64,000 nucleotides of DNA from Falsiroseomonas bella (lineage in GTDB: Bacteria > Pseudomonadota > Alphaproteobacteria > Acetobacterales > Acetobacteraceae), in assembly GCF_003173615.1 (NCBI RefSeq), contig NZ_QGNA01000001.1:992001-1056000 (forward strand), written 5' to 3'. Both the position numbers and the translations under genes were made by a program. Shown piece by piece: positions 1 to 64,000 of this stretch. The notes beneath the pieces were generated by a model. The model ran no database searches. It was not told the DNA's origin and was given only the letters and a program-made list of their open reading frames with translations. How positions within the stretch are numbered: the stretch's first letter is position 1; each line of letters starts with the position of its first letter.

Positions 1-2
1 CC

Positions 3-503
3 ACGCATCGTCGCAAGGGCGCCTCGGCCGAGCCCTATGTGAACCATGTGCTCGAAGTGGCGCAGATCCTGGCCGAGCATGGCGCGCCCGTCGAGGCGGT
101 GGTCGCCGCCCTGCTGCACGACGCGGTCGAGGACAGCGACCAGGACCCCGATCCGATCACGCATGACCGCCTCGTCGCCGAATTCGGCGAGGCGGTGGCC
201 GCGATCGTCGCCGAGGCGACGGACGACAAGTCCCTGCCCAAGGAGACGCGCAAGGCGCTGCAGGTGAAGCACGCGCCGAAGAAGAGCGATGCGGCGAAGA
301 TGCTGAAGCTGGCGGACAAGATCTCCAACCTCCGCGCCATCAGCGCCTCGCCGCCGGCCAACTGGGATCATGCCAGGCGCGTCGAGTATGTCGGCTGGGC
401 CGGGCGGGTCGCCGCCGGGCTGAAGGGGCCGAACCCCGCGCTGGAGGCGCTGTTCGAGGCGACCTATCGATCGGCCATGGCGAAGCTGGCGGAAGAGGCG
501 TGA
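3..503 (+). CDS. HD-domain hydrolase, MESH1-like (5' partial)
   Basis: The gene is cut by the window edge; the frame is open from base 3 and 166 residues are visible. It matches the stand-alone HD hydrolases related to the SpoT hydrolase domain (MESH1 type), which remove pyrophosphate from (p)ppGpp or phosphate from NADPH. The visible start has the H-x2-R-K-G signature (residues 2-6), then the metal-binding LLHD and VED motifs (residues 37-44), a TDDKSL-type segment near residue 70 and a KLADKI-NLR helix. There is no synthetase, TGS or ACT domain in the visible part, so it is not a full RelA/SpoT unless those lie upstream, which is unlikely because the HD domain leads in that family. The substrate cannot be read from sequence. 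Confidence 0.8.
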   Translation, partial: THRRKGASAEPYVNHVLEVAQILAEHGAPVEAVVAALLHDAVEDSDQDPDPITHDRLVAEFGEAVAAIVAEATDDKSLPKETRKALQVKHAPKKSDAAKMLKLADKISNLRAISASPPANWDHARRVEYVGWAGRVAAGLKGPNPALEALFEATYRSAMAKLAEEA

Positions 504-1249
504 TGCAGGCGGCCCCCACGATCCTCGAGATCGAACGGGCGACGCTCTCGGCCGTGCCGGCGCCGCGGATCGCCTTCGACGGCGGCTTCGTGGTGCGCAG
601 CTTCGCGGGCGGCACCGGGCGCGCGAATGCCGCCTGCCCGCTGGACCCGTCGCCGGATCCGGCGCTGACGGACCGCATCGCGCGCATCGAGGCCTTCTAT
701 CGGCGTGCCGGATTCACGCCGCGCTTCCGCTCGACGCCACTCGACCCGCCGGGGATGGTCGAGGCGCTGCAAGCGCGCGGCTACCGGCCGCATGACGAGA
801 GCCAGGTGATCGTCGGGCCGCTCGGGCCGCTGTTCCAGGACGACCCGGACTGCACCGCGCTGGCCGGACCGGAGCCCGACTGGACCCGCGTGATGGCAAG
901 CGGGGAACACCAGGTGCCGGCGCGGCAGGCCGAAAAGGCGCGGATGCCGGAGCTGCTCGGCGTGCCGGCCGCGTGGATCCTGCTGCGGGTGGAGGGCGAG
1001 CCGGCGGCCTGCGCCTTCGCCACGGCCGATGGCGAGCTCGCCGGCCTGTTCGACCTGGCGGTGCGCAAGGAGTTCCGGCGGCGGGGCCTCGGCCGGCGGG
1101 TGATGTCGGCGGCGGGCGCCTGGGCGCGGTCGCGGGGCGCGCGCTGGGCCTATGCGCAGGTCGCCTGCACCAATGCGGCCTCGCTGGCCCTCAATGCCGG
1201 TCTCGGCCTGACGGAGCGCTACCGCTACCGCTACTTCCTGCCCGGATGA
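503..1249 (+). CDS. GNAT-family N-acetyltransferase
   Basis: 248 residues. The start ATG shares a base with the stop of the HD hydrolase (TGATG), so the two are probably translationally coupled. The C-terminal half is a GNAT fold: a strand ending LFDLAV, then the acetyl-CoA pyrophosphate loop RRRGLGRRV near residues 190-200, and a final segment with N-AS-ALN-GL followed by a tyrosine-rich end. The N-terminal half contains an FYRRAGFTPRFR stretch resembling a degenerate second GNAT unit. The acceptor substrate is unknown. A perfect hairpin follows the stop codon. Confidence 0.75.
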   Translation: MQAAPTILEIERATLSAVPAPRIAFDGGFVVRSFAGGTGRANAACPLDPSPDPALTDRIARIEAFYRRAGFTPRFRSTPLDPPGMVEALQARGYRPHDESQVIVGPLGPLFQDDPDCTALAGPEPDWTRVMASGEHQVPARQAEKARMPELLGVPAAWILLRVEGEPAACAFATADGELAGLFDLAVRKEFRRRGLGRRVMSAAGAWARSRGARWAYAQVACTNAASLALNAGLGLTERYRYRYFLPG

Positions 1250-1261
1250 GCGGCCGGTCCG

Positions 1262-1290
1262 CGCCCGGCGCCGGGTTCCGGCGCCGGGCG
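1262..1290. terminator. Perfect 13-bp hairpin between convergent genes
   Basis: A 13-bp GC-only inverted repeat with a 3-base loop (arms 1262-1274 and 1278-1290) fills the 49-bp gap between the GNAT gene and the convergent quinone oxidoreductase. There is no T-run on either side, so it is a strong hairpin rather than a textbook intrinsic terminator. Its place between two converging genes suggests it stops transcription from both sides or protects 3' ends. Confidence 0.6.
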
Positions 1291-1298
1291 GCAGGCGG

Positions 1299-2273
1299 TC
1301 AGGGCAGCAGGACGGTGCTGCCGGTGGTCTTGCGGGCCTCGAGCGCGCGATGGGCCTCGGCCGCATCCTTCAGCGCGAAGCGCTGGTTGACGTTGATCTT
1401 CACGGCGCCCTTCGCGACCACGTCGAACAGGGCGTTGGCGCAGGATTCCAGGTCCTCGCGCTTGGCCGTGTAGGTCGCGAGGGTCGGGCGCGTCAGGTAG
1501 AGCGAGCCCTTGGCGGCCAGCACGCCAATATCCGGTATGGAGACCGGACCCGAGGCATTGCCGTACGACACCATCATGCCGAAGGGCATCAGGCAGTCGA
1601 GCGAGGTCAGGAAGGTGTCGCGGCCGACGCTGTCGAAGACGACCGGCAGCATGGTGCCGCCCGTGATCTCCTTTACGCGCGCGGGCAGGGTGTCGGTGCC
1701 GATCACGACATGGTCGGCGCCATGGGCCCGGACCAGTTGCGCCTTCTCCTCCGTGCTGACGCTCCCGATGACGGTGGCGCCGAGATGCTTCGCCCATTGC
1801 ACCATGATGAGGCCGACGCCGCCCGCCGCGGCATGGACTAGGATGGTCTGGCCGGCCTGCACCTTATAGGTCCGGGTCAGCAGGAAGCAGGCGGTCATAC
1901 CCTGCAGCATCATCGCCGCCGCCTGCTCATCGGTGACGCCTGCGGGGATCTTCACAAGCCGGTCGGCCTTGATGGTCCGCGCCTCGGAATAGGCGCCGAT
2001 GGGCGCAGTGGCATAGGCGACCCGATCGCCCGGCGCGACGTTGGTCACACCCTCGCCCACCGCCTCGACCACGCCGGCACCCTCCATGCCGATCGTCGCG
2101 GGCAAGGCCGGGGCCTTGTAGAGGCCAGTGCGGAAATAGACGTCGATATAGTTCAGGCCGATGGCCTTGTGCCGCACCAGCGCCTCGCCGGCCTTCGGTG
2201 CGGGGACCGGGATCTCCTCCCAGACCAGAGCCTCGGGGCCGCCATAGTCGTGGACGCGGATGGCATGGTTCAT
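1299..2273 (-). CDS. NADPH:quinone reductase (zinc-independent MDR family)
   Basis: 324 residues, the usual length for QOR-type medium-chain dehydrogenase/reductases. The N-terminus carries the family pattern GLNYIDVYFRTGLY (about residue 40) and a GMEGAGVV segment. The Rossmann dinucleotide site is HAAAGGVGLIMVQWAK (about residue 150). The zinc-binding cysteines of alcohol dehydrogenases are absent, consistent with a zinc-independent NADPH:quinone or enone reductase. It overlaps the upstream ogt gene by 4 bp (ATGA), so the two form an operon. The physiological acceptor is not evident. Confidence 0.85.
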   Translation of the reverse strand: MNHAIRVHDYGGPEALVWEEIPVPAPKAGEALVRHKAIGLNYIDVYFRTGLYKAPALPATIGMEGAGVVEAVGEGVTNVAPGDRVAYATAPIGAYSEARTIKADRLVKIPAGVTDEQAAAMMLQGMTACFLLTRTYKVQAGQTILVHAAAGGVGLIMVQWAKHLGATVIGSVSTEEKAQLVRAHGADHVVIGTDTLPARVKEITGGTMLPVVFDSVGRDTFLTSLDCLMPFGMMVSYGNASGPVSIPDIGVLAAKGSLYLTRPTLATYTAKREDLESCANALFDVVAKGAVKINVNQRFALKDAAEAHRALEARKTTGSTVLLP

Positions 2274-2794
2274 CGGAGCATCGTCCCTCGCTGGCCGACC
2301 CGGCTGAGGCCGAGCGGCAGTTCTGACACCGGTTCCGCGCGCGAGCCATAGGCGCGGCGTTCATGGTCAAGCAGCCACTGCTTGGTGGATGGTCCCTCGC
2401 CGCCGGAATAGCCGCCAAGGGCCCCGCCAGCGCCGACCACGCGATGACAGGGGATCAGGATCGGGATCGGATTGCTGCCATTCGCCTGACCGATCGCGCG
2501 GGCGGCGCTGCCGAGCTGGCGCGCCAAGTCTCCATAGCTGCGCGTCTGCCCGGCGGGAATGGCGCGGAGCGAAGCCCAGACCCGCTTCTGGAAGTCCGTA
2601 CCCGAGGGTGCCAAAGGCAGGTCGAAGATCTCGCGCGTCCCGTCGAAATAATCCTGCAGTTGCGCCACGGCCGCGGCAAGCAGCGGCGTTCGCTCCTGGT
2701 CGCGACCGCGCCCCCAGTCGAGCGCAACAATGGCGCCGCCGTTTTCGGAGACTGTCAGTTCGCCGAGGGGGCTGAGGAGGGTCAGTTGCGACAT
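2270..2794 (-). CDS. ogt: Methylated-DNA--protein-cysteine methyltransferase
   Basis: 174 residues. It repairs O6-alkylguanine by irreversible transfer of the alkyl group to its own cysteine. The active-site motif IPCHRVV is present (Cys116), preceded by the recognition-helix region RSYGDLARQLGS-ARAIG, with the closing GGYSGG segment after it. No AraC-type Ada domain is fused, so it is the constitutive Ogt type. It starts at an ATG and leads a two-gene minus-strand unit with the quinone reductase. Confidence 0.9.
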   Translation of the reverse strand: MSQLTLLSPLGELTVSENGGAIVALDWGRGRDQERTPLLAAAVAQLQDYFDGTREIFDLPLAPSGTDFQKRVWASLRAIPAGQTRSYGDLARQLGSAARAIGQANGSNPIPILIPCHRVVGAGGALGGYSGGEGPSTKQWLLDHERRAYGSRAEPVSELPLGLSRVGQRGTMLR

Positions 2795-2992
2795 GGCGAT
2801 GATCCGGGGCGGCCATGCGCCACAACCTGGGGCCTTCCGTCAAGCTTCGGGCCCCTGGCGGATTGGCTAGGGCGGAGATCGCAGCCGGGCGCGGCGCGCC
2901 GCCTGACGGCCTGGCTTCGCTGCCACGGTCGCCCTGGCGGGACCGGACGGCCATGGCTACATGCGGGGCGACAGCCAGTTGGAGAGCACCCC

Positions 2993-3373
2993 GTGGCCAG
3001 CACCCCATCCGGGCCTTCCGCACCCCAGGCGGCCGATCCGCCGCCCTATTTCCGGGCGCATGTGTTCGTCTGCTGCAACCGGCGGCCGGACGGGCATCGC
3101 CGCGGCTCCTGCGCGGCGCGCGGCAGCGAGGAGTTGCGGGACTACATGAAGGCGCGGGCGAAGGAGATCGGCCTGCGCGGCGTGCGCGTGAACTCTGCCG
3201 GCTGCCTTGACCGCTGCGAGTTCGGGCCGACCATGGTCGTCTACCCGGAAGGGATCTGGTACAGCCCGCGCAGCCGGGAGGATGTGGACGAGATCCTGCA
3301 AGCGCATCTCATCGCCGGCGGGCGGGTGCCGCGCCTGATGCTGACGGAGCGGCATGTCGTCGAGAAGGGCTGA
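2993..3373 (+). CDS. (2Fe-2S) thioredoxin-like ferredoxin
   Basis: 126 residues from a GTG start preceded by a GGAG at suitable spacing; the open frame runs much further upstream, but only as antisense of ogt. Cysteines at about 27/28, 40, 71 and 75 are arranged as in thioredoxin-fold [2Fe-2S] ferredoxins (C-x12-C...C-x3-C). The typical CxxRRPxGHxRGSC and NSAGCLDRCEFGP-VVYPEG blocks are also there. Proteins of this kind carry electrons or serve as stress ferredoxins; the partner is unknown. It lies just upstream of the parS site and mnmE. Confidence 0.85.
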   Translation: MASTPSGPSAPQAADPPPYFRAHVFVCCNRRPDGHRRGSCAARGSEELRDYMKARAKEIGLRGVRVNSAGCLDRCEFGPTMVVYPEGIWYSPRSREDVDEILQAHLIAGGRVPRLMLTERHVVEKG

Positions 3374-3414
3374 GCCGAGGCGGACAGACCGTCTCGGGAT
3401 GAGCGCCTCACCGC

Positions 3415-3430
3415 CGTTTCACGTGAAACA
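3415..3430. promoter_or_regulatory. parS: parS centromere site 1
   Basis: The 16-mer holds the perfect palindrome GTTTCACGTGAAAC and differs from the canonical chromosomal parS only in its first base. It sits 30 bp upstream of the mnmE start and 3.8 kb from parA. ParB binds this sequence with CTP and spreads to load the segregation complex; that is known for the family. The match is seen directly. A second site is at 6677-6690. Confidence 0.9.
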
Positions 3431-3460
3431 CCCGCCGAAGCACCACCGGCGCGCCGCCCC

Positions 3461-4789
3461 ATGACCGACCTGCAGGACACCATCTTCGCGCGCGCATCGG
3501 GCGCCGGCGGAGCGGCAATAGCCGTTGTCCGGCTCTCCGGCCCCCGCACAGGAGACGTACTGCGCAAGCTGACCGGAGCTCTGCCACAAGCCCGCCTTGC
3601 GAGTCTGCGCGCGTTGCGAGACCCGCAAACGGAGGAGGTGCTGGATCGAGCGTTGCTTCTCTGGTTCCCCGGCCCGGCAAGCTTCACGGGAGAGGATTCA
3701 GCCGAACTGCATCTGCACGGCGGCCCAGCGGTGGTGGCGGATGTCGCGGAGGCGCTGGTCGGCCTGGGATGCCGGCCTGCGGAGGGGGGCGAGTTCACGC
3801 GTCGGGCCTTCCTCCATGGCAAGCTTGACCTGACGCAGGCGGAGGCGGTGGCCGACCTGGTTGCCGCCGAGACAAGCGCGCAGCGGCGCCAGGCCCTGCG
3901 CCAGGCTGATGGTGCGCTGGGACAGCTCTATGCGGCGTGGACGGCACGGGCGAGCCGCATGCTTGCGCACCAGGAAGCCGCGATCGAGTTCACGATGGAC
4001 GACCTGCCGACCGACCTCGACCGCACCGCGCGGCGGATGGCAGCGGAGCTGGCCGCCGAGATCGCGCAACACCTGGATGACGGGCGCCGGGGCGAGAAGC
4101 TGCGCGAGGGACTCTCGGTCGCCATCGTCGGACCCCCGAATGCCGGGAAGTCCTCGCTCCTGAACGCGCTGTCCGGGCGCGAGGCGGCGATCGTCTCGGC
4201 CCAACCGGGCACGACCCGCGACGTCGTCGAATGCCGGCTGCTCCTTGGCGGGGTGCCCGTCACGCTGGCAGACACGGCAGGGTTGCGGGCCAGCGCGGAC
4301 GAGATCGAGCGCGAGGGTGTGCGGCGTGCCCGTCGCCGGGCGCAGGAAGCGGACGTCCTCATCGCCGCGCTGCCGGCCGACAGCGCGCCGGACGCGCAGA
4401 CGCTGGCGTTGGTCGCCGGCCGGCAGGACGCCCTGCTTGTCGCGACCAAGTGCGACTTGGCCGAGCCGCCGGCGGAGATCACCGGCCGCTCTGTCCTCCC
4501 GACCAGCGCGCGGATGGGCACCGGGCTTGCTGAGCTCACCGCGGAACTCACCCGGCGCGCCGAACAGCAGGCGGGCGCCACGGATGCCCCGCTGATTACG
4601 CGGGCCCGCCATCGGGCCGCCCTTCACGAAGCGCGTGATCTGCTGATGGAGGCGCAGGCGGCGCGGCAGCCCGAACTGGCGGCCGAGGCCTATCGTGGGG
4701 TCGTCCGGGCGCTGGGGCGCCTGACCGGCCATGTCGGCGTCGAGGATGTGCTCGACATCGTCTTCGGCGACTTCTGCATCGGCAAGTAG
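3461..4789 (+). CDS. mnmE: tRNA uridine-34 modification GTPase MnmE
   Basis: 442 residues. MnmE works with MnmG to install the (carboxymethyl)aminomethyl group on U34 of certain tRNAs. The N-terminal tetrahydrofolate-binding domain (about 1-120) begins DTIFARASG. The G domain starts near residue 215 with GPPNAGKSS, then the DTAGLR switch II motif. The protein ends with the catalytic C-I-G-K motif (Cys439). The length is normal. mnmG starts 19 bp downstream. parS site 1 lies in its leader. Confidence 0.97.
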
Positions 4790-4808
4790 CTGGCCTATAT
4801 CCCGCCGG

Positions 4809-6674
4809 ATGAATGGCAACGCGTATGACGTGGTGGTGGTCGGCGGCGGGCATGCCGGCTGCGAGGCGGCCGCAGCCGCCGCGCGCTGTGGCGCGCGCAC
4901 CCTGCTGCTGACGCACCGCCTGGACCGCATCGGCGAGATGTCCTGCAACCCCGCGATCGGCGGCGTCGGCAAGGGGCATCTCGTGCGGGAAATCGACGCC
5001 CTCGACGGCGTCATGGCGCGCGCCGCCGATGCCGCCGCGATCCACGGCAAGCTGCTGAACCGCAGCAAGGGCCCCGCGGTCCGCGGCCCTCGCATCCAGG
5101 CCGACCGGAGACTCTACCGGAACGCCATGCAGGCACTCCTTCGGGATGTGCCCGGGCTGGACCTGCTCGCCGAAGCGGCAGAGGACATCGAATGCGACGG
5201 CGCCGGCGGTATCGCGGCGGTGGTCACCGCCTCTGGCCGCCGGATCGCCTGCCGCGCCCTGGTTCTCACCACCGGCACATTCCTCCGTGGCGAGATCCAT
5301 ATCGGCGAGCAGCGGATCCCTGCCGGGCGGCGCGACGACGCGCCAGCGGTCGGGCTCGCTCTTGCGCTTGAGCGGCTGGGCCTGCCGCTTGCCCGCCTGA
5401 AGACCGGCACGCCGCCGCGCCTGGACCGGCGCAGCATTGATTGGGAGGGGCTGGAGGCGCAGCCGGGCGATGAGCCGCCGGAGCCGATGTCCTGGCTCAC
5501 GGACCGGATCAGCAACCCCCAGGTGGAATGCCGGATCACCTACACGGCGCCCGCCACACATCAGCTGATCCGAGCCAACCTGCATCGCACCGCCGTCTAT
5601 GGGGGCCGGATCCAGGGCGTCGGGCCCCGCTACTGTCCCTCCATCGAGGACAAGGTCGTCCGCTTCGCCGAACGTGACCGGCACCAGATCTTCCTCGAGC
5701 CCGAGGGGCTGGATGACGACACGGTCTATCCGAACGGCATCTCGACGAGCCTGCCGGAGGAGGTGCAGGCCGCCATTCTCACGACGATTCCGGGCCTTGA
5801 GCGTGCGCGGATCCTTCGGCCCGGCTATGCGATCGAATACGATCACGTGGACCCGCGTGCGCTTGCACCGAGCCTGGAAGTCCGCAGCGTCCCTCGTCTC
5901 TTTCTGGCCGGGCAGATCAACGGCACGACCGGGTATGAGGAAGCGGCTGCGCAAGGGCTCATGGCGGGCCTGAACGCCGCCCGCCGCGCTGACGGCACCG
6001 AGCCTGATCGGATCCTGACCCGCGCCGAAGCCTATATCGGCGTGCTGATCGACGACCTCGTCCTGCAGGGCGTGTCGGAGCCCTATCGCATGCTGACCGC
6101 ACGCGCAGAGCACCGCCTGAGCCTTCGGGCGGACAATGCCGGTCTGCGCCTGACGGAGCGCGGCATCGGCTGGGGTTGCATCGGTCCCGAACGGGCGCGG
6201 CGGCACGCCGCCTTTGCCCAGGCAGTCGCCGACGGCTGCGAACGGGCGCGGCGCGAGGATGCGACGCCCGGAGAGCTTGCGGCGGCCGGACTGCCTGCAC
6301 CAGCGGATGGCCGGCGACGGACTGTGCTCGAAGTCCTCGGCATGCCGGAAGTCACCTCTGCCGCAGCCGGTCGGGCCTTTCCCTGGCTCCTCGATCTCTC
6401 CACGCCCGTGCTGACGCAGCTCGAAGCCGAGGCCCTCTACGCGCCCTATCTCCGCCGGCAGGAAGCCGAACGCCGCCTGATCGAGCGCGAGGACCGCCTC
6501 GCGATCCCGGACGGGATCGATTTCGGCTCCATCCCCGGCCTTTCCGGGGAGATGCAGCAGCGCCTCGCCGCGGCGCGGCCGGCGACGCTCGGCTCCGCGA
6601 CGCGCATTGCCGGGATCACGCCAGCCGCCGTCGCCGCCTTGGCAGTCCACCTGCGTCGCGACGCCGCACGGTGA
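4809..6674 (+). CDS. mnmG: tRNA uridine-34 modification enzyme MnmG (GidA)
   Basis: 621 residues from an ATG 19 bp after mnmE; the frame is open further upstream within mnmE, but this start gives the usual N-terminus. FAD-binding motif [13 protein letters not shown] lies at residues 8-20. The family block [22 protein letters not shown] follows, and the second signature [15 protein letters not shown] is near residue 277. The C-terminal helical domain that binds MnmE and tRNA is complete. The stop overlaps the GTG start of rsmG. Confidence 0.97.
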
Positions 6675-7297
6675 GCGTTTCACGTGGAACGCTCGGGGAC
6701 GAAGGCGGGCAGGCCAACCCCCTGGAGGATCGCCTGCGGCAGTTCCTGGAACTCCTGCTGCGCTGGAACAGCCGCATCAACTTGGTGGCCGATCGTGACC
6801 CGGCAGCGATCCGCCGCCGGCACATAGAGGACTCGCTGCAACTCCGGCCCCTGCTTCCGCAAGGCCATGGCCCCATCGGCGACCTGGGCAGCGGCGGCGG
6901 CTTTCCGGGCCTAGTGCTCGCCATGGCCGAGTCGCGCCCGTTCCACCTCATCGAGTCGGACCGCCGGAAGGCGGCCTTCCTGACCGAGGCCGCCGCGCAA
7001 CTCGGCCTGCATCATGTGCGCGTGCACCCCGACCGCATCGAGGCCGCGCGCCCCCCGCCGCTGGTCGCCATCACGGCCCGCGCCCTGGCGCCGCTCGATG
7101 CCCTGCTCGGCCATGCCGAGCGGCTGCTTGAGCCCGGCGGCATCGCCCTCTTCCCGAAGGGACGCACGGCCGAGGCCGAGTTGACCGATGCCGGGCGCCG
7201 CTGGACATTCCAGACGGACCGCTTCCCCAGTCGCACCGACCCCGAGGCCACCATCCTTCGCCTGAGCCAGATCCGACGTGCCGGACCCGACATCTGA
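6671..7297 (+). CDS. rsmG: 16S rRNA (guanine-527-N7)-methyltransferase RsmG
   Basis: 208 residues with a GTG start that overlaps the mnmG stop by four bases. It methylates G527 of 16S rRNA using S-adenosylmethionine. The SAM-binding loop is [10 protein letters not shown] (residues 71-80), and the [10 protein letters not shown] block before it is typical. The first codons are themselves parS site 2, so the N-terminal residues are constrained by a DNA site; in many alphaproteobacteria rsmG likewise begins with parS-encoded residues. parA overlaps its 3' end by 20 bp. Confidence 0.93.
6677..6690. promoter_or_regulatory. parS: parS centromere site 2, inside the rsmG start
   Basis: GTTTCACGTGGAAC is the asymmetric parS variant common in alphaproteobacteria. 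Here it is extended by matching flanks to a 22-bp imperfect palindrome (6673-6694). It covers codons 3-7 of rsmG. Together with site 1 it brackets mnmE-mnmG just upstream of parAB, which indicates proximity to the replication origin by analogy with other alphaproteobacteria. Confidence 0.88.
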
Positions 7298-8093
7298 CCG
7301 CGGGCCGCCGCGCGTGCTGGCCTTCGCCAACCAGAAGGGTGGCGTGGGCAAGACGACCACGGCCATCAACCTCGCCACCGCGCTGGCGGCCGAGCACAAG
7401 GTGCTCCTCCTCGACCTCGACCCGCAGGGCAATGCCTCCACGGGGCTCGGCATCAGCCGGGAAGATCGCGGAGCCGGCACCTACGCCCTGCTGGTCGCGG
7501 GCCGCCCACTCACCGAGCTCATCCGCCCAACCGCCGTGCCCAACCTCTCGATCCTGCCTGCCGACCCCGATCTTGCCGGCGCGGAGATTGAGCTCGTCAC
7601 CTTCGAGAACCGGGAGCGACGCCTGGCCACGGCCATGGCCGCCGCCAGGCCGACGCTCGCGGAGTTCGACTTCGTCTTCCTGGACTGCCCACCCTCGCTC
7701 GGCCTGCTCACCCTGAACGCCCTCGTCGCCGCGGATGGCGTCATCGTGCCCCTGCAGACCGAGTTCTTCGCCCTGGAAGGGATCAGCCAGATCACGCGAA
7801 CGATCGATCGCGTGCGCCGCGCGCTCAACCCCCGGTTGCAGCTCGATGGCATCGTGCTGACCATGGTTGACCGCCGGAACAATCTGTCCGAACTCGTCGC
7901 GGCCGACGTCCGGGGCTTCTTCAAGGACAAGGTGTTCGAGACGGTGATCCCGCGGAACGTGCGGATCAGCGAGTCCCCTTCCCACGGCCTGCCCGTCCTG
8001 CTCTACGATTTCCGCTCGCCGGGCGCCCAGGCGCATCTCAGGCTGGCCGCCGAATTCCTGAAGAGGGAGCGCTCGCGCCGTCGCGCCGCATGA
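7278..8093 (+). CDS. parA: Chromosome-partitioning ATPase ParA
   Basis: 271 residues from a GTG that overlaps rsmG by 20 bp. ParA binds DNA non-specifically in the ATP state and drives movement of ParB-parS complexes. The deviant Walker A motif KGGVGKTTTAI is at residues 20-30, followed by LLDLDPQGNASTGLG and the Walker B region FVFLDCPPSLG. There is no N-terminal HTH, so it is the chromosomal (Soj-like) type rather than a plasmid type Ia ParA. parB begins in its stop codon. Confidence 0.96.
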   Translation: MPDPTSDRGPPRVLAFANQKGGVGKTTTAINLATALAAEHKVLLLDLDPQGNASTGLGISREDRGAGTYALLVAGRPLTELIRPTAVPNLSILPADPDLAGAEIELVTFENRERRLATAMAAARPTLAEFDFVFLDCPPSLGLLTLNALVAADGVIVPLQTEFFALEGISQITRTIDRVRRALNPRLQLDGIVLTMVDRRNNLSELVAADVRGFFKDKVFETVIPRNVRISESPSHGLPVLLYDFRSPGAQAHLRLAAEFLKRERSRRRAA

Positions 8094-8959
8094 GCAGCAC
8101 CACCCGCAAGCCCCCGCCCCCACGCCTCGGCCGCGGCCTGTCCGCGCTGATCCCGGATGCCCCGGCGGCGGAAGACGGCACCACCCTCCGCACGCTGCCG
8201 ATCGAGACGCTGGAGCCCGGCCCGTTCCAGCCGCGCGGCGGGATGGACAAGGCCAGCCTGGAGGAGCTCGCCGCCTCCATCCGCGAGCACGGCATCCTGC
8301 AGCCCATCCTCGCCAGGCCGAAGCCCGGCCTCGACAACCGCTACCAGATCATCGGCGGCGAGCGCCGCTGGCGCGCCGCGCAGGCGGCCCAGCTGCATGA
8401 GGTGCCGGTCCTCGTCCGGGACCTGGGCGACCGCGAGGCCATGGCGGTCGGCCTCGTCGAGAACCTGCAGCGCCAGGACCTCAACGCCATCGAGGAAGCG
8501 GAGGGCTATCGCCGGCTGCTCGATGAGTTCGGCCTGACCCAGGACGCGCTCGGCCAGGCCGTCGGCAAGAGCCGCAGCCATGTCGCCAACACGCTGCGCC
8601 TGCTCACCCTTCCCGACCCGGTGCGCGACCTGGTCGCCAACGGCGCCCTCTCGGCCGGCCATGCGCGCGCCATCATCGGCACGAAGGACCCCGGGCGCCT
8701 CGCCGCGCAGATCATCGCGCGCAGCCTGAACGTGCGGCAGGCGGAAGCGCTGGCCGCAGCCGAAAACCGCCCGCGCCCGTCAGGGACCGGCCGGGTGGAG
8801 CGGGATCCGGACCTGGCCGCTCTCGAACGCGATCTGACCGAGCGTCTCGGCATCGTCGTGTCCGTCCGTCCGCAGGGCAAGGGAGGCGAGGTCGTGATCC
8901 GCTATCGCGACCTCGACCAGCTCGACGGCCTGATCCGTCTTCTCCAAGGCGGCGGCTGA
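8090..8959 (+). CDS. parB: Chromosome-partitioning protein ParB
   Basis: 289 residues; the ATG overlaps the parA stop (ATGA). The N-terminus has the LGRGLSALIPD motif that stimulates ParA. The CTPase/ParB core includes GPFQPR, LEELAASI-HGILQPI and the GERRWRAAQ box (about residues 90-98). The HTH lies around 150-180 (LTQDALGQAVGKSRSHVANTLRLL). The C-terminal dimerisation domain ends the protein. It binds the two parS sites upstream. Confidence 0.96.
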   Translation: MSSTTRKPPPPRLGRGLSALIPDAPAAEDGTTLRTLPIETLEPGPFQPRGGMDKASLEELAASIREHGILQPILARPKPGLDNRYQIIGGERRWRAAQAAQLHEVPVLVRDLGDREAMAVGLVENLQRQDLNAIEEAEGYRRLLDEFGLTQDALGQAVGKSRSHVANTLRLLTLPDPVRDLVANGALSAGHARAIIGTKDPGRLAAQIIARSLNVRQAEALAAAENRPRPSGTGRVERDPDLAALERDLTERLGIVVSVRPQGKGGEVVIRYRDLDQLDGLIRLLQGGG

Positions 8960-9391
8960 AGCCGTCACGCCGGAACGAGGCGCCTCGGCTCATCGGCCGC
9001 CGCGTAATATAATATCGGCGAGCCTTTCTGGTGATCCGATGGCGGCCCGCGCAATGTGCGCGGGCCGAGCGGCCGAATGGCCGCCGCCGCTTGTCCGGCG
9101 TCTGAGGGCGTTTTCGGGTCACCGAAAACGCACACCGGTATAAGCCCTCACGCCGCAGGATTGCGCTGATCCTGCTACTGCGCTCCAGCGGCGCCTCTTT
9201 CGCTCCTAGAGCCTCGCGGTGCCGCCGCGCGCGCGGCTTCGAGCACATCGCCGTCGCTGACATCCGCCCGCCACCTGCGCCGGCGGAGCGACCGGCCGTC
9301 GCGCGCAGCAGCGGGACCGGCGCGCCCTTCACGTGGCGGCTCAAACCGCGGGTTGCGCTGCGGCGCCGCGCATCGCCCGCGGCCTATCGCG
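8960..9391. other. 432-bp gene-free gap between parB and typA
   Basis: The gap between parB and the convergent typA holds one full copy of the multi-hairpin repeat family (9012-9142). The remaining 250 bp (9143-9391) is GC-rich with no convincing coding frame, promoter or terminator. A core TTCACGTGG at 9326-9334 resembles half of a parS site but is too degenerate to call. Confidence 0.7.
9012..9142 (+). repeat. Multi-hairpin repeat, copy A
   Basis: About 130 bp made of consecutive inverted repeats: a GGCCCGCGC stem, then GCGGCC-GAAT-GGCCGC (9069-9084), then CGCCGC-TTGT-CCGGCG (9085-9100, one mismatch), a TCTGAGGGC box, and a GCGTTTTCGGGTCACCGAAAACGC hairpin. The reverse complement of copy B at 55.1 kb matches almost base for base at both ends, but copy B carries an extra internal segment. 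It lies downstream of parB. Confidence 0.88.
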
Positions 9392-11239
<1,848 letters not shown>

Positions 11240-11442
11240 GATGAGGGTCCGGGTTTGGTTCGGCCCGACCCCGCAAACCCCCGGGCAACCGTCACGAAAC
11301 GGTCATCCAGGGCGAAACGCCGGGCCTTTGGCTTGATGCAGCGCACACATAAGCGCGCCGCCCCCAAAAAGCGAGCAGGAATCGGGGCGGGGGCGGGCCT
11401 GCGCCGCCCGCAACCCGCCGAGACGCCGAAAATCCCGCCGCG

Positions 11443-12423
11443 TCAGGCCGCGACCAGCGCCTTCAGGTCGGTCTGCGGGCGCGCCCCGAAATGGCTGATC
11501 GCCTCCGCCGCCGCCACCGACCCCCAGCGCCCGCATTCGCCGAGCGGCCGGCCCAGCGCATGGGACGCGAGGAAGCCGGCGGCATAGGCGTCGCCGGCGC
11601 CGGTAGTGTCCACCACCTTGGTCGGCACCGCCGCCACCTCGAGCGTCGTCTCGCCGGCGACGACCACGCTGCCCTTCTCGCTGCGCGTCACCGCCGCCAG
11701 GCCCACCTCCTCCCGCACGGCGGCGAGCGCCATGGCGAAGTCGTCGGTCTCGTAGAGGGAGAGAAGCTCGGCCTCGTTGGCGAACAGGATGTCCACCTCG
11801 TTCCGCACCAGGTCGCGGAAGGCGGCGCGGTGGCGGCCGACGCAGAAGGGATCGGACAGCGTCAGCGACACCTGCCGCCCCGCGCCATGCGCGACCTTCG
11901 CCGCCTTGCGGAAGGCGGCCTGCGCGGCCGGCGGGTCGAAGAGGTAGCCTTCCATGTAGGTGATGGCGGCCGAGGCGACCTCGGCCTCGTTCACGTCCTC
12001 CGGCCCGAAATGCACGCAGGCGCCGAGAAAGGTGTTCATGGTGCGCTGCGCATCGGGCGTCACCAGGATGAGGCAGCGTGCCGTCGGCGCCCCGCCGACC
12101 AGCGGGGCGGAGGGGAAGCGCACGCCGGCCGCGCGGATGTCATGCGCGAACACCGTGCCCAGCGCGTCATCCGCGACCTTGCCGAGATAGCCGACCCGCG
12201 CCCCGAGCGCGGCCGCCACCGCGCAGGTGTTGCCGGCGGACCCGCCGGAGCTCTCCACCCCCGGCCCCATCGCCGCATAGATCCGCTCCGCCGCCGCCGC
12301 GTCGATCAGGGTCATGCTGCCCTTCGCCATGTCATGCGCCGCGAGGAAGGCGTCGTCCGCGCGGGTCAGCACGTCCACGATGGCATTGCCGATGCCGAGG
12401 ACATCGAGGGCGGGGGAGGTCAT
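11443..12423 (-). CDS. PfkB-family carbohydrate/adenosine kinase
   Basis: 326 residues. PfkB/ribokinase fold with both signatures: the glycine-rich SSGGSAGNT near residue 60 and the catalytic DTTGAGDAYAAGFL near 269-282, whose aspartate is the general base. Overall it resembles the adenosine-kinase-like proteins widespread in alphaproteobacteria, so a nucleoside substrate is more likely than fructose phosphate, but specificity cannot be settled. It is separated from typA by 200 bp and divergent from the EI24 gene. Confidence 0.85.
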   Translation of the reverse strand: MTSPALDVLGIGNAIVDVLTRADDAFLAAHDMAKGSMTLIDAAAAERIYAAMGPGVESSGGSAGNTCAVAAALGARVGYLGKVADDALGTVFAHDIRAAGVRFPSAPLVGGAPTARCLILVTPDAQRTMNTFLGACVHFGPEDVNEAEVASAAITYMEGYLFDPPAAQAAFRKAAKVAHGAGRQVSLTLSDPFCVGRHRAAFRDLVRNEVDILFANEAELLSLYETDDFAMALAAVREEVGLAAVTRSEKGSVVVAGETTLEVAAVPTKVVDTTGAGDAYAAGFLASHALGRPLGECGRWGSVAAAEAISHFGARPQTDLKALVAA

Positions 12424-12506
12424 GGGTCGTTTCGGTCTCGGCCAGAAGGGGAGTTGAAGCGGCCGGACGTTGCCGGAACCGGTTCGGCGAAGCTAGTCCC
12501 TGCCGG

Positions 12507-13163
12507 ATGCTTCGCCCCCTCCTCCTCGCCGCAGGCCAGCTCACCGACCCGGCCTTCCGCCGCCCGCTGTTGATCGGCGCAGGGCTGGCGCTCGCCCTCG
12601 GCCTGGCGCTCGCGGCCGGGGTGAGCTGGGGCGTCGGCTGGCTGGCCGGCGGCGAGGGCTGGCTTGCATCGCTTGCCGCGGCGGCCGGCGGCCTGCTGGC
12701 GCTGTTCGCGCTGTGGTGGCTCTTCGTGCCGGTGCTGCTGGCGGTCGCCAGCATCTTCACCGATGGCGTCGCCGCGGCGGTGGAGCAGCGCCACTACCCG
12801 TCCTTGCCCCCGCCCGCCGGGGCCTCGGCGCCCGAACAGGCCTGGGCGGGCCTGGTGCTGGCGGCGAAGATGGCGGTGCTGACCTTCGTGCTGCTGCCGC
12901 TCTCGCTGCTGATCCCCGTGTTCGGCGCGGCGGCGCTGTGGGCCGTGGCGGCGGTCGGCCTGGGGGAGGGCCTGTTCCAGGGGGTCGCGTTGCGCCGCAT
13001 GTCGCCCGCGGCGGCGAAGGCCAGGGCACGGACGCTGCGCTGGCGCATCTGGGGGGTGGGCGGGGTCTTCGCTCTGCTCGCCGTGGTGTCGCCGCTGAAC
13101 CTGCTGGTCCCCGTGCTGGGCACGGCGGCGATGGTGCACGTGCTCCACCGCAACACCGTGTGA
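12507..13163 (+). CDS. EI24/CysZ-like integral membrane protein
   Basis: 218 residues from the first ATG after the divergent kinase; an open frame extends upstream, but only antisense to that kinase. Pattern of the EI24 domain: about four hydrophobic segments, including one near residues 20-45, a strongly hydrophobic LLALFALWWLFVPVLLAVAS around 60-80 and two more in the C-terminal half. The family includes the sulfate permease CysZ, but no sulfate gene is nearby, so transport of sulfate is only a possibility. Confidence 0.75.
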   Translation: MLRPLLLAAGQLTDPAFRRPLLIGAGLALALGLALAAGVSWGVGWLAGGEGWLASLAAAAGGLLALFALWWLFVPVLLAVASIFTDGVAAAVEQRHYPSLPPPAGASAPEQAWAGLVLAAKMAVLTFVLLPLSLLIPVFGAAALWAVAAVGLGEGLFQGVALRRMSPAAAKARARTLRWRIWGVGGVFALLAVVSPLNLLVPVLGTAAMVHVLHRNTV

Positions 13164-13354
13164 AATCGGCAACGAACCGCAGGCGGATGCAGCCGCAAAG
13201 CTTGTGGACAACTGCCGTCGAGCGGGCATCGGCCCGTTGTGCCGGCGCGGGGGCGCGTGTTAGCCCCAAGGGCATGGCGCCGGGGTGATGGATGCCCGCC
13301 GGTGCCCCGGCGCGGCAGCGCCGTGTCGTCTCGAGAGGGGGGGCCAGCCGCGCC

Positions 13355-13990
13355 ATGAACGTCTTCCGCCGCCGCGATTCCGCCGCTCCGGAGCCTCAGC
13401 CGGCCACCGTGCCGACGGCCCGCGATCCCGATCTCGGCGTGCCGCCTCGTCTTCCATCCAGGGACAATCCGACCATGAGCCTCGCGCCCAAGCCCGGCAC
13501 CGCGCCCACCCCGCCCGTCGGGCCGACGCCGCCTTCCGGCACCGCGATCCCGCCGCGCCCGACGCTCGGCGCCGCGCCCAGCATCGGCGCCCCGCCAGCG
13601 CCGAGCCCGCGGCCGTCCAGTGCGGACCGGCGCACCCTGGTGGTCGGGCGCGGCATCAGCCTGCAGGGCACGGTCAGCGAGGCCGAGCGCCTGGTGGTCG
13701 AGGGCACGGTCGAGAGCCAGATGATCCAGGCGACCGAGCTCTCCATCAGCGAGACCGGCGTCTTCAAGGGCGAGGTCCAGGTCGAGGATGCCGAGATCGC
13801 CGGCACCTTCGACGGCACCATCACCGCCCGCGGCGCGCTGGTGATCCGCGCGACCGGCCGGGTGATCGGCGTGGCGCGCTGCCGCCGGCTGTCGGTGGAG
13901 GAAGGCGGGCAGGTGTCCGGCCGCATGGAGATGCTGAGCGACGCGCAGGCCGCGGCGCCGGCGCCCCTCCCGGTTCCCGCCGAAGCCTGA
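13355..13990 (+). CDS. Bactofilin (polymer-forming cytoskeletal protein)
   Basis: 211 residues. The N-terminal ~85 residues are proline- and alanine-rich and disordered. The core (about 90-190) is the DUF583/bactofilin beta-helix, with repeating short hydrophobic turns such as LVVEGTVESQMIQ, LSISETGVFKGEV and AEIAGTFDGTITARGALVI. Bactofilins polymerise without nucleotide and localise envelope enzymes. The ATG at 13355 begins with MNVFRRR; longer starts upstream are less likely. The next gene starts in its stop codon. Confidence 0.9.
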   Translation: MNVFRRRDSAAPEPQPATVPTARDPDLGVPPRLPSRDNPTMSLAPKPGTAPTPPVGPTPPSGTAIPPRPTLGAAPSIGAPPAPSPRPSSADRRTLVVGRGISLQGTVSEAERLVVEGTVESQMIQATELSISETGVFKGEVQVEDAEIAGTFDGTITARGALVIRATGRVIGVARCRRLSVEEGGQVSGRMEMLSDAQAAAPAPLPVPAEA

Positions 13991-14520
13991 TGCGCGGGCC
14001 GGCGCGCGCGGGGCTCCTGCTCGCGCTGCTGCTGCCCGTCGCCTGCGCCCAGCCCGGCCCGCCCGAGGCGGCGCAGGTGCTGGAGGAGGTGCTGGCGGCG
14101 CACAACGCCAGCATCGCCGGGGTGCAGGGCCGACCGGTTGCGGCCGCGTCGGTGGCGGCGCAGCCGGCCTCGGCGCCCGCCGCCGCACCCTCGCCCGCGC
14201 GCGCCGGCGGCGCACCGCCCGACGCCGCCGGCGATCTGGTCGGCCTGACGCCGGAGGCGCTGCGCCAGCAACTGGGCGAGCCGCGTCTGCGCCGGCCGGA
14301 AGGCCCGGCGGAGGTCTGGCATTACCAAGCCAGCCAGTGCCATCTCGACCTGGTGCTGTATCCCGCCGACGGGCCGCGCGCCGGGCTCCGCGTTGGCTTC
14401 GCCTCGGCACGTTCGGTCGGTACGGCGCGGCGCGGCGAGGCCGCCTGCCTGCGCGACATCGCGCGCAGCGGCGGCACGCGGCGTGCGCCGGCCACGGAGC
14501 AGGCGCTCGCGGGCGCATAG
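13990..14520 (+). CDS. Predicted lipoprotein, unknown function
   Basis: 176 residues, start overlapping the bactofilin stop (TGATG), hence probably co-translated. A hydrophobic N-terminus (LLLALLLPVAC) ends at a cysteine near residue 18, consistent with a lipoprotein signal although the proline at -3 is atypical. An Ala/Pro linker follows, then a conserved-looking domain VGLTPEALRQQLGEPRLRRP-G-AEVWHYQ, which resembles small SmpA/BamE-type outer-membrane modules. The coupling hints at a role in the envelope with bactofilin. Confidence 0.7.
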   Translation: MRGPARAGLLLALLLPVACAQPGPPEAAQVLEEVLAAHNASIAGVQGRPVAAASVAAQPASAPAAAPSPARAGGAPPDAAGDLVGLTPEALRQQLGEPRLRRPEGPAEVWHYQASQCHLDLVLYPADGPRAGLRVGFASARSVGTARRGEAACLRDIARSGGTRRAPATEQALAGA

Positions 14521-14539
14521 CGCCCGCCGCCCACGCAGC

Positions 14540-15454
14540 ATGACCCTCGCTCCCTGGGCAGACGCCTTCGTGCCCGTCTTCGGCCTGCTCGCGCTCGGCG
14601 CGCTGCTGAAGCGCCGCCTGCTGCGCGACGATGCCGTCTGGGCCGGGATCGAGCGCCTGGTGTTCTGGGTGCTCCTGCCCTGCCTGATCGCCGGCGCGCT
14701 CTCCGCCGTGCGCTTCGACACGCTGCCGGTCGGCGGCATGGCGGTGGCACTGTGGGCGGCGCTGAGCGCCGGCACGGCGTTGGCCGTCGCTCTGTCGCGG
14801 CTGCTCGGGCACGGGCATGCGGCGATGACCTCGGTGCTGCAGGGCGGCATCCGGTTCAACAACCTGATGGGCTTCGCCATCGGCGGGGCGATCTGGGGTG
14901 CCGAGGGCATCGCCTATGCCGCGGTGGCCACCGGCATCATCGTGCCCTTCGTGCAGGCTGTGGCGACCATCGCCTTCGTCGCCGGGCGCGGCAGCGTGCG
15001 GGTGCTGCCGCTGCTGCGGCAGGTGCTGCTCAACCCGCTGATCCTGGGCTGCCTGGCCGGCTTCGCGATCGGGCTGGTCGGCGGCCTACCGCCGGGGCTG
15101 CAGCCCGCGGTGCGGAACCTGGGCAATGCCTCCATCGCGCTCGGCCTGCTCTGCGTCGGCGCGGCGCTGACGCTGCAGGGGCTGGGCGACAGGCCGGCGA
15201 CGCAGGCGGCAACGGCGCTGCTGAAGCTGCTGGTCATGCCGCTGATGACCTGGGCGTTCTGCGCCGCGCTCGGCCTGGGTCCGCTCGCCACCGCCATCGC
15301 CGTGCTGTTCATGGCGCTGCCGACGGCGGCGACGAGCTATGTGATGGCGCGCGCGATGGGCGGCGACGCGAAGCTGATGGCCGCGATCACCACCAGCGAG
15401 CATCTGCTGTCGGTGCTGACGCTGCCCGTGTGGGTTTGGCTGCTGACGCGGTAG
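14540..15454 (+). CDS. AEC-family permease
   Basis: 304 residues with about ten hydrophobic segments in two bundles, typical of the auxin-efflux-carrier/malonate transporter family. The N-terminus FVPVFGLLALGALLKRRLL and the mid-protein RFNNLMGFAIGG are family-like. The C-terminal half contains PTAATSYVMARAMGGD, close to the family's conserved xxPTAxxxxxxA segment. Substrates of bacterial members include malonate and malate; none can be assigned here. Ends just before a GC-rich hairpin repeat. Confidence 0.85.
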   Translation: MTLAPWADAFVPVFGLLALGALLKRRLLRDDAVWAGIERLVFWVLLPCLIAGALSAVRFDTLPVGGMAVALWAALSAGTALAVALSRLLGHGHAAMTSVLQGGIRFNNLMGFAIGGAIWGAEGIAYAAVATGIIVPFVQAVATIAFVAGRGSVRVLPLLRQVLLNPLILGCLAGFAIGLVGGLPPGLQPAVRNLGNASIALGLLCVGAALTLQGLGDRPATQAATALLKLLVMPLMTWAFCAALGLGPLATAIAVLFMALPTAATSYVMARAMGGDAKLMAAITTSEHLLSVLTLPVWVWLLTR

Positions 15455-15485
15455 TCGCGACGGCTCGTTTGCGCGGTCGGTCGTG

Positions 15486-15524
15486 CCCCCACCCCGACCC
15501 TCCCCCGCACTGCGGGGGAGGGAG
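15486..15524. repeat. GC-rich dispersed hairpin repeat, copy 1
   Basis: A C-run followed by a near-perfect hairpin with arms CCCTCCCCCGCA and TGCGGGGGAGGG. An almost identical copy is at 39974-40012. Similar elements are scattered in many proteobacterial genomes. Here it fills the 83-bp gap between the convergent AEC permease and lyase genes, where it can act as a bidirectional terminator. Confidence 0.85.
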
Positions 15525-15537
15525 AAAACAGACGCCC

Positions 15538-16458
15538 CTACTCCGCCGGGAGGCGCAGATACCGGTCCTCCAGGCTGCGCCAGGTCGCGTTGTCGAACAG
15601 CGACCACAGCTCACCATGGCTGTACATGCGGCTCGCCATCGCGTTGCTGCTGCCCGTCTCCTTGAGGCTCGCCAGCATCTCCATCCCCGCCTTGGCGAAC
15701 AGGCGCGTGAGCGCGTTGGGATAGATCGCAAGACGAAAGCCAAGCGCCTGCAACCGCTCCGCCGGCAGGATCGGCGTCTTGCCGCCTTCCACCATGTTCG
15801 CCAGCAGCGGCACGCCGGGGAAGGCGCGGCCCACTTCCGCCAGCTCCGCCTCGCTCTGCGGGCTTTCGACGAAGATCACGTCCGCCCCCGCCGCGCGATA
15901 GGCCTTCGCACGCGCGATGGCGGCGGGCAGCCCCTCGCCCGCGCGCGCATCGGTGCGCGCGATCACCACGAAGTCGGGATCGCGCCGCGCCTCGATCGCC
16001 GCGCGGATGCGCATCACCATCGTCTCGACCGGCGCGATGACGCGGCCCGGCTCATGGCCGCATTTCTTCGGCCATTCCTGGTCCTCGATCTGGATCGCGG
16101 AGACGCCGGCGCGTTCGTATTCGCGCACCGTGCGGATCACGTTGATCGGCCCGCCATAGCCCGTGTCGCCATCCGCGATGACGGGAATGGAGACCACGTC
16201 GCAGATCCGCCGCACGCGATCGAGCATCTCCGCGAAGGACACCGCGCCGAGATCCGGCGCGCCCATCGTGCTGATCGAGACGCCGGCACCCGTGATGTAG
16301 AGCGCCGGGAAGCCGCTCGCCTCCACCAGCCGCGCGCCGAGGCAATCGAAGGCGCCCGGCGCGAGGAACAGGCTCTCGCCCGCCAGCAGCTCGCGCAGGC
16401 GGCGATGGCGGCCGGGCGCGTCGGCAAGGCCGATGGGCAGTGTGGGCGGCGTGGTCAT
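15538..16458 (-). CDS. Isocitrate lyase/PEP-mutase family lyase
   Basis: 306 residues, the right size for the PEP mutase/2-methylisocitrate lyase superfamily. Seen motifs are a DADTGYGG equivalent (ADGDTGYGGPINV), IEDQEWPKKCGHEPGR at the position of the catalytic KRCGH loop (here KKCGH) and ARTDAR. The KKCGH form with the following glutamate favours a C-C lyase or oxaloacetate decarboxylase over a phosphonomutase. The start overlaps the LLM oxidoreductase stop by 4 bp. Confidence 0.85.
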   Translation of the reverse strand: MTTPPTLPIGLADAPGRHRRLRELLAGESLFLAPGAFDCLGARLVEASGFPALYITGAGVSISTMGAPDLGAVSFAEMLDRVRRICDVVSIPVIADGDTGYGGPINVIRTVREYERAGVSAIQIEDQEWPKKCGHEPGRVIAPVETMVMRIRAAIEARRDPDFVVIARTDARAGEGLPAAIARAKAYRAAGADVIFVESPQSEAELAEVGRAFPGVPLLANMVEGGKTPILPAERLQALGFRLAIYPNALTRLFAKAGMEMLASLKETGSSNAMASRMYSHGELWSLFDNATWRSLEDRYLRLPAE

Positions 16459-17567
16459 GCTGTCTCCTTGGCGGCTGTCGCGCGGATGTGCTGGCGGAAG
16501 CGCGGCATCACCTCCTCCGCCAGGCGGTGCATGGTCTCGCTCTCCCACGCGGCATTCGGGCCGCTCCAGTCGAGGCCGGCCATCAGCAGATGGTCGAAGG
16601 CGCCGATGCGGTCCCGCAGCGCGACCAGCTTGTCGAGCACGGTGGCGGGGGAGCCGGCGACGACGCAGTCCTCGATGATGGCTTCGAGTGTCACGGCCTC
16701 GTCCGGCGTGTCCTCGCGCGGCTTCAGCGTGCCGAGCTGCCCGGCGCGGCGGGCCAGCGAGGAGAGGTAGTGGAAGTAGTAGCGGTTGGCGGAGGCCTCA
16801 TCGAACATGCGGTCACGCGCCTCCGCATCCGTCACGGCGATGCAGAAGTTTCGGGCGAGGCGCCACTCGTTGCCCGCCTTCACGCCCTGCGCATCGCGCG
16901 CGGCACGCAGCGTGCGGCCATGGCCTTCGACGATGCGCTCCGCGACGAAGTTGGCGGACACCACGCCCCAGCCGCGCTCCACCGCCATCTTCACCCCAAA
17001 ACTGTCGGCGCTGCGCGCGGTGATGGCGATGGGCGGATGCGGGCGCTGCCAGGGCTTGGGCATGGTGCCGACGCCGAATTCCGGGATCACCGCATTGACG
17101 ATGCGCGCCGACCAAGTCGGGCCTTCGATGTCGTAGGGCGGGTCCTGGCGCCAGATCGCGAGGATCGTGTCCATCGCCTCCAGCATGCGCTTGCCGCGCT
17201 GCATCGGGTCGGTGTTGCCGAACAGCTCGAAATCGGAAGGCAGCCCGCCCGGCCCGATGCCGAGGATCAGGCGCCCGCCCGTCATGTGGTCGAACTGCGC
17301 GACCTCGGCCGCGACCTTCGCCGGGTGGTGGTTCGGCAGGTTGATCACGCCGGTGGCAAAGGTGAGCTTCGTCCGCGCCGCCAGGGACGCCATGAACATC
17401 AGCGGCGAGGGGATCGGCTCCGACGAGGCCGAGAAATGCTCGCCCACCCAGAGCTCGTCGAAGCCGAGGCGATCGGCCAGCAGCGATTTTTCGGCGTCCT
17501 CGGCCAGCAATTCGTGCATCGGCCGCTCGGGCGGATGCAGCGGCATCATGAACAGGCCGAGACGCAT
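16455..17567 (-). CDS. LLM-class flavin-dependent oxidoreductase
   Basis: 370 residues. Bacterial luciferase-like monooxygenase fold: MRLGLFMMPLHPPERP at the start, FDELWVGEHFS (about 40-50), and GPGGLPSDFELFG, a family flavin-site region. The ATG follows an AAGGAAA-type ribosome site. It is co-transcribed with the downstream lyase (ATGA overlap), suggesting a joint catabolic step, but neither substrate is identifiable. Class: FMN-dependent, likely needing a separate reductase. Confidence 0.88.
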   Translation of the reverse strand: MRLGLFMMPLHPPERPMHELLAEDAEKSLLADRLGFDELWVGEHFSASSEPIPSPLMFMASLAARTKLTFATGVINLPNHHPAKVAAEVAQFDHMTGGRLILGIGPGGLPSDFELFGNTDPMQRGKRMLEAMDTILAIWRQDPPYDIEGPTWSARIVNAVIPEFGVGTMPKPWQRPHPPIAITARSADSFGVKMAVERGWGVVSANFVAERIVEGHGRTLRAARDAQGVKAGNEWRLARNFCIAVTDAEARDRMFDEASANRYYFHYLSSLARRAGQLGTLKPREDTPDEAVTLEAIIEDCVVAGSPATVLDKLVALRDRIGAFDHLLMAGLDWSGPNAAWESETMHRLAEEVMPRFRQHIRATAAKETA

Positions 17568-17632
17568 GGCCGTTTCCTTCCCCTTTGCCGCAAGGGTTAC
17601 CGGCTGCGCGCGCATGGCGCCAGCCGCACCCC

Positions 17633-18646
17633 TCAGCGGCGGGGCAGGAAGCCCACCAGGCGCTCGGCCTCCTCGCAGATCGGCGTGGCGATCGCGTCCG
17701 CGCGGTCGGCGCCGAGCCGCAGCGCCGCATCCAGCGCGCCGGGGTCCTGCAGAAGTCGGTTCATCTCGGTGCGGATCGGGTCGAGATGCGCCACCAGCGC
17801 CTCGGCCAGCACTTCCTTGAAGGCGCCGAATCCCTTGCCGCCATGGTGGCGCAGCACGCCCGCATGGGTCTCGCCGGTGATCGCCGCCAGGATGCCGACG
17901 AGGTTGCGCGCCTCCGGCCGTCCTTCCAGCCCCGCCTCGCTCTCCGGCAGCGGCTCGGGGTCGGTCTTGGCGCGGCGGATCTTCAGCGCGATCGCGTCGT
18001 GGTCGTCGTTGATGTTGATGCGCGACTGGTCGGAGGGGTCCGACTTCGACATCTTCTTCGTCCCGTCGCGGAGCGACATCACGCGCGCGGCGACGCCCTG
18101 GATCAGCGGCTCGATCGTCGGGAAGAAATCCACGCCGTAGTCGTGATTGAACTTCTGGGCGATGTCGTTGGCCAGCTCCAGGTGCTGCTTCTGGTCGTCG
18201 CCGACCGGAACCTTGGTGGCGTGATAGGTCAGGATGTCGGCCGCCATCAGGTTCGGATAGACGTAGAGGCCGGCGCTCGCGGCCTCCCGGTCCTTGCCGG
18301 CCTTGTCCTTGAACTGCGTCATCCGGTTCAGCCAGCCGATGCGCGCGACGCAGTTGAAGATCCAGGCCAGCCGCGTGTGGGCATGCACATGGGACTGCAG
18401 GAACAGGATGCAGCGCTTCGGATCGAGGCCGCAGGCGATCAGCGCCGCGGCCATCTCCCGCGTCTGGCGCGCCAGCTCCTGCGGGTCCTGCCAGACGGTG
18501 ATGGCGTGCAGGTCCACCACGCAGAAGATGCACTCATGCGTGTCCTGCATCGGCACCCAGTTGCGGATGGCGCCGAGATAATTGCCGAGGGTGGGCACGC
18601 CCGAGGGCTGGATGCCGGAGAATACGCGGTTGTTGGTCGGGGCCAT
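17633..18646 (-). CDS. trpS: Tryptophanyl-tRNA synthetase
   Basis: 337 residues, class Ic synthetase. N-terminus [23 protein letters not shown] carries the HIGH equivalent (TLGN). The KMSKS loop is complete ([11 protein letters not shown], about residues 200). A central [23 protein letters not shown] block is characteristic of bacterial TrpS. Standard length. It is 54 bp downstream of the yggS-like gene on the same strand. Confidence 0.96.
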
Positions 18647-18700
18647 CGTGTTCGCTCTGGCTGCAGTGGCGCGCTGTGTCGGGCGGGCGGCGCCGGTCCG

Positions 18701-19384
18701 TCAAGCCGCCGCGGGCGGGTAGTCCCGGTGGCCGAAGATCGCGGTGCCGACGCGCACCAGCGTCGCGCCCTCCGCGATCGCGATCTCGTAGTCGGCGCTC
18801 ATGCCCATGGAGAGGGTCCTGAGCCCGTGCTTCGCGGCGAGCTCCGCGAGCCAGGCGAAATGCGGCCGGGGGTCGGCCCCCACGGGCGGGATGCACATCA
18901 GGCCGCTGATCGCCAGCCCATGCTCCTCGCGGCAGGCGCGGAGGAAGGCGCCGGCCTCGGCGCGCGGGATGCCGGCCTTCTGCGGCTCGTCGCCGGTGTT
19001 GACCTGCACCAGCAATTCGGGCGTCCGGCCCTCCTTACGGATCGACGCGGCGAGCGCGGCGGCGAGCTTCGGGCGGTCCAGGCTCTCGATCACATCGGCC
19101 ACGCGCACGGCGTCGCGCGCCTTGTTGGTCTGCAGCGCGCCGATGAGGTGCAGGCGGAGCGTGGGGTGGGCCGGGCGCAAAGACGGAAACTTCTGCTGCG
19201 CCTCCTGCACCCGGTTCTCGCCGAACACGGTCTGCCCGGCGGCCAGCGCCTCCAGCACCGCTTCGGCCGGATGCGTCTTGGAGACGGCGACGAGGGTGAC
19301 CGAGGCCGGGTCGCGGTTGGCGCGCGCGCAGGCCTCGGCGATCCTGGCACGGATGGCGGCGAGGTTGCGGGCGATGTCGGTCAT
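18701..19384 (-). CDS. YggS-type PLP homeostasis protein
   Basis: 227 residues; alanine-racemase-like TIM barrel of the YggS/PROSC (PLPBP) family, which binds pyridoxal phosphate and helps balance its pool. The PLP lysine is in VTLVAVSKTHPAEAV (about residue 36). The family blocks FGENRVQEAQQKF, LHLIGALQTNK and SMGMSADYEIAIAEGATLVRVGTAIFG are all present. Probably the first gene of an operon with trpS. A bipartite hairpin repeat begins 32 bp upstream of its start. Confidence 0.93.
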   Translation of the reverse strand: MTDIARNLAAIRARIAEACARANRDPASVTLVAVSKTHPAEAVLEALAAGQTVFGENRVQEAQQKFPSLRPAHPTLRLHLIGALQTNKARDAVRVADVIESLDRPKLAAALAASIRKEGRTPELLVQVNTGDEPQKAGIPRAEAGAFLRACREEHGLAISGLMCIPPVGADPRPHFAWLAELAAKHGLRTLSMGMSADYEIAIAEGATLVRVGTAIFGHRDYPPAAA

Positions 19385-19415
19385 GCGGGCGGTCCGGCGA
19401 TGCGTGGCCGGACGC

Positions 19416-19520
19416 TAGAGCATTTTCGAGCCAAGCGGAATCGCTTGGCGACTCGGAAAATGCGGCAAAACAAGGAGCTAGACCCGTTTCACCGCGCCGG
19501 TCGCGGTGGAACGGGTTTAG
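19416..19520. repeat. Bipartite hairpin repeat (two long stems)
   Basis: Two adjacent stem-loops. The first pairs GCATTTTCGAG-CCAAGCG with CGCTTGG-CGACTCGGAAAATGC around GAAT. The second pairs ACCCGTTTCACCGCG with CGCGGTGGAACGGGTT. A linker of about 20 A-rich bases separates them. The unusual AT content of the arms against the local GC and the modular form suggest a dispersed intergenic repeat of the kind seen in other alphaproteobacteria. It lies between the divergent yggS-like and thiE-like genes. Confidence 0.75.
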
Positions 19521-19570
19521 GGGGGTGGTCGCGCCGGCTCAAGCCGGCGACGGGGGCCGGCGGGCGAAGG

Positions 19571-20182
19571 GTGCCGCGCCTGTGGCTGCTGTCGGACCCG
19601 GTGCGGCTGCCGGATCCGGTCGCCTCGGCGCGGCGCCTGCCGCGCGGGGCGGCCGTGCTGGCGCGCGGCGCCGGGCCGGCGGTGCTCGGCCGGCTGGCTC
19701 GGCTGGCGCGCGGCCGAGGGCTCGCCCTGCTGCTGGGTGGCGAGGGGCGGGCGGCGCTGTCGCTCCGCGCCGGGCTGCATGTGCCGGACCGCGCGGCGGC
19801 GCGGGGGCTGCTGCCATTCCTGCGGGCACGACGCGGCGGGGCGCCCTGGGCCCTGCTCTCGGTCGCGGTGCATGGGCGGGCGGGCATGGCGCGCGGGCGA
19901 CGGCTGAGAGCGGATTGCGCCCTGCTCTCCCCCGCCTTCGCCACGGCGAGCCACCCCGGCGCGCGCGCGCTGGGGCCGCTGCGCTGGGCGGCGCTGGCCC
20001 GGGCGCTCGGGCGACCGGCAGTGGCGCTGGGCGGTGTCGGGCCGGAAACGGCGGGCCGGCTGCCGCGGCGCGGGGCGGGCCGCGCTGCTGGCCTCGCGGC
20101 GATCGGCGCGCTGGCCTCCGCCTCAGGGCCGGAGGGGGGGCTGTGGCGGGAGCGCCACAGTGTTTCGCGGAAGTCGCGTTGA
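19571..20182 (+). CDS. Divergent thiamine-phosphate synthase/TenI-like protein
   Basis: 203 residues from a GTG; the frame is open far upstream but only as antisense of the previous genes. The C-terminal half has the ThiE/TenI arrangement: a GLHVPD strand, a SVAVHG strand, DCALLSPAFATASHPGARALGPLRW, then PAVALGGVG near the phosphate-binding site. The N-terminal half is very Arg/Ala/Leu-rich and lacks the usual DGG and KD motifs for the pyrimidine. It may be a TenI-like or degenerate homologue rather than an active ThiE. Confidence 0.6.
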   Translation: MPRLWLLSDPVRLPDPVASARRLPRGAAVLARGAGPAVLGRLARLARGRGLALLLGGEGRAALSLRAGLHVPDRAAARGLLPFLRARRGGAPWALLSVAVHGRAGMARGRRLRADCALLSPAFATASHPGARALGPLRWAALARALGRPAVALGGVGPETAGRLPRRGAGRAAGLAAIGALASASGPEGGLWRERHSVSRKSR

Positions 20183-20334
20183 GGCTTTGTGGCCGATGGA
20201 CCTCCGCGCGAGCCCGCGACAATAGTCTCCGCGGGTCTGACCGCGGGCGGAGCAATTCCGATCGTGGCACCTGTCGAGGGGGGCAGGCGGGCCGAAACAT
20301 ACCGGGGCGACCCGGTTCAGGAGGAGGTTTACGA

Positions 20335-21618
20335 ATGCGCAAGATTTTGCTGGGCACCACGGCGGTGGTCGGCGCTGCGCTGATCGGGGCGACGACCGCC
20401 CAGGCGCAGACGGCACCCACGGTCCGCCTCGGCGGCTACATGATCTTCGAGGCGCAGTGGAACGACGACGACTTCGACTACGCGCGTGGCGTCCCGACCG
20501 GCGTGAACGGCGCCGGCCAGCAGCGCCGCAGCCGCTGGGACATGAAGAATGAGGTCGAGCTGCAGATCTTCGTGAACGGCAAGGCCGCCAACGGCATGGC
20601 CTACGGCGCCGTCATGGAGATCCAGAACGACGGCACGGGCGGCACGATCTTCGACATCGACGAAGCCTACATCTTCATGTCGTCGCCGACCCTCGGCACG
20701 CTGCGCTTCGGTGAAGAGGACAGCGCCGCGAACCTGATCCAGGTGCGTCCGCCCAGCGTGACGGGCAGCGGCGTGGACGGCGACTGGGATGACGGCCTGC
20801 TGTCCTCCACCGCCTTCACCGGCGGCGGCCCCTCGCTGCTGACCGGCATCAACGACGGCAACGACTCCACGAAGGTCATCTACCTCTCGCCGCAGTGGTT
20901 CGGCTTCGACTTCGGCGTCAGCTACTCGCCGAACCGGAACGAGGGTGACCGCATCATCTCCGGCCGCGCGGTGGACAGCCTCTCGACCGGCAGCACGACC
21001 ATCAACGGCGTGACCGTCGCGACCCCGCTGACCGCCACGGTGCCGCAGCGCGACCGCACCGGCCTCGAGAACGAGATCTCGGGCGGTATCCGCTATCGCG
21101 GCTCGTTCCAGAATGTCGGCGTGGCGGCCAGCTTCGCCGCGCAGCGTGCCGATTCCCCCGCGAACAACACGAACGGCACCGGCATCGCCAACCGCGCGCC
21201 GAACGTCACCGCCTACTCGGTCGGCGCCAGCGTCACCGCCTTCGGCTTCACGCTGGGCGGCGAATACACCTGGGGTCAGTACTCCGGCGCCTCGGTGGCC
21301 GCCGCGCCGCTCGCTCAGGGCCGCGACGACAGCTCCCACTGGGCCCTCGGCCTGACCTACACGATGGGTGCGTGGGTGTTCGGTGGCTTCTTCGGCCAGG
21401 GCGAGCAGGACAACGGTGGCAACCTGGCGGACCGCCAGCAGACCGCCTGGGGCTTCGGCGCCGCCTATACGCTCGCGCCCGGCCTGGAAGTGTTCGCTAA
21501 CTACGGCAACCTGCAGGACGACAACGTGAACTTCACCCTGACCCGCAACGGTCAGACGGGCACGCTGACGGATCGTTCGGCGCAGACCTTCATGGTCGGC
21601 ACGCGTCTCGCCTTCTGA
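20335..21618 (+). CDS. Outer-membrane porin
   Basis: 427 residues. A clear Sec signal peptide (MRKILLGTTAVVGAALIGATTAQAQ, cut after residue 24 or so) leads a Gly/Asn/Asp-rich beta-barrel ending in phenylalanine (VGTRLAF), as outer-membrane barrels do for BamA recognition. It matches the general porins of alphaproteobacteria. An excellent GGAGGAGG ribosome site precedes the ATG, and codon use is strongly biased, both fitting high expression. A perfect terminator hairpin follows. Confidence 0.92.
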   Translation: MRKILLGTTAVVGAALIGATTAQAQTAPTVRLGGYMIFEAQWNDDDFDYARGVPTGVNGAGQQRRSRWDMKNEVELQIFVNGKAANGMAYGAVMEIQNDGTGGTIFDIDEAYIFMSSPTLGTLRFGEEDSAANLIQVRPPSVTGSGVDGDWDDGLLSSTAFTGGGPSLLTGINDGNDSTKVIYLSPQWFGFDFGVSYSPNRNEGDRIISGRAVDSLSTGSTTINGVTVATPLTATVPQRDRTGLENEISGGIRYRGSFQNVGVAASFAAQRADSPANNTNGTGIANRAPNVTAYSVGASVTAFGFTLGGEYTWGQYSGASVAAAPLAQGRDDSSHWALGLTYTMGAWVFGGFFGQGEQDNGGNLADRQQTAWGFGAAYTLAPGLEVFANYGNLQDDNVNFTLTRNGQTGTLTDRSAQTFMVGTRLAF

Positions 21619-21642
21619 TCCTTCCCGGATCAGCAAGGTCGG

Positions 21643-21668
21643 AGGGCGGCGGGGCAACCCGCCGCCCT
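21643..21668 (+). terminator. Intrinsic terminator of the porin gene
   Basis: Perfect 11-bp GC-rich stem (arms 21643-21653 and 21658-21668) with a GCAA tetraloop, starting 25 bp after the porin stop and followed by TTGCGTTTC. It is the best intrinsic terminator in the window and fits a monocistronic, highly expressed porin. Confidence 0.8.
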
Positions 21669-21797
21669 TTGCGTTTCGGCCCTTCGCCGCTGGCGGCGCG
21701 CAAGCCCTCTTCCGGCGGCGGCGGCCGGGGGCTAAAGACCTGTCCCTCGGGCAGCGGCTTCGTGCCGCGCCCCGGGCATGGGCAGGACTGGCGAAGG

Positions 21798-22373
21798 ATG
21801 ATCGGACGCACGCTGTCCCCTCTGCGGGGCTTCCTCATCGGTGGGCTGGTGCTTGGCCTGGCGGCGGGTTGCAGCACGCCGGACAGCGGTAATTTCCGGG
21901 TTCCCGGCCAGAACGAGTACAACAGCGGCAGCGGGCGCGACCGGGTGCGCGGCCGGCTGGGCGGCACCGACGGCATCGTGCTGTTCGGCACGGACCGCGC
22001 CCGGCAACCCCAGGCGGCGGATGCCGGCGGCGGTGGCGGCGGCGGCATCGGCGTGAACGCCTTCCTCTGGCGCGCCACGCTCGACACGCTGTCCTTCATG
22101 CCGCTGACCTCGGCCGATCCCTTCGGCGGCGTCGTGATCACGGATTGGTATTCGCCGCCGGGCGCCGGCGCCGAGCGCTTCCGCGCCACCGCCTACATCC
22201 TCGGCCGCCAGCTGCGCTCCGACGGGGTGCGGGTCGTGGTGTTCCGCCAGGAAGCCCGCGGCGGCGGCTGGGTGGACGCGCCGGTCTCGGCCGGCACCGC
22301 GACCGAGCTCGAGGACCAGGTGCTGGCCCGCGCGCGGGAACTGCGGGCGCAATCCACCTCGGCGTCGCGCTGA
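21798..22373 (+). CDS. DUF3576 lipoprotein
   Basis: 191 residues. The N-terminus has a lipoprotein signal ending LGLAAGC (Cys near residue 24). The domain resembles DUF3576, found in alphaproteobacteria beside leuS, with IGVNAFLWRATLDTLSFMPL, DPFGGVVITDWYSPP and ERFRATAYILGRQLRSDGVRV. The start ATG at 21798 is preceded by GAAGG; an upstream open extension through the porin 3' region is not used. It is placed just before leuS-lptE-holA, so an envelope-assembly link is likely but unproven. Confidence 0.85.
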   Translation: MIGRTLSPLRGFLIGGLVLGLAAGCSTPDSGNFRVPGQNEYNSGSGRDRVRGRLGGTDGIVLFGTDRARQPQAADAGGGGGGGIGVNAFLWRATLDTLSFMPLTSADPFGGVVITDWYSPPGAGAERFRATAYILGRQLRSDGVRVVVFRQEARGGGWVDAPVSAGTATELEDQVLARARELRAQSTSASR

Positions 22374-22484
22374 GGCTCCGACCCGCCGCCTGAGGTCCCA
22401 CCCGAAGCGTCTGCGGCGCGGCCTTTCCAGGCGGGCCGGCGGGTTCTATCCCTTGCCGCCGATCCTGCCGATTGCCGCGACACC

Positions 22485-25121
22485 ATGAACGACGCCGCCA
22501 CGCCGACGCCCAAAGACCCCCCGCGCTACGACTTCGCCGCCGCCGAGCCGCGCTGGCAGGCCGAGTGGGACCGCCGCGCCTGCTTCGCCGTGCCCGATGT
22601 GCCGCCGGCGGACGCAAAGAAGTACTACGTGCTGGAGATGTTCCCCTATCCGTCGGGGAAGATCCACATGGGGCATGTGCGCAACTACACGCTCGGCGAC
22701 GTGGTGGCGCGCTACAAGCGGGCGCGCGGGCATCTGGTGATGCACCCGATGGGCTGGGACGCCTTCGGCCTGCCGGCGGAGAACGCCGCGCGGGAACGCG
22801 GCATCCATCCCGGCAAGTGGACCTGGGACAACATCGCCAACATGCGCGCGGAGCTGCAGCGCATGGGGCTCTCGCTGGAATGGGCACGCGAATTCGCCAC
22901 CTGCGACGCCGCCTATTACGGCAAGCAGCAGAAGCTGTTCCTCGATTTCTGGAAGGCCGGCCTGGTCGAGCGGAAGGAGAGCTGGGTCAACTGGGACCCG
23001 GTGGACGGCACCGTGCTGGCCAACGAGCAGGTGATCGACGGCCGCGGCTGGCGCTCCGGCGCGCTGGTCGAGAAGAAAAAGCTCAGCCAGTGGTTCTTGG
23101 GCATCACCAAATATGCCCCCGACCTGCTGGCGGCACTGGACGGGCTGGACCGCTGGCCCGAGCGCGTGAAGTTGATGCAGGCCAACTGGATCGGCCGCAG
23201 CGAGGGCGCGCGGGTGCGTTTTCGGCTGACCGACGCCAAGGCCGCCGGCCTGGACGAGGTGGAAGTGTTCACCACCCGCCCGGACACGCTGTTCGGGATG
23301 TCGTTCCTGGCGGTGGCGGCCGAGCATCCGTTGGCCGCGGCGGCTGCGGCGCGCGATCCGAACGCAGCGGAGTTCGTCGCGGAGTGCCGCCGCATGGGCA
23401 CCAGCGAGGCCGCGATCGAACAGGCCGAAAAGCGCGGCTACGACACCGGCTTCCGCGTGGCGCATCCCTTCCTGCCCGGAATCTCCTTCCCGGTCTGGAT
23501 CGCCAATTTCGTGCTGATGGAATACGGCACCGGCGCCATCTTCGGCTGCCCCGGCCACGACCAGCGCGACATGGATTTCGCCCGGAAGTACGGCCTTTCA
23601 GTCCTGCCGGTGGTGCTGCCGCCCGGCGAGGATCCCGCGACCTTCACGCTGGGCGACGTCGCCTACACGGACGACGGCAAGATCTTCAACTCGGACTTCC
23701 TGAACGGGCTCGACGTGCCGACGGCCAAGCGCCGGGTCATCGAGAAGCTGGAGGAAGGCGGCCAGGGCGTCGGCGTGGTGAACTGGCGCCTGCGCGACTG
23801 GGGCATCTCCCGCCAGCGCTACTGGGGCTGCCCGATCCCGGTGATCCATTGCGACGCCTGCGGCGCCGTGCCGGTGCCGGAGGACCAGCTCCCGGTCGTG
23901 CTGCCGGAGGACGTGGATTTCTCGCGCCCCGGCAATCCGCTCGACCACCATCCCAGCTGGAAGCACGTCGCCTGCCCCTCCTGCGGCAAGCCGGCCGTCC
24001 GCGAGACGGACACCTGCGACACCTTCGTGGACAGCTCCTGGTATTTCGCGCGCTTCTGCTCGCCGCAGGCGGCGGAGCCGGTGACGCGCGCGGCGGTGGA
24101 TGCCTGGCTGCCGGTGGACCAGTATATCGGCGGCATCGAGCACGCGATCCTGCACCTGCTCTACAGCCGCTTCTTCACCCGCGCGATGAAGGCGACCGGC
24201 CACCTGCAATGCGAGGAGCCCTTCGCCGGCCTCTTCACCCAGGGGATGGTGCAGCACGAGAGCTACAAGAGCGCCGACGGCCGCTGGCTCTATCCCGAGG
24301 AAGTCGAGATCAGCGCCAATGCGGACGGTACGCGCAGCGCGGTGGTGAAGGGCTCGAACGAGCCCGCGGTCATCGGCCGCGTCGAGGCGATGTCGAAGTC
24401 CAAGCGCAACACGGTGGACCCGGGCGCGATCATCGGGAAGTACGGCGCGGACACGGCACGCTGGTTCATCCTCTCCGACAACCCGCCGGAGCGGGACATG
24501 GAGTGGACGGAATCCGGCGTGGCCGGCGCCTTCCGATTCACGCAGCGCATCTGGCGGCTGGCCGCCAACGCGGCGCCCGCGCTGCCGCCGCCCGGCACCC
24601 CGGCCGAGGGCGCCACCGGCGCCGCGCGCAAGCTGCGCCAGGCGACGCACCGCACCATCGCCGGCGTGACGGAGGCGCTGGAGAACTTCGCCTTCAACGT
24701 CGCGGTGGCTCGCATCCACGAGTTCGCCAACGCCATCGGCGAGACGGATGCGGCCGCTTCCGCCGAAGGCATGGGCGCCGCCCGGCGGGAGGCGCTGGAG
24801 ACGCTGGCGCGGCTCGTCGCGCCGATGATGCCGCACCTCGCCGAGGAGGTTTTCTCGGTGCTTTGTCCGGGCGCTGGGAAGCTGGTCGCCGAGATGGAGT
24901 GGCCGCAGGCCGATCCCGACCTGTTGAAGGCGGAGACCGTCACCCTCGCCGTGCAGGTGCTCGGCAAGCTGCGCGCCACGATCGAGGTCGCGGCCGGCGC
25001 GCCGGAGGCGGAAATCTTCGCGCTGGCGGAAGCCGAGGAGAACGTGCAGCGTGCCCTCGGCGGCAAGCCGGTGAGGAAGCGCATCCACGTGCCGGGGCGC
25101 GTGGTGAACCTGGTGGTGTGA
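22485..25121 (+). CDS. leuS: Leucyl-tRNA synthetase
   Basis: 878 residues, class Ia synthetase. [16 protein letters not shown] (HIGH motif HMGH at 61-64) and [11 protein letters not shown] (KMSKS loop near 637) are present. The CP1 editing domain includes [21 protein letters not shown], and the zinc-type segment ACPSCGKPA lies near residue 500. The complete length and C-terminal domain are there. It begins about 110 bp after DUF3576 and leads leuS-lptE-holA-cdd. Confidence 0.98.
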
Positions 25122-25125
25122 TCGG

Positions 25126-25851
25126 ATGACGGCAGGCGGCGTGGGCGCTGCGGCAGGGCAGGGCGAGGCGATCGCGCGGCGGCGCGTGCTGCGCGGCCTC
25201 GGCCTGCTGGCGCCGCTCGCGCTCGGCGCCTGCGGCTTCCGCCCCGTCTACGGCCCCGGCGCGGGCGCGGGTGGGCCGGCGGTGGTGGAGGAGATGGCGG
25301 CGATCCGCGTGCCGCTGATCCCGGAACGCTTCGGCCAGATGCTGCGGCGAAACCTGCAGCAGCGCCTGGCCACCGCCAGCGGCAACACGACGCGCCCGGC
25401 GCGCTGGGACCTGGTGGTGAACCCGAGCTTCGCGGCCGAAGGCCTCGGCATCCAGCCGGACGGGGCCGCGACGCGCGTGCGCTACATCGCGACGGCGAAC
25501 TGGACGCTGCTGCGCCTGACCCCGCCGGAGACCGTGGCCAACGGCTTCGAGCGGGCGATGGACGACTACAACATCCAGCCGAGCCAGTATTTCGCCGCCG
25601 ACATGAGCCGCGACGCGATGGAGCGGCGCCTGGCCGAGCTGCTGGCGAATGAGGTGATCATGCGCCTCGCGATCAGCTTCCGCGGCCTGCAGGAGGGCGT
25701 GGCGCCGCGGCTGATCGCGCCCGTGCCGCAGCCCGTCGGACCCTCCGACCCCAGCGTGATCCGCCCGCCGGGCGCCACGGTCCCCGGCCGCAGCCTGGGC
25801 GAGCAGGGCGGACTCAGCGGCGGGATAGGGCCGGCCGGCGCCGTCCGATGA
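25126..25851 (+). CDS. lptE: LPS-assembly lipoprotein LptE
   Basis: 241 residues. Lipobox LALGAC with Cys36, then GFRPVYG, the conserved LptE N-terminal block of alphaproteobacteria. The body has LLRRNLQQRL and LAELLANEVIMRLA-type helices. LptE plugs the LptD barrel in the outer membrane and guides lipopolysaccharide export. The C-terminal ~50 residues are Pro/Gly-rich and appear unstructured. The gene sits 4 bp after leuS and 17 bp before holA, the usual alphaproteobacterial order. Confidence 0.9.
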   Translation: MTAGGVGAAAGQGEAIARRRVLRGLGLLAPLALGACGFRPVYGPGAGAGGPAVVEEMAAIRVPLIPERFGQMLRRNLQQRLATASGNTTRPARWDLVVNPSFAAEGLGIQPDGAATRVRYIATANWTLLRLTPPETVANGFERAMDDYNIQPSQYFAADMSRDAMERRLAELLANEVIMRLAISFRGLQEGVAPRLIAPVPQPVGPSDPSVIRPPGATVPGRSLGEQGGLSGGIGPAGAVR

Positions 25852-25868
25852 GCCGGGCCGGCTGAGGC

Positions 25869-26882
25869 ATGGCCAAGCTCGATGCCCGGCGCGCCGAGGC
25901 GGTGCTGGCCGATCCCTCGGGCTTCCGCGCGGTGCTGCTGCATGGCGACGATCCGGGCCTGGTGCGCGAGCGCGCCGAGGACCTGGTGCGCAAGGTCCTG
26001 GACGGCGCGACCGACGACCCCTTCCGCCTGGCCGAGCCGACGCGGGAGGAAGCCGCGCGGCCCGGCTTCCTGCCCGGCGAGGCCGCGGCGCTGGCAATGA
26101 CCGGCGGGCGCCGCGTGGTGCGCCTGCGCGAGGCGACGGACGCCCATGCCGGTCCGCTCAAGGACGCGCTGGCCGCACCCGGCGATGCGCTGATCCTGCT
26201 GGAAGGCGGCGCGCTCGGCCCGCGTTCCAAGCTGCGCGCAATGGCGGAGGCCGCGCCGGAGGTGGCGGTGATCGCCTGCTATCGCGAGCGCGGGGAGGAG
26301 CTGGCGGCGACGCTCGGCCGGATGCTGAAGGCGGAGGGCGTGCAGGCCGAGCCGGCCGCGCTCTCCTGGCTCGCCGGGCGGCTCGGCGACGACCGGATGC
26401 TGGCGCGGCGGGAGATGGAGAAGCTCGCGCTCTATGTCGGCCCCGGCGGCCGCGTGGACGAGGACGCCGCGCTGGCCTGCGCCGGGGAGGGCGCGGCGCT
26501 CGACCTCGAGGAGGCGCTGGTGGCGGCGACCGCGGGCGACGGCGCGACGATGGAGCGCACGCTGGCCGCCGTCTTCGCGGAAGGGGGCAGCCCGGTGGGC
26601 GTGCTGCGCGCGGCGCTCAGGCATGTGCAGCGGCTGCATGAGGCGGCCGCGGCGGGGGGCGATGCCGGCGTGCTGCGCCCGCCGGTGTTCTTCCGCCACA
26701 AGCCGGGCTTCGACCGTGCGCTGCGCCTGTGGTCCACCGGGCAGCTCGAAGCCGTGGGCGCCGCGCTGCTCGAGGCCGAGAAGCGCACCAAGACCACGGC
26801 CTTCCGCGAGGCCGATGTCGTGATCGCCCGCGCCGCGCTGGCCGCCATCGCACGGCAGGCCGCGGCGCTGGCGCGGCGATAG
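25869..26882 (+). CDS. holA: DNA polymerase III subunit delta
   Basis: 337 residues. HolA is the wrench subunit of the clamp loader that opens the sliding clamp. Starts MAKLDARRAEAVL; the N-terminal block VLLHGDDPGLVRERAEDLV resembles the AAA-like domain without a functional P-loop, as in the family. The middle helices (LSWLAGRLGDDRMLARREMEKLALYVG) and the C-terminal collar domain follow. Ends 12 bp before cdd. Confidence 0.94.
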   Translation: MAKLDARRAEAVLADPSGFRAVLLHGDDPGLVRERAEDLVRKVLDGATDDPFRLAEPTREEAARPGFLPGEAAALAMTGGRRVVRLREATDAHAGPLKDALAAPGDALILLEGGALGPRSKLRAMAEAAPEVAVIACYRERGEELAATLGRMLKAEGVQAEPAALSWLAGRLGDDRMLARREMEKLALYVGPGGRVDEDAALACAGEGAALDLEEALVAATAGDGATMERTLAAVFAEGGSPVGVLRAALRHVQRLHEAAAAGGDAGVLRPPVFFRHKPGFDRALRLWSTGQLEAVGAALLEAEKRTKTTAFREADVVIARAALAAIARQAAALARR

Positions 26883-26894
26883 GAGGAACGCGCC

Positions 26895-27302
26895 ATGGAC
26901 CCCGATGCCGCCCTGCTCGCCGTCGCCGAAGCCGCCCGCGCCGACGCCTATGCGCCCTATTCGCGCTTCCAGGTCGGCGCCGCGCTGCTCTGCGAGGACG
27001 GCACCGTCCAGCGCGGCTGCAACGTGGAGAATGCCAGCTACCCCGCAGGCATCTGCGCCGAGCGCACCGCCATCGCCGCCGCCATCGCGGGCGGCAGGCG
27101 GCGCTTCCGCGCCATCGCGGTGGCGGGGCCGGACGGGATCGCCATCACGCCCTGCGGCATCTGCCGCCAGGTCCTCTCCGAATTTTCCGCGGATGGCAGG
27201 CTGCGCGTGATCGCCCGGGACGCGGACGGCGTGATCCGGGCGACCACGATCGGCGCCCTGCTGCCCGGCGCCTTCGGGCCGGACGCGCTGCGCCAGGCCT
27301 GA
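26895..27302 (+). CDS. cdd: Cytidine deaminase
   Basis: 135 residues, homotetrameric short form. Zinc site residues are in ICAERTAI (Cys54, catalytic Glu56) and TPCGICRQVL (Cys87, Cys90). The N-terminal YAPYSRFQVGAALL substrate loop is present. It deaminates cytidine and deoxycytidine to uridine forms in pyrimidine salvage. A GGAGGAAC ribosome site precedes the ATG. Downstream is an 18-bp perfect palindrome (27311-27328). Confidence 0.95.
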   Translation: MDPDAALLAVAEAARADAYAPYSRFQVGAALLCEDGTVQRGCNVENASYPAGICAERTAIAAAIAGGRRRFRAIAVAGPDGIAITPCGICRQVLSEFSADGRLRVIARDADGVIRATTIGALLPGAFGPDALRQA

Positions 27303-27310
27303 GCGGGAAC

Positions 27311-27328
27311 CCGGCGCCGCGGCGCCGG
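27311..27328 (+). terminator. Perfect GC palindrome after cdd
   Basis: An 18-bp palindrome of CCGGCGCC type followed by CTTTC sits 8 bp after the cdd stop. It can fold into a short GC hairpin and may attenuate transcription into the downstream lipoprotein gene. The T-run is short, so the call is tentative. Confidence 0.45.
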
Positions 27329-27339
27329 CTTTCACGCGC

Positions 27340-27717
27340 ATGCGTCGCTGGCTGCCCCTGGGCCTGCTGCTCGCCGCCTGCGCCGAAACGGCGCCGGCGC
27401 CGACGCCCACCGTCTGGATCGGCCGCAGCGAGCTCGATCTCGTCTCCGCGCTCGGCGTGCCGAGCCGCGTGCACGAGGCCGAGGGGCGGCGCTTCCTGGC
27501 CTACGACGAGGCCGGCGCGCCGGGGCCGGCGGTGGTGCCCTCCATCGGCATCGGCGGCTTCCGCTCCTCCGGCGGCTGGGGCAGCGCGAGCGGCATCGGC
27601 ACGGGCGTCGGGCTCAGCTTCGGGAATTTCGGCGCGCCCGGCCCCTGCACGACCAGCTTCGAGATCCGCGACGGCCGGGTGATCGGCGCGACACGCCAGG
27701 GTCCGGGCTGCGGCTGA
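27340..27717 (+). CDS. Small predicted lipoprotein
   Basis: 125 residues. The N-terminus MRRWLPLGLLLAACAE has a good lipobox (LLAAC, Cys about 14). The mature part shows VWIGRSELDLVSALGVPSRVHEAEGRRFLAYDE, reminiscent of SmpA/BamE-like modules, then a glycine/serine-rich stretch and two cysteines near the end (PCTTSF, GPGC) that may form a disulfide. Function unknown. Confidence 0.7.
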   Translation: MRRWLPLGLLLAACAETAPAPTPTVWIGRSELDLVSALGVPSRVHEAEGRRFLAYDEAGAPGPAVVPSIGIGGFRSSGGWGSASGIGTGVGLSFGNFGAPGPCTTSFEIRDGRVIGATRQGPGCG

Positions 27718-27778
27718 TCTCTTTCGGGGCGCGGCCGCGGCGCGATAGGCTCTGCTGCACCGCAGCGCGGAGAGAGCC

Positions 27779-28756
27779 ATGCCGGCGCCCAAGGTCGCCA
27801 TCGCCTGCCAGGGCGGCGGCAGCCATGCCGCCTTCACCGCCGGCGTGCTGGCCGGGCTGTTCTCGCCGGCGCATCGCGACCGCTTCGTGCCGCTGGCGCT
27901 GTCCGGCACCTCGGGCGGCGCGGTCTGCGCGGCGCTGGCCTGGTCGGGGCTGCTGGCGCGCGGGCCGGATGAGGCGGTGCGGCGGCTCGACGGCTTCTGG
28001 GACGAGCTCGCGGCACGCGATCCGCTGGAGGCCTGGCTGAACGCCTGGACGCAGCTGCTCTACGCGCTGCCCTTCACGGTGAATGCCAGCCCCTATGCCT
28101 ATTCGCCGGCGGCCGAGCCGCGGCTGCGGGCCTTGCTGCAGACGTGGTTGCAGCCCGAGGCGCTGCCGGCCGATCCGGCCGCGCGCGTGCGGCCCTACTT
28201 GCGCGTGGGCGTGGCGGATGTGCTGCGTGGCGGTGGCGCGGCGCTGGGTGGGGAGGATTCGGAGTTTTCCGTGGACGATGTCGTGGCCTCCGCCGCGGTG
28301 CCGCCGCTGTTCCGCGCCGTCGGCGCGCGTGGGCGGCTGTGGTGGGACGGGCTCTATGCCCACAACCCGCCGATCGGCGCGCTGCTCGACCTGCCGGAGA
28401 AGCCGGAGGAGATCTGGGTCATCCGCCTCAACCCCCTTGCCCGGCGGGAGGAGCCGCGCACCGTCGAGGCGATCGAGGACCGGCGCAACGAGATGGCCGG
28501 CAACCTGCCGCTGGACGAGGAGCTTTCGGGCATCGCGCTGGTGAACCGGCTGCTGGCGGCCGCGCCGGTGCTGGGCGAGCGCTTCGGCTATCGGCCGGTG
28601 ACGGTGCGGGAGGTGGCGCTGCCGCTCGAGGAGCTGTCCTACGCATCCAAGCTCGACCGTTCGGCAGCGCATCTGGACCGGCTCTCCGCGCTGGGGCGGG
28701 ACTTGGCGCCGCGCCTGTTCGATCCGGCCTCCGTGACGGTCCGGCCGGAGGGCTGA
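27779..28756 (+). CDS. Patatin-like phospholipase
   Basis: 325 residues. Serine-aspartate dyad hydrolase of the patatin family. The oxyanion hole is GGGSHAAFTAGVL (residues 12-24), the nucleophile elbow GTSGG holds Ser45, and the DG motif WWDGLY gives the aspartate near residue 189. No signal peptide, so it is probably cytoplasmic. Longer than minimal patatins, with a C-terminal helical part. The lipid substrate is unknown. Confidence 0.9.
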   Translation: MPAPKVAIACQGGGSHAAFTAGVLAGLFSPAHRDRFVPLALSGTSGGAVCAALAWSGLLARGPDEAVRRLDGFWDELAARDPLEAWLNAWTQLLYALPFTVNASPYAYSPAAEPRLRALLQTWLQPEALPADPAARVRPYLRVGVADVLRGGGAALGGEDSEFSVDDVVASAAVPPLFRAVGARGRLWWDGLYAHNPPIGALLDLPEKPEEIWVIRLNPLARREEPRTVEAIEDRRNEMAGNLPLDEELSGIALVNRLLAAAPVLGERFGYRPVTVREVALPLEELSYASKLDRSAAHLDRLSALGRDLAPRLFDPASVTVRPEG

Positions 28757-28810
28757 CGCGGCGCGGCGCGGCGCGGTAGGACGAACGGAAGACGCGCACC
28801 GGAGTCCCGC

Positions 28811-30094
28811 TTGGCCGAGCTGTTCCGCGACCGCCGCTTCCTGGTCATGCTTGCGCTCGGCTTCGCGGCCGGCATCCCCCTGCCGCTGACGGGCTTCACG
28901 CTGCGGCAATGGATGAGCGAGTCCGGCATCTCGCTCGCCGCCATCGGGCTGACGGCGCTGATCGGCCTCGCCTACGCCTTCAAGTTCCTCTGGTCGCCGG
29001 TGCTGGACCACGCGCCGCCGCCCTTCTTCCGCGGACTTGGCCGGCGGCGCGGCTGGCTGGCGACGATCCAGCCGCTGCTTGCCGCCGCGATCCTGGCGCT
29101 CGGCTTCACCGATCCCGCTTCGGCCGCGCAGGTGACGGTCGCGATCGCGGTGCTGGTGGCGTTTCTCTCCGCCAGCCAGGACATCGTGGTGGATGCCTAC
29201 CGCATCGAGGTGCTGGAGGAACGCCAGCAGGGCTACGGGCTCGCCTGCTACATCTGGGGCTATCGCGGCGCGCTGCTGGCCTCCAACGCGGGCGCGCTGG
29301 CGATGGCGGAACTCGCCGGCTGGACGGCGGCCTTCGCGATGTGCGCGGCGCTGGTCGGCATCGGCTTCCTCGCGGTGCTGTTGGGGCAGGAGCCGGAGGG
29401 CCGCGGCGTCGCTGCCACCACCTGGTCGCAGCGCGTCCGCGCGGCGGTGGTGGATCCCTTCGCCGACTTCATGCGGCGCCGCTACTGGGTGGCGATCCTC
29501 GGCTTCGTCACGCTGTTCAAGCTGGGCGAGGCGCTGGCCGGCGTGATGACCGCGCCCTTCTACCGCGAGCTCGGCTTCTCCCGCCTGGAAGTGGCGGCGG
29601 TCAGCAGCGTCTTCGGCCTGGTCGCGACATTGGGCGGCGCGTTGGCCGGCGGGTATGTGGTCGCGAAGCTCGGCACCGCGCGTGCGCTGATCGTCACCGG
29701 CATCCTGCAGATGCTGTCGAACCTGATGTATGTCGCGCTCGCGCAGGCCGGCCATTCGATGCCGATGCTGTGGGCGCAGGTGGGCGTCGAGAACTTCACC
29801 GACGGTTTGGCGGACGCCGCCTTCGTCACCTACCTCTCGATGCTGACCAGCCGCGCCTTCACGGCCACGCAGTATGCGCTGCTGTCCTCGCTGGCGGCGG
29901 TGCCGCTGCGGACGCTGGCCGGCACGTCGGGCTGGCTGGCGGAGGGGCTGGGCTGGTCCTGGTTCTTCGTGCTGACCACGCTCGCCGCGCTGCCCGCGAT
30001 GGCCATCATGCTGTTCCTGTTGTCCCGCTTGCCGCCGCGCGAGGACGCGCCGCAGGCCGAGGTCGTCCCGATCCCCGACGAGGTCGCCCGATGA
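28811..30094 (+). CDS. AmpG-like MFS transporter
   Basis: 427 residues with about twelve hydrophobic segments. It resembles the AmpG muropeptide permease family (FAAGIPLPLTGFTLRQWMSESGISLAAIGL at the start; SASQDIVVDAYRIEVL and a FTDGLADAAFVTYLSMLTSRAF region in the second half). AmpG takes up anhydro-muropeptides for peptidoglycan recycling. The TTG start is inferred, as no suitable ATG fits the N-terminus. The stop overlaps the DUF486 start. Confidence 0.82.
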   Translation: MAELFRDRRFLVMLALGFAAGIPLPLTGFTLRQWMSESGISLAAIGLTALIGLAYAFKFLWSPVLDHAPPPFFRGLGRRRGWLATIQPLLAAAILALGFTDPASAAQVTVAIAVLVAFLSASQDIVVDAYRIEVLEERQQGYGLACYIWGYRGALLASNAGALAMAELAGWTAAFAMCAALVGIGFLAVLLGQEPEGRGVAATTWSQRVRAAVVDPFADFMRRRYWVAILGFVTLFKLGEALAGVMTAPFYRELGFSRLEVAAVSSVFGLVATLGGALAGGYVVAKLGTARALIVTGILQMLSNLMYVALAQAGHSMPMLWAQVGVENFTDGLADAAFVTYLSMLTSRAFTATQYALLSSLAAVPLRTLAGTSGWLAEGLGWSWFFVLTTLAALPAMAIMLFLLSRLPPREDAPQAEVVPIPDEVAR

Positions 30095-30441
30095 GCGCCT
30101 ATTGGCTGACGCCGCTGCTGCTTGTCGGCTCCAACGTGCTGATGACCTTCGCCTGGTATGGCCATCTGAAGGCGCCGTCCTGGCCGATGTGGATGGCGAT
30201 CCTCGTCTCCTGGGGGATCGCCTTCTTCGAATACTGCCTCGCGGTGCCGGCGAACCGCATCGGCTACGGCACCTTCACGGCGCAGCAGCTGAAGGTGATG
30301 CAGGAAGTCATCACGCTGGCTGTCTTCGCGGTGTTCAGCGTGCTCTGGCTCGGCGAGACAATCCGCTGGAATTTCGTCGCCGCCGGGCTCTGCCTGGTGG
30401 CCGCGGTGGTGTTCATCTTCCTGCCGGTCGGGCGTTCCTAG
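30091..30441 (+). CDS. DUF486 (DMT-like) small membrane protein
   Basis: 116 residues, four predicted transmembrane helices. Matches the DUF486 family of four-helix proteins related to the drug/metabolite transporter fold (FAWYGHLK, FEYCLAVPANRIGYGTFTAQQLKVMQEVITL). The ATG overlaps the upstream MFS stop (ATGA). Its TAG stop lies in the 4-base CTAG that also provides the stop of the convergent cyclase gene. Confidence 0.88.
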   Translation: MSAYWLTPLLLVGSNVLMTFAWYGHLKAPSWPMWMAILVSWGIAFFEYCLAVPANRIGYGTFTAQQLKVMQEVITLAVFAVFSVLWLGETIRWNFVAAGLCLVAAVVFIFLPVGRS

Positions 30442-31247
30442 ACCAGCGCCAGCACCCGCCCATGCCCGCCGGTGCCGCCGGCGACCTTGGGCGCGCCGGC
30501 CACCAACGTCGCGCCCGTCGCGGGCAGCGCGCCGAGATTGGCGACGCATTCCAGGCCCCAGCGCCCGCTGCCGAGCCACGCCTTGTGGAAGCCGAAACTG
30601 GTCGAGCCGCCGTGGTCGAGCGAGAGCGTGTCCACCGCGACGGAGGCGACGTTGCGCTCGATCAGCAGCGGCGCGACGTCGGGGCGGAAGCCGGGGAAGC
30701 GCAGCGCATTGCCCGACGCGTTGCGGAAGCCCGGGCCGTTCGCGCGCGCATCCCAGCCGGAATTCAGCGCCACGCAGGCGCCGGCGGGGATGCGGCCATG
30801 CTGGCGCTCCAGCGCGGCGATGTCATCGGGCGTCGCCTGGTAGTCGGGATCGGCTTCCGCCTTCGCGCGCACATCCAGCACCACCAGCGGACAGACCAGG
30901 TTTTCCGCCGGGATGCGGTCCACCGTCGCGCCATCCGCGGCGAAGTGGATCGGCGCATCGAAATGCGTGCCGACATGCTCGTAGTAGGTGAACTTCATCA
31001 CGTTGTAGCCGTCCCGCGCCAGCACCATGGCCTGCTCCATCTCGAAGGCCGGCGTGCCGCCGAAGGTAGGGAAGTCGGGCCGCAAGGTGTGGGTGAGGTC
31101 CACGACGCGGTGCACCGGCGCGCTGCGCACCGCCTGCGCCGCCGCCGGCTGCACCGAGAGCGCCGCCGCCGAAGCGGCCATCGCCGCCAGCACGCCGCGC
31201 CGGCCGAGCGCGCCGGCCACACTCCGCATCACGCATGAATCGCACAT
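30438..31247 (-). CDS. Cyclase/kynurenine-formamidase-like, Tat-exported
   Basis: 269 residues. The core has the metal-dependent cyclase family motif HVGTHFDAPIHF (about residues 90-101) and VDTLSLDHGGSTSFGFHK near the C-terminus. The family includes kynurenine formamidase and isatin hydrolase. The N-terminus carries a twin-arginine signal (GRRGVLAAMAASAAALS, then a AAAQA cleavage region), so the protein is probably periplasmic, unlike cytoplasmic KynB. No tryptophan-catabolism gene is adjacent. Confidence 0.85.
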   Translation of the reverse strand: MCDSCVMRSVAGALGRRGVLAAMAASAAALSVQPAAAQAVRSAPVHRVVDLTHTLRPDFPTFGGTPAFEMEQAMVLARDGYNVMKFTYYEHVGTHFDAPIHFAADGATVDRIPAENLVCPLVVLDVRAKAEADPDYQATPDDIAALERQHGRIPAGACVALNSGWDARANGPGFRNASGNALRFPGFRPDVAPLLIERNVASVAVDTLSLDHGGSTSFGFHKAWLGSGRWGLECVANLGALPATGATLVAGAPKVAGGTGGHGRVLALV

Positions 31248-31340
31248 ATCCCGCCCTCATTTTCAACCCGGCGTCAGGACATTGCACGATGGACGGCGCC
31301 GCGCGCCAGCGCGATCCTGCAGGGTGTCGGGAGGTGCCTC

Positions 31341-32456
31341 ATGCGCATTGGCGTGCCCAAGGAAGTGAAGGTCCACGAATACCGGGTCGGGCTGACTCCC
31401 GGCTCCGTGCGCGAGCTTGTCGCGCATGGCCACGCCGTGCTGGTGCAGTCCGACGCAGGCGCGGCAATCGGCTTCCCCGACGCCGCGTATGAGGCCGCCG
31501 GCGCGACGATCGCGGAGAATGCATCGGACATCTTCGCCACGGCCGAGCTGGTGGTGAAGGTGAAGGAGCCGCAGCCCCACGAATGGGCCATGCTGCGACC
31601 GGGGCAGGTGCTGTTCACCTACCTCCATCTCGCGCCCGACCCCGCGCAGACCCGGGGGCTGATGGAGTCCGGCGCCAGCGCGATCGCCTACGAGACGGTG
31701 ACGGAGGCCGAGGGCGGCCTGCCGCTGCTGCGGCCGATGAGCGAGGTGGCAGGCCGCATGGCGCCGCAGGTCGGCGCCCGCTGCCTGGAGAAGGAGGCCG
31801 GCGGCGCGGGCATCCTGCTCGGCGGCGTGCCGGGCGTGCCGGGGGCGCGTGTCGCGATCATCGGCGGCGGCGTGGTCGGCGCCAATGCGGCGCGCATCGC
31901 GCATGGGATGCGCGCGCAGGTGACCGTACTGGACCGCTCGCCGCGCGCGCTGCACGCGCTGGACGTGGAGTTCAACGGCGCGGTGGACACGCGCTTCGCG
32001 ACGAGGGAGGCGATCGAGGCGACGGTGGCGGAATCCGATCTGGTGATCGGCGCCGTGCTGGTGCCCGGCGCGGCGGCGCCGAAGCTGGTGACGCGAGCGA
32101 TGATCGCCGAGATGCGGCCGGGCAGCGTGGTGGTGGATGTCGCCATCGACCAGGGCGGCTGCTTCGAGACCTCGCGCCCCACCACCCATGCCGATCCGAC
32201 CTATGTCGAGGAAGGCGTGGTGCATTACTGCGTGACGAACATGCCCGGCGCCGTGGCGCGGACCAGCGCGGTGGCGCTCAACAACGCGACCCTGCCCTTC
32301 ACGCTGCAGATCGCCGAGAAGGGCCTGGCGCGTGCCTGCGCGGAGAACCCGCATCTGGCGGCGGGGCTGAACGTGCATGCCGGGCGCATCACGCATCCGG
32401 CAGTGGCGGCGGCGCTCGGCCTCGGGCATACCCCGGTGGAGCGCGCCTTCGCGTAA
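31341..32456 (+). CDS. ald: Alanine dehydrogenase
   Basis: 371 residues. NAD-dependent oxidative deamination of L-alanine to pyruvate and ammonia. Starts [23 protein letters not shown]; Lys and His catalytic regions [10 protein letters not shown] and FTYLHLA are present. The NAD site is [15 protein letters not shown] (about 173-187), and [23 protein letters not shown] is the family signature. A weak hairpin (32457-32478) follows the stop. Divergent from the cyclase gene. Confidence 0.96.
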
Positions 32457-32522
32457 CGAACGGGACGGGAACCGTTCGCCCGGCGCCGCGCTTACCGCTT
32501 CCGCAACAGGGGGACCGCCGCC

Positions 32523-32771
32523 ATGGGCTTCATCTGGACCATCATCATCGGCTTCCTGGCCGGCGTGGTCGCGAAGTTCCTGATGCCGGGCAACCAGCCG
32601 GGCGGCTTCATCGTCACCACGCTGCTCGGCATCGTCGGCGCGGTGGTGGCGACGCTGATCGGCCAGTCCATCGGCTGGTACCAGCCGGGCGACGGCGCGG
32701 GCTTCGTCGGCGCGGTCGTCGGCGCGGTGATCCTGCTGGCGCTGTTCCGCGCCTTCGGTGCGCGGCGCTGA
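32523..32771 (+). CDS. GlsB/YeaQ/YmgE stress-response membrane protein
   Basis: 82 residues, three hydrophobic glycine-rich segments: MGFIWTIIIGFLAGVVAKFL, the PGGFIVTTLLGIVGAVVATLIG helix, and GAVVGAVILLALFRAF. This is the transglycosylase-associated (Gly-zipper) family of small membrane proteins induced by stress; biochemical role unknown. Well-placed GGGGGA-type ribosome site. Short gap to the convergent gshB. Confidence 0.9.
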   Translation: MGFIWTIIIGFLAGVVAKFLMPGNQPGGFIVTTLLGIVGAVVATLIGQSIGWYQPGDGAGFVGAVVGAVILLALFRAFGARR

Positions 32772-32784
32772 GCGCCGCGCTTGC

Positions 32785-33729
32785 CTACCGCTTCGCCTCG
32801 ATCGCGTCCCAGATCGCCTTCTCGAGGTGGACGCCGTCGAAGCGCGCGATCTCCTGCAGGCCGGTCGGCGACGTCACGTTGATCTCGGTGAGGTAGCCGC
32901 CGATCACGTCGATGCCGACGAAGATCATGCCGCGCTTCTTCAGTTCGGGCCCGATGGCCGCGCAGATCTCGCGCTCGCGGTCGGTCAGCGTGGTGGGTTC
33001 CGGCCGGCCGCCGACATGCATGTTGGACCGCGCCTCGCCCGCCGCGGGCACGCGGTTGATCGCGCCCATCGCCTCCCCGTCCACCAGGATGATGCGCTTG
33101 TCGCCCTTGCGCACATCGGGGACGTAGCGCTGGATGACCAGCGGCTCGCGCGAGCGTTCGGTGAACATCTCGAGCAGCGCGTTCAGGTTGGAATCGTCCG
33201 GCTTCACATGGAACACGCCGGCGCCGCCATTGCCGAACAGCGGCTTCAGGATCAGGTCGCCGTGCTTCTCCCGGAACTTGCGGATCTGCCGCATGTCGGC
33301 GGTGATCAGCGTCTCCGGCATCAGGTCGGGGAAATGCGTGACGAACAGCTTCTCGGGCGCGTTGCGCACGCTGGCCGGATCGTTCACCACCAGTGTCTTC
33401 GGGTGGATGTGCTCCAGGATGTGCGTGGCGGTGATGTAGCCCATGTCGAAGGGCGGATCCTGGCGCATCAGCACCACGTCCACCTGGCCGAGGTCGAGTT
33501 CCTCCGCCGGGCCGAGGGTGAAGTGGTCGCCCTTCTTGCGCCGCACCTCGATCGGGTTGGCCTGGGCAATCACGCGGCCGCCGAGCAGCGACAGGTCGCG
33601 CACATGGTAGTGCCACAGCGCATGCCCGCGCGCCTGGGCTTCCAGCATCAGGGCGAAGGTGCTGTCGGCGTCGATGTTGATCGAGGCGATCGGGTCCATC
33701 TGGACGGCGACGCGAAGCGACTTGGCCAT
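32785..33729 (-). CDS. gshB: Glutathione synthetase
   Basis: 314 residues from the ATG at 33729 ([23 protein letters not shown]); a longer upstream start is possible but lacks homologous sequence. ATP-grasp ligase that joins gamma-glutamylcysteine and glycine. Seen: [34 protein letters not shown] (ATP-grasp loop), and [17 protein letters not shown] at the C-terminus. The gene is monocistronic and divergent from aroE. Confidence 0.95.
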
Positions 33730-33839
33730 GGTCGGAATACTCCCGCAGTCGGTCGCCTTCCTCTGGCACCGCCGTCGCGGGCTGGAAAGGGGGACGGGCG
33801 GCATTGACCCGGCGCGGCCGGCGCGGTCACTTCGCCGCC

Positions 33840-34673
33840 ATGCGCACGCTCACGGGCAAATCCCGGATGGCCGGCATCCTGGGCTGGCCCGTCTCCCATT
33901 CCCGCTCGCCGCGGCTGCACGGCTTCTGGCTGGCCCGCCACGGCATCGACGGGGCCTATGTGCCGCTGCCGGTGCGGCCGGAGGATTTCGAACGCGCCGT
34001 GCGGGGGCTGGTGGCGCTGGGCTTTGCGGGGGCGAACGTCACCATCCCGCACAAGGAAGCCGCCTTCGCGCTGTGCGACGAGGTCTCGGAGGTCGCGCGC
34101 CGGGCGGGGTCGGTGAACACGCTGGTCTTCCGGGAGGGGCGCATCCACGGCACCAGCACGGACGGCTTCGGCTTCCTGGAAAGCGTGAAGGAGCAGGCGC
34201 CGGGCTGGCGGGCCGCGGACGGGCCGGCGGTGATCCTCGGCGCCGGCGGGGCGGTGCGGGCGGTGGCGGCGGCGCTGCTCGATGCCGGCTGCCCGCGGCT
34301 GACCCTGGTGAACCGAACCCCCGCCCGCGCCGAGGCCATCGCGCGCGACCTGTCCGGCCCGGTGGAGGTGGCGACCACGCCCCCGCTGGACGGCGCGGCG
34401 CTGCTGGCCAATGGCACCTCGCTTGGCATGACCGGCGAGCCGCCACTGGAGATCGACCTCTCCCCCCTGCCGCCCGGCGCGGTGGTAGCGGACATGGTCT
34501 ATGTGCCGCTGGAGACGCCCCTGCTGGCGCAGGCGCGGGCGCGCGGGCTGCGCGCGGTGGATGGGCTCGGCATGCTGCTGCACCAGGCGCGGCCGGGCTT
34601 CGAGGCCTGGTTCGGCGTGGTGCCGCAGGTGGATGCGGAACTGCGGGACTACGTGTTCCAAGACCTTCGATGA
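33840..34673 (+). CDS. aroE: Shikimate dehydrogenase
   Basis: 277 residues. Reduces 3-dehydroshikimate with NADPH. Start chosen at 33840; an alternative 12 codons upstream is less likely. Substrate motif [16 protein letters not shown] and catalytic lysine in [11 protein letters not shown] are present, and the NADP site is [17 protein letters not shown] with NRTPARAE. The stop overlaps the coaE start (ATGA). Confidence 0.95.
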
Positions 34674-35257
34674 TCGTCCTGGGCCTCACCGGCAGCATCG
34701 GCATGGGCAAGTCCACGGCCGCCAACACCTTCCGCCGCCTGCGCATCCCGGTCTTCGACGCGGACGCCGCGGTGCACCGGCTGCAGGGCCGGGGCGGCGC
34801 CGCCGTGCGCCCGATCGAGTCCGCCTTCCCCGGCACCACCCGGAATGGTCGCGTGGACCGGGAAGCGCTGCGCGCCCGGGTGCTGGGCGACCCGGCGGCG
34901 CTGACAAAGCTGGAGCGGATCGTCCATCCCCTCGTGCGCCGCGCCGAGTTGTCCTTCCTGGCCGCGGCGCGCCGGCGCGGCGAGCCGATCGCCGTTCTCG
35001 ACATCCCGCTGCTGCTGGAGACCGGCGGGCGGCGGCATGTGGACCAGGTGATCGTCGTCTCCGCCCCCGCCGCCGTGCAGCGCGCCCGCGTGCTGGCCCG
35101 AAGCGGCATGACCGAGGACCGGCTGAAGGCGATCCTCGCCCGCCAGATGCCCGATGCGCTGAAGCGCAGGAAGGCCGACCACGTCGTCCGAACCGGCTTG
35201 TCTCGCCACGCCGCCCAGCGGCATATCCGCCGGATCGTGCGGGAGCTTCGCCCTTGA
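34670..35257 (+). CDS. coaE: Dephospho-CoA kinase
   Basis: 195 residues, the last step of coenzyme A synthesis. P-loop GSIGMGKST at residues 8-16, then VFDADAAVHRL, the LERIVHPLVR block and DIPLLLETGG. Coupled to aroE by a 4-bp overlap and followed by dnaQ after 150 bp that contain a repeat. The aroE-coaE-dnaQ order is conserved in alphaproteobacteria. Confidence 0.95.
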   Translation: MIVLGLTGSIGMGKSTAANTFRRLRIPVFDADAAVHRLQGRGGAAVRPIESAFPGTTRNGRVDREALRARVLGDPAALTKLERIVHPLVRRAELSFLAAARRRGEPIAVLDIPLLLETGGRRHVDQVIVVSAPAAVQRARVLARSGMTEDRLKAILARQMPDALKRRKADHVVRTGLSRHAAQRHIRRIVRELRP

Positions 35258-35269
35258 ACACCAGGACAG

Positions 35270-35400
35270 GTCGAAAGCTGGCGGCCCGCGCAGCGGGCCG
35301 AGCGCCCGAATGGGCGCCGCGGCAAGTGCCGCGAAGCCAAGCGCGCGGAGCGCGCGCGTCACGCCGAAGGCGTGCCTGCGGCACGACGCGTCTGAGGGCA
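35270..35400 (+). repeat. Multi-hairpin repeat, copy C
   Basis: It fills most of the 150-bp gap between coaE and dnaQ. It runs GGCCCGCG stem, GCGCCC-GAAT-GGGCGC (35302-35317), CGCGGC-AAGT-GCCGCG (35318-35333), GCCAAGCGCGCGGAGCGCGCGCG, CACGCCGAAGGCGTG, then the TCTGAGGGC box. The arms differ from the other copies but remain paired. The dnaQ start follows within 10 bp, so the element lies in its leader. Confidence 0.87.
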
Positions 35401-35407
35401 CCATAAA

Positions 35408-36124
35408 ATGCGCCAAGTCGTTCTCGACACCGAGACCACCGGCCTCGAACCGGGCGCGGGCGACCGCGTCATCGAGGTCGCGGCGATCGAGCTCTACAAC
35501 TTCATGCCGACCGGCCAGACCTTCCATGTGCTGATCGACCCCGAGCGCGACATCCCCGAGGACGCCACCCGCATCCACGGCTTCACGATCGAGATGCTGC
35601 GCGGCAAGCCGATCTTCGCCGGCATCGCGCATGAGCTGATCGCCTTCCTGCGGGATTCCGAGATCATCGCGCACAACGCGCCCTTCGATTTCGGCTTCCT
35701 CGACGCGGAATTCGCGCGCTGCGGCCACCCGAAGCTCGACCGCGCGCGCATGGTGGACAGCCTGGAAATCGCCAAGCGGCGCTATCCCGGCATGCCCAAC
35801 AGCCTGGACGCGCTGTGCCGGCGGCTCGGCGTGGATAACTCGATGCGAACCAGCCACAACGCGCTGCTGGACGTGAAGCTGCTGGCCGAGGTTTTCCTGC
35901 AGCTCATGGGCGGCAAGCAGCCGGGGCTGGACCTGGCCGCCACGCCCGCCCGCCGCGCCGGTCCCGACCTGATCCTGGAAGATGCTCCCGCCGCCCGGAC
36001 GCCCCGCCCCATCGTCCCGACCGAGGCCGAGCTCGCCACTCACCTGGCCTTCGTGGAAAAGAAACTAAAGGAGCCGCTGTGGCTTCAGCCGCCCTTCGCG
36101 CCAGCCGCGCCCGAGCCGGGCTGA
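35408..36124 (+). CDS. dnaQ: DNA polymerase III subunit epsilon (proofreading exonuclease)
   Basis: 238 residues. DEDDh 3'-5' exonuclease. ExoI DTETTGLEP starts at residue 7, ExoII HNAPFDFGFLDAEF near 96, and ExoIII HNALLDVKLLAEVF with the catalytic histidine near 155. The C-terminal ~50 residues contain the polymerase-binding tail. Its leader is made by repeat copy C. Confidence 0.96.
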   Translation: MRQVVLDTETTGLEPGAGDRVIEVAAIELYNFMPTGQTFHVLIDPERDIPEDATRIHGFTIEMLRGKPIFAGIAHELIAFLRDSEIIAHNAPFDFGFLDAEFARCGHPKLDRARMVDSLEIAKRRYPGMPNSLDALCRRLGVDNSMRTSHNALLDVKLLAEVFLQLMGGKQPGLDLAATPARRAGPDLILEDAPAARTPRPIVPTEAELATHLAFVEKKLKEPLWLQPPFAPAAPEPG

Positions 36125-36167
36125 CGGGGCCCTCCCCGAAGGCGCGCAAAACCCCTAACTAGGGCGG

Positions 36168-36953
36168 ATGCTCAAAACCCGCCCCAACGGGACGCCGCGC
36201 GTCGCGCTCTTCGTCACCTGCCTGGTGGACCTCTACCGCCCGACCGTCGGCTTCGCCGCGATCCGGCTGCTGGAAGAGGCCGGCTGCCAGGTGGAGGTGC
36301 CGGAGACGCAGACCTGCTGCGGCCAGCCCGCCTACAATTCCGGCGACCGCATGACGGCGAAGGACCTGGCGCGCAACGTCATCGACGCCTTCCTGCCCTT
36401 CGACTACGTGGTGGCACCCTCCGGCTCCTGCGCGGGGATGATCAGCCACCACTACCCCGCGCTCTTCGCCGAGGACGACCCGCAGTATCGCGGCAAGGCG
36501 GAGGCACTGGGCGCCAAGACCTTCGAGCTGGTGTCCTTCCTGACCGACGTGCTGGGCGTGGAAGGGGTGAAGGCGCGCTACGACGGCATCGTCGCCTACC
36601 ACGATTCCTGCTCGGGCCTGCGGGAGCTCGGCGTGCGGGAGCAGCCCCGAAAACTGCTCGGCACGGTGGAGGGGCTGGCGCTGAAGGAGCTGGCGGATCG
36701 CGACGTGTGCTGCGGCTTCGGCGGCACCTTCTGCGTGAAGTATCCCGACATCTCGACGCGCATGGTCTCCGACAAGGTGCGCAACATCCGCGAGACGGGC
36801 GCGGACACGCTGCTGGCCGGCGACCTGGGCTGCCTGCTGAACATGGCGGGGCGGCTGAAGCGCGAAGGCGCGCCGGTGAAGGTGCGCCATGTGGCGGAGG
36901 TGCTGGCCGACATGACGCAGGCCACCGCGCCGATCGGCGAGACGAAGGCCTGA
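36168..36953 (+). CDS. lutA: L-lactate oxidation protein LutA-type (Fe-S)
   Basis: 261 residues. One of three proteins that oxidise L-lactate to pyruvate. Two cysteine-rich CCG domains: TCCGQPAYNSGD near residue 49 and CCGFGGTFCVKYPDIS near 181, the heterodisulfide-reductase-like pattern of LutA/YkgE. No signal peptide. lutB begins 11 bp downstream. Assignment as lactate rather than another hydroxy acid rests on the lutABC order. Confidence 0.93.
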   Translation: MLKTRPNGTPRVALFVTCLVDLYRPTVGFAAIRLLEEAGCQVEVPETQTCCGQPAYNSGDRMTAKDLARNVIDAFLPFDYVVAPSGSCAGMISHHYPALFAEDDPQYRGKAEALGAKTFELVSFLTDVLGVEGVKARYDGIVAYHDSCSGLRELGVREQPRKLLGTVEGLALKELADRDVCCGFGGTFCVKYPDISTRMVSDKVRNIRETGADTLLAGDLGCLLNMAGRLKREGAPVKVRHVAEVLADMTQATAPIGETKA

Positions 36954-36964
36954 GGGGAAGCGCG

Positions 36965-38395
36965 ATGGTCCAGGTCACTTCCCCCGCCTTCAAGCAGAAC
37001 GCCGCGCGGGCGCTCGCCGATCCCGGGCTGCAGAAGGCGCTCGGCAAGGCGAAGGGCGCCTTCCTGCAGCGCCGCGCGGATGCGGTGGAGCGCCTGCCGG
37101 AATTCGAGCGGCTGCGCGACATCGGGCGCGACATCAAGAACCACACGCTGGCGAACCTCGACTTCTACCTGGAAACCTTCGCGGCGAATGTCGAGCGCGC
37201 GGGCGGCAAGGTGCACTGGTGCTCGACGGCCGAGGATGCGCGCAACGCGGTGCTGGAGATCTGCCGCAAGGCGGGCGCCAAGACCGTCACCAAGGGCAAG
37301 TCCATGATCTCGGAGGAGATGGCGCTCAACGACCATCTCGAGGCGCATGGCATCGTGCCGGTGGAGACTGATCTCGGCGAGTACATCATCCAGCTTCGCC
37401 AGGAACACCCGAGCCACATCATCGCCCCCGCCTTCCACCTGAACCGGGAGGATTGGGAGGCGGATTTCCGCCGCATGCACACCGACCTGCCGGCGGACCG
37501 CGTGTTCAACGAGCGCCGCGACATCCTGGCCGAAGCCCGCACCAAGCTGCGCCAGAAATTTCTGGCCGCGGATGTCGGCATCACGGGCGCGAATTTCCTC
37601 ATCGCGGAGACGGGGTCGTCCGTCATCGTCACCAACGAGGGCAATGGCGACCTGACGCAGACGCTGCCGCGCGTGCACATCGCGCTCGCCAGCATCGAGA
37701 AGGTCGTGCCGACGCTGGAGGATGCGACGAGCCTGCTGCGGCTGCTGGCGCGCAGCGCGACGGGCCAGGATTTCTCCGTCTACACCACCTTCTCCACCGG
37801 CGTGCGGCGCGAGGGCGACCTGGACGGGCCGGAGGAATACCACGTCATCCTGCTGGACAACGGCCGGTCCAACATGGTCGGCACGGAGTTCCAGGAGATG
37901 CTGCGCTGCATCCGCTGCGCGGCCTGCATGAACCACTGCCCGGTCTACGGCGTGACCGGCGGCCATGCCTATGGCTGGGTCTATCCGGGCCCGATGGGCA
38001 GCGTGCTGACGCCGACGCTCGTCGGCGTGGACAAGGCCGGGCACCTGCCCAATGCCAGCACCTTCTGCGGCCGGTGCGAGAGCGTCTGCCCGGTGAAGAT
38101 CCCGCTGCCCAAGCTGATGCGCCACTGGCGCGAACGCGAGTTCGAGCGCCACCTGACGCCGGCGACGGCGCGCAGCAACCTCGCCCTCTGGGCCTGGTTC
38201 GCGAAGCGGCCGGCGCTGTATCGCGCGGCGACGCGCGCCGCGATCGGCACGCTGGGGCTGCTCGCACGCGGCAAGGGCGCGTTCAAGGCGATGCCGCTCG
38301 CCGGCGGCTGGACCAAGGGGCGCGACCTGCCGGCGCCGGAACCCGGCGGCACCTTCATGGCGCGCTACGCCAAGGCGCGGAGGAACGGGCGATAG
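36965..38395 (+). CDS. lutB: L-lactate oxidation iron-sulfur protein LutB-type
   Basis: 476 residues. An N-terminal LUD-like domain (to about residue 300, with GSSVIVTNEGNGDLTQTLPR) is followed by two ferredoxin clusters, CIRCAACMNHCPVYG (about 314) and CGRCESVCPVKIPLP (about 367), each binding [4Fe-4S]. The C-terminal extension is LutB-specific. The ATG at 36965 follows a GGGGAAG site; longer frames upstream are antisense noise. Confidence 0.93.
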   Translation: MVQVTSPAFKQNAARALADPGLQKALGKAKGAFLQRRADAVERLPEFERLRDIGRDIKNHTLANLDFYLETFAANVERAGGKVHWCSTAEDARNAVLEICRKAGAKTVTKGKSMISEEMALNDHLEAHGIVPVETDLGEYIIQLRQEHPSHIIAPAFHLNREDWEADFRRMHTDLPADRVFNERRDILAEARTKLRQKFLAADVGITGANFLIAETGSSVIVTNEGNGDLTQTLPRVHIALASIEKVVPTLEDATSLLRLLARSATGQDFSVYTTFSTGVRREGDLDGPEEYHVILLDNGRSNMVGTEFQEMLRCIRCAACMNHCPVYGVTGGHAYGWVYPGPMGSVLTPTLVGVDKAGHLPNASTFCGRCESVCPVKIPLPKLMRHWREREFERHLTPATARSNLALWAWFAKRPALYRAATRAAIGTLGLLARGKGAFKAMPLAGGWTKGRDLPAPEPGGTFMARYAKARRNGR

Positions 38396-38413
38396 CACGG
38401 TGGAGACAGGCTG

Positions 38414-38686
38414 ATGCTGCTGCGAGCACAGGGAGTTGGGCGTGTCGTGAAGCGACACAGTCACGACTTTGAAGATGTGCGCTTTTCGATAGAAGGCAAT
38501 GCGGCCTCAATCGTAGCAAAAGCAGAGGGACGCCTCAGTGACCTTTCACTTGGCGGCAATCAGCAAGTCGAGATCTGTTTCTCGCTCGAGGACTTGCGCG
38601 AACTCGTCAAGGTCGCCTCTCTGCATGCCGAGCTTCGAGACGAGATAATCCTCGCGATGGCACGCGGTATCGAAGGCAAGGTGTAA
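38414..38686 (+). CDS. Unknown small protein inside the lut operon
   Basis: 90 residues, not recognised. It lies between lutB and lutC, 18 bp after one and 1 bp before the other, so it is co-transcribed. Its DNA is visibly less GC-rich than its neighbours and uses third-position A/T codons, unlike the operon, suggesting later acquisition. The predicted protein is soluble, acidic, and contains CFSLEDLRELVKVASLHAELRDE, a likely amphipathic helix. No known lut component is of this kind; it may be an accessory factor or a passenger. Confidence 0.6.
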   Translation: MLLRAQGVGRVVKRHSHDFEDVRFSIEGNAASIVAKAEGRLSDLSLGGNQQVEICFSLEDLRELVKVASLHAELRDEIILAMARGIEGKV

Positions 38687-38687
38687 G

Positions 38688-39395
38688 ATGTCACGAGAGG
38701 CCATCCTCGGCGCCATCCGGCGCGGCCTGAAGCGCGGGCCCCTTCCCGCCGACCAGGCCGCGATGCTGAACGGACGCCTCGCCAGCCATCCGCGCCACCT
38801 GATTCCCGCCCGCAGCCGCGTGCCGCGCGCGGAGCAGATCGCGCTGTTCGTCCGCAACGTCGAGAAGGAGTTCGGCACGGTCGAGCGCATCCCCGACCTC
38901 GCCGCCGTGCCCGCCGCGATCACCGACTACCTGGCGGCCCAGAACCTGCCCGCACGCATCGTCATGGCGCCGCATCCCGAGCTGGAAGGGATCGACTGGT
39001 CCAGCCGCCCGATGCTCGAGCGCGAAGCGCGTCGCGCGCAGGATGGCGACCAGGTCTCGCTGCAGCATGCCTGGGCCGGCGTGGCGGAGACGGGCACGCT
39101 GTTCTTCCCCTCCGACCCCGTGCGCCCCGCCACGCTGAACCTGCTGCCGGACACGGAGATCGTGCTGCTGCGCGCCAGCGCGATCGTCGGCGCGTACGAG
39201 GAAGCCTGGGACCGGCTGCGCGCGGAGCGGAAGGACACGCTGACCGGCGGCTGGATGCCGCGCAACCTGATGCTCGTCACCGGCCCCAGCCGCTCCGCCG
39301 ACATCGAGCAGACGCTGGAGCTCGGCGCGCATGGCCCGCGCCGGCTGCATGTGCTGCTCGTCGAGGACGAGCCGGCCGCGCAGCCGGGCGGCTGA
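38688..39395 (+). CDS. lutC: LUD-domain lactate oxidation protein LutC-type
   Basis: 235 residues. The LUD domain is recognised by the VSLQHAWAGVAETGTLFFPS segment and the C-terminal TGPSRSADIEQTLELGAHGPRRLHVLLVED, typical of LutC/YkgG. Probably forms a complex with LutA and LutB. It begins right after the inserted small gene and ends 19 bp before the Smr gene. Confidence 0.92.
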   Translation: MSREAILGAIRRGLKRGPLPADQAAMLNGRLASHPRHLIPARSRVPRAEQIALFVRNVEKEFGTVERIPDLAAVPAAITDYLAAQNLPARIVMAPHPELEGIDWSSRPMLEREARRAQDGDQVSLQHAWAGVAETGTLFFPSDPVRPATLNLLPDTEIVLLRASAIVGAYEEAWDRLRAERKDTLTGGWMPRNLMLVTGPSRSADIEQTLELGAHGPRRLHVLLVEDEPAAQPGG

Positions 39396-39414
39396 GGGAC
39401 CAAGCGGCTACGCC

Positions 39415-39957
39415 ATGCGCCAGACCCGCCGCACGGCGCTGAGCCGATCGGATCTCGCGCTCTGGCACGCCTTCACGGCGGACATCGTGCCGCTGTTCGG
39501 CCATTCGCGGCCGGAGGCGCCGCAAGGCGATCCGGCGCCCGAGGCCATCGCGCCGGCGCCGGTGCCGAAGGCGGCGCCGGTCGCGCCACAGCGCGCCGTG
39601 GCGCCCGAACTCCGCATCGGCGAGCAGCCGGGCGGGCTCGACCACAAGCGCTGGCGCAAGCTGCGCCGCGGCGACGCGCCGAGCGAACGGACGCTCGACC
39701 TGCATGGCCGGCGCGTGAACGACGCGCATGCGGCGCTGCGCGCCTTCCTGCACGACGCCTCCCTGGACGGGGTGCGCACCGTGACGGTCATCACCGGCAA
39801 GGGGCCGCAGCCCGATGGCGGCATCCTCAAACGCGAGCTGCCGCATTGGCTGAACGCCGCGGATCTGCGCCCTCTGGTCCTCGGCGCGGCGCATCCGCAT
39901 CCGACCAACACCGGCGCGGTGAATATTCTGCTGCGTCGGCGGCATCGGGCGCGATGA
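39415..39957 (+). CDS. Smr-domain protein
   Basis: 180 residues. An alanine/proline-rich linker (about residues 35-65) follows a short N-terminal conserved helix. The C-terminal Smr domain has TLDLHGRRVNDAHAALRAFL (near 93) and the VTVITGKGP loop, then HPTNTGAVNILLRR. Smr domains are DNA/RNA nicking or binding modules related to MutS2; the single-domain proteins' role is unknown. Closely linked downstream of lutC. Confidence 0.85.
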   Translation: MRQTRRTALSRSDLALWHAFTADIVPLFGHSRPEAPQGDPAPEAIAPAPVPKAAPVAPQRAVAPELRIGEQPGGLDHKRWRKLRRGDAPSERTLDLHGRRVNDAHAALRAFLHDASLDGVRTVTVITGKGPQPDGGILKRELPHWLNAADLRPLVLGAAHPHPTNTGAVNILLRRRHRAR

Positions 39958-39973
39958 CGCCGGTCCGGTCGCA

Positions 39974-40012
39974 CCCCCACCCCGGCCCTCCCCCGCACTG
40001 CGGGGGAGGGAG
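39974..40012. repeat. GC-rich dispersed hairpin repeat, copy 2
   Basis: Nearly identical to the element at 15486-15524: a C-run plus the CCCTCCCCCGCA/TGCGGGGGAGGG hairpin. It lies in the 67-bp gap between the Smr gene and the XRE gene. Its right arm (GGGAGGGAG) is about 12 bases before the XRE start codon and may double as the ribosome-binding region or mask it. Confidence 0.83.
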
Positions 40013-40024
40013 TGGCGGCGCGAC

Positions 40025-40420
40025 ATGACACCGTTCGGTGCGCGATTGCGCCATCTGCGGCGCAGCCGCGGCGTGACGCTCAAGCAGCTGGCGCAGCACC
40101 TGCAGGTGTCCTCCGCCTATCTCTCGGCGCTGGAGCACGGGCATCGCGGACGGCCGTCGCCCGGCCTGGTGCACCAGGTGAACGAGTTCTTCGGGCTGAT
40201 CTGGGACGAGGCGGAGGAGCTGGCGGAGCTCGCGCGCATCTCGCATCCGAAGGTCAGCGTGGACACCGCCGGCCTCTCGCCGGAGGCGACGGCGCTGGCC
40301 AACCGGCTGGCGGAAGCCATCCGCAAGCTGAGCCCGCAGACCGTCGCCGCGATGCATGCCCTGCTCGACCGCGAGGCACCGCCGGAGAAGCCGCGGCTGC
40401 GGCGGGCGGCGGGGCGTTAG
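40025..40420 (+). CDS. XRE-family transcriptional regulator
   Basis: 131 residues. N-terminal Cro/C1-type HTH (about residues 5-60): FGARLRHLRRSRGVTLKQLAQHL followed by SAYLSALEHGHRGRPSPGLVHQV. The C-terminal half (65-131) is a helix-rich putative dimerisation or ligand domain with a basic tail. The start is next to a GC hairpin repeat. Target genes are not evident. Confidence 0.85.
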   Translation: MTPFGARLRHLRRSRGVTLKQLAQHLQVSSAYLSALEHGHRGRPSPGLVHQVNEFFGLIWDEAEELAELARISHPKVSVDTAGLSPEATALANRLAEAIRKLSPQTVAAMHALLDREAPPEKPRLRRAAGR

Positions 40421-40490
40421 CAGCGTGTGCTTGCCTTGCGCCGCGCGGCGCGCGAGCTTGTGATCGGTCCGTCGCGCAGGAGAGGCAGCC

Positions 40491-40802
40491 ATGAGGACAC
40501 CGACCGCCCGCCGGGCGCTGCTGGCGGCCATCGCGCCGATCCCGCTGATCGTCGCCTGCGGCACGCAGGACCCTGCGCCGCGCAACACCGCCCTGCGGCC
40601 GCCCGCGCCCGATCTATCCGCCTCGGAGCCCGCGCCGATGCCGTCCGAAGCCGCGAACGACTTCGTGGCGGCGCGGCGCGCCGGCCTCGCGCCGGCGGCG
40701 TCGGGGCCCGAAGCCATGCCCGGCTTCGGCGCCAGCCAGCGGATCGGCACCGACATGACGACCGCGCCCGTGCCGACGGACCCGATCCGCCGCCCGCAGT
40801 GA
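40491..40802 (+). CDS. Small predicted lipoprotein, disordered
   Basis: 103 residues. Lipobox LIVAC (Cys about 23) after a twin-arginine-like start (TARRALLAAIAPIP), then a Pro/Ala-rich disordered body ending PTDPIRRPQ. A good AGGAGAGG ribosome site supports translation. No recognisable domain. Confidence 0.6.
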   Translation: MRTPTARRALLAAIAPIPLIVACGTQDPAPRNTALRPPAPDLSASEPAPMPSEAANDFVAARRAGLAPAASGPEAMPGFGASQRIGTDMTTAPVPTDPIRRPQ

Positions 40803-40905
40803 CCGGCGCCGGCCCTGCCGCAGCATTGCGGGGGCCGCACGATTTCACGGCTCCGTCGCCAAGCCTTCATTGCGCCGCAGCGGAAGCTGGCGTTAATCCC
40901 CGCCC

Positions 40906-41847
40906 ATGGAAGCCGCCGCCCGCCTGACAACGCCGGAAGCGCTTCGGCCACCGCGCCTGAGGCGCCGGCGGATCATCCGCTTCTCCGAATCCGACCCGGA
41001 CTCCGTCTGGGGCGACGTGCTCGGCTTCCGCCCTCTCGGCGGGCGGGTGCGCGCGGTCAGGCGGATGGTGAGCATCGTGCTCTGGACGCTGCTGGCGGCG
41101 CCGATCCAGGCCGTGCTGCTGGCGCTGCCCGGACAGGCCGACCGCCGCTTCGCGCGCTTCTACTTCCGCACCCTGGCCTGGCTGATGGGGCTCCGCATCC
41201 AGGTGGTGGGCGAGCAGGCGGCGGGCGGGTCCGTCCTGTTCGTCTCCAACCACTCCTCCTGGCTGGATGTCGTGGCGCTCGGCGCATCGCTGGATGCGAG
41301 CTTCGTCGCGAAGCGGGAGGTCGGTGAGTGGCCGGTGGTGCGCACCGTCGCCCGGCTCGGCCGCACCGTCTTCGTCAGCCGCACCCGCACCGGCACCAAG
41401 GGCGAGGCCGGGCTGATCCGCGAAAGGCTGTCCGGCGGCGACAACATCATCCTCTTCCCCGAGGGGACCACCAGCGATGGTGGGCGGGTGCTGCCCTTCC
41501 GCAGTGCCTTCCTCTCGGTGGCGGACAGCGCGCGCACCGTGCAGCCGGTCTCCGTGGTCTATGACCGTCTGGGCGGGCTGCCGGCCTGCCGGCGCGACCG
41601 GCCGCTGTTCGCCTGGTATGGCGACATGGACCTCGGCTCGCATTTCTGGCGGCTGGCGCGGCGGGCCAAGAGCCGGGCGACGGTGGTGCTGCATACCCCG
41701 CTCGATCCGAAGGACTGGCCGGACCGCAAGGCGCTGACCGCCGCCTGCGCCGAGGTCGTGGCGGAAAGCTGCGCGACGATGCGGCAGAACCGCCCGGTTG
41801 CGCCGCTGACGGCCGCCCCGGCGACGATTCGTAAGGTTAACGCTTGA
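40906..41847 (+). CDS. 1-acyl-glycerol-3-phosphate acyltransferase (PlsC-like)
   Basis: 313 residues. The catalytic NHSSWLD (H-x4-D, near residue 114) and FPEGTTSDG (near 183) are the two hallmarks of PlsC acyltransferases, which make phosphatidic acid. An N-terminal extension of ~45 residues precedes a hydrophobic segment (about 55-70) that anchors it. Several alphaproteobacterial paralogues act on ornithine lipids or lysophospholipids, so the acceptor is not certain. Confidence 0.87.
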   Translation: MEAAARLTTPEALRPPRLRRRRIIRFSESDPDSVWGDVLGFRPLGGRVRAVRRMVSIVLWTLLAAPIQAVLLALPGQADRRFARFYFRTLAWLMGLRIQVVGEQAAGGSVLFVSNHSSWLDVVALGASLDASFVAKREVGEWPVVRTVARLGRTVFVSRTRTGTKGEAGLIRERLSGGDNIILFPEGTTSDGGRVLPFRSAFLSVADSARTVQPVSVVYDRLGGLPACRRDRPLFAWYGDMDLGSHFWRLARRAKSRATVVLHTPLDPKDWPDRKALTAACAEVVAESCATMRQNRPVAPLTAAPATIRKVNA

Positions 41848-41883
41848 CCCGACGCGGGCCGGCCGAGCAGGCTCGTTGCGTGG

Positions 41884-41946
41884 TCATTCGAACCAGGCCG
41901 GCGCGGCCTTGCTCCAGCGCTTGACCGGGGCGACGCCGCTGCGCAT
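41884..41946 (-). CDS. Possible 20-residue small ORF upstream of miaB
   Basis: ATG on the minus strand with a purine-rich GGGGAAGGCGGGG just upstream, encoding a 20-residue peptide that ends with a tryptophan, KAAPAWFE type tail. It lies in the 150-bp gap between plsC and miaB, antisense to both. Its support is the strong ribosome site and compact frame. It has no recognised family, so it may be noise or a regulatory peptide. Confidence 0.3.
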
Positions 41947-42000
41947 GTCCCCGCCTTCCCCCTGCCGGATCGCCGGCGGGGCGGCGGAGTTTTCCTTCCG

Positions 42001-43404
42001 ATGACGAGCCCGGCCCGCGCCCCCCAGAAGCGCCTGTTCGTGAAGACCTGGGGCTGCCAGATGAATGTCTATGACAGCGCCCGCATGGCGGATGTGCTGG
42101 CCCCCCTCGGCTATGCCCCGGTGGAGACGCCGGAGGACGCCGACATGGTGATCCTCAACACCTGCCACATCCGCGAGAAGGCATCCGAGAAGCTGTTCTC
42201 CGAACTCGGCCGCCTGCGTGCCCAGAAGGAGGCGACGGGCGGGCGCATGGTGCTGGCGGTCGCGGGCTGCGTCGCCCAGGCCGAGGGCGCCGAGATCACC
42301 GCCCGCGCGCCCTTCGTGGACATCGTGCTCGGCCCGCAGAGCTACCACCGCCTGCCGGAGATGGTCGCGCGCGCCAGCCGCGCCGCCGGCGCGGTGATCG
42401 AGACCGAATTCCCCACGGAGGAGAAATTCGACCACCTGCCGGAGGTCTCGGCGCCGCAGGGCCCCATCGCCTTCCTCACCATCCAGGAAGGCTGCGATAA
42501 ATTCTGTTCCTTCTGCGTGGTGCCATACACCCGTGGGGCCGAATACTCGCGGCCGGCCGCGGCCGTGATCGCGGAGGCGAAGCGCCTGGTCGCGCAGGGG
42601 GCGCGGGAGATCGCGCTGCTCGGGCAGAACGTGAACGCCTATCACGGGGAAGGGCCGGACGGCGTCACCTGGAGCCTCGGCCGGCTGCTGCGCGAACTGG
42701 CCGGGATCGAGGGCCTCGGCCGGCTGCGCTACACCACCAGCCACCCCCGCGACATGGATGACGACCTGATCGCCGCGCATGGCGAGATTCCGGCGCTGAT
42801 GCCCTTCCTGCACCTGCCGGTGCAGTCCGGCTCCGACCGCGTGCTCAAGATGATGAACCGCGGGCATGCCGCCGCGGATTTCCTGCGCATCGTCGACAGG
42901 CTGCGCGCGGCGCGGCCGGACATCGCGCTGTCCTCCGACTTCATCGCCGGCCACCCCGGCGAGACGGAGGAGGACCACCAGGCGACGCTGCGCCTGATCG
43001 AGCAGGTCGGCTTCGCCCAGGCCTTCTCCTTCAAGTATTCGTCGCGGCCTGGAACGCCGGCCTCCGCCGCCCCACTTCACGTGCCGGAAGCCGAGAAGGA
43101 CCGACGACTGCAGGAGATCCAGGCGCTGCTGCGGGACCAGCAGGTTGCATTCAACCGCTCCCGCCTCGGCATGCGCATCGCGGTGCTCTTCACCGGCCCG
43201 GGGCGGCATCCCGGGCAGGTGGCAGGCCGTTCGCCCTGGCTCCAGCCGGTGCATGCCGAAGGCGGCGCCGAGCTGGCCGGCCGCATCCTGCCCTGCGAGG
43301 TCGTCGCGACCCACCCCAATTCCCTCGCCGCCCGCATCCTCGAGCTTCCCTTTGGCGAGGCGCGTTCCGGAGATCCCCCGAACCAGGAGAAAGCCGCCGC
43401 TTGA
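42001..43404 (+). CDS. miaB: tRNA-2-methylthio-N6-isopentenyladenosine synthase MiaB
   Basis: 467 residues, radical-SAM methylthiotransferase acting on A37 of tRNA. N-terminal UPF0004 domain with cysteines in [10 protein letters not shown] (C19), NTCHIREKA and GCVAQAEG. The radical-SAM CxxxCxxC is CDKFCSFC, near 163-170. The C-terminal TRAM domain ends the protein. The stop overlaps the phoH start by 4 bp, leading a miaB-phoH-ybeY-corC operon. Confidence 0.97.
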
Positions 43405-44489
43405 GCACCACCGCCATCGCGTTCCGCCCCGGCGAGGCCCGCGCCCAGCGCGGTGCTGCCGAACTCCCCGCCAGCCGGTCCGTCACGCTCGAATTCGACG
43501 ACAACCAGCTGCTGCCGCTGCTGTATGGGGAGCATGACCGCAACCTGGCCCGCATCGAGATGCGGCTGGGGGTTCGATTGGCCAGCAGGGGCAACCGGCT
43601 GACCATCACCGGGGCGCCGGAACGGACCGAGGTGGCGGAAGCGGCGCTGGCCGATCTCTGGCGACGATTGCAGAAGGGCGAACAGGTGGGCACCGCCGAG
43701 GTCGAGGCCGCGATGCGCATGGCGGAAGGCGTGCAGGAAGCCGATCCGCGCCTGCCCTTGCAGGACATCCCGGCGATCCGCACCCGCAAGGGCGCGATCG
43801 CACCGCGCAGCCCGGCCCAGGCCGCCTATATGGAGATGCTGGCCCGCGCCGAGATGGTATTCGGCATCGGCCCGGCGGGCACCGGCAAGACCTACCTGGC
43901 CGTGGCGCAGGGCGTTGCGCTGCTGCAGGCCGGGCGGGTGGACCGCATCGTGCTGTCGCGCCCCGCGGTCGAGGCGGGCGAGAAGCTCGGCTACCTGCCG
44001 GGCGACATGAAGGAGAAGGTGGATCCCTATCTCCGCCCGCTCTACGACGCGCTGCACGACATGATGCCGCCCGAGCAGGTGAAGCGCCGGATGGAAGCGG
44101 GCGAGATCGAGGTGGCGCCGCTGGCCTTCATGCGCGGCCGCACCCTCGCCCATTGCTACGCCATCCTGGACGAGGCGCAGAACACCACCCCGGCCCAGAT
44201 GAAGATGTTCCTCACCCGCATGGGGGAGGGCAGCCGGATGGTCGTCACCGGCGACCCCACGCAGGTGGACCTGCCGCCCGGCCAGGCCTCCGGCCTGCAC
44301 GAGGCGCTGCGCATCCTGGACGGGGTGGACGGGATCGCGGTGGCGAGATTTGCAGAGCGGGATGTGGTAAGGCATCCCTTGGTGGCCCGCATTGTCGCGG
44401 CCTATGGCCGCGCCGACGCGGCCGCTTCCCGATCCCGGGAGGCGGCGCGGGGGCGCGCAGGTCTGGAGAAGGATGGAACCGGGAAGTAG
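43401..44489 (+). CDS. ybeZ: PhoH-like ATPase (YbeZ)
   Basis: 362 residues. Walker [12 protein letters not shown] near residue 156 and Walker [11 protein letters not shown] near 250 of the PhoH ATPase fold; an N-terminal KH-like region with [24 protein letters not shown]. YbeZ partners with the rRNA endonuclease YbeY, whose gene follows and overlaps by 17 bp. The C-terminus ends in a low-complexity basic/Ala-rich tail. Confidence 0.95.
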
Positions 44490-45003
44490 ACGGCCCGGCC
44501 GGGTTTCGGCCGGGATCCGAGCGGGGGGCGGGGAGATCACCGTCCTCCTGGCGTCACCAGGATGGCGAGCGGCCGTGAAGCGGCCCGAACTCCTGGCGCG
44601 CCGCGCCGCGGCAGCCGCCCTGCGCGAAGCGGGCGCGCGCGGCGCCGTCACCGTGATGCTCGCCGACGACGCGGCGGTGAAGCGGCTGAACGGCCGCCAT
44701 CGCGCCAAGGCGAAGCCCACCAACGTGCTGTCCTTCCCCGCAGGCGCGCCCGGCTATCTGGGCGACGTCGCGCTGGCGCTGGGCGTGGTGCGGCGGGAGG
44801 CGCGGCAGGCCGGGCGGAAGCCCGCCGACCATTTCGCGCATCTCGTCGCGCATGGCGCGCTGCACCTGGCGGGGCACGACCACCTGGACGCCGGCGAGGC
44901 GCGCCGCATGGAGCGCGCGGAGGCCCGCGTGATGCGTCGCCTTGGCCGGCCGAACCCCTGGAAGGACGGCGCGGCGCCGCTGCGCGGGCGGGCCGTGGCA
45001 TGA
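44473..45003 (+). CDS. ybeY: Endoribonuclease YbeY
   Basis: 176 residues from an ATG inside the 3' end of phoH with a GGAGAAGG site. YbeY processes the 3' end of 16S rRNA and other RNAs. The zinc motif HLVAHGALHLAGHDH (H-x3-H-x5-H type, near residue 125) and TNVLSFPAG are complete. The corC start overlaps its stop. Confidence 0.95.
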   Translation: MEPGSRRPGRVSAGIRAGGGEITVLLASPGWRAAVKRPELLARRAAAAALREAGARGAVTVMLADDAAVKRLNGRHRAKAKPTNVLSFPAGAPGYLGDVALALGVVRREARQAGRKPADHFAHLVAHGALHLAGHDHLDAGEARRMERAEARVMRRLGRPNPWKDGAAPLRGRAVA

Positions 45004-45944
45004 GCGCGCATGGCGGCGGCAGCGGCGCGAATGGCCAGTCCGAGCGCGACCGGCGCAACGGCTTCTTCTGGCGGCTGCAGGGCATGCTGCGCAAGCGGGA
45101 GGCGGAGAGCGTGCGCGACCGCTTCGAGGAACTGCTGGAGGAGCCGCAGCGGCGCGACGACGAGAAGCGCCGCGACGCGGAGGAGACGGGCCTCGACCCG
45201 CATGAGCGCATCCTGCTCGGCAACGTGCTGCGACTGCGCGACAAGACCGCCTATGACGTGATGGTGCCGCGCGCCGACATCCTGGCGATGCCGGAGGACC
45301 TCACGCTCGACCAGGCGATCCGGCTGATCCAGAAGGAGGGCCACAGCCGCTTCCCGGTCTATCGCGGCAACCTCGACGAGATCGTGGGCATGGTCCACAT
45401 CAAGGACGTGTTCGCGGCCGTGGGGCGTGATGCCTCCACCTTCTCGCTGAAGAACATCCTGCGCCGGCCGCTGCTGGTGGTGCCGCAGATCCCGGTGCTG
45501 GACCTGCTGCTGCAGATGCGCGCGCAGCGCATCCACATGGCGCTGGTGGTGGACGAATACGGCGGCATCGACGGCCTGGTCACCATCGAGGACCTGGTGG
45601 AGACCATCGTCGGCGACATCAGCGACGAGCATGACGAGGTGGCGACGCCGACCATCGTAGAGCGCCCCGACGGCACGCTGGAACTGGATGCCCGCACCAC
45701 GATCGAGGCCTTCGAGCAGCGCCTCGGCCCGATCCTGACGGAGGAGGAGCGCGCCGCCGACATCGACACGGTGGGCGGCCTGGTCTTCACCGTCGCCGGC
45801 CGCGTGCCGGCCCGCGGCGAGCTGATCAGCCACGAATCCGGCCTGGAGTTCCGCGTGCTGGAAGCGGATGCGCGACGCATCCGCCGGCTGCGCGTGCGCC
45901 GTCCGGGCGTGCTGGGCGAAGCGCCGCGGCAGGCGGCCGAGTAG
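45000..45944 (+). CDS. corC: CBS-domain transporter-associated protein (CorC/YbeX)
   Basis: 314 residues. Two CBS domains (about 75-200: VMVPRADILAMPED, LIQKEGHSRFPVYRGNLDEIVGMVHIKD, ALVVDEYGGIDGLVTIEDLVE) followed by the CorC_HlyC/TlyC domain of transporter-associated proteins. Involved in magnesium/cobalt handling or ribosome maturation in the phoH-ybeY cluster. In many relatives lnt follows directly; here it does not, and lies at 51.8 kb on the other strand. Confidence 0.9.
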   Translation: MSAHGGGSGANGQSERDRRNGFFWRLQGMLRKREAESVRDRFEELLEEPQRRDDEKRRDAEETGLDPHERILLGNVLRLRDKTAYDVMVPRADILAMPEDLTLDQAIRLIQKEGHSRFPVYRGNLDEIVGMVHIKDVFAAVGRDASTFSLKNILRRPLLVVPQIPVLDLLLQMRAQRIHMALVVDEYGGIDGLVTIEDLVETIVGDISDEHDEVATPTIVERPDGTLELDARTTIEAFEQRLGPILTEEERAADIDTVGGLVFTVAGRVPARGELISHESGLEFRVLEADARRIRRLRVRRPGVLGEAPRQAAE

Positions 45945-45966
45945 GGCCGCCCGGCGCGGCCCAGTC

Positions 45967-46554
45967 TCAGCGCTCGAGCAGGACCTCCACACGGCGGTTC
46001 TGCTGGCGGCCGGCCGGATTGTCGGCGCCCGCGGGCGTCGTGTTCGGCGCGACCGGGTCGCTCTCGCCGCGGCCGACCGCCTGGACCGGCGGCAGGCCTT
46101 CGGCATGCGCGGTCAGCCAGCCCATCACGCTGCGCGCGCGCCGTTCCGACAGCTGCTGGTTGTAGGCGTCGCTGCCGATCGCATCCGTATGGCCGACGAT
46201 GCGCACGGCGCGCGGGCCGCGCTGGCGGATGATCTCGGCCACGCGGCGCAGCGCGGCTTCCGCCTGCGGGCGCAGCTCGGCCTTGTCGAAGTCGAACAGC
46301 ACGTCGTTGTTGACGGTCAGCCGCGTGGTGCGCGGCCCCTCCTCCACGACGACATTCGCGCCGGTGATGTCCACCGCGGCGCCGCGCGGGACGACTCCGG
46401 TCAAGGGCCGGCCGCCCTGCTCGACGGTGACGCCGCGCGGCTCGGGCGCCGGCGCCTGCATCTGCACGGTGCCCGTCGCGGCTTCCTGCGCTTCCGGCAT
46501 CGCCGCCGGCAGGATCACGGCGCAAGCGAGGATCGGCAGGTGAATTGCGCGCAT
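45967..46554 (-). CDS. OmpA-family outer-membrane protein
   Basis: 195 residues. A signal peptide (MRAIHLPILACAVILPAAMPEAQ), a ~70-residue linker, then an OmpA-like peptidoglycan-binding domain (LTVNNDVLFDFDKAELRPQAEAALRRVAEII, VRIVGHTDAIGSDAYNQQLSERRARSV, and a QQNRRVEVLLER end). No beta-barrel, so it may be a periplasmic tether. Divergent from a small lipoprotein gene. Confidence 0.9.
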   Translation of the reverse strand: MRAIHLPILACAVILPAAMPEAQEAATGTVQMQAPAPEPRGVTVEQGGRPLTGVVPRGAAVDITGANVVVEEGPRTTRLTVNNDVLFDFDKAELRPQAEAALRRVAEIIRQRGPRAVRIVGHTDAIGSDAYNQQLSERRARSVMGWLTAHAEGLPPVQAVGRGESDPVAPNTTPAGADNPAGRQQNRRVEVLLER

Positions 46555-46700
46555 CGAAGACCTCCCTGGTCGCGGTCCGCGGACTCAACGCGGCGCGCGG
46601 GTGGCGTCCGTTGTCCTCACGGATAAATCAGCGCGCGCATCGGGTCACGAAGCGGCCCCAGGCGGGTTTCACGGGACGTTGGCTTGCTCAGGAGGGCATC

Positions 46701-46886
46701 ATGCGACTTCCCATCATCCTTGCCGCCGCCGGCGCCGCCCTGGCGCTTTCCGCCTGCACCTATGTCGAGCGAGAGCGTCCGCCCGCGCCGCAGGCGACCG
46801 TGGTCGTGCCGCAGCCGCAGCCGCAGCCGACCGTGGTGACGCCGGTGCAGCCGGCGCCGACCGTGACGGTCCGCCCGTCCTACTGA
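46701..46886 (+). CDS. Very small lipoprotein
   Basis: 61 residues with lipobox LSAC (Cys about 19) and a short tail of Pro/Gln/Val repeats. A near-ideal AGGAGGGC ribosome site sits upstream of the ATG. A perfect hairpin follows. Unknown function; Pro/Gln-rich lipoproteins of this size can be structural. Confidence 0.65.
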   Translation: MRLPIILAAAGAALALSACTYVERERPPAPQATVVVPQPQPQPTVVTPVQPAPTVTVRPSY

Positions 46887-46895
46887 CGAACAACT

Positions 46896-46924
46896 CCGGT
46901 GCCGCGGCCGGGCCGCGGCACCGG
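46896..46924 (+). terminator. Perfect 14-bp hairpin after small lipoprotein gene
   Basis: Arms 46896-46909 and 46911-46924 form a 14-bp perfect inverted repeat (CCGGTGCCGCGGCC type) with a minimal loop that opens by pairing loss, following the small lipoprotein gene. It adjoins repeat copy G and lacks a T-run. Terminator-like by position only. Confidence 0.5.
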
Positions 46925-46929
46925 GCTTG

Positions 46930-46996
46930 AGCCGGCGTGCGTTGCGGCGGCCGCGCGGCCCGCGCAGGGTGCGCGGGCCGCCATCGGTCGTCTGAG
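46930..46996 (-). repeat. Multi-hairpin repeat, partial copy G
   Basis: Shares the GGCCCGCGC-GTGCGCGGGCCGCCATCGG block with copy B, plus a TCGTCTGAG remnant, but the GAAT and AAGT hairpins are missing. It abuts the glf stop codon, so glf carries repeat sequence at both ends. Confidence 0.65.
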
Positions 46997-46998
46997 AA

Positions 46999-48315
46999 TC
47001 AGTCGCCGGCCGCGACCCGTCCTGCGGCGCGGTTCTGGTTCGCGGCCTCGCGCGGCACCGTCTTCTGGATGCGCTCGAAGGTCGCCAGCGCCTGACCGAC
47101 CACCTGGTCCATGTTGTAGTAGCGGTAGGTGGCGAGCCGCCCGACGAACCAGGTGTCGGCCTCGGCATCGGCCAGCGCCTCGTACCGCTTGTAGAGCGCG
47201 GCGTTCTCGGGGCGCGGGATCGGGTAGTAGGGATCGCCTTCCGCGCTCGGGTATTCGTAGGTGACGCTCGTCTTCGGATGCGTCTGCCCCGTCATCCACT
47301 TGTACTCGGAGACCCGGGTGAAGGGCGTCGCCTCGTCCGGGTGGTTCACCGTGCCGGTCGGCAGCGCCCATTCGCGGTCCAGCGTCTCGTGCCGGAAGCG
47401 CAGGCTGCGATAGGGCAGCTTGCCGAAGCGGAAGCCGAAGTATTCGTCCACCGGGCCGGTCCAGACCAGGCGACGAAAGGCGAAGCGACGGCGCGCGTCC
47501 TCGAACGGCATGCCGGTGCAGACGGTGATCAGCGGATGATCCAGGATGCGCCGGAACATCGCGGTGTAGCCCTCGGCGGGCATCGCCTGGAAGCGGTCGG
47601 TGAAGTAGCGGTCGTCTCGGTTGGTGCGCGTCGGCACGCGCGCCGTCACGGACTTGTCCAGCTCGCTGGGGTCGAGCGCCCACTGCTTGCGCGTGTAGCC
47701 GCGGAAGAACAGCTCGTAGAGCTCGCGGCCGACCTTGCCGACGACCACGTCCTCGCTCGTGCGGACCTGGTCCACCTGCTCCGCCCGCGAGGCCAGCCAG
47801 GACTCCACGTCGTCTTCGGTGAGGCTCAGGCCGTAGAGGCGATTGATGGTGTCGAGGTTGATCGGCATCGGCACCTGCATCGTCTCGCCGGTCGCGGGGC
47901 TCTTCACCTCCGCCAGCACGCGGTGCTCGTAGGGGCGCCAGCCGGTGAAGCGCGACAGGTACGAAAAAATCTGCTCGCTGTTGGTGTGGAAGATGTGCGG
48001 GCCGTAGCGATGGATCAGCACGCCCGCGGCATCGAGGTGGTCATAGGCGTTGCCGCCGATATGGTCGCGCCGGTCCACCACCACCACGCGCTCGCCACGC
48101 TGCGACGCGATCCGTTCGGCAAGCACCGCACCGGCGAAGCCGGCGCCCACGATGAGCCAGTCATATCCGGCGCACGAAGGCTTCGCCTTCGTGCCCTCAG
48201 TCGCCGGCGCGCCTCCGGCGCTTGGCTGCGCCGCACTTGCGGCGGCCGCCATTCGGCGGCTCGGCCGGCCGAAGCCGGCCGCAGGTCGGACCTTGCTGCC
48301 CCAGCTGTCAGACAT
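46999..48315 (-). CDS. glf: UDP-galactopyranose mutase with in-frame repeat
   Basis: 438 residues. Glf ring-contracts UDP-galactopyranose to UDP-galactofuranose for surface glycans. After about 50 extra residues, YDWLIVGAGFAGAVLAERI is the FAD Rossmann motif; family blocks GPHIFHTN, FTGWRPYEHRV and GYTRKQWALDP are all present. The extension (residues 9-48) is translation of a multi-hairpin repeat in the reading frame, not family sequence. Start MSDSW overlaps the glycosyltransferase stop by 8 bp, so the two form an operon. Confidence 0.9.
   Translation of the reverse strand: MSDSWGSKVRPAAGFGRPSRRMAAAASAAQPSAGGAPATEGTKAKPSCAGYDWLIVGAGFAGAVLAERIASQRGERVVVVDRRDHIGGNAYDHLDAAGVLIHRYGPHIFHTNSEQIFSYLSRFTGWRPYEHRVLAEVKSPATGETMQVPMPINLDTINRLYGLSLTEDDVESWLASRAEQVDQVRTSEDVVVGKVGRELYELFFRGYTRKQWALDPSELDKSVTARVPTRTNRDDRYFTDRFQAMPAEGYTAMFRRILDHPLITVCTGMPFEDARRRFAFRRLVWTGPVDEYFGFRFGKLPYRSLRFRHETLDREWALPTGTVNHPDEATPFTRVSEYKWMTGQTHPKTSVTYEYPSAEGDPYYPIPRPENAALYKRYEALADAEADTWFVGRLATYRYYNMDQVVGQALATFERIQKTVPREAANQNRAAGRVAAGD
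48172..48289 (-). repeat. Multi-hairpin repeat, copy D, inside glf
   Basis: 118 bp in the coding sequence near the glf start. On the glf strand it reads GCCGGCTTCGGCCGGC, then GCCGCC-GAAT-GGCGGC (48245-48260), CGCCGC-AAGT-GCGGCG (48229-48244), GCCAAGCGCCGG, the ACTGAGGGC box and a GCACGAAGGC-GAAGCCTTCGTGC hairpin. The frame stays open across the whole element. The match to intergenic copies A, B, C and F identifies it as an insertion. Confidence 0.87.
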
Positions 48316-49513
48316 GCGTCGCCCCCGCCGCGCGAGCGCGCGCCGGCACGGGCGATCCGGCGCCGCTGCGTCGCGCTCGCGCCGCCGCCGCCTCCCGCAG
48401 CAGTGTCGCCATGCGCGCCCAGGTGCGGTCCCAGGATCCGGCGGCGAGGCGCGCATCCACCCGCGCCTGCCAGGTGGCGCGCGGGCGGTGCAACAGCAGT
48501 TCCAGCCGCTCCGCCATGCCGGCGGCATCCGACGCGATCTCGACCAGGCCCGCATCGCCGTAGTCGCGCACCACGTCGATCACCGGCGTGGAGACCACGG
48601 GCAGGCCGGCGGCCAGGAACTCCGGCGTCTTGGTGGGGCTGATGAAGCGCGTGCTCTCATTCAGCGCGAAGGGCATGAAGCCGAGGTCCCAGTGCGCCAG
48701 CTGGTCCGGCAGCTCGCGATAGTCGCGCGCACCGAGCCAGTGCAGGTTCGGCGCCTGGGGCAGCGCGGCCGGATCGATCTTCACCACCGGCCCGATCATG
48801 CAGAAGGACCAGTCGGGCCGGAGCGCCGCGAGGTCGGCCACCAGGCCGAGGTCCATGCGCTCGTCCACCACGCCGAAGAAGCCGATGCGCGGATGCGGGA
48901 TCGCGGCGAGGCCGGCGGGCTCCGGCGGCCGGCTGCGGGCGCGGCCGAAATGCGCGGCGTCGATCGAGGAGGGGAAGCAGTGGACGGCGGCGTGCCGGCC
49001 GCGCTTCGCCTCGAACAGGCTGCGCCCGCCGGTGAAGACGAGGTCGGCGCGGCCCAGCAGGCGCCGCTCCATCTCCAGCATCTGCGGCGGCGCGCCGCGG
49101 AATGCGGAGAGCTCGTCCATGCAGTCATAGACCACCACGGCGGGGGCGAGCCCCTCGGCCACGGGCACGAACATCGGCGAGTAGTACCAGGCGATCAGCG
49201 GCCGCGCGCCGCGCAGCGCGAGCGCGGCTTCCAGCAGGGCACGCTGCGCGGCGAGCGCAGGCTCCGGCGCCATGCCGCGCGGCAGCACCGGGCGGAGCAC
49301 CGTCACGCCTTCCGCCCGCGTGGAGCGGTCGAGGTGCGGGGCGGGCGTGTCCTCCTCCACCGGTTCCTCGAGGAACAGCACCTCATGCGTGGCCGCGGCG
49401 CGGACCATCAGCTGTTGCGGACGCTGAAACACGAAATCCCATCGCAGATGCGACAGGACGAGAAGCACCGGGCGCAGGTCGCCGGCCACTGGACAAGGCG
49501 GAGCCTCGTTCAT
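48308..49513 (-). CDS. Glycosyltransferase
   Basis: 401 residues from the ATG at 49513. Glycogen-phosphorylase-like GT-B fold suggested by VLSHLRWDFVFQRPQQLM at the N-terminus and the C-terminal ISPTKTPEFLAAGLPVVSTPVIDVV acceptor/donor region; the donor site block F-S-PTK resembles GT4-type enzymes. Likely transfers a sugar (perhaps galactofuranose from the adjacent Glf) to a surface polysaccharide; the acceptor is unknown. C-terminus is basic and Ala-rich. Confidence 0.82.
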   Translation of the reverse strand: MNEAPPCPVAGDLRPVLLVLSHLRWDFVFQRPQQLMVRAAATHEVLFLEEPVEEDTPAPHLDRSTRAEGVTVLRPVLPRGMAPEPALAAQRALLEAALALRGARPLIAWYYSPMFVPVAEGLAPAVVVYDCMDELSAFRGAPPQMLEMERRLLGRADLVFTGGRSLFEAKRGRHAAVHCFPSSIDAAHFGRARSRPPEPAGLAAIPHPRIGFFGVVDERMDLGLVADLAALRPDWSFCMIGPVVKIDPAALPQAPNLHWLGARDYRELPDQLAHWDLGFMPFALNESTRFISPTKTPEFLAAGLPVVSTPVIDVVRDYGDAGLVEIASDAAGMAERLELLLHRPRATWQARVDARLAAGSWDRTWARMATLLREAAAARARRSGAGSPVPARARAAGATHV

Positions 49514-49702
49514 CCTCAGTCTCCCATGGTCAGGTGGACCAGCGGCCGGGGCAGGGCGCAACGCGCCGCGCGGCAAAGTCGGCGCCGCTGCCCTGGAACG
49601 CCTGGACGTCCTGGATATCGCGGAAACGCGCGGTGTCGCGCCGCGGTTCCGGTGCGGCGCATGGCCGCGGGAGAGTGGCTGCCCTGCGCTACGCGCGCCG
49701 GT

Positions 49703-50422
49703 TCAACGCATCGGCGGCGCCAGAACCTTGTCGCGGTAGTTGCATTGCGCGACCGCCGGGCAACGCCAGCATTCCGGCATCCGCGCCTTGCACACATAGC
49801 GCCCGTGCAGGATCAGCCAGTGATGCGCGTCCCGCAGCAGCTCGGGCGGGCATTTGCGGACCAGCGCCTCCTCCACCGCGCGCGGCGTTTTGCCGGGCGC
49901 GAGGCCGGTGCGGTTGCCGAGGCGGAAGATATGCGTGTCCACCGCCATCGTGTCCTGCCCGAAGGCAACGTTGAGCACGACATTGGCCGTCTTGCGCCCG
50001 ACGCCGGGCAGCGCCTCCAGCGCGGCGCGGTCGGCCGGCACCTGCCCGCCATGCTGCTCCACCAGCATGCGCGCCAGCGCGGCGACGTTGCGCGCCTTGC
50101 CCTGCCAGAGCCCGATGCGGCGGATATAGGGGCCGATCCCGGCCTCCCCCAGCGCGGCCATCGCGGCAGGGGTGGGGGCGGCCTCGAACAGGGCGGGGGT
50201 GCATTTGTTCACCGCCGCATCGGTGGTCTGGGCCGAGAGCACGACGGCAACCAGCAGGGTGAAGGGGTCGCTGTAGAGCAGCTCGGTCTCGGGCGCCGGG
50301 TTCGCGACGGCAAGGGCGCGTAGGAATTCGCCGGCCTGTGCCGCGTTCATGGCGCGGGCGCGGCGCGGGGCATGGGCGCTGCCATGCAGCGGCGTGGCGG
50401 TCTTGGATCTGGCGCGAGGCAT
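49703..50422 (-). CDS. nth: Endonuclease III
   Basis: 239 residues. DNA glycosylase/AP lyase for oxidised pyrimidines. The HhH motif LPGVGRKTANVVLN (with the catalytic lysine in the middle), the catalytic aspartate in VDTHIFRLGNR, and the [4Fe-4S] cluster C-x6-C-x2-C-x5-C (CKARMPECWRCPAVAQC, near the end) are all seen. An N-terminal basic extension of about 20 residues is atypical, so a start at residue 25 is possible. Confidence 0.94.
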   Translation of the reverse strand: MPRARSKTATPLHGSAHAPRRARAMNAAQAGEFLRALAVANPAPETELLYSDPFTLLVAVVLSAQTTDAAVNKCTPALFEAAPTPAAMAALGEAGIGPYIRRIGLWQGKARNVAALARMLVEQHGGQVPADRAALEALPGVGRKTANVVLNVAFGQDTMAVDTHIFRLGNRTGLAPGKTPRAVEEALVRKCPPELLRDAHHWLILHGRYVCKARMPECWRCPAVAQCNYRDKVLAPPMR

Positions 50423-50457
50423 GGCTTCGGTGCAGAGCTACCGTAGAGTGTGACGCG

Positions 50458-50964
50458 ATGTCAGGGGTGGGGAAGGTGGTGCTGTTCGAGGCGGTGACCC
50501 GCCCGCCGGGCGGTCTTTCCGCGCGCGGCATGCGCTGGCTCTGCGGGCTTGCGGGCGCGGCCGCGCTGGTGCCGGCGGTGCTGTTCGCGGTGCTGGGCGC
50601 CTGGCCGGTGCTGGGTTTCCTGGGCGGGGAGCTGGTGCTGGTGCTCGGCCTGGTGGCGCTGCACCGCCGCTGGAACCGCGCGGCGGAGGAGACGATCCTG
50701 CTGACCGAGGACGGGCTGCTGGTGCGGCGCAACGACGGCCGCGGCGGGCGCGAGGAGACCCGGCTCGATCCCTACTGGGCGCGGGTGGAGCTGGAGGAGC
50801 GACCCGGTGCGGTGCCGGTGCTGCGCGCGCAGGCGCGCGGCCGCAGCGTGGAAATCGGGCGCTACCTGTCGCCGGAGGCGAAGCAGGACCTGGCGATGGC
50901 GCTGACGGGAGCGTTGCGGAGCTATCGCTCGCCCAGCTTCGACAACCCGCAGTTGCGGGATTGA
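50458..50964 (+). CDS. DUF2244 membrane protein
   Basis: 168 residues. N-terminal two hydrophobic helices around residues 25-65 (GMRWLCGLAGAAALVPAVLFAVLGAW and LGGELVLVLGLVALHRR) and a soluble C-terminal domain with ETILLTEDGLLVRR and a YLSPEAKQDLAMALTGALR segment, as in DUF2244. Function unknown. Divergent from nth with 35 bp between the starts. Confidence 0.85.
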   Translation: MSGVGKVVLFEAVTRPPGGLSARGMRWLCGLAGAAALVPAVLFAVLGAWPVLGFLGGELVLVLGLVALHRRWNRAAEETILLTEDGLLVRRNDGRGGREETRLDPYWARVELEERPGAVPVLRAQARGRSVEIGRYLSPEAKQDLAMALTGALRSYRSPSFDNPQLRD

Positions 50965-50988
50965 CATCAATGCCCGCGGATCGTGACC

Positions 50989-51112
50989 GATCCGCCCTCA
51001 ATCGCCGGCGCGGGCCTGCGTGCGCTTGGCTACGCGCCACTTGGCGCGGCGGCCGTACGGCCGTTCGCCCGCGTTCCGCGGGCGCAGGTCACGATCGTGG
51101 GATTCGGTGAGA
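50989..51112 (-). repeat. Multi-hairpin repeat, copy F
   Basis: Between the convergent DUF2244 and XRE genes. On the minus strand: GCGCCCGCGGAACGCGGGCG, then CGGCCG-TA-CGGCCG (51050-51063), CGCGCC-AAGT-GGCGCG (51033-51048), GCCAAGCG, and the ATTGAGGGC box. The third hairpin has entirely different arms from copies B, C and D but keeps the AAGT loop. Confidence 0.85.
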
Positions 51113-51128
51113 CGACGCCGCGCGCCGC

Positions 51129-51572
51129 CTATTCGGTCGGCGCGAGGCTCTTGATCAGGTCGAAGACGCGCTTGCGCACGGACGGATCGGTGATCCGGTA
51201 GTAGGCGCGCACCAGTTCCAGCGTCTCCCGCCGGTGGAGCGTGTCGTCCTCGAAGCCGTCCTGGGTTTCCTGAAAGCCCGTGAAGCGGCGGTTCTTGTCG
51301 CCGCCCATCTCCGGCGGCATGTCGTCGAAGAAGAAGCCGATCGGCACGTCCAGCACGCGGGAGAGGTCGAACAGCCGGCTTGCGCCGATGCGGTTCACGC
51401 CACGCTCGTATTTCTGCACCTGCTGGAAGGTCAGCCCGAGCGCCTCGCCCAGCTTCTCCTGGCTCATCCCGAGCAGGGTCCGCCGCAGGCGCACACGGCT
51501 GCCGACATGCACGTCAATGGGGCTCGGTCGGTGCTCACGCTCCGTCCGCTCCACGACGTCGTCACCCGACAT
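51129..51572 (-). CDS. XRE-family regulator (conserved alphaproteobacterial type)
   Basis: 147 residues from ATG 51572, chosen because GGAG lies about 11 bases upstream; an ATG seven codons earlier is possible. HTH domain DVHVGSRVRLRRTLLGMSQEKLGEALGLTFQQVQKYERGVNRIGASRLFDLSRVL is highly typical of a regulator widespread in alphaproteobacteria. The C-terminal part has ETLELVRAYYRITDPSVRKRVFDLIKSLA. A canonical -35 and a palindrome lie further upstream (51714-51738), so the leader is about 120 bases. Confidence 0.9.
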   Translation of the reverse strand: MSGDDVVERTEREHRPSPIDVHVGSRVRLRRTLLGMSQEKLGEALGLTFQQVQKYERGVNRIGASRLFDLSRVLDVPIGFFFDDMPPEMGGDKNRRFTGFQETQDGFEDDTLHRRETLELVRAYYRITDPSVRKRVFDLIKSLAPTE

Positions 51573-51713
51573 GGCCACGTCTCCGAAACTCATCGACCCA
51601 TCACCCCATCCGGCCGTGGGTTGACCATCCTGGTCCGGGCTGTGGCGAAGCTGCCGTGCATCGCGCCAACACCATTCGCCCTGAGCAAGAGGGGTAGGCC
51701 ATCTGTCATGCTT

Positions 51714-51738
51714 TGTCAACTGTTTTGAGAAATCTCAA
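51714..51738 (-). promoter_or_regulatory. Candidate promoter -35 and operator of the XRE gene
   Basis: On the minus strand a perfect TTGACA is followed 17 bases on by TACCCC, giving a -35 with a weak -10. Directly upstream of it is TTGAGAAATCTCAA (51725-51738), a 6-bp inverted repeat about 150 bp before the start of the XRE gene. This AT-rich patch stands out in the GC-rich region and is a plausible operator; the link is inference. Confidence 0.45.
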
Positions 51739-51781
51739 TTTATGGTCGCAACCCCCGGATGCATGACAGAGCCAGGACGAG

Positions 51782-53353
51782 TCATCGCCGCGTGATGCGT
51801 GTCTCGAAGATCGCGGCAGATCCAGCCAATATACTGAGCGCGCCAAGCAGGACCAATGGAATGGCGATTCCCCAGCGCGCGAAGGGCGTCGGCGCACCAC
51901 TTCGCGGCAGGGGCGCAACGACCACCCCGGTTTCGGCCAGCCCCATCCTTGCAACCGTGCGTCCCCGTGCGTCGATCACCGCCGAGATGCCGGTCTGCGC
52001 CGCGCGGACCAGCGGCAGCCCTTCCTCGACCGCCCGCATCCGCGCCGCCGCGAGGTGCTGCCAGGGCCCGGCCGAGATCCCGAACCAGGCGTCGTTGGTG
52101 ATGTTGACCAGGAAGCCCGGCCGTTCCGCCGGGGTGACTGCCCCGGGAAAGATCACCTCGTAGCAGATCAGGCCCGTGAAGGACGGGAGGCCGGGCAGGC
52201 GCACGGCCCGGAGCCCGCCGCCGGAGGTGAAGTCCGCCGCGCCATGCACCAGCCGCACGGGAAGCAGGCCGCGCAGCGGCATGTATTCGCCGAAGGGAAC
52301 GAGGTGCGTCTTGTCCACCACCTCCAGCACCCGGCCCCCGGGGGCCAGTGCGGCCATGCTGTTCCAGAGCCGCGTCGGCCGGCCTTCCGCGTCGAAGGCG
52401 GCGCGCACCGTCCCGGCAAGCAGCAGCCCCTCCGGCGGCAGCGGCTGCGTGGCGAGGCGCGCGGCCTCGGCGTCGCTGGTCAGCAGGAAGGGGCTGGCAG
52501 TCTCCGGCCAGACCACCAGCACCCGGTTCTGCGGTGCCTCCGCACGGGCAAGCTCCACCCCATCGTGGCTGAGCTCGATGTAGCGGCGGAAGATCGGCCA
52601 GCGGGTCTCGGGCCGCCACTTCACGTCCTGCGCGACATTGCCCTGCACCAGCACCAGCGAAACCGGCTGCGGCTCGGGCTCGACGGGCCAGAGGCGCAGC
52701 AGGCCGATCGCGGCGAAGCCGGCGAGCAGGGCGCCGCCGGCCAGCCAGCCGCGGCGCCCGAGCAGCGGCAGCAGGACGAGCAGCGCGGTGGCGAGGCTCA
52801 GCCCATGCACCCCGATCCAGGCCGCCGCCTGGATCGGCAGCGCGCCGAAGGCCCAGACGGTGCCGAGCAGGTTCCAGGGAAAGCCGGTGAACAGCACGCC
52901 GCGCAGCATCTCCGCCGCGGTCCAGGCGGCGGCGAAGGCGAGCATGCGCGGCCAGCCGGGCGCGGCGAGCCGTGCGCCCAGCGCGGGGATGACCGTGAAG
53001 GCGCCGAGCGGCAGCGCCAGCGCCGGCACCGCGATCGGCACCAGCCACCAGTAGCGCTCGACCTCCGTCAGGATGGCACTCGTCAGCCAGTGCAGGCCGG
53101 CGATATGGAAGCCCCAGCCCCAGGCGAGGCCGATCCAGGCGGCGCGCCACCGGGTCGGCGCCTCCGTCGCCATCACGAACAGGCCGGGCAGGGTGAGCAG
53201 CAGCACCGGCACCGCATGCACCGGCGGCAGCGCCAGCGCCGTGATGGCGCCGAGCGCGAAGGCGAGGAACAGCGCGCGCCAGAAGCCCGGCCCCGCCAGG
53301 TGCCGCGTCAGCCGCGCGCGGCCGGCGGCAAGGAGGCGCTGCAGCCGCGTCAT
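51782..53353 (-). CDS. lnt: Apolipoprotein N-acyltransferase
   Basis: 523 residues from the ATG at 53353. N-terminal ~200 residues contain several transmembrane helices; the C-terminal nitrilase-like domain has the catalytic glutamate region (PFGEYMPLRG), a central lysine and the cysteine in LICYEVIFP. Lnt adds the third acyl chain to lipoproteins. It is separated from the ybeZ-ybeY-corC cluster where it is usually found, and lies upstream of the XRE gene. Confidence 0.93.
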   Translation of the reverse strand: MTRLQRLLAAGRARLTRHLAGPGFWRALFLAFALGAITALALPPVHAVPVLLLTLPGLFVMATEAPTRWRAAWIGLAWGWGFHIAGLHWLTSAILTEVERYWWLVPIAVPALALPLGAFTVIPALGARLAAPGWPRMLAFAAAWTAAEMLRGVLFTGFPWNLLGTVWAFGALPIQAAAWIGVHGLSLATALLVLLPLLGRRGWLAGGALLAGFAAIGLLRLWPVEPEPQPVSLVLVQGNVAQDVKWRPETRWPIFRRYIELSHDGVELARAEAPQNRVLVVWPETASPFLLTSDAEAARLATQPLPPEGLLLAGTVRAAFDAEGRPTRLWNSMAALAPGGRVLEVVDKTHLVPFGEYMPLRGLLPVRLVHGAADFTSGGGLRAVRLPGLPSFTGLICYEVIFPGAVTPAERPGFLVNITNDAWFGISAGPWQHLAAARMRAVEEGLPLVRAAQTGISAVIDARGRTVARMGLAETGVVVAPLPRSGAPTPFARWGIAIPLVLLGALSILAGSAAIFETRITRR

Positions 53354-53399
53354 CGGCCGGGCCGCCGGCGGCGGCAACGCGCGCCCGAGAGCGGACGGA

Positions 53400-53888
53400 T
53401 CAGGCCGTCCCGACCTGCTGGCCCTGGCCGCGGCGGCTCTGCCACAGGGCGACGAAGTCGATCGGGTTCAGCATCACCGGCGGGAAGCCGCCATCCCGCG
53501 TGACATCGGCCAGGATGTTGCGCGCGAAGGGGAAGAGCAGGCGCGGGCATTCCACCAGCAGCACCGGCTCCACATGCTCCTGCGGCACGTTCAGGGTAAA
53601 GACGCCGCAATAGACCAGCTCCGCGATGAAGCAGGAGGTCTCCTTGATCTTCGCGTCGGCGCGGATCTGCAGCGACACCTCGAACACGTTCGGCTGCTGC
53701 CCCGGCACCTGGCGCGCCTGGACGTCGAGCGAGAGGTCCACCCGCGGCTGCTCGCGCAGGCTGAGATAGATCTCCGGCGCGCCCGGCACCTCGAAGGAGA
53801 GGTCCTTGGTGTACTGGATGTTCAGCTGCAGCGGCGGCGCCGGCTGGCCGTTGGGGATCGGGGAGGACGGGGCGGGCTGGTCCGACAT
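53400..53888 (-). CDS. secB: Protein-export chaperone SecB
   Basis: 162 residues. The SecB fold shows QLNIQYTKDLSFEVPGAPEIYL and the ELVYCGVFTLNVPQEHVEPVLLVECPRLLFPFARNILADVTRDGGFPPVMLNPIDF block. It keeps precursors unfolded and hands them to SecA. Basic length and acidic character are standard. It sits upstream of lnt with 46 bp between them. Confidence 0.95.
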   Translation of the reverse strand: MSDQPAPSSPIPNGQPAPPLQLNIQYTKDLSFEVPGAPEIYLSLREQPRVDLSLDVQARQVPGQQPNVFEVSLQIRADAKIKETSCFIAELVYCGVFTLNVPQEHVEPVLLVECPRLLFPFARNILADVTRDGGFPPVMLNPIDFVALWQSRRGQGQQVGTA

Positions 53889-54043
53889 GCTGCTGTTCCG
53901 CTCAGGCGACGTGGCGGCGACCGGCTAGCACGGCCGGGCGCGACGGGCCAGCGCAGCGCCACGACCGATCACGCCGGTTCTTGTTGAACGGCGCGGCCGG
54001 ATTGCTGTTCCATGGCGGCGACCGGTGACCATGGGAGCCGCGC

Positions 54044-54772
54044 ATGCGCCGCAGGAGCCTCATCGCCGCGGCAGGCGCCGCGGCCCTAGCCCAGAGGCCC
54101 GGCAGCGCCCGGGCGGACGAGCCGGTGGATGTCGCGCTGGTGCTGGCCGTGGATGTCAGCCGGTCGGTGGACGAGGACGAGGCCAGGCTGCAGCGCGAAG
54201 GCTATCGCGCCGCCATCACCGACCCGCGCGTCGTCGAGGCGATCCGCGGCGGGATGCTCGGCGCCGTCGCGCTCGCCTATGTCGAATGGGCGGGGATCGA
54301 GTTCCAGCGCCTGGTTCTCCCGTGGAAGCGGATCGCCACCCAGACGGACGCCGATGTCTGGGCGACGGCGCTGGCGGAGGCGCCGCGCTCCTCCCTGTCC
54401 TGGACCTCGGTCTCGGGCGGCATCGACTTCTCCCGCCGGGTGCTGGCGGAGTGCCCGCATGAGGCGACGCGACGGGTGATCGACGTCTCGGGCGACGGCG
54501 TGAACAACAGCGGCCCGCCCGCCGAGCAGGCGCGCGACCGCGCCGTGGCGGAGGGCATCACGATCAACGGCCTGCCGATCCTGAACGACCGCCCGACCTT
54601 CGGCCGCCCGCCGCCCATGCCGCTCGACCAGTATTACCGGGACAGCGTGATCGGCGGGCAGGGCGCCTTCCTGGTGCCGGCCGAGAATTTCGAGGCCTTC
54701 GGCAACGCGGTCCGGCGCAAGCTGATCCGCGAGATCGCGGGCTTCGGCGGCCCCGTGGTGGACCGAGCCTGA
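54044..54772 (+). CDS. DUF1194 protein with VWA-type metal site, exported
   Basis: 242 residues. Signal peptide with RRRS-start and an AAAGAAALA core ends near residue 25. The body begins with DVALVLAVDVSRSVDEDE, a MIDAS-like D-x-S-x-S (Asp37, Ser39, Ser41), as in von Willebrand A domains. This is the DUF1194 family, periplasmic, function unknown. The following TTG-start gene is 2 bp downstream. Confidence 0.85.
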   Translation: MRRRSLIAAAGAAALAQRPGSARADEPVDVALVLAVDVSRSVDEDEARLQREGYRAAITDPRVVEAIRGGMLGAVALAYVEWAGIEFQRLVLPWKRIATQTDADVWATALAEAPRSSLSWTSVSGGIDFSRRVLAECPHEATRRVIDVSGDGVNNSGPPAEQARDRAVAEGITINGLPILNDRPTFGRPPPMPLDQYYRDSVIGGQGAFLVPAENFEAFGNAVRRKLIREIAGFGGPVVDRA

Positions 54773-54774
54773 CC

Positions 54775-55074
54775 TTGCGCGCCCTGCCGCGCCTGTGGCG
54801 GGGCGAGTTGCCGCTGAACGAGGCCTTCTGGACCTGGGCGGTCGGCGTCGGGCTGGTGGTGAACCTCTCGACGACGCTCGGCTTCCTGGTGCTGATCGCG
54901 CAGGACCGGCCGATCGCGGCGCTGGGGGTCGGCTACCTGGTCTCGGTGCCCTACAACATCCTGGCCGCGGTCGGCGTGTGGCGCGCGGCTGCGCATTACG
55001 AGGGCCCGCCGGCGCTGGCGCAGGCGGCACGGCTCGCCGTCGTGATCGGCATGACCGTGCTCAGCCTGACGTGA
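54775..55074 (+). CDS. Small membrane protein, unknown
   Basis: 99 residues from a TTG, two bp after DUF1194. Three hydrophobic segments (AVGVGLVVNLSTTLGFLVLIA, GVGYLVSVPYNILAAVGVW, and a C-terminal LAVVIGMTVLSL). The TGA stop joins directly to the first bases of repeat copy B, so the last bases of the gene may come from the element. No family is assigned. Confidence 0.6.
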   Translation: MRALPRLWRGELPLNEAFWTWAVGVGLVVNLSTTLGFLVLIAQDRPIAALGVGYLVSVPYNILAAVGVWRAAAHYEGPPALAQAARLAVVIGMTVLSLT

Positions 55075-55239
55075 TACCGGTGTGCGTTTTCGGTGACCCG
55101 AAAACGCCCTCAGACGCCGGCGCTCGCATCCGCTCGCTTGGCTACGCCGCACAAGCGGCGGCGGCCATTCGGCCGCTCGGCCCGCGCACAGTGCGCGGGC
55201 CGCCATCGGATCACCAGAAAGGCTCGCCGGTCTGATATC
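55074..55239 (-). repeat. Multi-hairpin repeat, copy B (longest)
   Basis: About 165 bp, the reverse complement of copy A at both ends. It starts within the stop codon of the preceding gene. Hairpins: a ATACCGGTGTGCGTTTTCGG stem, CGCCGC-ACAA-GCGGCG (55145-55160), GCGGCC-ATTC-GGCCGC (55161-55176), then GGCCCGCGCACAGTGCGCGGGCC. It has an extra inner segment of about 27 bp relative to copy A. Ends at 55239, next to copy E. Confidence 0.88.
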
Positions 55240-55322
55240 GGGCGGACGAAGGATTCACCTTCGTCGCCTCAGACGCCGGCGCTGCGCCTGGCTTCGCGCC
55301 ACGTGGCGCGGGCCGCGCGCTA
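55240..55322 (-). repeat. Multi-hairpin repeat, partial copy E
   Basis: Directly behind copy B. It contains GACGAAGG-ATTCACCTTCGTC, a TCTGAGGC box, GCGCCGG and CGCGCC-ACGT-GGCGCG. Its right end lies at the stop codon of the DUF3775 gene (55320-55322), so the element or its remnant touches the gene's 3' end. Confidence 0.72.
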
Positions 55323-55739
55323 CCGCTCGATGTCCTCGATCGACAGGCCGAAGGCGGCGACGCCCTCGGCCAGCAGGTCGCCGAGATTGTCCATCGCCAG
55401 CAGATACTCCGCCGCGTCGCGCCCGTCGTTCCGCTCGGCGGCCAGGGCGCGGGCCTCCTCCCAGTCCTCCGGGCCGTAGTCGCCGCGGCCGGTCCAGGCG
55501 AGCGCGATCAGGCTGGCCTGCTCGTCCTCGTTCAGTTCCGCGATGAAGGCGTGGAGGCTTTCCGCGGTCAGGTCGTCGGGGCTGTCCTCCAGCAGCGCGG
55601 CCTCGCTGTCGGCATCCTCCCCATCGGCGACCCCGGCCTCCTCCTTGCCCTGCAGCGCGCGCGCGTGGTCCACGATGGTTGCCACCGCCTCGAGGCTGAT
55701 GCCGAGATCCACCCCGTCGTCATCCGGCGTGCCCGCCAT
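55320..55739 (-). CDS. DUF3775 protein
   Basis: 139 residues from ATG 55739; an open extension upstream (to 55865) is tandem-repeat sequence and probably not coding. Acidic, with a DUF3775-like core LHAFIAELNEDEQASLIALAWTGRGDYGPEDWEEARALAAERND. Function unknown; seen mostly in alphaproteobacteria. Its 3' end abuts repeat copy E and its upstream region holds a 60-bp tandem repeat. Confidence 0.82.
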   Translation of the reverse strand: MAGTPDDDGVDLGISLEAVATIVDHARALQGKEEAGVADGEDADSEAALLEDSPDDLTAESLHAFIAELNEDEQASLIALAWTGRGDYGPEDWEEARALAAERNDGRDAAEYLLAMDNLGDLLAEGVAAFGLSIEDIER

Positions 55740-55820
55740 GGCACCCCCCTTCCTGTCTGGCGACATTAGAACCGGGATCGGCGGCCGGTTCCATCTCTCC
55801 CGTGCTGCGCCTTGCATGCC

Positions 55821-55927
55821 GGGCAGGCCGATCAGGACCTTCGGGGCTGACGCCCCTCCGGTCATCGGCGCCCTGTATGTCGGCGGGCCGATTCAGACCT
55901 TCGGGGCTGACGCCCCTCCGGCCATCG
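55821..55927. repeat. Two-unit 60-bp tandem repeat
   Basis: Units at about 55821-55867 and 55881-55927 are in register at exactly 60 bp and share GGCCGAT-CAG-ACCTTCGGGGCTGACGCCCCTCCGG-CATCGG. Each contains a GGGGC-TGAC-GCCCC hairpin. They fill the gap between the AKR stop (55935) and the DUF3775 gene start. Only two units, so not a CRISPR. A related but different repeat type from the multi-hairpin family. Confidence 0.85.
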
Positions 55928-55934
55928 GGCCGCG

Positions 55935-56762
55935 TCACCCATTCGCCCAGTCGGGCGCGAAGGAGGGGTTCACGAAGCGGCGGTCCTTCGGCAGTGCCGC
56001 GATCGCCGCCAGGTCTTCCGCATCCAGGCGGAGCGCCACCGCGCCGAGATTCTCCTTCTGCCGCGCGGGCGAAGCGGCCTTCGGCACCATCGCCACGCCT
56101 TCCTGCGAGAGCAGCCAGGCGAGGGCGACCTGCGCGGGTGTCGCGCCATGCTTCGCCGCGATCCGGGCCAGCGCGGGCTGGTCCAGGTTGCCGCCCTTGG
56201 CAAGCGGCGAATAGGCGGTGAGCGCCATGCCCGCGCCGCGGCAGAGGCCGAGCAGCGCCGACTGGTCGAGCATCACGTGACACTCCACCTGCAGGCAGGC
56301 GAGGTTCACGCCCTCCGCGATCGCGCGCCGCAGCAACCCGGGCGGGAAATTCGAGACGCCGATGGATTTCGCGAGCCCCTCCGCGCGGATCGCGGCGAGA
56401 CCGCGCAGCGCATCCGCCAGGTCGAGCTCGGGGCTCGGCCAATGGATCAGCAACAGGTCCACATAGGGGGTCGCGAGGCGTCGCAGGCTTGCATCGAAGG
56501 CGGCGCGGATCGCCGCGCCGTTCGGCTTGTCCCACCAGATCTTGGTGGTGAGGAAGATTTCCGCGCGTGGCAGGCCACTGGCGGCGATGGCGGCGCCGAC
56601 CGCATCCTCGTTGCCGTACATCTCGGCGGTGTCCACGTGGCGGTAGCCGAGCGACAGCGCGGATTCCACGGCGCGCTGGCATTCCGCGCCCTTCATCGGC
56701 CAGGTGCCGAGGCCGAGGCGCGGCATGCGCATGCCATTGGTCTCGATGACGGGCATCTGCAT
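55935..56762 (-). CDS. Aldo/keto reductase
   Basis: 275 residues. NADPH-dependent AKR barrel with the tetrad Asp44 (HVDTAEMYGNE), Tyr49, Lys74 (TTKIWW) and His107 (LLIHWPS), then SIGVSNFPPGLL. It resembles 2,5-diketo-gluconate reductase-type AKRs. The ATG at 56762 gives MQMPVIETNGM. Substrate unknown. Divergent from the SDR gene. Confidence 0.9.
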   Translation of the reverse strand: MQMPVIETNGMRMPRLGLGTWPMKGAECQRAVESALSLGYRHVDTAEMYGNEDAVGAAIAASGLPRAEIFLTTKIWWDKPNGAAIRAAFDASLRRLATPYVDLLLIHWPSPELDLADALRGLAAIRAEGLAKSIGVSNFPPGLLRRAIAEGVNLACLQVECHVMLDQSALLGLCRGAGMALTAYSPLAKGGNLDQPALARIAAKHGATPAQVALAWLLSQEGVAMVPKAASPARQKENLGAVALRLDAEDLAAIAALPKDRRFVNPSFAPDWANG

Positions 56763-56870
56763 CGTGGTCGCTCCGTTGTGCGCGGCGGCGGCGCGGGGGG
56801 CAGACGCAAGGGATGGCACGGCAGCGCGGGCGACGCCATGCTCCGCCGGAACGGGGCAGGACCACGCAGG

Positions 56871-57806
56871 ATGGCGGGTTGGACCGCGCGCGACATCCCG
56901 CCGCAGGCGGGGCGTGTCGCGCTGGTCACCGGCGCGACGGGCGGGATCGGCTTCGAGGTTGCGCGCGCCCTTGCCGCCGCGGGGGCGGAGGTGCTGCTCG
57001 GAGCGCGCGATGCGGCACGCGCCGCCGACGCGATCGCGCGCATCGGCGCCGAGACGCCCGATGCGCGGCTGCATCATGTGCCGCTCGACCTTGCCGACCT
57101 GCGCGGTGTGCGGGACGCGGCGGCTGCGGTTGCGGCGCGATGCGACAGGCTGGACCTGCTGCTGAACGTCGCCGGTGTCATGGCGCTGCCGCGCCGGCAT
57201 CTCACCGCCGACGCGTTCGAGATGCAGTTCGGCGTGAACTTCCTCGGCCATTTCGCGCTCACGGCCGCGCTGCTGCCGCTGCTGCGCCGGGGTGCGACAT
57301 CGCGCGTGGTCGGCGTGACGAGCCTCGCCTACCGCCTCGGCCACCTCGACTTCGACGACCTGCAGGCCGCGCGCGGCTACCGGCCCTGGCGCGCCTATGC
57401 GCAATCCAAGCTGGCGGTGCTGAGCTTCGCGCTGGAATTGCAGCGGCGCAGCGCGCGCGGCGGCTGGGGCGTCGCGAGCCTCGCGGCGCATCCGGGCTGG
57501 GCGATGACCAATCTCTACGCCAACGGAGCGGCCTCGGAAGGCACGCCGCGGCTGCTGCTGCGGCTGATGCACGCGGCGACGCGACTCTTCGCGCATTCCG
57601 CGGAGGTCGGCGCGCGGCCGATCCTGTTCGCCGCGACCGCGGAACAGGCGGTGCCGGGCGGGCATTACGGACGCTGCTGGTTCTGCGAGATGCGCGGGCC
57701 GCCGGCGCCCGCCCGCATCACCGCCGCCGCGCGCGACGAAGCCGGCGCCGCGCGGCTGTGGCAGGCGGCGGAGACGCTGACGGGCGCGCGCTTTCCGGAG
57801 GTGTAG
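56871..57806 (+). CDS. Short-chain dehydrogenase/reductase
   Basis: 311 residues. Rossmann motif VALVTGATGGIGFEVA (residues 17-32), the NVAGVM segment, and the YxxxK pair Tyr176/Lys180 (AYAQSKLAVL). It resembles the oxidoreductase-type SDRs related to retinol dehydrogenases. Start at 56871 (MAGWTARDIPPQAGRV) follows a CAGG site. The next sequence is a terminator-like hairpin. Substrate unknown. Confidence 0.88.
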   Translation: MAGWTARDIPPQAGRVALVTGATGGIGFEVARALAAAGAEVLLGARDAARAADAIARIGAETPDARLHHVPLDLADLRGVRDAAAAVAARCDRLDLLLNVAGVMALPRRHLTADAFEMQFGVNFLGHFALTAALLPLLRRGATSRVVGVTSLAYRLGHLDFDDLQAARGYRPWRAYAQSKLAVLSFALELQRRSARGGWGVASLAAHPGWAMTNLYANGAASEGTPRLLLRLMHAATRLFAHSAEVGARPILFAATAEQAVPGGHYGRCWFCEMRGPPAPARITAAARDEAGAARLWQAAETLTGARFPEV

Positions 57807-57830
57807 TGCGAGGCTCCGCCTCGCGCTCGG

Positions 57831-57849
57831 CCGGGGACGATGATCGTCC
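57831..57849. terminator. Bidirectional hairpin between convergent SDR and WD40 genes
   Basis: Inverted repeat GGGGACGAT/ATCGTCCCC (57831-57839 and 57841-57849) lies between the convergent SDR and WD40 genes, preceded by a smaller hairpin (GCGAGG-CTCC-GCCTCGC). No T-run. Likely transcription boundary by position. Confidence 0.5.
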
Positions 57850-57873
57850 CCGGGCCCTGCATCCGGTTTCGCG

Positions 57874-58893
57874 TCAGCGGCGTGCCAGGTCGACGAAGCC
57901 AGCGCGGCCGGTCTCGGTGCCGAAGGCGAGCAGCGCGCCGTTCGGGCTCCACGACAGCGCGCTCACCGGGCTGCCGGTGGGAGGCGCGACGGGCACGACC
58001 TTGCCGGAGGCGATCTCGGCGATCAGCACGAGGCCGTCGCCGAAGCCCGCCGCCACCACCTCATGCTGCGGGTGACAGGCGACGGCACTGCAGAACACCT
58101 CGTCGCCGCCGGCGAGCTCGGTCGGTGCCTTGCCCATCGGGCCGCCGCCGAAGAAGGGCCAGAGCACGATGCTCTCCGCGCCGCTCGTCGCAAGCCAGCG
58201 GCCGCGCGCCGTGAAGGAGAGGCTGCGCGTCTTCCCCGGATAGCCGGACATGCGCATGTGCTGGCCATCGGTCAGGCGCCAGCCATGCAGCGAAGGCTCC
58301 TGCATCGCGGTCACCACATGCGTGCCGTCGGGGGAGAAGGCGATGGCGTGGTGGCTGCCCTTCCATTCCAGCACGCGCGGCTTGTCCTCCTTCGCGCCGA
58401 CGAACCAGACTGAGGCGCCGTTGTAGTGGCTGGCCGCGACGCGCTTGCCTTTCGCGTCGAAGGCGATGCCGCCGACGGAGGAGGGATGCGTCAGCGTCTT
58501 CAGCGGCCCGCCCGGCCCGAGCAGGTGCAGCGCCTTGCCGACCGCCGCGGCGCGCAGGCCGGAGTCATGCGCGGCGACGTGGTCGATCCACTTGCCCTTG
58601 TAGTCGGCGAGCTTCGTGACCGTGCCGTCGGGCGCGGTGCGCATCAGCGTCCCGTCGTCGCCGCCGGTCAGCCAGCCTTCCTGCATGTCGGCGCAGGCGG
58701 AGAGCAGGCCGGCGTCATGCGCGGTGACCGAACTCCACGGCTCCTCCGTCGCGGCCAGGTGCAGCGTGCCGTCGGCGAGCGCGAAGGCGAGGCGGTTCCG
58801 CGCATCGAAGACCGCGCCGATCACCCAGGCGCCGAGCTCGCGCGCGACGCCGCGTTGCGCGAGGAGGAAATCGGATTCGGCGACTTCCGCCAT
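57874..58893 (-). CDS. WD40-repeat protein, partner of CobW gene
   Basis: 339 residues with about seven WD40-like blades, for example GTLMRTAPDGTVTKLADYKG, SGLRAAAVGKALHLLG, GGIAFDAKGKRVAASHYNGASVWF and CHPQHEVVAAGFGDGLVLI. No signal or membrane segment. Start ATG overlaps the CobW stop by one base (TGATG), so they are translationally coupled. Expected role: scaffold in metal handling with CobW; inference only. Confidence 0.82.
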   Translation of the reverse strand: MAEVAESDFLLAQRGVARELGAWVIGAVFDARNRLAFALADGTLHLAATEEPWSSVTAHDAGLLSACADMQEGWLTGGDDGTLMRTAPDGTVTKLADYKGKWIDHVAAHDSGLRAAAVGKALHLLGPGGPLKTLTHPSSVGGIAFDAKGKRVAASHYNGASVWFVGAKEDKPRVLEWKGSHHAIAFSPDGTHVVTAMQEPSLHGWRLTDGQHMRMSGYPGKTRSLSFTARGRWLATSGAESIVLWPFFGGGPMGKAPTELAGGDEVFCSAVACHPQHEVVAAGFGDGLVLIAEIASGKVVPVAPPTGSPVSALSWSPNGALLAFGTETGRAGFVDLARR

Positions 58894-59864
58894 CAGGCGT
58901 CCACCTGGCACGCCTCGAAGCCGCGGCGCAGCTGCGGGCGGTTCAGGTCGCGGCCGATGAAGACGATCTTGGACCTGCGCGGATCGCCTTCCTTCACCTC
59001 GCCGATGTAGTCGCCATCGGCGATCATGTGCACGGCCTGGAAGGCGAAGCGGCGCTTGTCGCCGGCGTAGTGGAGGATGCCCTTGGTGCGCAGCAGGTCC
59101 TGGCCCTTGGTCTGCAGAAGCTGGCTGATCCAGGCGTTGAACTTCTCGGCGTCCACCGGCTTCGAGACCTCGAAGCTGACGCTGTTCACCTCGGAATCAT
59201 GCTCGTGGTGGTCCTCGCCGGAAAGGAACTCCGGCTCCTTCTCCAGGATGCGCGCCAGGTTGAAGGCGTCGCGGCCGATCACGGCATCGAGCGGCACGTC
59301 GGACTTCGTGCTGCGGCGGATCTCCGCATAGGGGTTGATCTGCTTGATCAGCGCCTCGACCTCGTCGGCCTCGGCCGGCGAAACCAGGTCCATCTTGTTC
59401 AGCACGATGATGTCGGCGAAGGCGATCTGCTCCTGCGCCTCGCTGCTGTCCTTGAGGCGCGCGGGAAGGTGCTTCGCGTCCACCACGGTGACGATGGCGT
59501 CGAGCTTGGTCGCGCGCTTCACGTCGTCGTCCACGAAGAAGGTCTGCGCGACAGGGGCGGGATCGGCCAGGCCCGTCGTCTCCACGATGATGCCGTCGAA
59601 CTTGCCCTTGCGCTTCATCAGCCCGCCGATGATGCGGATCAGGTCGCCGCGCACGGTGCAGCAGATGCAGCCGTTGTTCATCTCGAACACTTCCTCGTCG
59701 GCATCCACGACAAGGTCGTTGTCCACGCCGAGCTCGCCGAACTCGTTGATCACCACGGCGAATTTCCGGCCGTGGTTCTCGCTCAGGATGCGGTTCAGCA
59801 GCGTGGTCTTGCCGGCGCCGAGATAGCCGGTGAGGACGGTGACGGGGATCTGGCTGTCGGACAT
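58893..59864 (-). CDS. CobW/COG0523-family metal-chaperone GTPase
   Basis: 323 residues. Walker A GYLGAGKTTLLN at residues 13-24. The metal motif GCICCT (Cys66, Cys68 and Cys69, i.e. CxCC) is seen and NKMDL supplies G4. A histidine/acid stretch EDHHEHDSE (about 216) fits a zinc metallochaperone. The C-terminal CobW_C domain ends the protein. A Zur-box-like palindrome lies 35 bp upstream of the start. Confidence 0.88.
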   Translation of the reverse strand: MSDSQIPVTVLTGYLGAGKTTLLNRILSENHGRKFAVVINEFGELGVDNDLVVDADEEVFEMNNGCICCTVRGDLIRIIGGLMKRKGKFDGIIVETTGLADPAPVAQTFFVDDDVKRATKLDAIVTVVDAKHLPARLKDSSEAQEQIAFADIIVLNKMDLVSPAEADEVEALIKQINPYAEIRRSTKSDVPLDAVIGRDAFNLARILEKEPEFLSGEDHHEHDSEVNSVSFEVSKPVDAEKFNAWISQLLQTKGQDLLRTKGILHYAGDKRRFAFQAVHMIADGDYIGEVKEGDPRRSKIVFIGRDLNRPQLRRGFEACQVDA

Positions 59865-59898
59865 GCAGGTGTTCCGGAAGATGCGGGGGCGTGTGCGG

Positions 59899-59911
59899 GT
59901 TATATGGTAAC
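59899..59911. promoter_or_regulatory. Zur-box-like palindrome upstream of cobW
   Basis: GTTATATGGTAAC is an inverted repeat (GTTA...TAAC) in a region that is otherwise GC-rich; it starts about 35 bases upstream of the CobW start. Alphaproteobacterial Zur sites have a GTTATA-N-TATAAC-like core, which this matches in 11 of 13 positions. Zinc-repressed COG0523 genes commonly have such sites. The window ends with a Fur-family gene at 63861. Confidence 0.55.
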
Positions 59912-60067
59912 GCGGCGCCCGTTCCACCCCGTGCTTGCGACGCTGCGATGCGCCATCCGCGGCGCCGTCGGCGCACATAGCCCCACAATTAATTGCAGTA
60001 ATCCCGACTGATCTCTTTTTTGGGCGGCTAGGGTCCATCGCGTCAACCCCTGAGCGAACCCCAAGCC

Positions 60068-60328
60068 ATGGACCATCACTGGCCCCCCTCACTCGTCGTG
60101 GCGAATGACTGGGACGGACCGAAGGCCCTGCCGGCGGCACGGCGACGCCGCTTCGTCTTCGAACTCGACCGCAACGGCCTCTTCGTCACCCTCGGCCGGA
60201 CGGATCTCTATGTCTGCGTCGAGCCCGGTTCCGAATGGACGATGCAGCGGGAGGCCGGCGACCTCGATCTCCGGGCCTGGCGGCTGCACCTGATCCTCGG
60301 CCGCGCGCCGAGGGAGGCGGCGGCGTGA
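60068..60328 (+). CDS. Conserved-looking small protein, unknown
   Basis: 86 residues, soluble and basic/hydrophobic mix with VFELDRNGLFVTLGRTDLYVCVE and a C-terminal LRAWRLHLILGR. The upstream 200 bp is AT-richer than average (CAATTAATTG at 59986-59995), consistent with a promoter region. Between divergent CobW and convergent aminotransferase genes. Function unknown. Confidence 0.5.
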   Translation: MDHHWPPSLVVANDWDGPKALPAARRRRFVFELDRNGLFVTLGRTDLYVCVEPGSEWTMQREAGDLDLRAWRLHLILGRAPREAAA

Positions 60329-60354
60329 CCTGAGGCCGCCGCCTGCCGGACTGG

Positions 60355-61683
<1,329 letters not shown>

Positions 61684-61797
61684 CGGTCGGGATCCTGCGG
61701 CAGGCGGCGACAGAACAACGCAGTCCCGCGCGCGCGGCAAGGTGGCGCGCGCCGGCATGGCTTCCCGGCGCCGTGAGGAAGGGCGTAGAGGGCGCTG

Positions 61798-62445
61798 ATG
61801 CGCATCCTCGCCCTGGACGGCTCGCTGGCGCGGGCCTCCGCCGCCTTGTGGATCGACGGCTCCGTGGCGGCGGCGCGCGCGGTGCCGGGCGACCGGGTGC
61901 AGCCCACCGCCCTGCCGGCGATGGCCGAGACGCTGCTGGCCGAAGCCGGGCGGCGGCTGGATGCGGTGGCGGTGGTCGTGGGGCCGGGCAGCTTCACGGG
62001 GGTGCGCACGGCGATCGCGCTGGCGGAGGGCGTCGCGCTTGGCCTCGGCGTGCCGGCCATCGGCGTGACGACCGGAGAGGCTCTGGCCGCCGCCCTGCCC
62101 GAAGCGCTGCGTGCGGGCCGCGAGGTCTGGGCGGCGGTGGACACGAAGCGCGGGCGGATGGCGCTGGAGCGCCTCCTGGACGGCGTCGCCGCCGCGCCGC
62201 CCGCTGTCTTCGCGGAACGCGATCTGCCCTCCCCCGGCGGCCCCGTGACCGTCGTCGGCGATGCCGCGCCCGTCATGGCCGCGCGGCTTCTCGCGCGCGG
62301 CTTCGACACGGTGCTGAGCGACAGCCGCCTGCCCGACGCCGCCGCCGCGGCGTCCGTGGCGGCCCTCAGGATCGAACGCAAAATCCCGATGCGCGGGGCG
62401 GCGCCGCTCTATGCCGAGCCGCCGGCGGTGCGCCTGCCGGGATGA
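61798..62445 (+). CDS. tsaB: tRNA threonylcarbamoyladenosine biosynthesis protein TsaB
   Basis: 215 residues. ASKHA-fold partner of TsaD in t6A37 synthesis. N-terminus MRILALDGSLARASAALW and the VVGPGSFTGVRTAIALAEG (about residues 60-78) signature are seen. Metal/catalytic residues of TsaD are not expected. The stop overlaps rimI (ATGA). Confidence 0.94.
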   Translation: MRILALDGSLARASAALWIDGSVAAARAVPGDRVQPTALPAMAETLLAEAGRRLDAVAVVVGPGSFTGVRTAIALAEGVALGLGVPAIGVTTGEALAAALPEALRAGREVWAAVDTKRGRMALERLLDGVAAAPPAVFAERDLPSPGGPVTVVGDAAPVMAARLLARGFDTVLSDSRLPDAAAAASVAALRIERKIPMRGAAPLYAEPPAVRLPG

Positions 62446-62873
62446 TCGCGGCGAGGGCGGAAGACGCGGATGCGCTCGCCCTGCTCCACGCCGCCGCCTT
62501 CGCGGGCGGCGAGTGCTGGGGGCCGGACGCGATCCGGCTGATGCTGGAGATGCCAGGCGCCTTCGGCCTGCACCTGCCGGGCACGGGCTTCGTGCTGGCG
62601 CGCGTCGCTGCCGGGGAGGCGGAGATCCTGACGCTCGCGGTCGCGCCGGCCGCTCGCCGGCAGGGCCTTGGCGGCGCGCTGCTGGCGGCGGCGATGGCGC
62701 AGGCCGCGCTCCGCGGCGCGCGGGACCTGTTCCTTGAAGTATCGGATCGGAATATTTCGGCACGCGCATTGTACACGGCGGCCGGCTTCGCCGAGGTTGG
62801 GCGCCGCCCGCGCTACTATGCCGATGGCAGCGACGCGCTGGTCCTGCGCCGCGGGCTCAGCCCGCCTTCCTGA
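62442..62873 (+). CDS. rimI: Ribosomal protein alanine N-acetyltransferase RimI-type
   Basis: 143 residues, GNAT fold. Acetyl-CoA loop RRQGLGGALL (near residue 72), ILTLAVAP and YTAAGFAEVGRR at the C-terminus. tsaB-rimI is a common neighbour pair. The last 17 bp overlap, antisense, with the end of tusA. Assigned as RimI by context; could be a related N-acetyltransferase. Confidence 0.9.
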   Translation: MIAARAEDADALALLHAAAFAGGECWGPDAIRLMLEMPGAFGLHLPGTGFVLARVAAGEAEILTLAVAPAARRQGLGGALLAAAMAQAALRGARDLFLEVSDRNISARALYTAAGFAEVGRRPRYYADGSDALVLRRGLSPPS

Positions 62874-63114
62874 TCCAGATCCTGAGGATTCCGCCCGCTT
62901 CCTCCGCCTGGTGCAGCACGGCGTGGCCCTGTTCCGTGGCCGTGCGCGGCACGTTGCGGCGGGGCTCATCCCCGCGCAGCGCGACGCGCAGCACCTGCCC
63001 CGGCGCCAGCCGGTCCAGGGCCAGGCGGGTGCGCACGAAGGTCATCGGGCAAGTCTCTCCCGTAATGTCCAGATCGGCGTCGTGGGTTTTTTCTTGGGAC
63101 TCGCAGGTCTGCAT
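62857..63114 (-). CDS. TusA-family sulfurtransferase
   Basis: 85 residues from ATG 63114. TusA fold: DITGETCPMTFVRTRLALDRLAPGQVLRVAL. The active-site cysteine is Cys22; the usual CPxP has CPMT, a variant frequent in alphaproteobacteria. TusA relays sulfur for tRNA thiolation or molybdenum cofactor. The 3' end overlaps the rimI gene by 17 bp in a convergent arrangement. Longer upstream start rejected because of poor match. Confidence 0.85.
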   Translation of the reverse strand: MQTCESQEKTHDADLDITGETCPMTFVRTRLALDRLAPGQVLRVALRGDEPRRNVPRTATEQGHAVLHQAEEAGGILRIWIRKAG

Positions 63115-63272
63115 GCCTTCAACCTCTCGCGGGCGACGTAATGGATATTGCGAAACGCCCGACTCGGCCAGTATATGGGACCGAGCGACGCCGAGCGGCA
63201 GAGGAGCCCGGCGCGCCTGATACGGTCTCCGGCACTTTCGGGCGACCTTTGCGGACGACAGGAAGACCAATC

Positions 63273-63722
63273 ATGTCAGAGACCACGGCAAACCAGGACC
63301 TGCTCGGCCTGACGGCGGAAATCGTCTCGGCCCATGTCTCCAACAACCCGGTTTCGATCTCCGATCTGCCGAACCTGATCCAGGAGGTCTACCGGACGCT
63401 GTCCAACATGGGGCAGCCGGCGGCGCCGCCAGCGGAAAAGCCGCAGCCGGCCGTGCCGATCAAGAAGTCCATTACGCCGGAATACCTGATCTGCCTGGAG
63501 GACGGGCGGAAGCTGAAGATGCTGAAGCGCCACCTCAAGACGGCGTTCAACCTGACGCCGGATCAATACAGGGAGAAGTGGGGCCTCGGCCCCGACTATC
63601 CCATGGTGGCGCCGAACTACACCAAGCACCGCTCCTCCCTGGCCAAGAAGATCGGCCTCGGCACCAAGCCGCGCGGCCGTCCGCCCGGCCGCGGCCGCGG
63701 CGCCGCGCGCAGCGAGGCCTGA
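63273..63722 (+). CDS. MucR/Ros-family transcriptional regulator
   Basis: 149 residues. The N-terminal multimerisation region (LLGLTAEIVSAHVSNNPVSISDLPNLIQEVYRTL, about 10-43) and the zinc-finger-like region YLICLEDGRKLKMLKRHLKTAFNLTPDQYREKWGLGPDYPMVAPNY (71-115) identify the Ros/MucR family. Cys74 is kept but the second cysteine ligand is Asp77 (C-x2-D), as in several family members. An AT-hook-like GRPPGRGRG ends the protein. MucR is a xenogeneic-silencer-type regulator of surface and cell-cycle genes in relatives. Confidence 0.92.
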   Translation: MSETTANQDLLGLTAEIVSAHVSNNPVSISDLPNLIQEVYRTLSNMGQPAAPPAEKPQPAVPIKKSITPEYLICLEDGRKLKMLKRHLKTAFNLTPDQYREKWGLGPDYPMVAPNYTKHRSSLAKKIGLGTKPRGRPPGRGRGAARSEA

Positions 63723-63860
63723 CCCGCCCGAAGCCGCGCCCGGAGAGCCGCGTCTCGCCGGGCGCCCCGCCACCGCGCAGTTGGTGACGCGGCCCGGCGG
63801 GTCTATGGAAAGGCGCCGCGCCGGCTGAACCGCCGGCCGCCGGAGATCGCCGCGCCCAGC

Positions 63861-64000
63861 ATGGACACCTCAGCCGCCCCGACCTCGCCGAACGGCCAGC
63901 GCCCCGACCCGTCCCGGATCGAGCGGCTCTGCATCGAGCGCGGGCTGAAGATGACCGGCCAGCGCCGGCTGATCGCCCGCGTGCTGAGCGAGGCCGAGGA
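63861..64000 (+). CDS. Fur-family metalloregulator (3' partial)
   Basis: 46 residues visible before the window ends. After a ~15-residue disordered start, RIERLCIERGLKMTGQRRLIARVLSEAE matches the first helices and winged-helix start of Fur-superfamily repressors. Whether it is Fur, Mur, Irr or Zur cannot be told from this fragment. Its neighbour mucR and the Zur-box-like site at 59.9 kb make it a candidate regulator. Confidence 0.8.
   Translation, partial: MDTSAAPTSPNGQRPDPSRIERLCIERGLKMTGQRRLIARVLSEAE

Follow-up and report, generated by a model that had tools for sequence, protein, structure and literature searches.

The stretch of DNA that we analysed, here called the window, comprises 64,000 nucleotides from Falsiroseomonas bella and contains glf, the gene for UDP-galactopyranose mutase, whose start overlaps the stop of an upstream glycosyltransferase gene (Table 1). 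The GLF protein matched TIGR00031 (E 2e-106, 356 bits against a cut-off of 304) from residue 51 onwards, and its best match in the PDB was 3hdq (E 1e-167). An initial annotation had placed a repeat in frame within glf, and this was borne out: starting at the ATG at 48315, the glf frame runs without interruption across one copy of a dispersed repeat. The extent proposed for it (codons 9–48, positions 48172–48289) captured the inner part only. Together with the TGA duplicates that flank it, the element occupies 48161–48310, making glf 147 nt (49 codons) longer and accounting for residues 3–51. In gene sense, which for this copy is the reverse of the orientation reading CTTGGCT, the start of glf is ATG TC-TGA-element-TGA-CTGG. 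The glf copy folds strongly, with z scores of -4.1 and -4.2 on the two strands and none of 200 shuffled sequences folding as well. Its 5' inverted repeat has decayed, unlike that of the family consensus.

Table 1. Coordinates of the glf junction, the inserted element and other family copies, numbered from the first letter of the window
Feature	Position	Strand	Remarks
glf, UDP-galactopyranose mutase, 438 aa	46999..48315	-	TIGR00031 and PDB matches
glf start codon ATG	48313..48315	-	5' of the insertion; within 8-nt overlap ATGTCTGA with the upstream stop
TGA duplication, 5' copy	48308..48310	-	stop codon of the upstream glycosyltransferase gene
Inserted element, 144 nt	48164..48307	-	in the alignment with 37 further full-length copies; missing from glf in 13 congeners
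TGA duplication, 3' copy	48161..48163	-	forms ATGA with the element's last A, here out of the glf frame
Hairpin near 5' end, arms GGCCGGC/GCCGGCC	48263..48280	-	folding and alignment of copies
Hairpin, arms GCCGCC/GGCGGC, loop GAAT	48245..48260	-	two-sided changes among copies in 4 of 6 pairs
Hairpin, arms CGCCGC/GCGGCG	48229..48244	-	folding and pair changes among copies
Terminal hairpin GCACGAAGG/CCTTCGTGC	48172..48194	-	3' arm shared with the terminal inverted repeat of the consensus
Upstream glycosyltransferase gene	48308..49576	-	resembles TuaH, scoring under the NCBIfam cut-off; carries the targeted stop
Family copy	50965..51101	+	directly 3' of the stop of ORF 50338-50964
Two family copies in tandem	55080..55317	+	second starts at the TGA ending the first (by eye)
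Family copy, flanks TTA..TTA (by eye)	9031..9132	-	
Family copy between co-directional predicted genes	35278..35407	-	

We searched 14 congeneric genomes and found glf in 13 of them. The 40 residues that the initial annotation had assigned to the repeat were expected to be missing from relatives, and glf was repeat-free in all 13. GLF begins with MFDW in 11 of these genomes and 14 residues earlier in the remaining two (G005 and G008), so that the N-terminal extension found in relatives is a short tail without visible similarity to the repeat. All 13 genomes, and one genome of another genus, carry the overlap ATGNNTGA between the glf ATG and the TGA stop of the upstream gene, and at this ATGTYTGA overlap the upstream frame was the best-scoring frame in the congeners and in the genome of the other genus. 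Because the overlap is common to all 13, the allele before insertion had a single TGA, the upstream stop, which the insertion duplicated. The comparison of filled and empty alleles thus documents both the insertion and the duplication directly. The element lies inside glf because its target, the TGA stop of the glycosyltransferase gene, overlaps the glf start; and since that start precedes the insertion within the 8-nt overlap, glf must read through the element. Separately, we observed that genome G008, whose glf (C98:1304-2485) is repeat-free, has a family copy (L195, C98:3928-4061) approximately 1.4 kb upstream of glf.

The element belongs to a large family. The genome of F. bella gave at least 35 matches to the glf copy, itself included, and at least 42 to a typed consensus; match counts per genome are lower bounds, taken from the best 40 candidates per genome and, in the survey of 249 genomes described below, from the best 3. 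A contiguous 464-kb sample of the same genome held 20 copies detected by a hidden Markov model (HMM), about 43 per Mb, which extrapolates to roughly 250 copies per genome. The consensus was matched in all 15 Falsiroseomonas genomes, and across the Acetobacteraceae 68 of 249 genomes, representing 37 of 102 genera, matched it with an E value no higher than 1e-3, many of them only weakly. By similarity to the typed consensus we collected 43 full-length copies from the fetched loci of the genus, defined as hits reaching from position 12 or earlier to position 140 or later, with duplicates removed; genomes G008 and G011 contribute many of them. These copies measure 136–179 nt including both duplicates, mostly 136–152 nt. 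We aligned 38 of the 43, leaving out five, and found that the family shares at least four hairpins, with two-sided compensatory changes in 13 of 28 consensus pairs. The consensus of this alignment has a terminal inverted repeat of 16 nt with one variable position (TACCNGGCGCACGAAG/CTTCGTGCGCCNGGTA). Rfam yielded no match above its gathering score in the window, and two sub-threshold miRNA matches in six loci lay outside the repeat.

Two features of the consensus ends are recorded here as observations. Two mutually exclusive folds are conceivable, since the terminal hairpin's 3' arm could bind the opposite arm of that hairpin or, instead, the 5' terminal repeat. In genome G232, near the middle of loci L321, L322 and L323, we also found a stand-alone 45-nt palindrome that consists of the family's terminal repeat and terminal hairpin only; it lies near a second palindrome (GATACCGGGCTGCC...) and is possibly a minimal or ancestral unit.

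Further copies lie within the window itself. The stop of ORF 50338-50964, which directly precedes one of them, is conserved in position to within one residue in 12 of 14 congeners (in one case as TAG), and by eye the 170 nt after this stop held no copy in 13 of the 14, G007 included. In the remaining genome, G013 (L314), separate copies, apparently two in tandem, directly follow the stop of the homologue. The tandem pair at 55080-55317 gives the impression that the family is able to insert into a duplicate of its own making. The window also contains a second dispersed repeat, CCCCCACCCC..CCCTCCCCCGCACTGCGGGGGAGGGAG, at 15478-15524 and 39966-40012 (94% identical), a similar stretch of which flanks the copy at L003, and a 60-bp unit present twice in tandem at 55807-55928.

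We found that family copies are concentrated at stop codons. The end trinucleotides were identical in 30 of the 43 full-length copies, being TCA in 26 (TGA when read on the other strand) and TGA in 4; TTA end pairs also occur, one of them seen by eye, and are found outside the genus as well. Genes were called with purpose-written GC3/codon scripts rather than a standard gene finder, and the stop test required an open frame of at least 60 codons with GC3 above GC1 and above GC2 by 0.2. By this test, 28 of the 43 copies lay exactly at the stop of a coding-like frame, compared with 91 of 2,242 background TGAs in the same loci (4%), and the same was true of 23 of the 30 copies with matched ends. 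A control for reading frame gave the same picture, with the coding signature present in frame at 24 of 33 right-hand TCA ends, and in the other two frames at 2 and 3 of the 33. In other genera, 13 of 18 full-length copies were at stops as judged with codon statistics trained on the F. bella genome, one of them a TAA stop with a TAA duplication. In the 464-kb sample, counted by hand, a gene end ran into 18 of the 20 copies within 30 nt of the HMM hit. Among 135 distinct HMM copies at least 117 had a gene stop running in, in a count without a control that accepted stops up to 100 nt away and in which one copy may count in both directions. Against these figures, 15 of the 43 full-length copies were off any recognized stop, 13 lacked a matching duplication, and one of the 20 copies in the sample lay between divergent genes.

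This distribution could be produced by selection alone, if the element inserted at random TNA sites and copies that broke genes were lost, and we give this explanation an appreciable, if minority, chance of being correct. About 91% of the sample was called coding, so most random insertions would be purged, and stops with a TGA duplication are harmless sites. However, when the 23 of 30 matched-end copies at stops were compared with non-genic TGAs alone (354 stops and 734 others in the sample), for which 33% would be expected at stops, the excess persisted (p 9e-7), and overlaps of stop and start codons were over-represented at co-directional sites, as described below. The excess at stops could nonetheless stem from selection, once the element is in place, for an RNA role, and the bias may thus reflect target choice, later selection for such a role, or both. 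Ribosome stalling is reported for REPs of E. coli that lie no more than 15 nt from a stop (PMC12306157, citing its ref. 17), so an effect of the element on the upstream gene is possible.

Where a second gene follows in the same direction, the insertion often restores its start codon. Of 14 full-length copies at a stop with a co-directional downstream gene, 11 had a rebuilt ATG, formed by the last A of the element and the TG of the second TGA, that opens the downstream frame. In these 11 copies A or G precedes the first TGA, as would be left by an ATGA or GTGA overlap. This represents an excess (p 2e-4), because just 78 of 261 co-directional TGA junctions in the genome sample have a 4-nt overlap. 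Alleles with and without the element were also compared at two such junctions. The L071 site is filled in G008; the empty site is a GTGA overlap in G002 and an ATGA overlap in G007 and G000. The L075 site is filled in G003 and empty in five congeners, reading GTGTGAGCGAC in G002 and G001 and forming a GTGA overlap in G000 and G007 and a TTGA overlap in G008. Judged from the closest empty allele, an original GTG start has turned into ATG at both sites. In the wider HMM set, ATGA was present in 28 of 34 reverse-oriented copies with a co-directional downstream start and in 3 of 23 forward-oriented copies, so start rebuilding is a property of one orientation. The consensus also has a conserved Shine-Dalgarno-like TGAGG(GG) motif 31 nt ahead of the rebuilt ATG; by eye, this distance would fall to approximately 8 nt if the terminal hairpin were looped out. 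These features raise the possibility, which we regard as tentative and on balance somewhat doubtful, that the family acts as an intercistronic module on the move, one that seeks out stop and start codons overlapping within operons, rebuilds both, carries its own re-initiation signals and uncouples gene pairs, with the new GLF tail as part of the same picture.

At glf, the effect of the insertion on the protein depends on where translation begins. Among the first 60 glf codons, ATG, GTG, TTG, CTG, ATT, ATC or ATA occur solely at codons 1, 22, 55 and 56, and the ATC at 55 and GTG at 56 fall inside the first Rossmann strand. The internal methionine that the initial annotation had pointed to at codon 22 is therefore present and in frame, and a start there would leave at least 30 repeat-derived residues. 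A start just ahead of the Rossmann motif, which would have removed the repeat from the protein, has no candidate codon between 22 and 55. With no possible start after codon 22 and ahead of the Rossmann strand, any functional GLF must include at least 30 repeat-derived residues. In an AlphaFold2 model of mediocre overall quality (mean pLDDT 67, 27 sequences), pLDDT was below 50 for residues 1–48 and averaged 92 for residues 51–60, with the first strand at 51–56. The 49-residue N-terminal tail is thus predicted to be disordered and is probably tolerated.

It is conceivable but unlikely that glf is translated from Met 22 inside the element, or that it is a dead gene in this strain. The in-frame ATG at codon 22 would permit the former. 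The first ATG, however, retains the overlap and the G-rich leader found in the congeners, and glf is full length and is the sole strong glf match in the genome. Compared with its nearest congener, G007, glf has a dN of 0.067 and a dS of 0.358; a dN well below dS is what a working gene would show, though much of this divergence may predate the insertion. We infer that translation starts at the first ATG and that the tailed enzyme is active. The frame would stay open with only 3 of the 43 full-length copies placed at this site, the glf copy included, so the in-frame outcome is unusual for the family, and selection has probably kept the in-frame copy.

The initial annotation had likened the insertion to Rickettsia palindromic elements (RPEs), and the likeness holds in part: the element is absent from relatives and, as described for RPEs in PMC10969869, it is palindromic, of about 150 bp and fused in frame to a host protein. 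What was not supported is an RPE-like preference for coding sequence, since the family is mostly at stops. If the family were adapted to entering coding genes in frame, glf would be one of many such fusions. The open frame, the retained gene and the predicted disorder of the tail agree with this, as do the in-frame insertions reported for RPEs in PMC10969869 and the in vivo expression reported in PMC3733652 for proteins carrying an N-terminal RPE-1. Yet 28 of the 43 full-length copies occupy the stop itself, gene stops run into at least 117 of the 135 HMM copies within 100 nt (without a control), and only 3 of the 43 would keep glf open, which makes this explanation quite improbable. The Falsiroseomonas family is set apart from RPEs by its insertion site, usually at a stop, with coding fusion where genes overlap by more than 4 nt. 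It is more improbable still that the terminal TGA and ATG belong to the element rather than to the target, with flanking genes truncated and given an element-supplied stop, for which GTAG REPs (PMC3733652), BOX (PMC3049150) and QMITE1 (PMC5896051) offer precedents: at three sites the empty alleles already have the TGA stop and the overlapping start in place before insertion, and the middle base of the end trinucleotide depends on the site (TCA, TGA, TTA/TAA).

Repeats that touch stop codons are already known: GTAG REP termini provide TAG stops (PMC3733652), 36 copies of the pneumococcal BOX element encode the stop codon of a gene (PMC3049150) and QMITE1 of Coxiella supplies the stop of two genes (PMC5896051). 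Unlike the Falsiroseomonas family, BOX and QMITE1 are not described in the available text of these two papers as duplicating a stop or rebuilding an overlapping start. In the literature searched, which covered few subscription papers and some sources in part, repeats supply or adjoin stops, and we found none described as duplicating a stop and rebuilding the start that overlaps it. The family also differs from GTAG and CGTC REPs, which are single hairpins of 20–40 bp with GTAG or CGTC tags, whereas its full-length copies carry several hairpins over 136–179 nt; CGTC repeats are reported missing in Acetobacteraceae in the accessible part of the REP superfamily paper. The family resembles MITEs, which as a class have inverted repeats and a short duplication and lack coding capacity, in its size, its terminal inverted repeat, its 3-bp target site duplication (in 30 of 43 copies, with empty alleles at three sites), its presence or absence between congeners and its strong folding. 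It is unlike them in being G+C rich, in having several internal hairpins and in lying mostly at stops and stop/start overlaps.

Movement is most likely MITE-like, with a duplication of three bases (TNA), and brought about by a transposase. We looked for a candidate in the genomes of the genus. The Y1_Tnp domain of RAYT transposases (PF01797), which GTAG REPs have in their genomes, gave no match at E 1e-3 in the 15 Falsiroseomonas genomes and was detected in 5 of 14 control genomes; RAYT was accordingly rejected as the mover. DDE_Tnp_1 matched two loci in the F. bella genome, and the one that was read (L160) shows no matching ends by eye. Neither the Y1_Tnp search of the 15 genomes nor the DDE_Tnp_1 locus L160 of F. 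bella yielded a parental insertion sequence. Insertion sequences of the IS5 family of the IS1031/IS427 type produce TNA duplications. The duplication made by the Falsiroseomonas family is alike, and we found no such insertion sequence with the family's ends; this type is not established as the mover.

Together, these data make it very likely that the family is a structured mobile repeat that duplicates TNA, preserves stops, rebuilds starts at 4-nt overlaps and is read through in glf. According to this model, a non-autonomous structured repeat with terminal inverted repeats would enter a TGA, or more generally a TNA, and duplicate the three bases. Where the TGA is a stop codon, the duplication would keep the stop of the upstream gene. 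At a 4-nt NTGA overlap, the terminal A of the element and the second TGA would create a new ATG, so that both genes survive and gain a structured spacer. At glf, where the overlap ATGTYTGA is 8 nt, the upstream stop would likewise be kept and the glf start left ahead of the element; the net 147 nt and the open frame would then lead to read-through and to an enzyme with a 49-residue N-terminal tail. Of this model, the excess at stop codons, the reconstructed ATG and the open glf frame can be read directly from the sequences compared.

These results explain the repeat in glf: the insertion hit a stop that overlaps the start of the next gene. They also describe a family whose insertions at operon junctions can do no harm by the way they are built, a point relevant to the spread of repeats through gene-dense genomes and to the uncoupling of coupled genes; filled and empty alleles of the same junctions in congeners make the effect on coupling directly testable. 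If the family does act as an intercistronic module, its movement would turn translationally coupled gene pairs into independently initiated ones.
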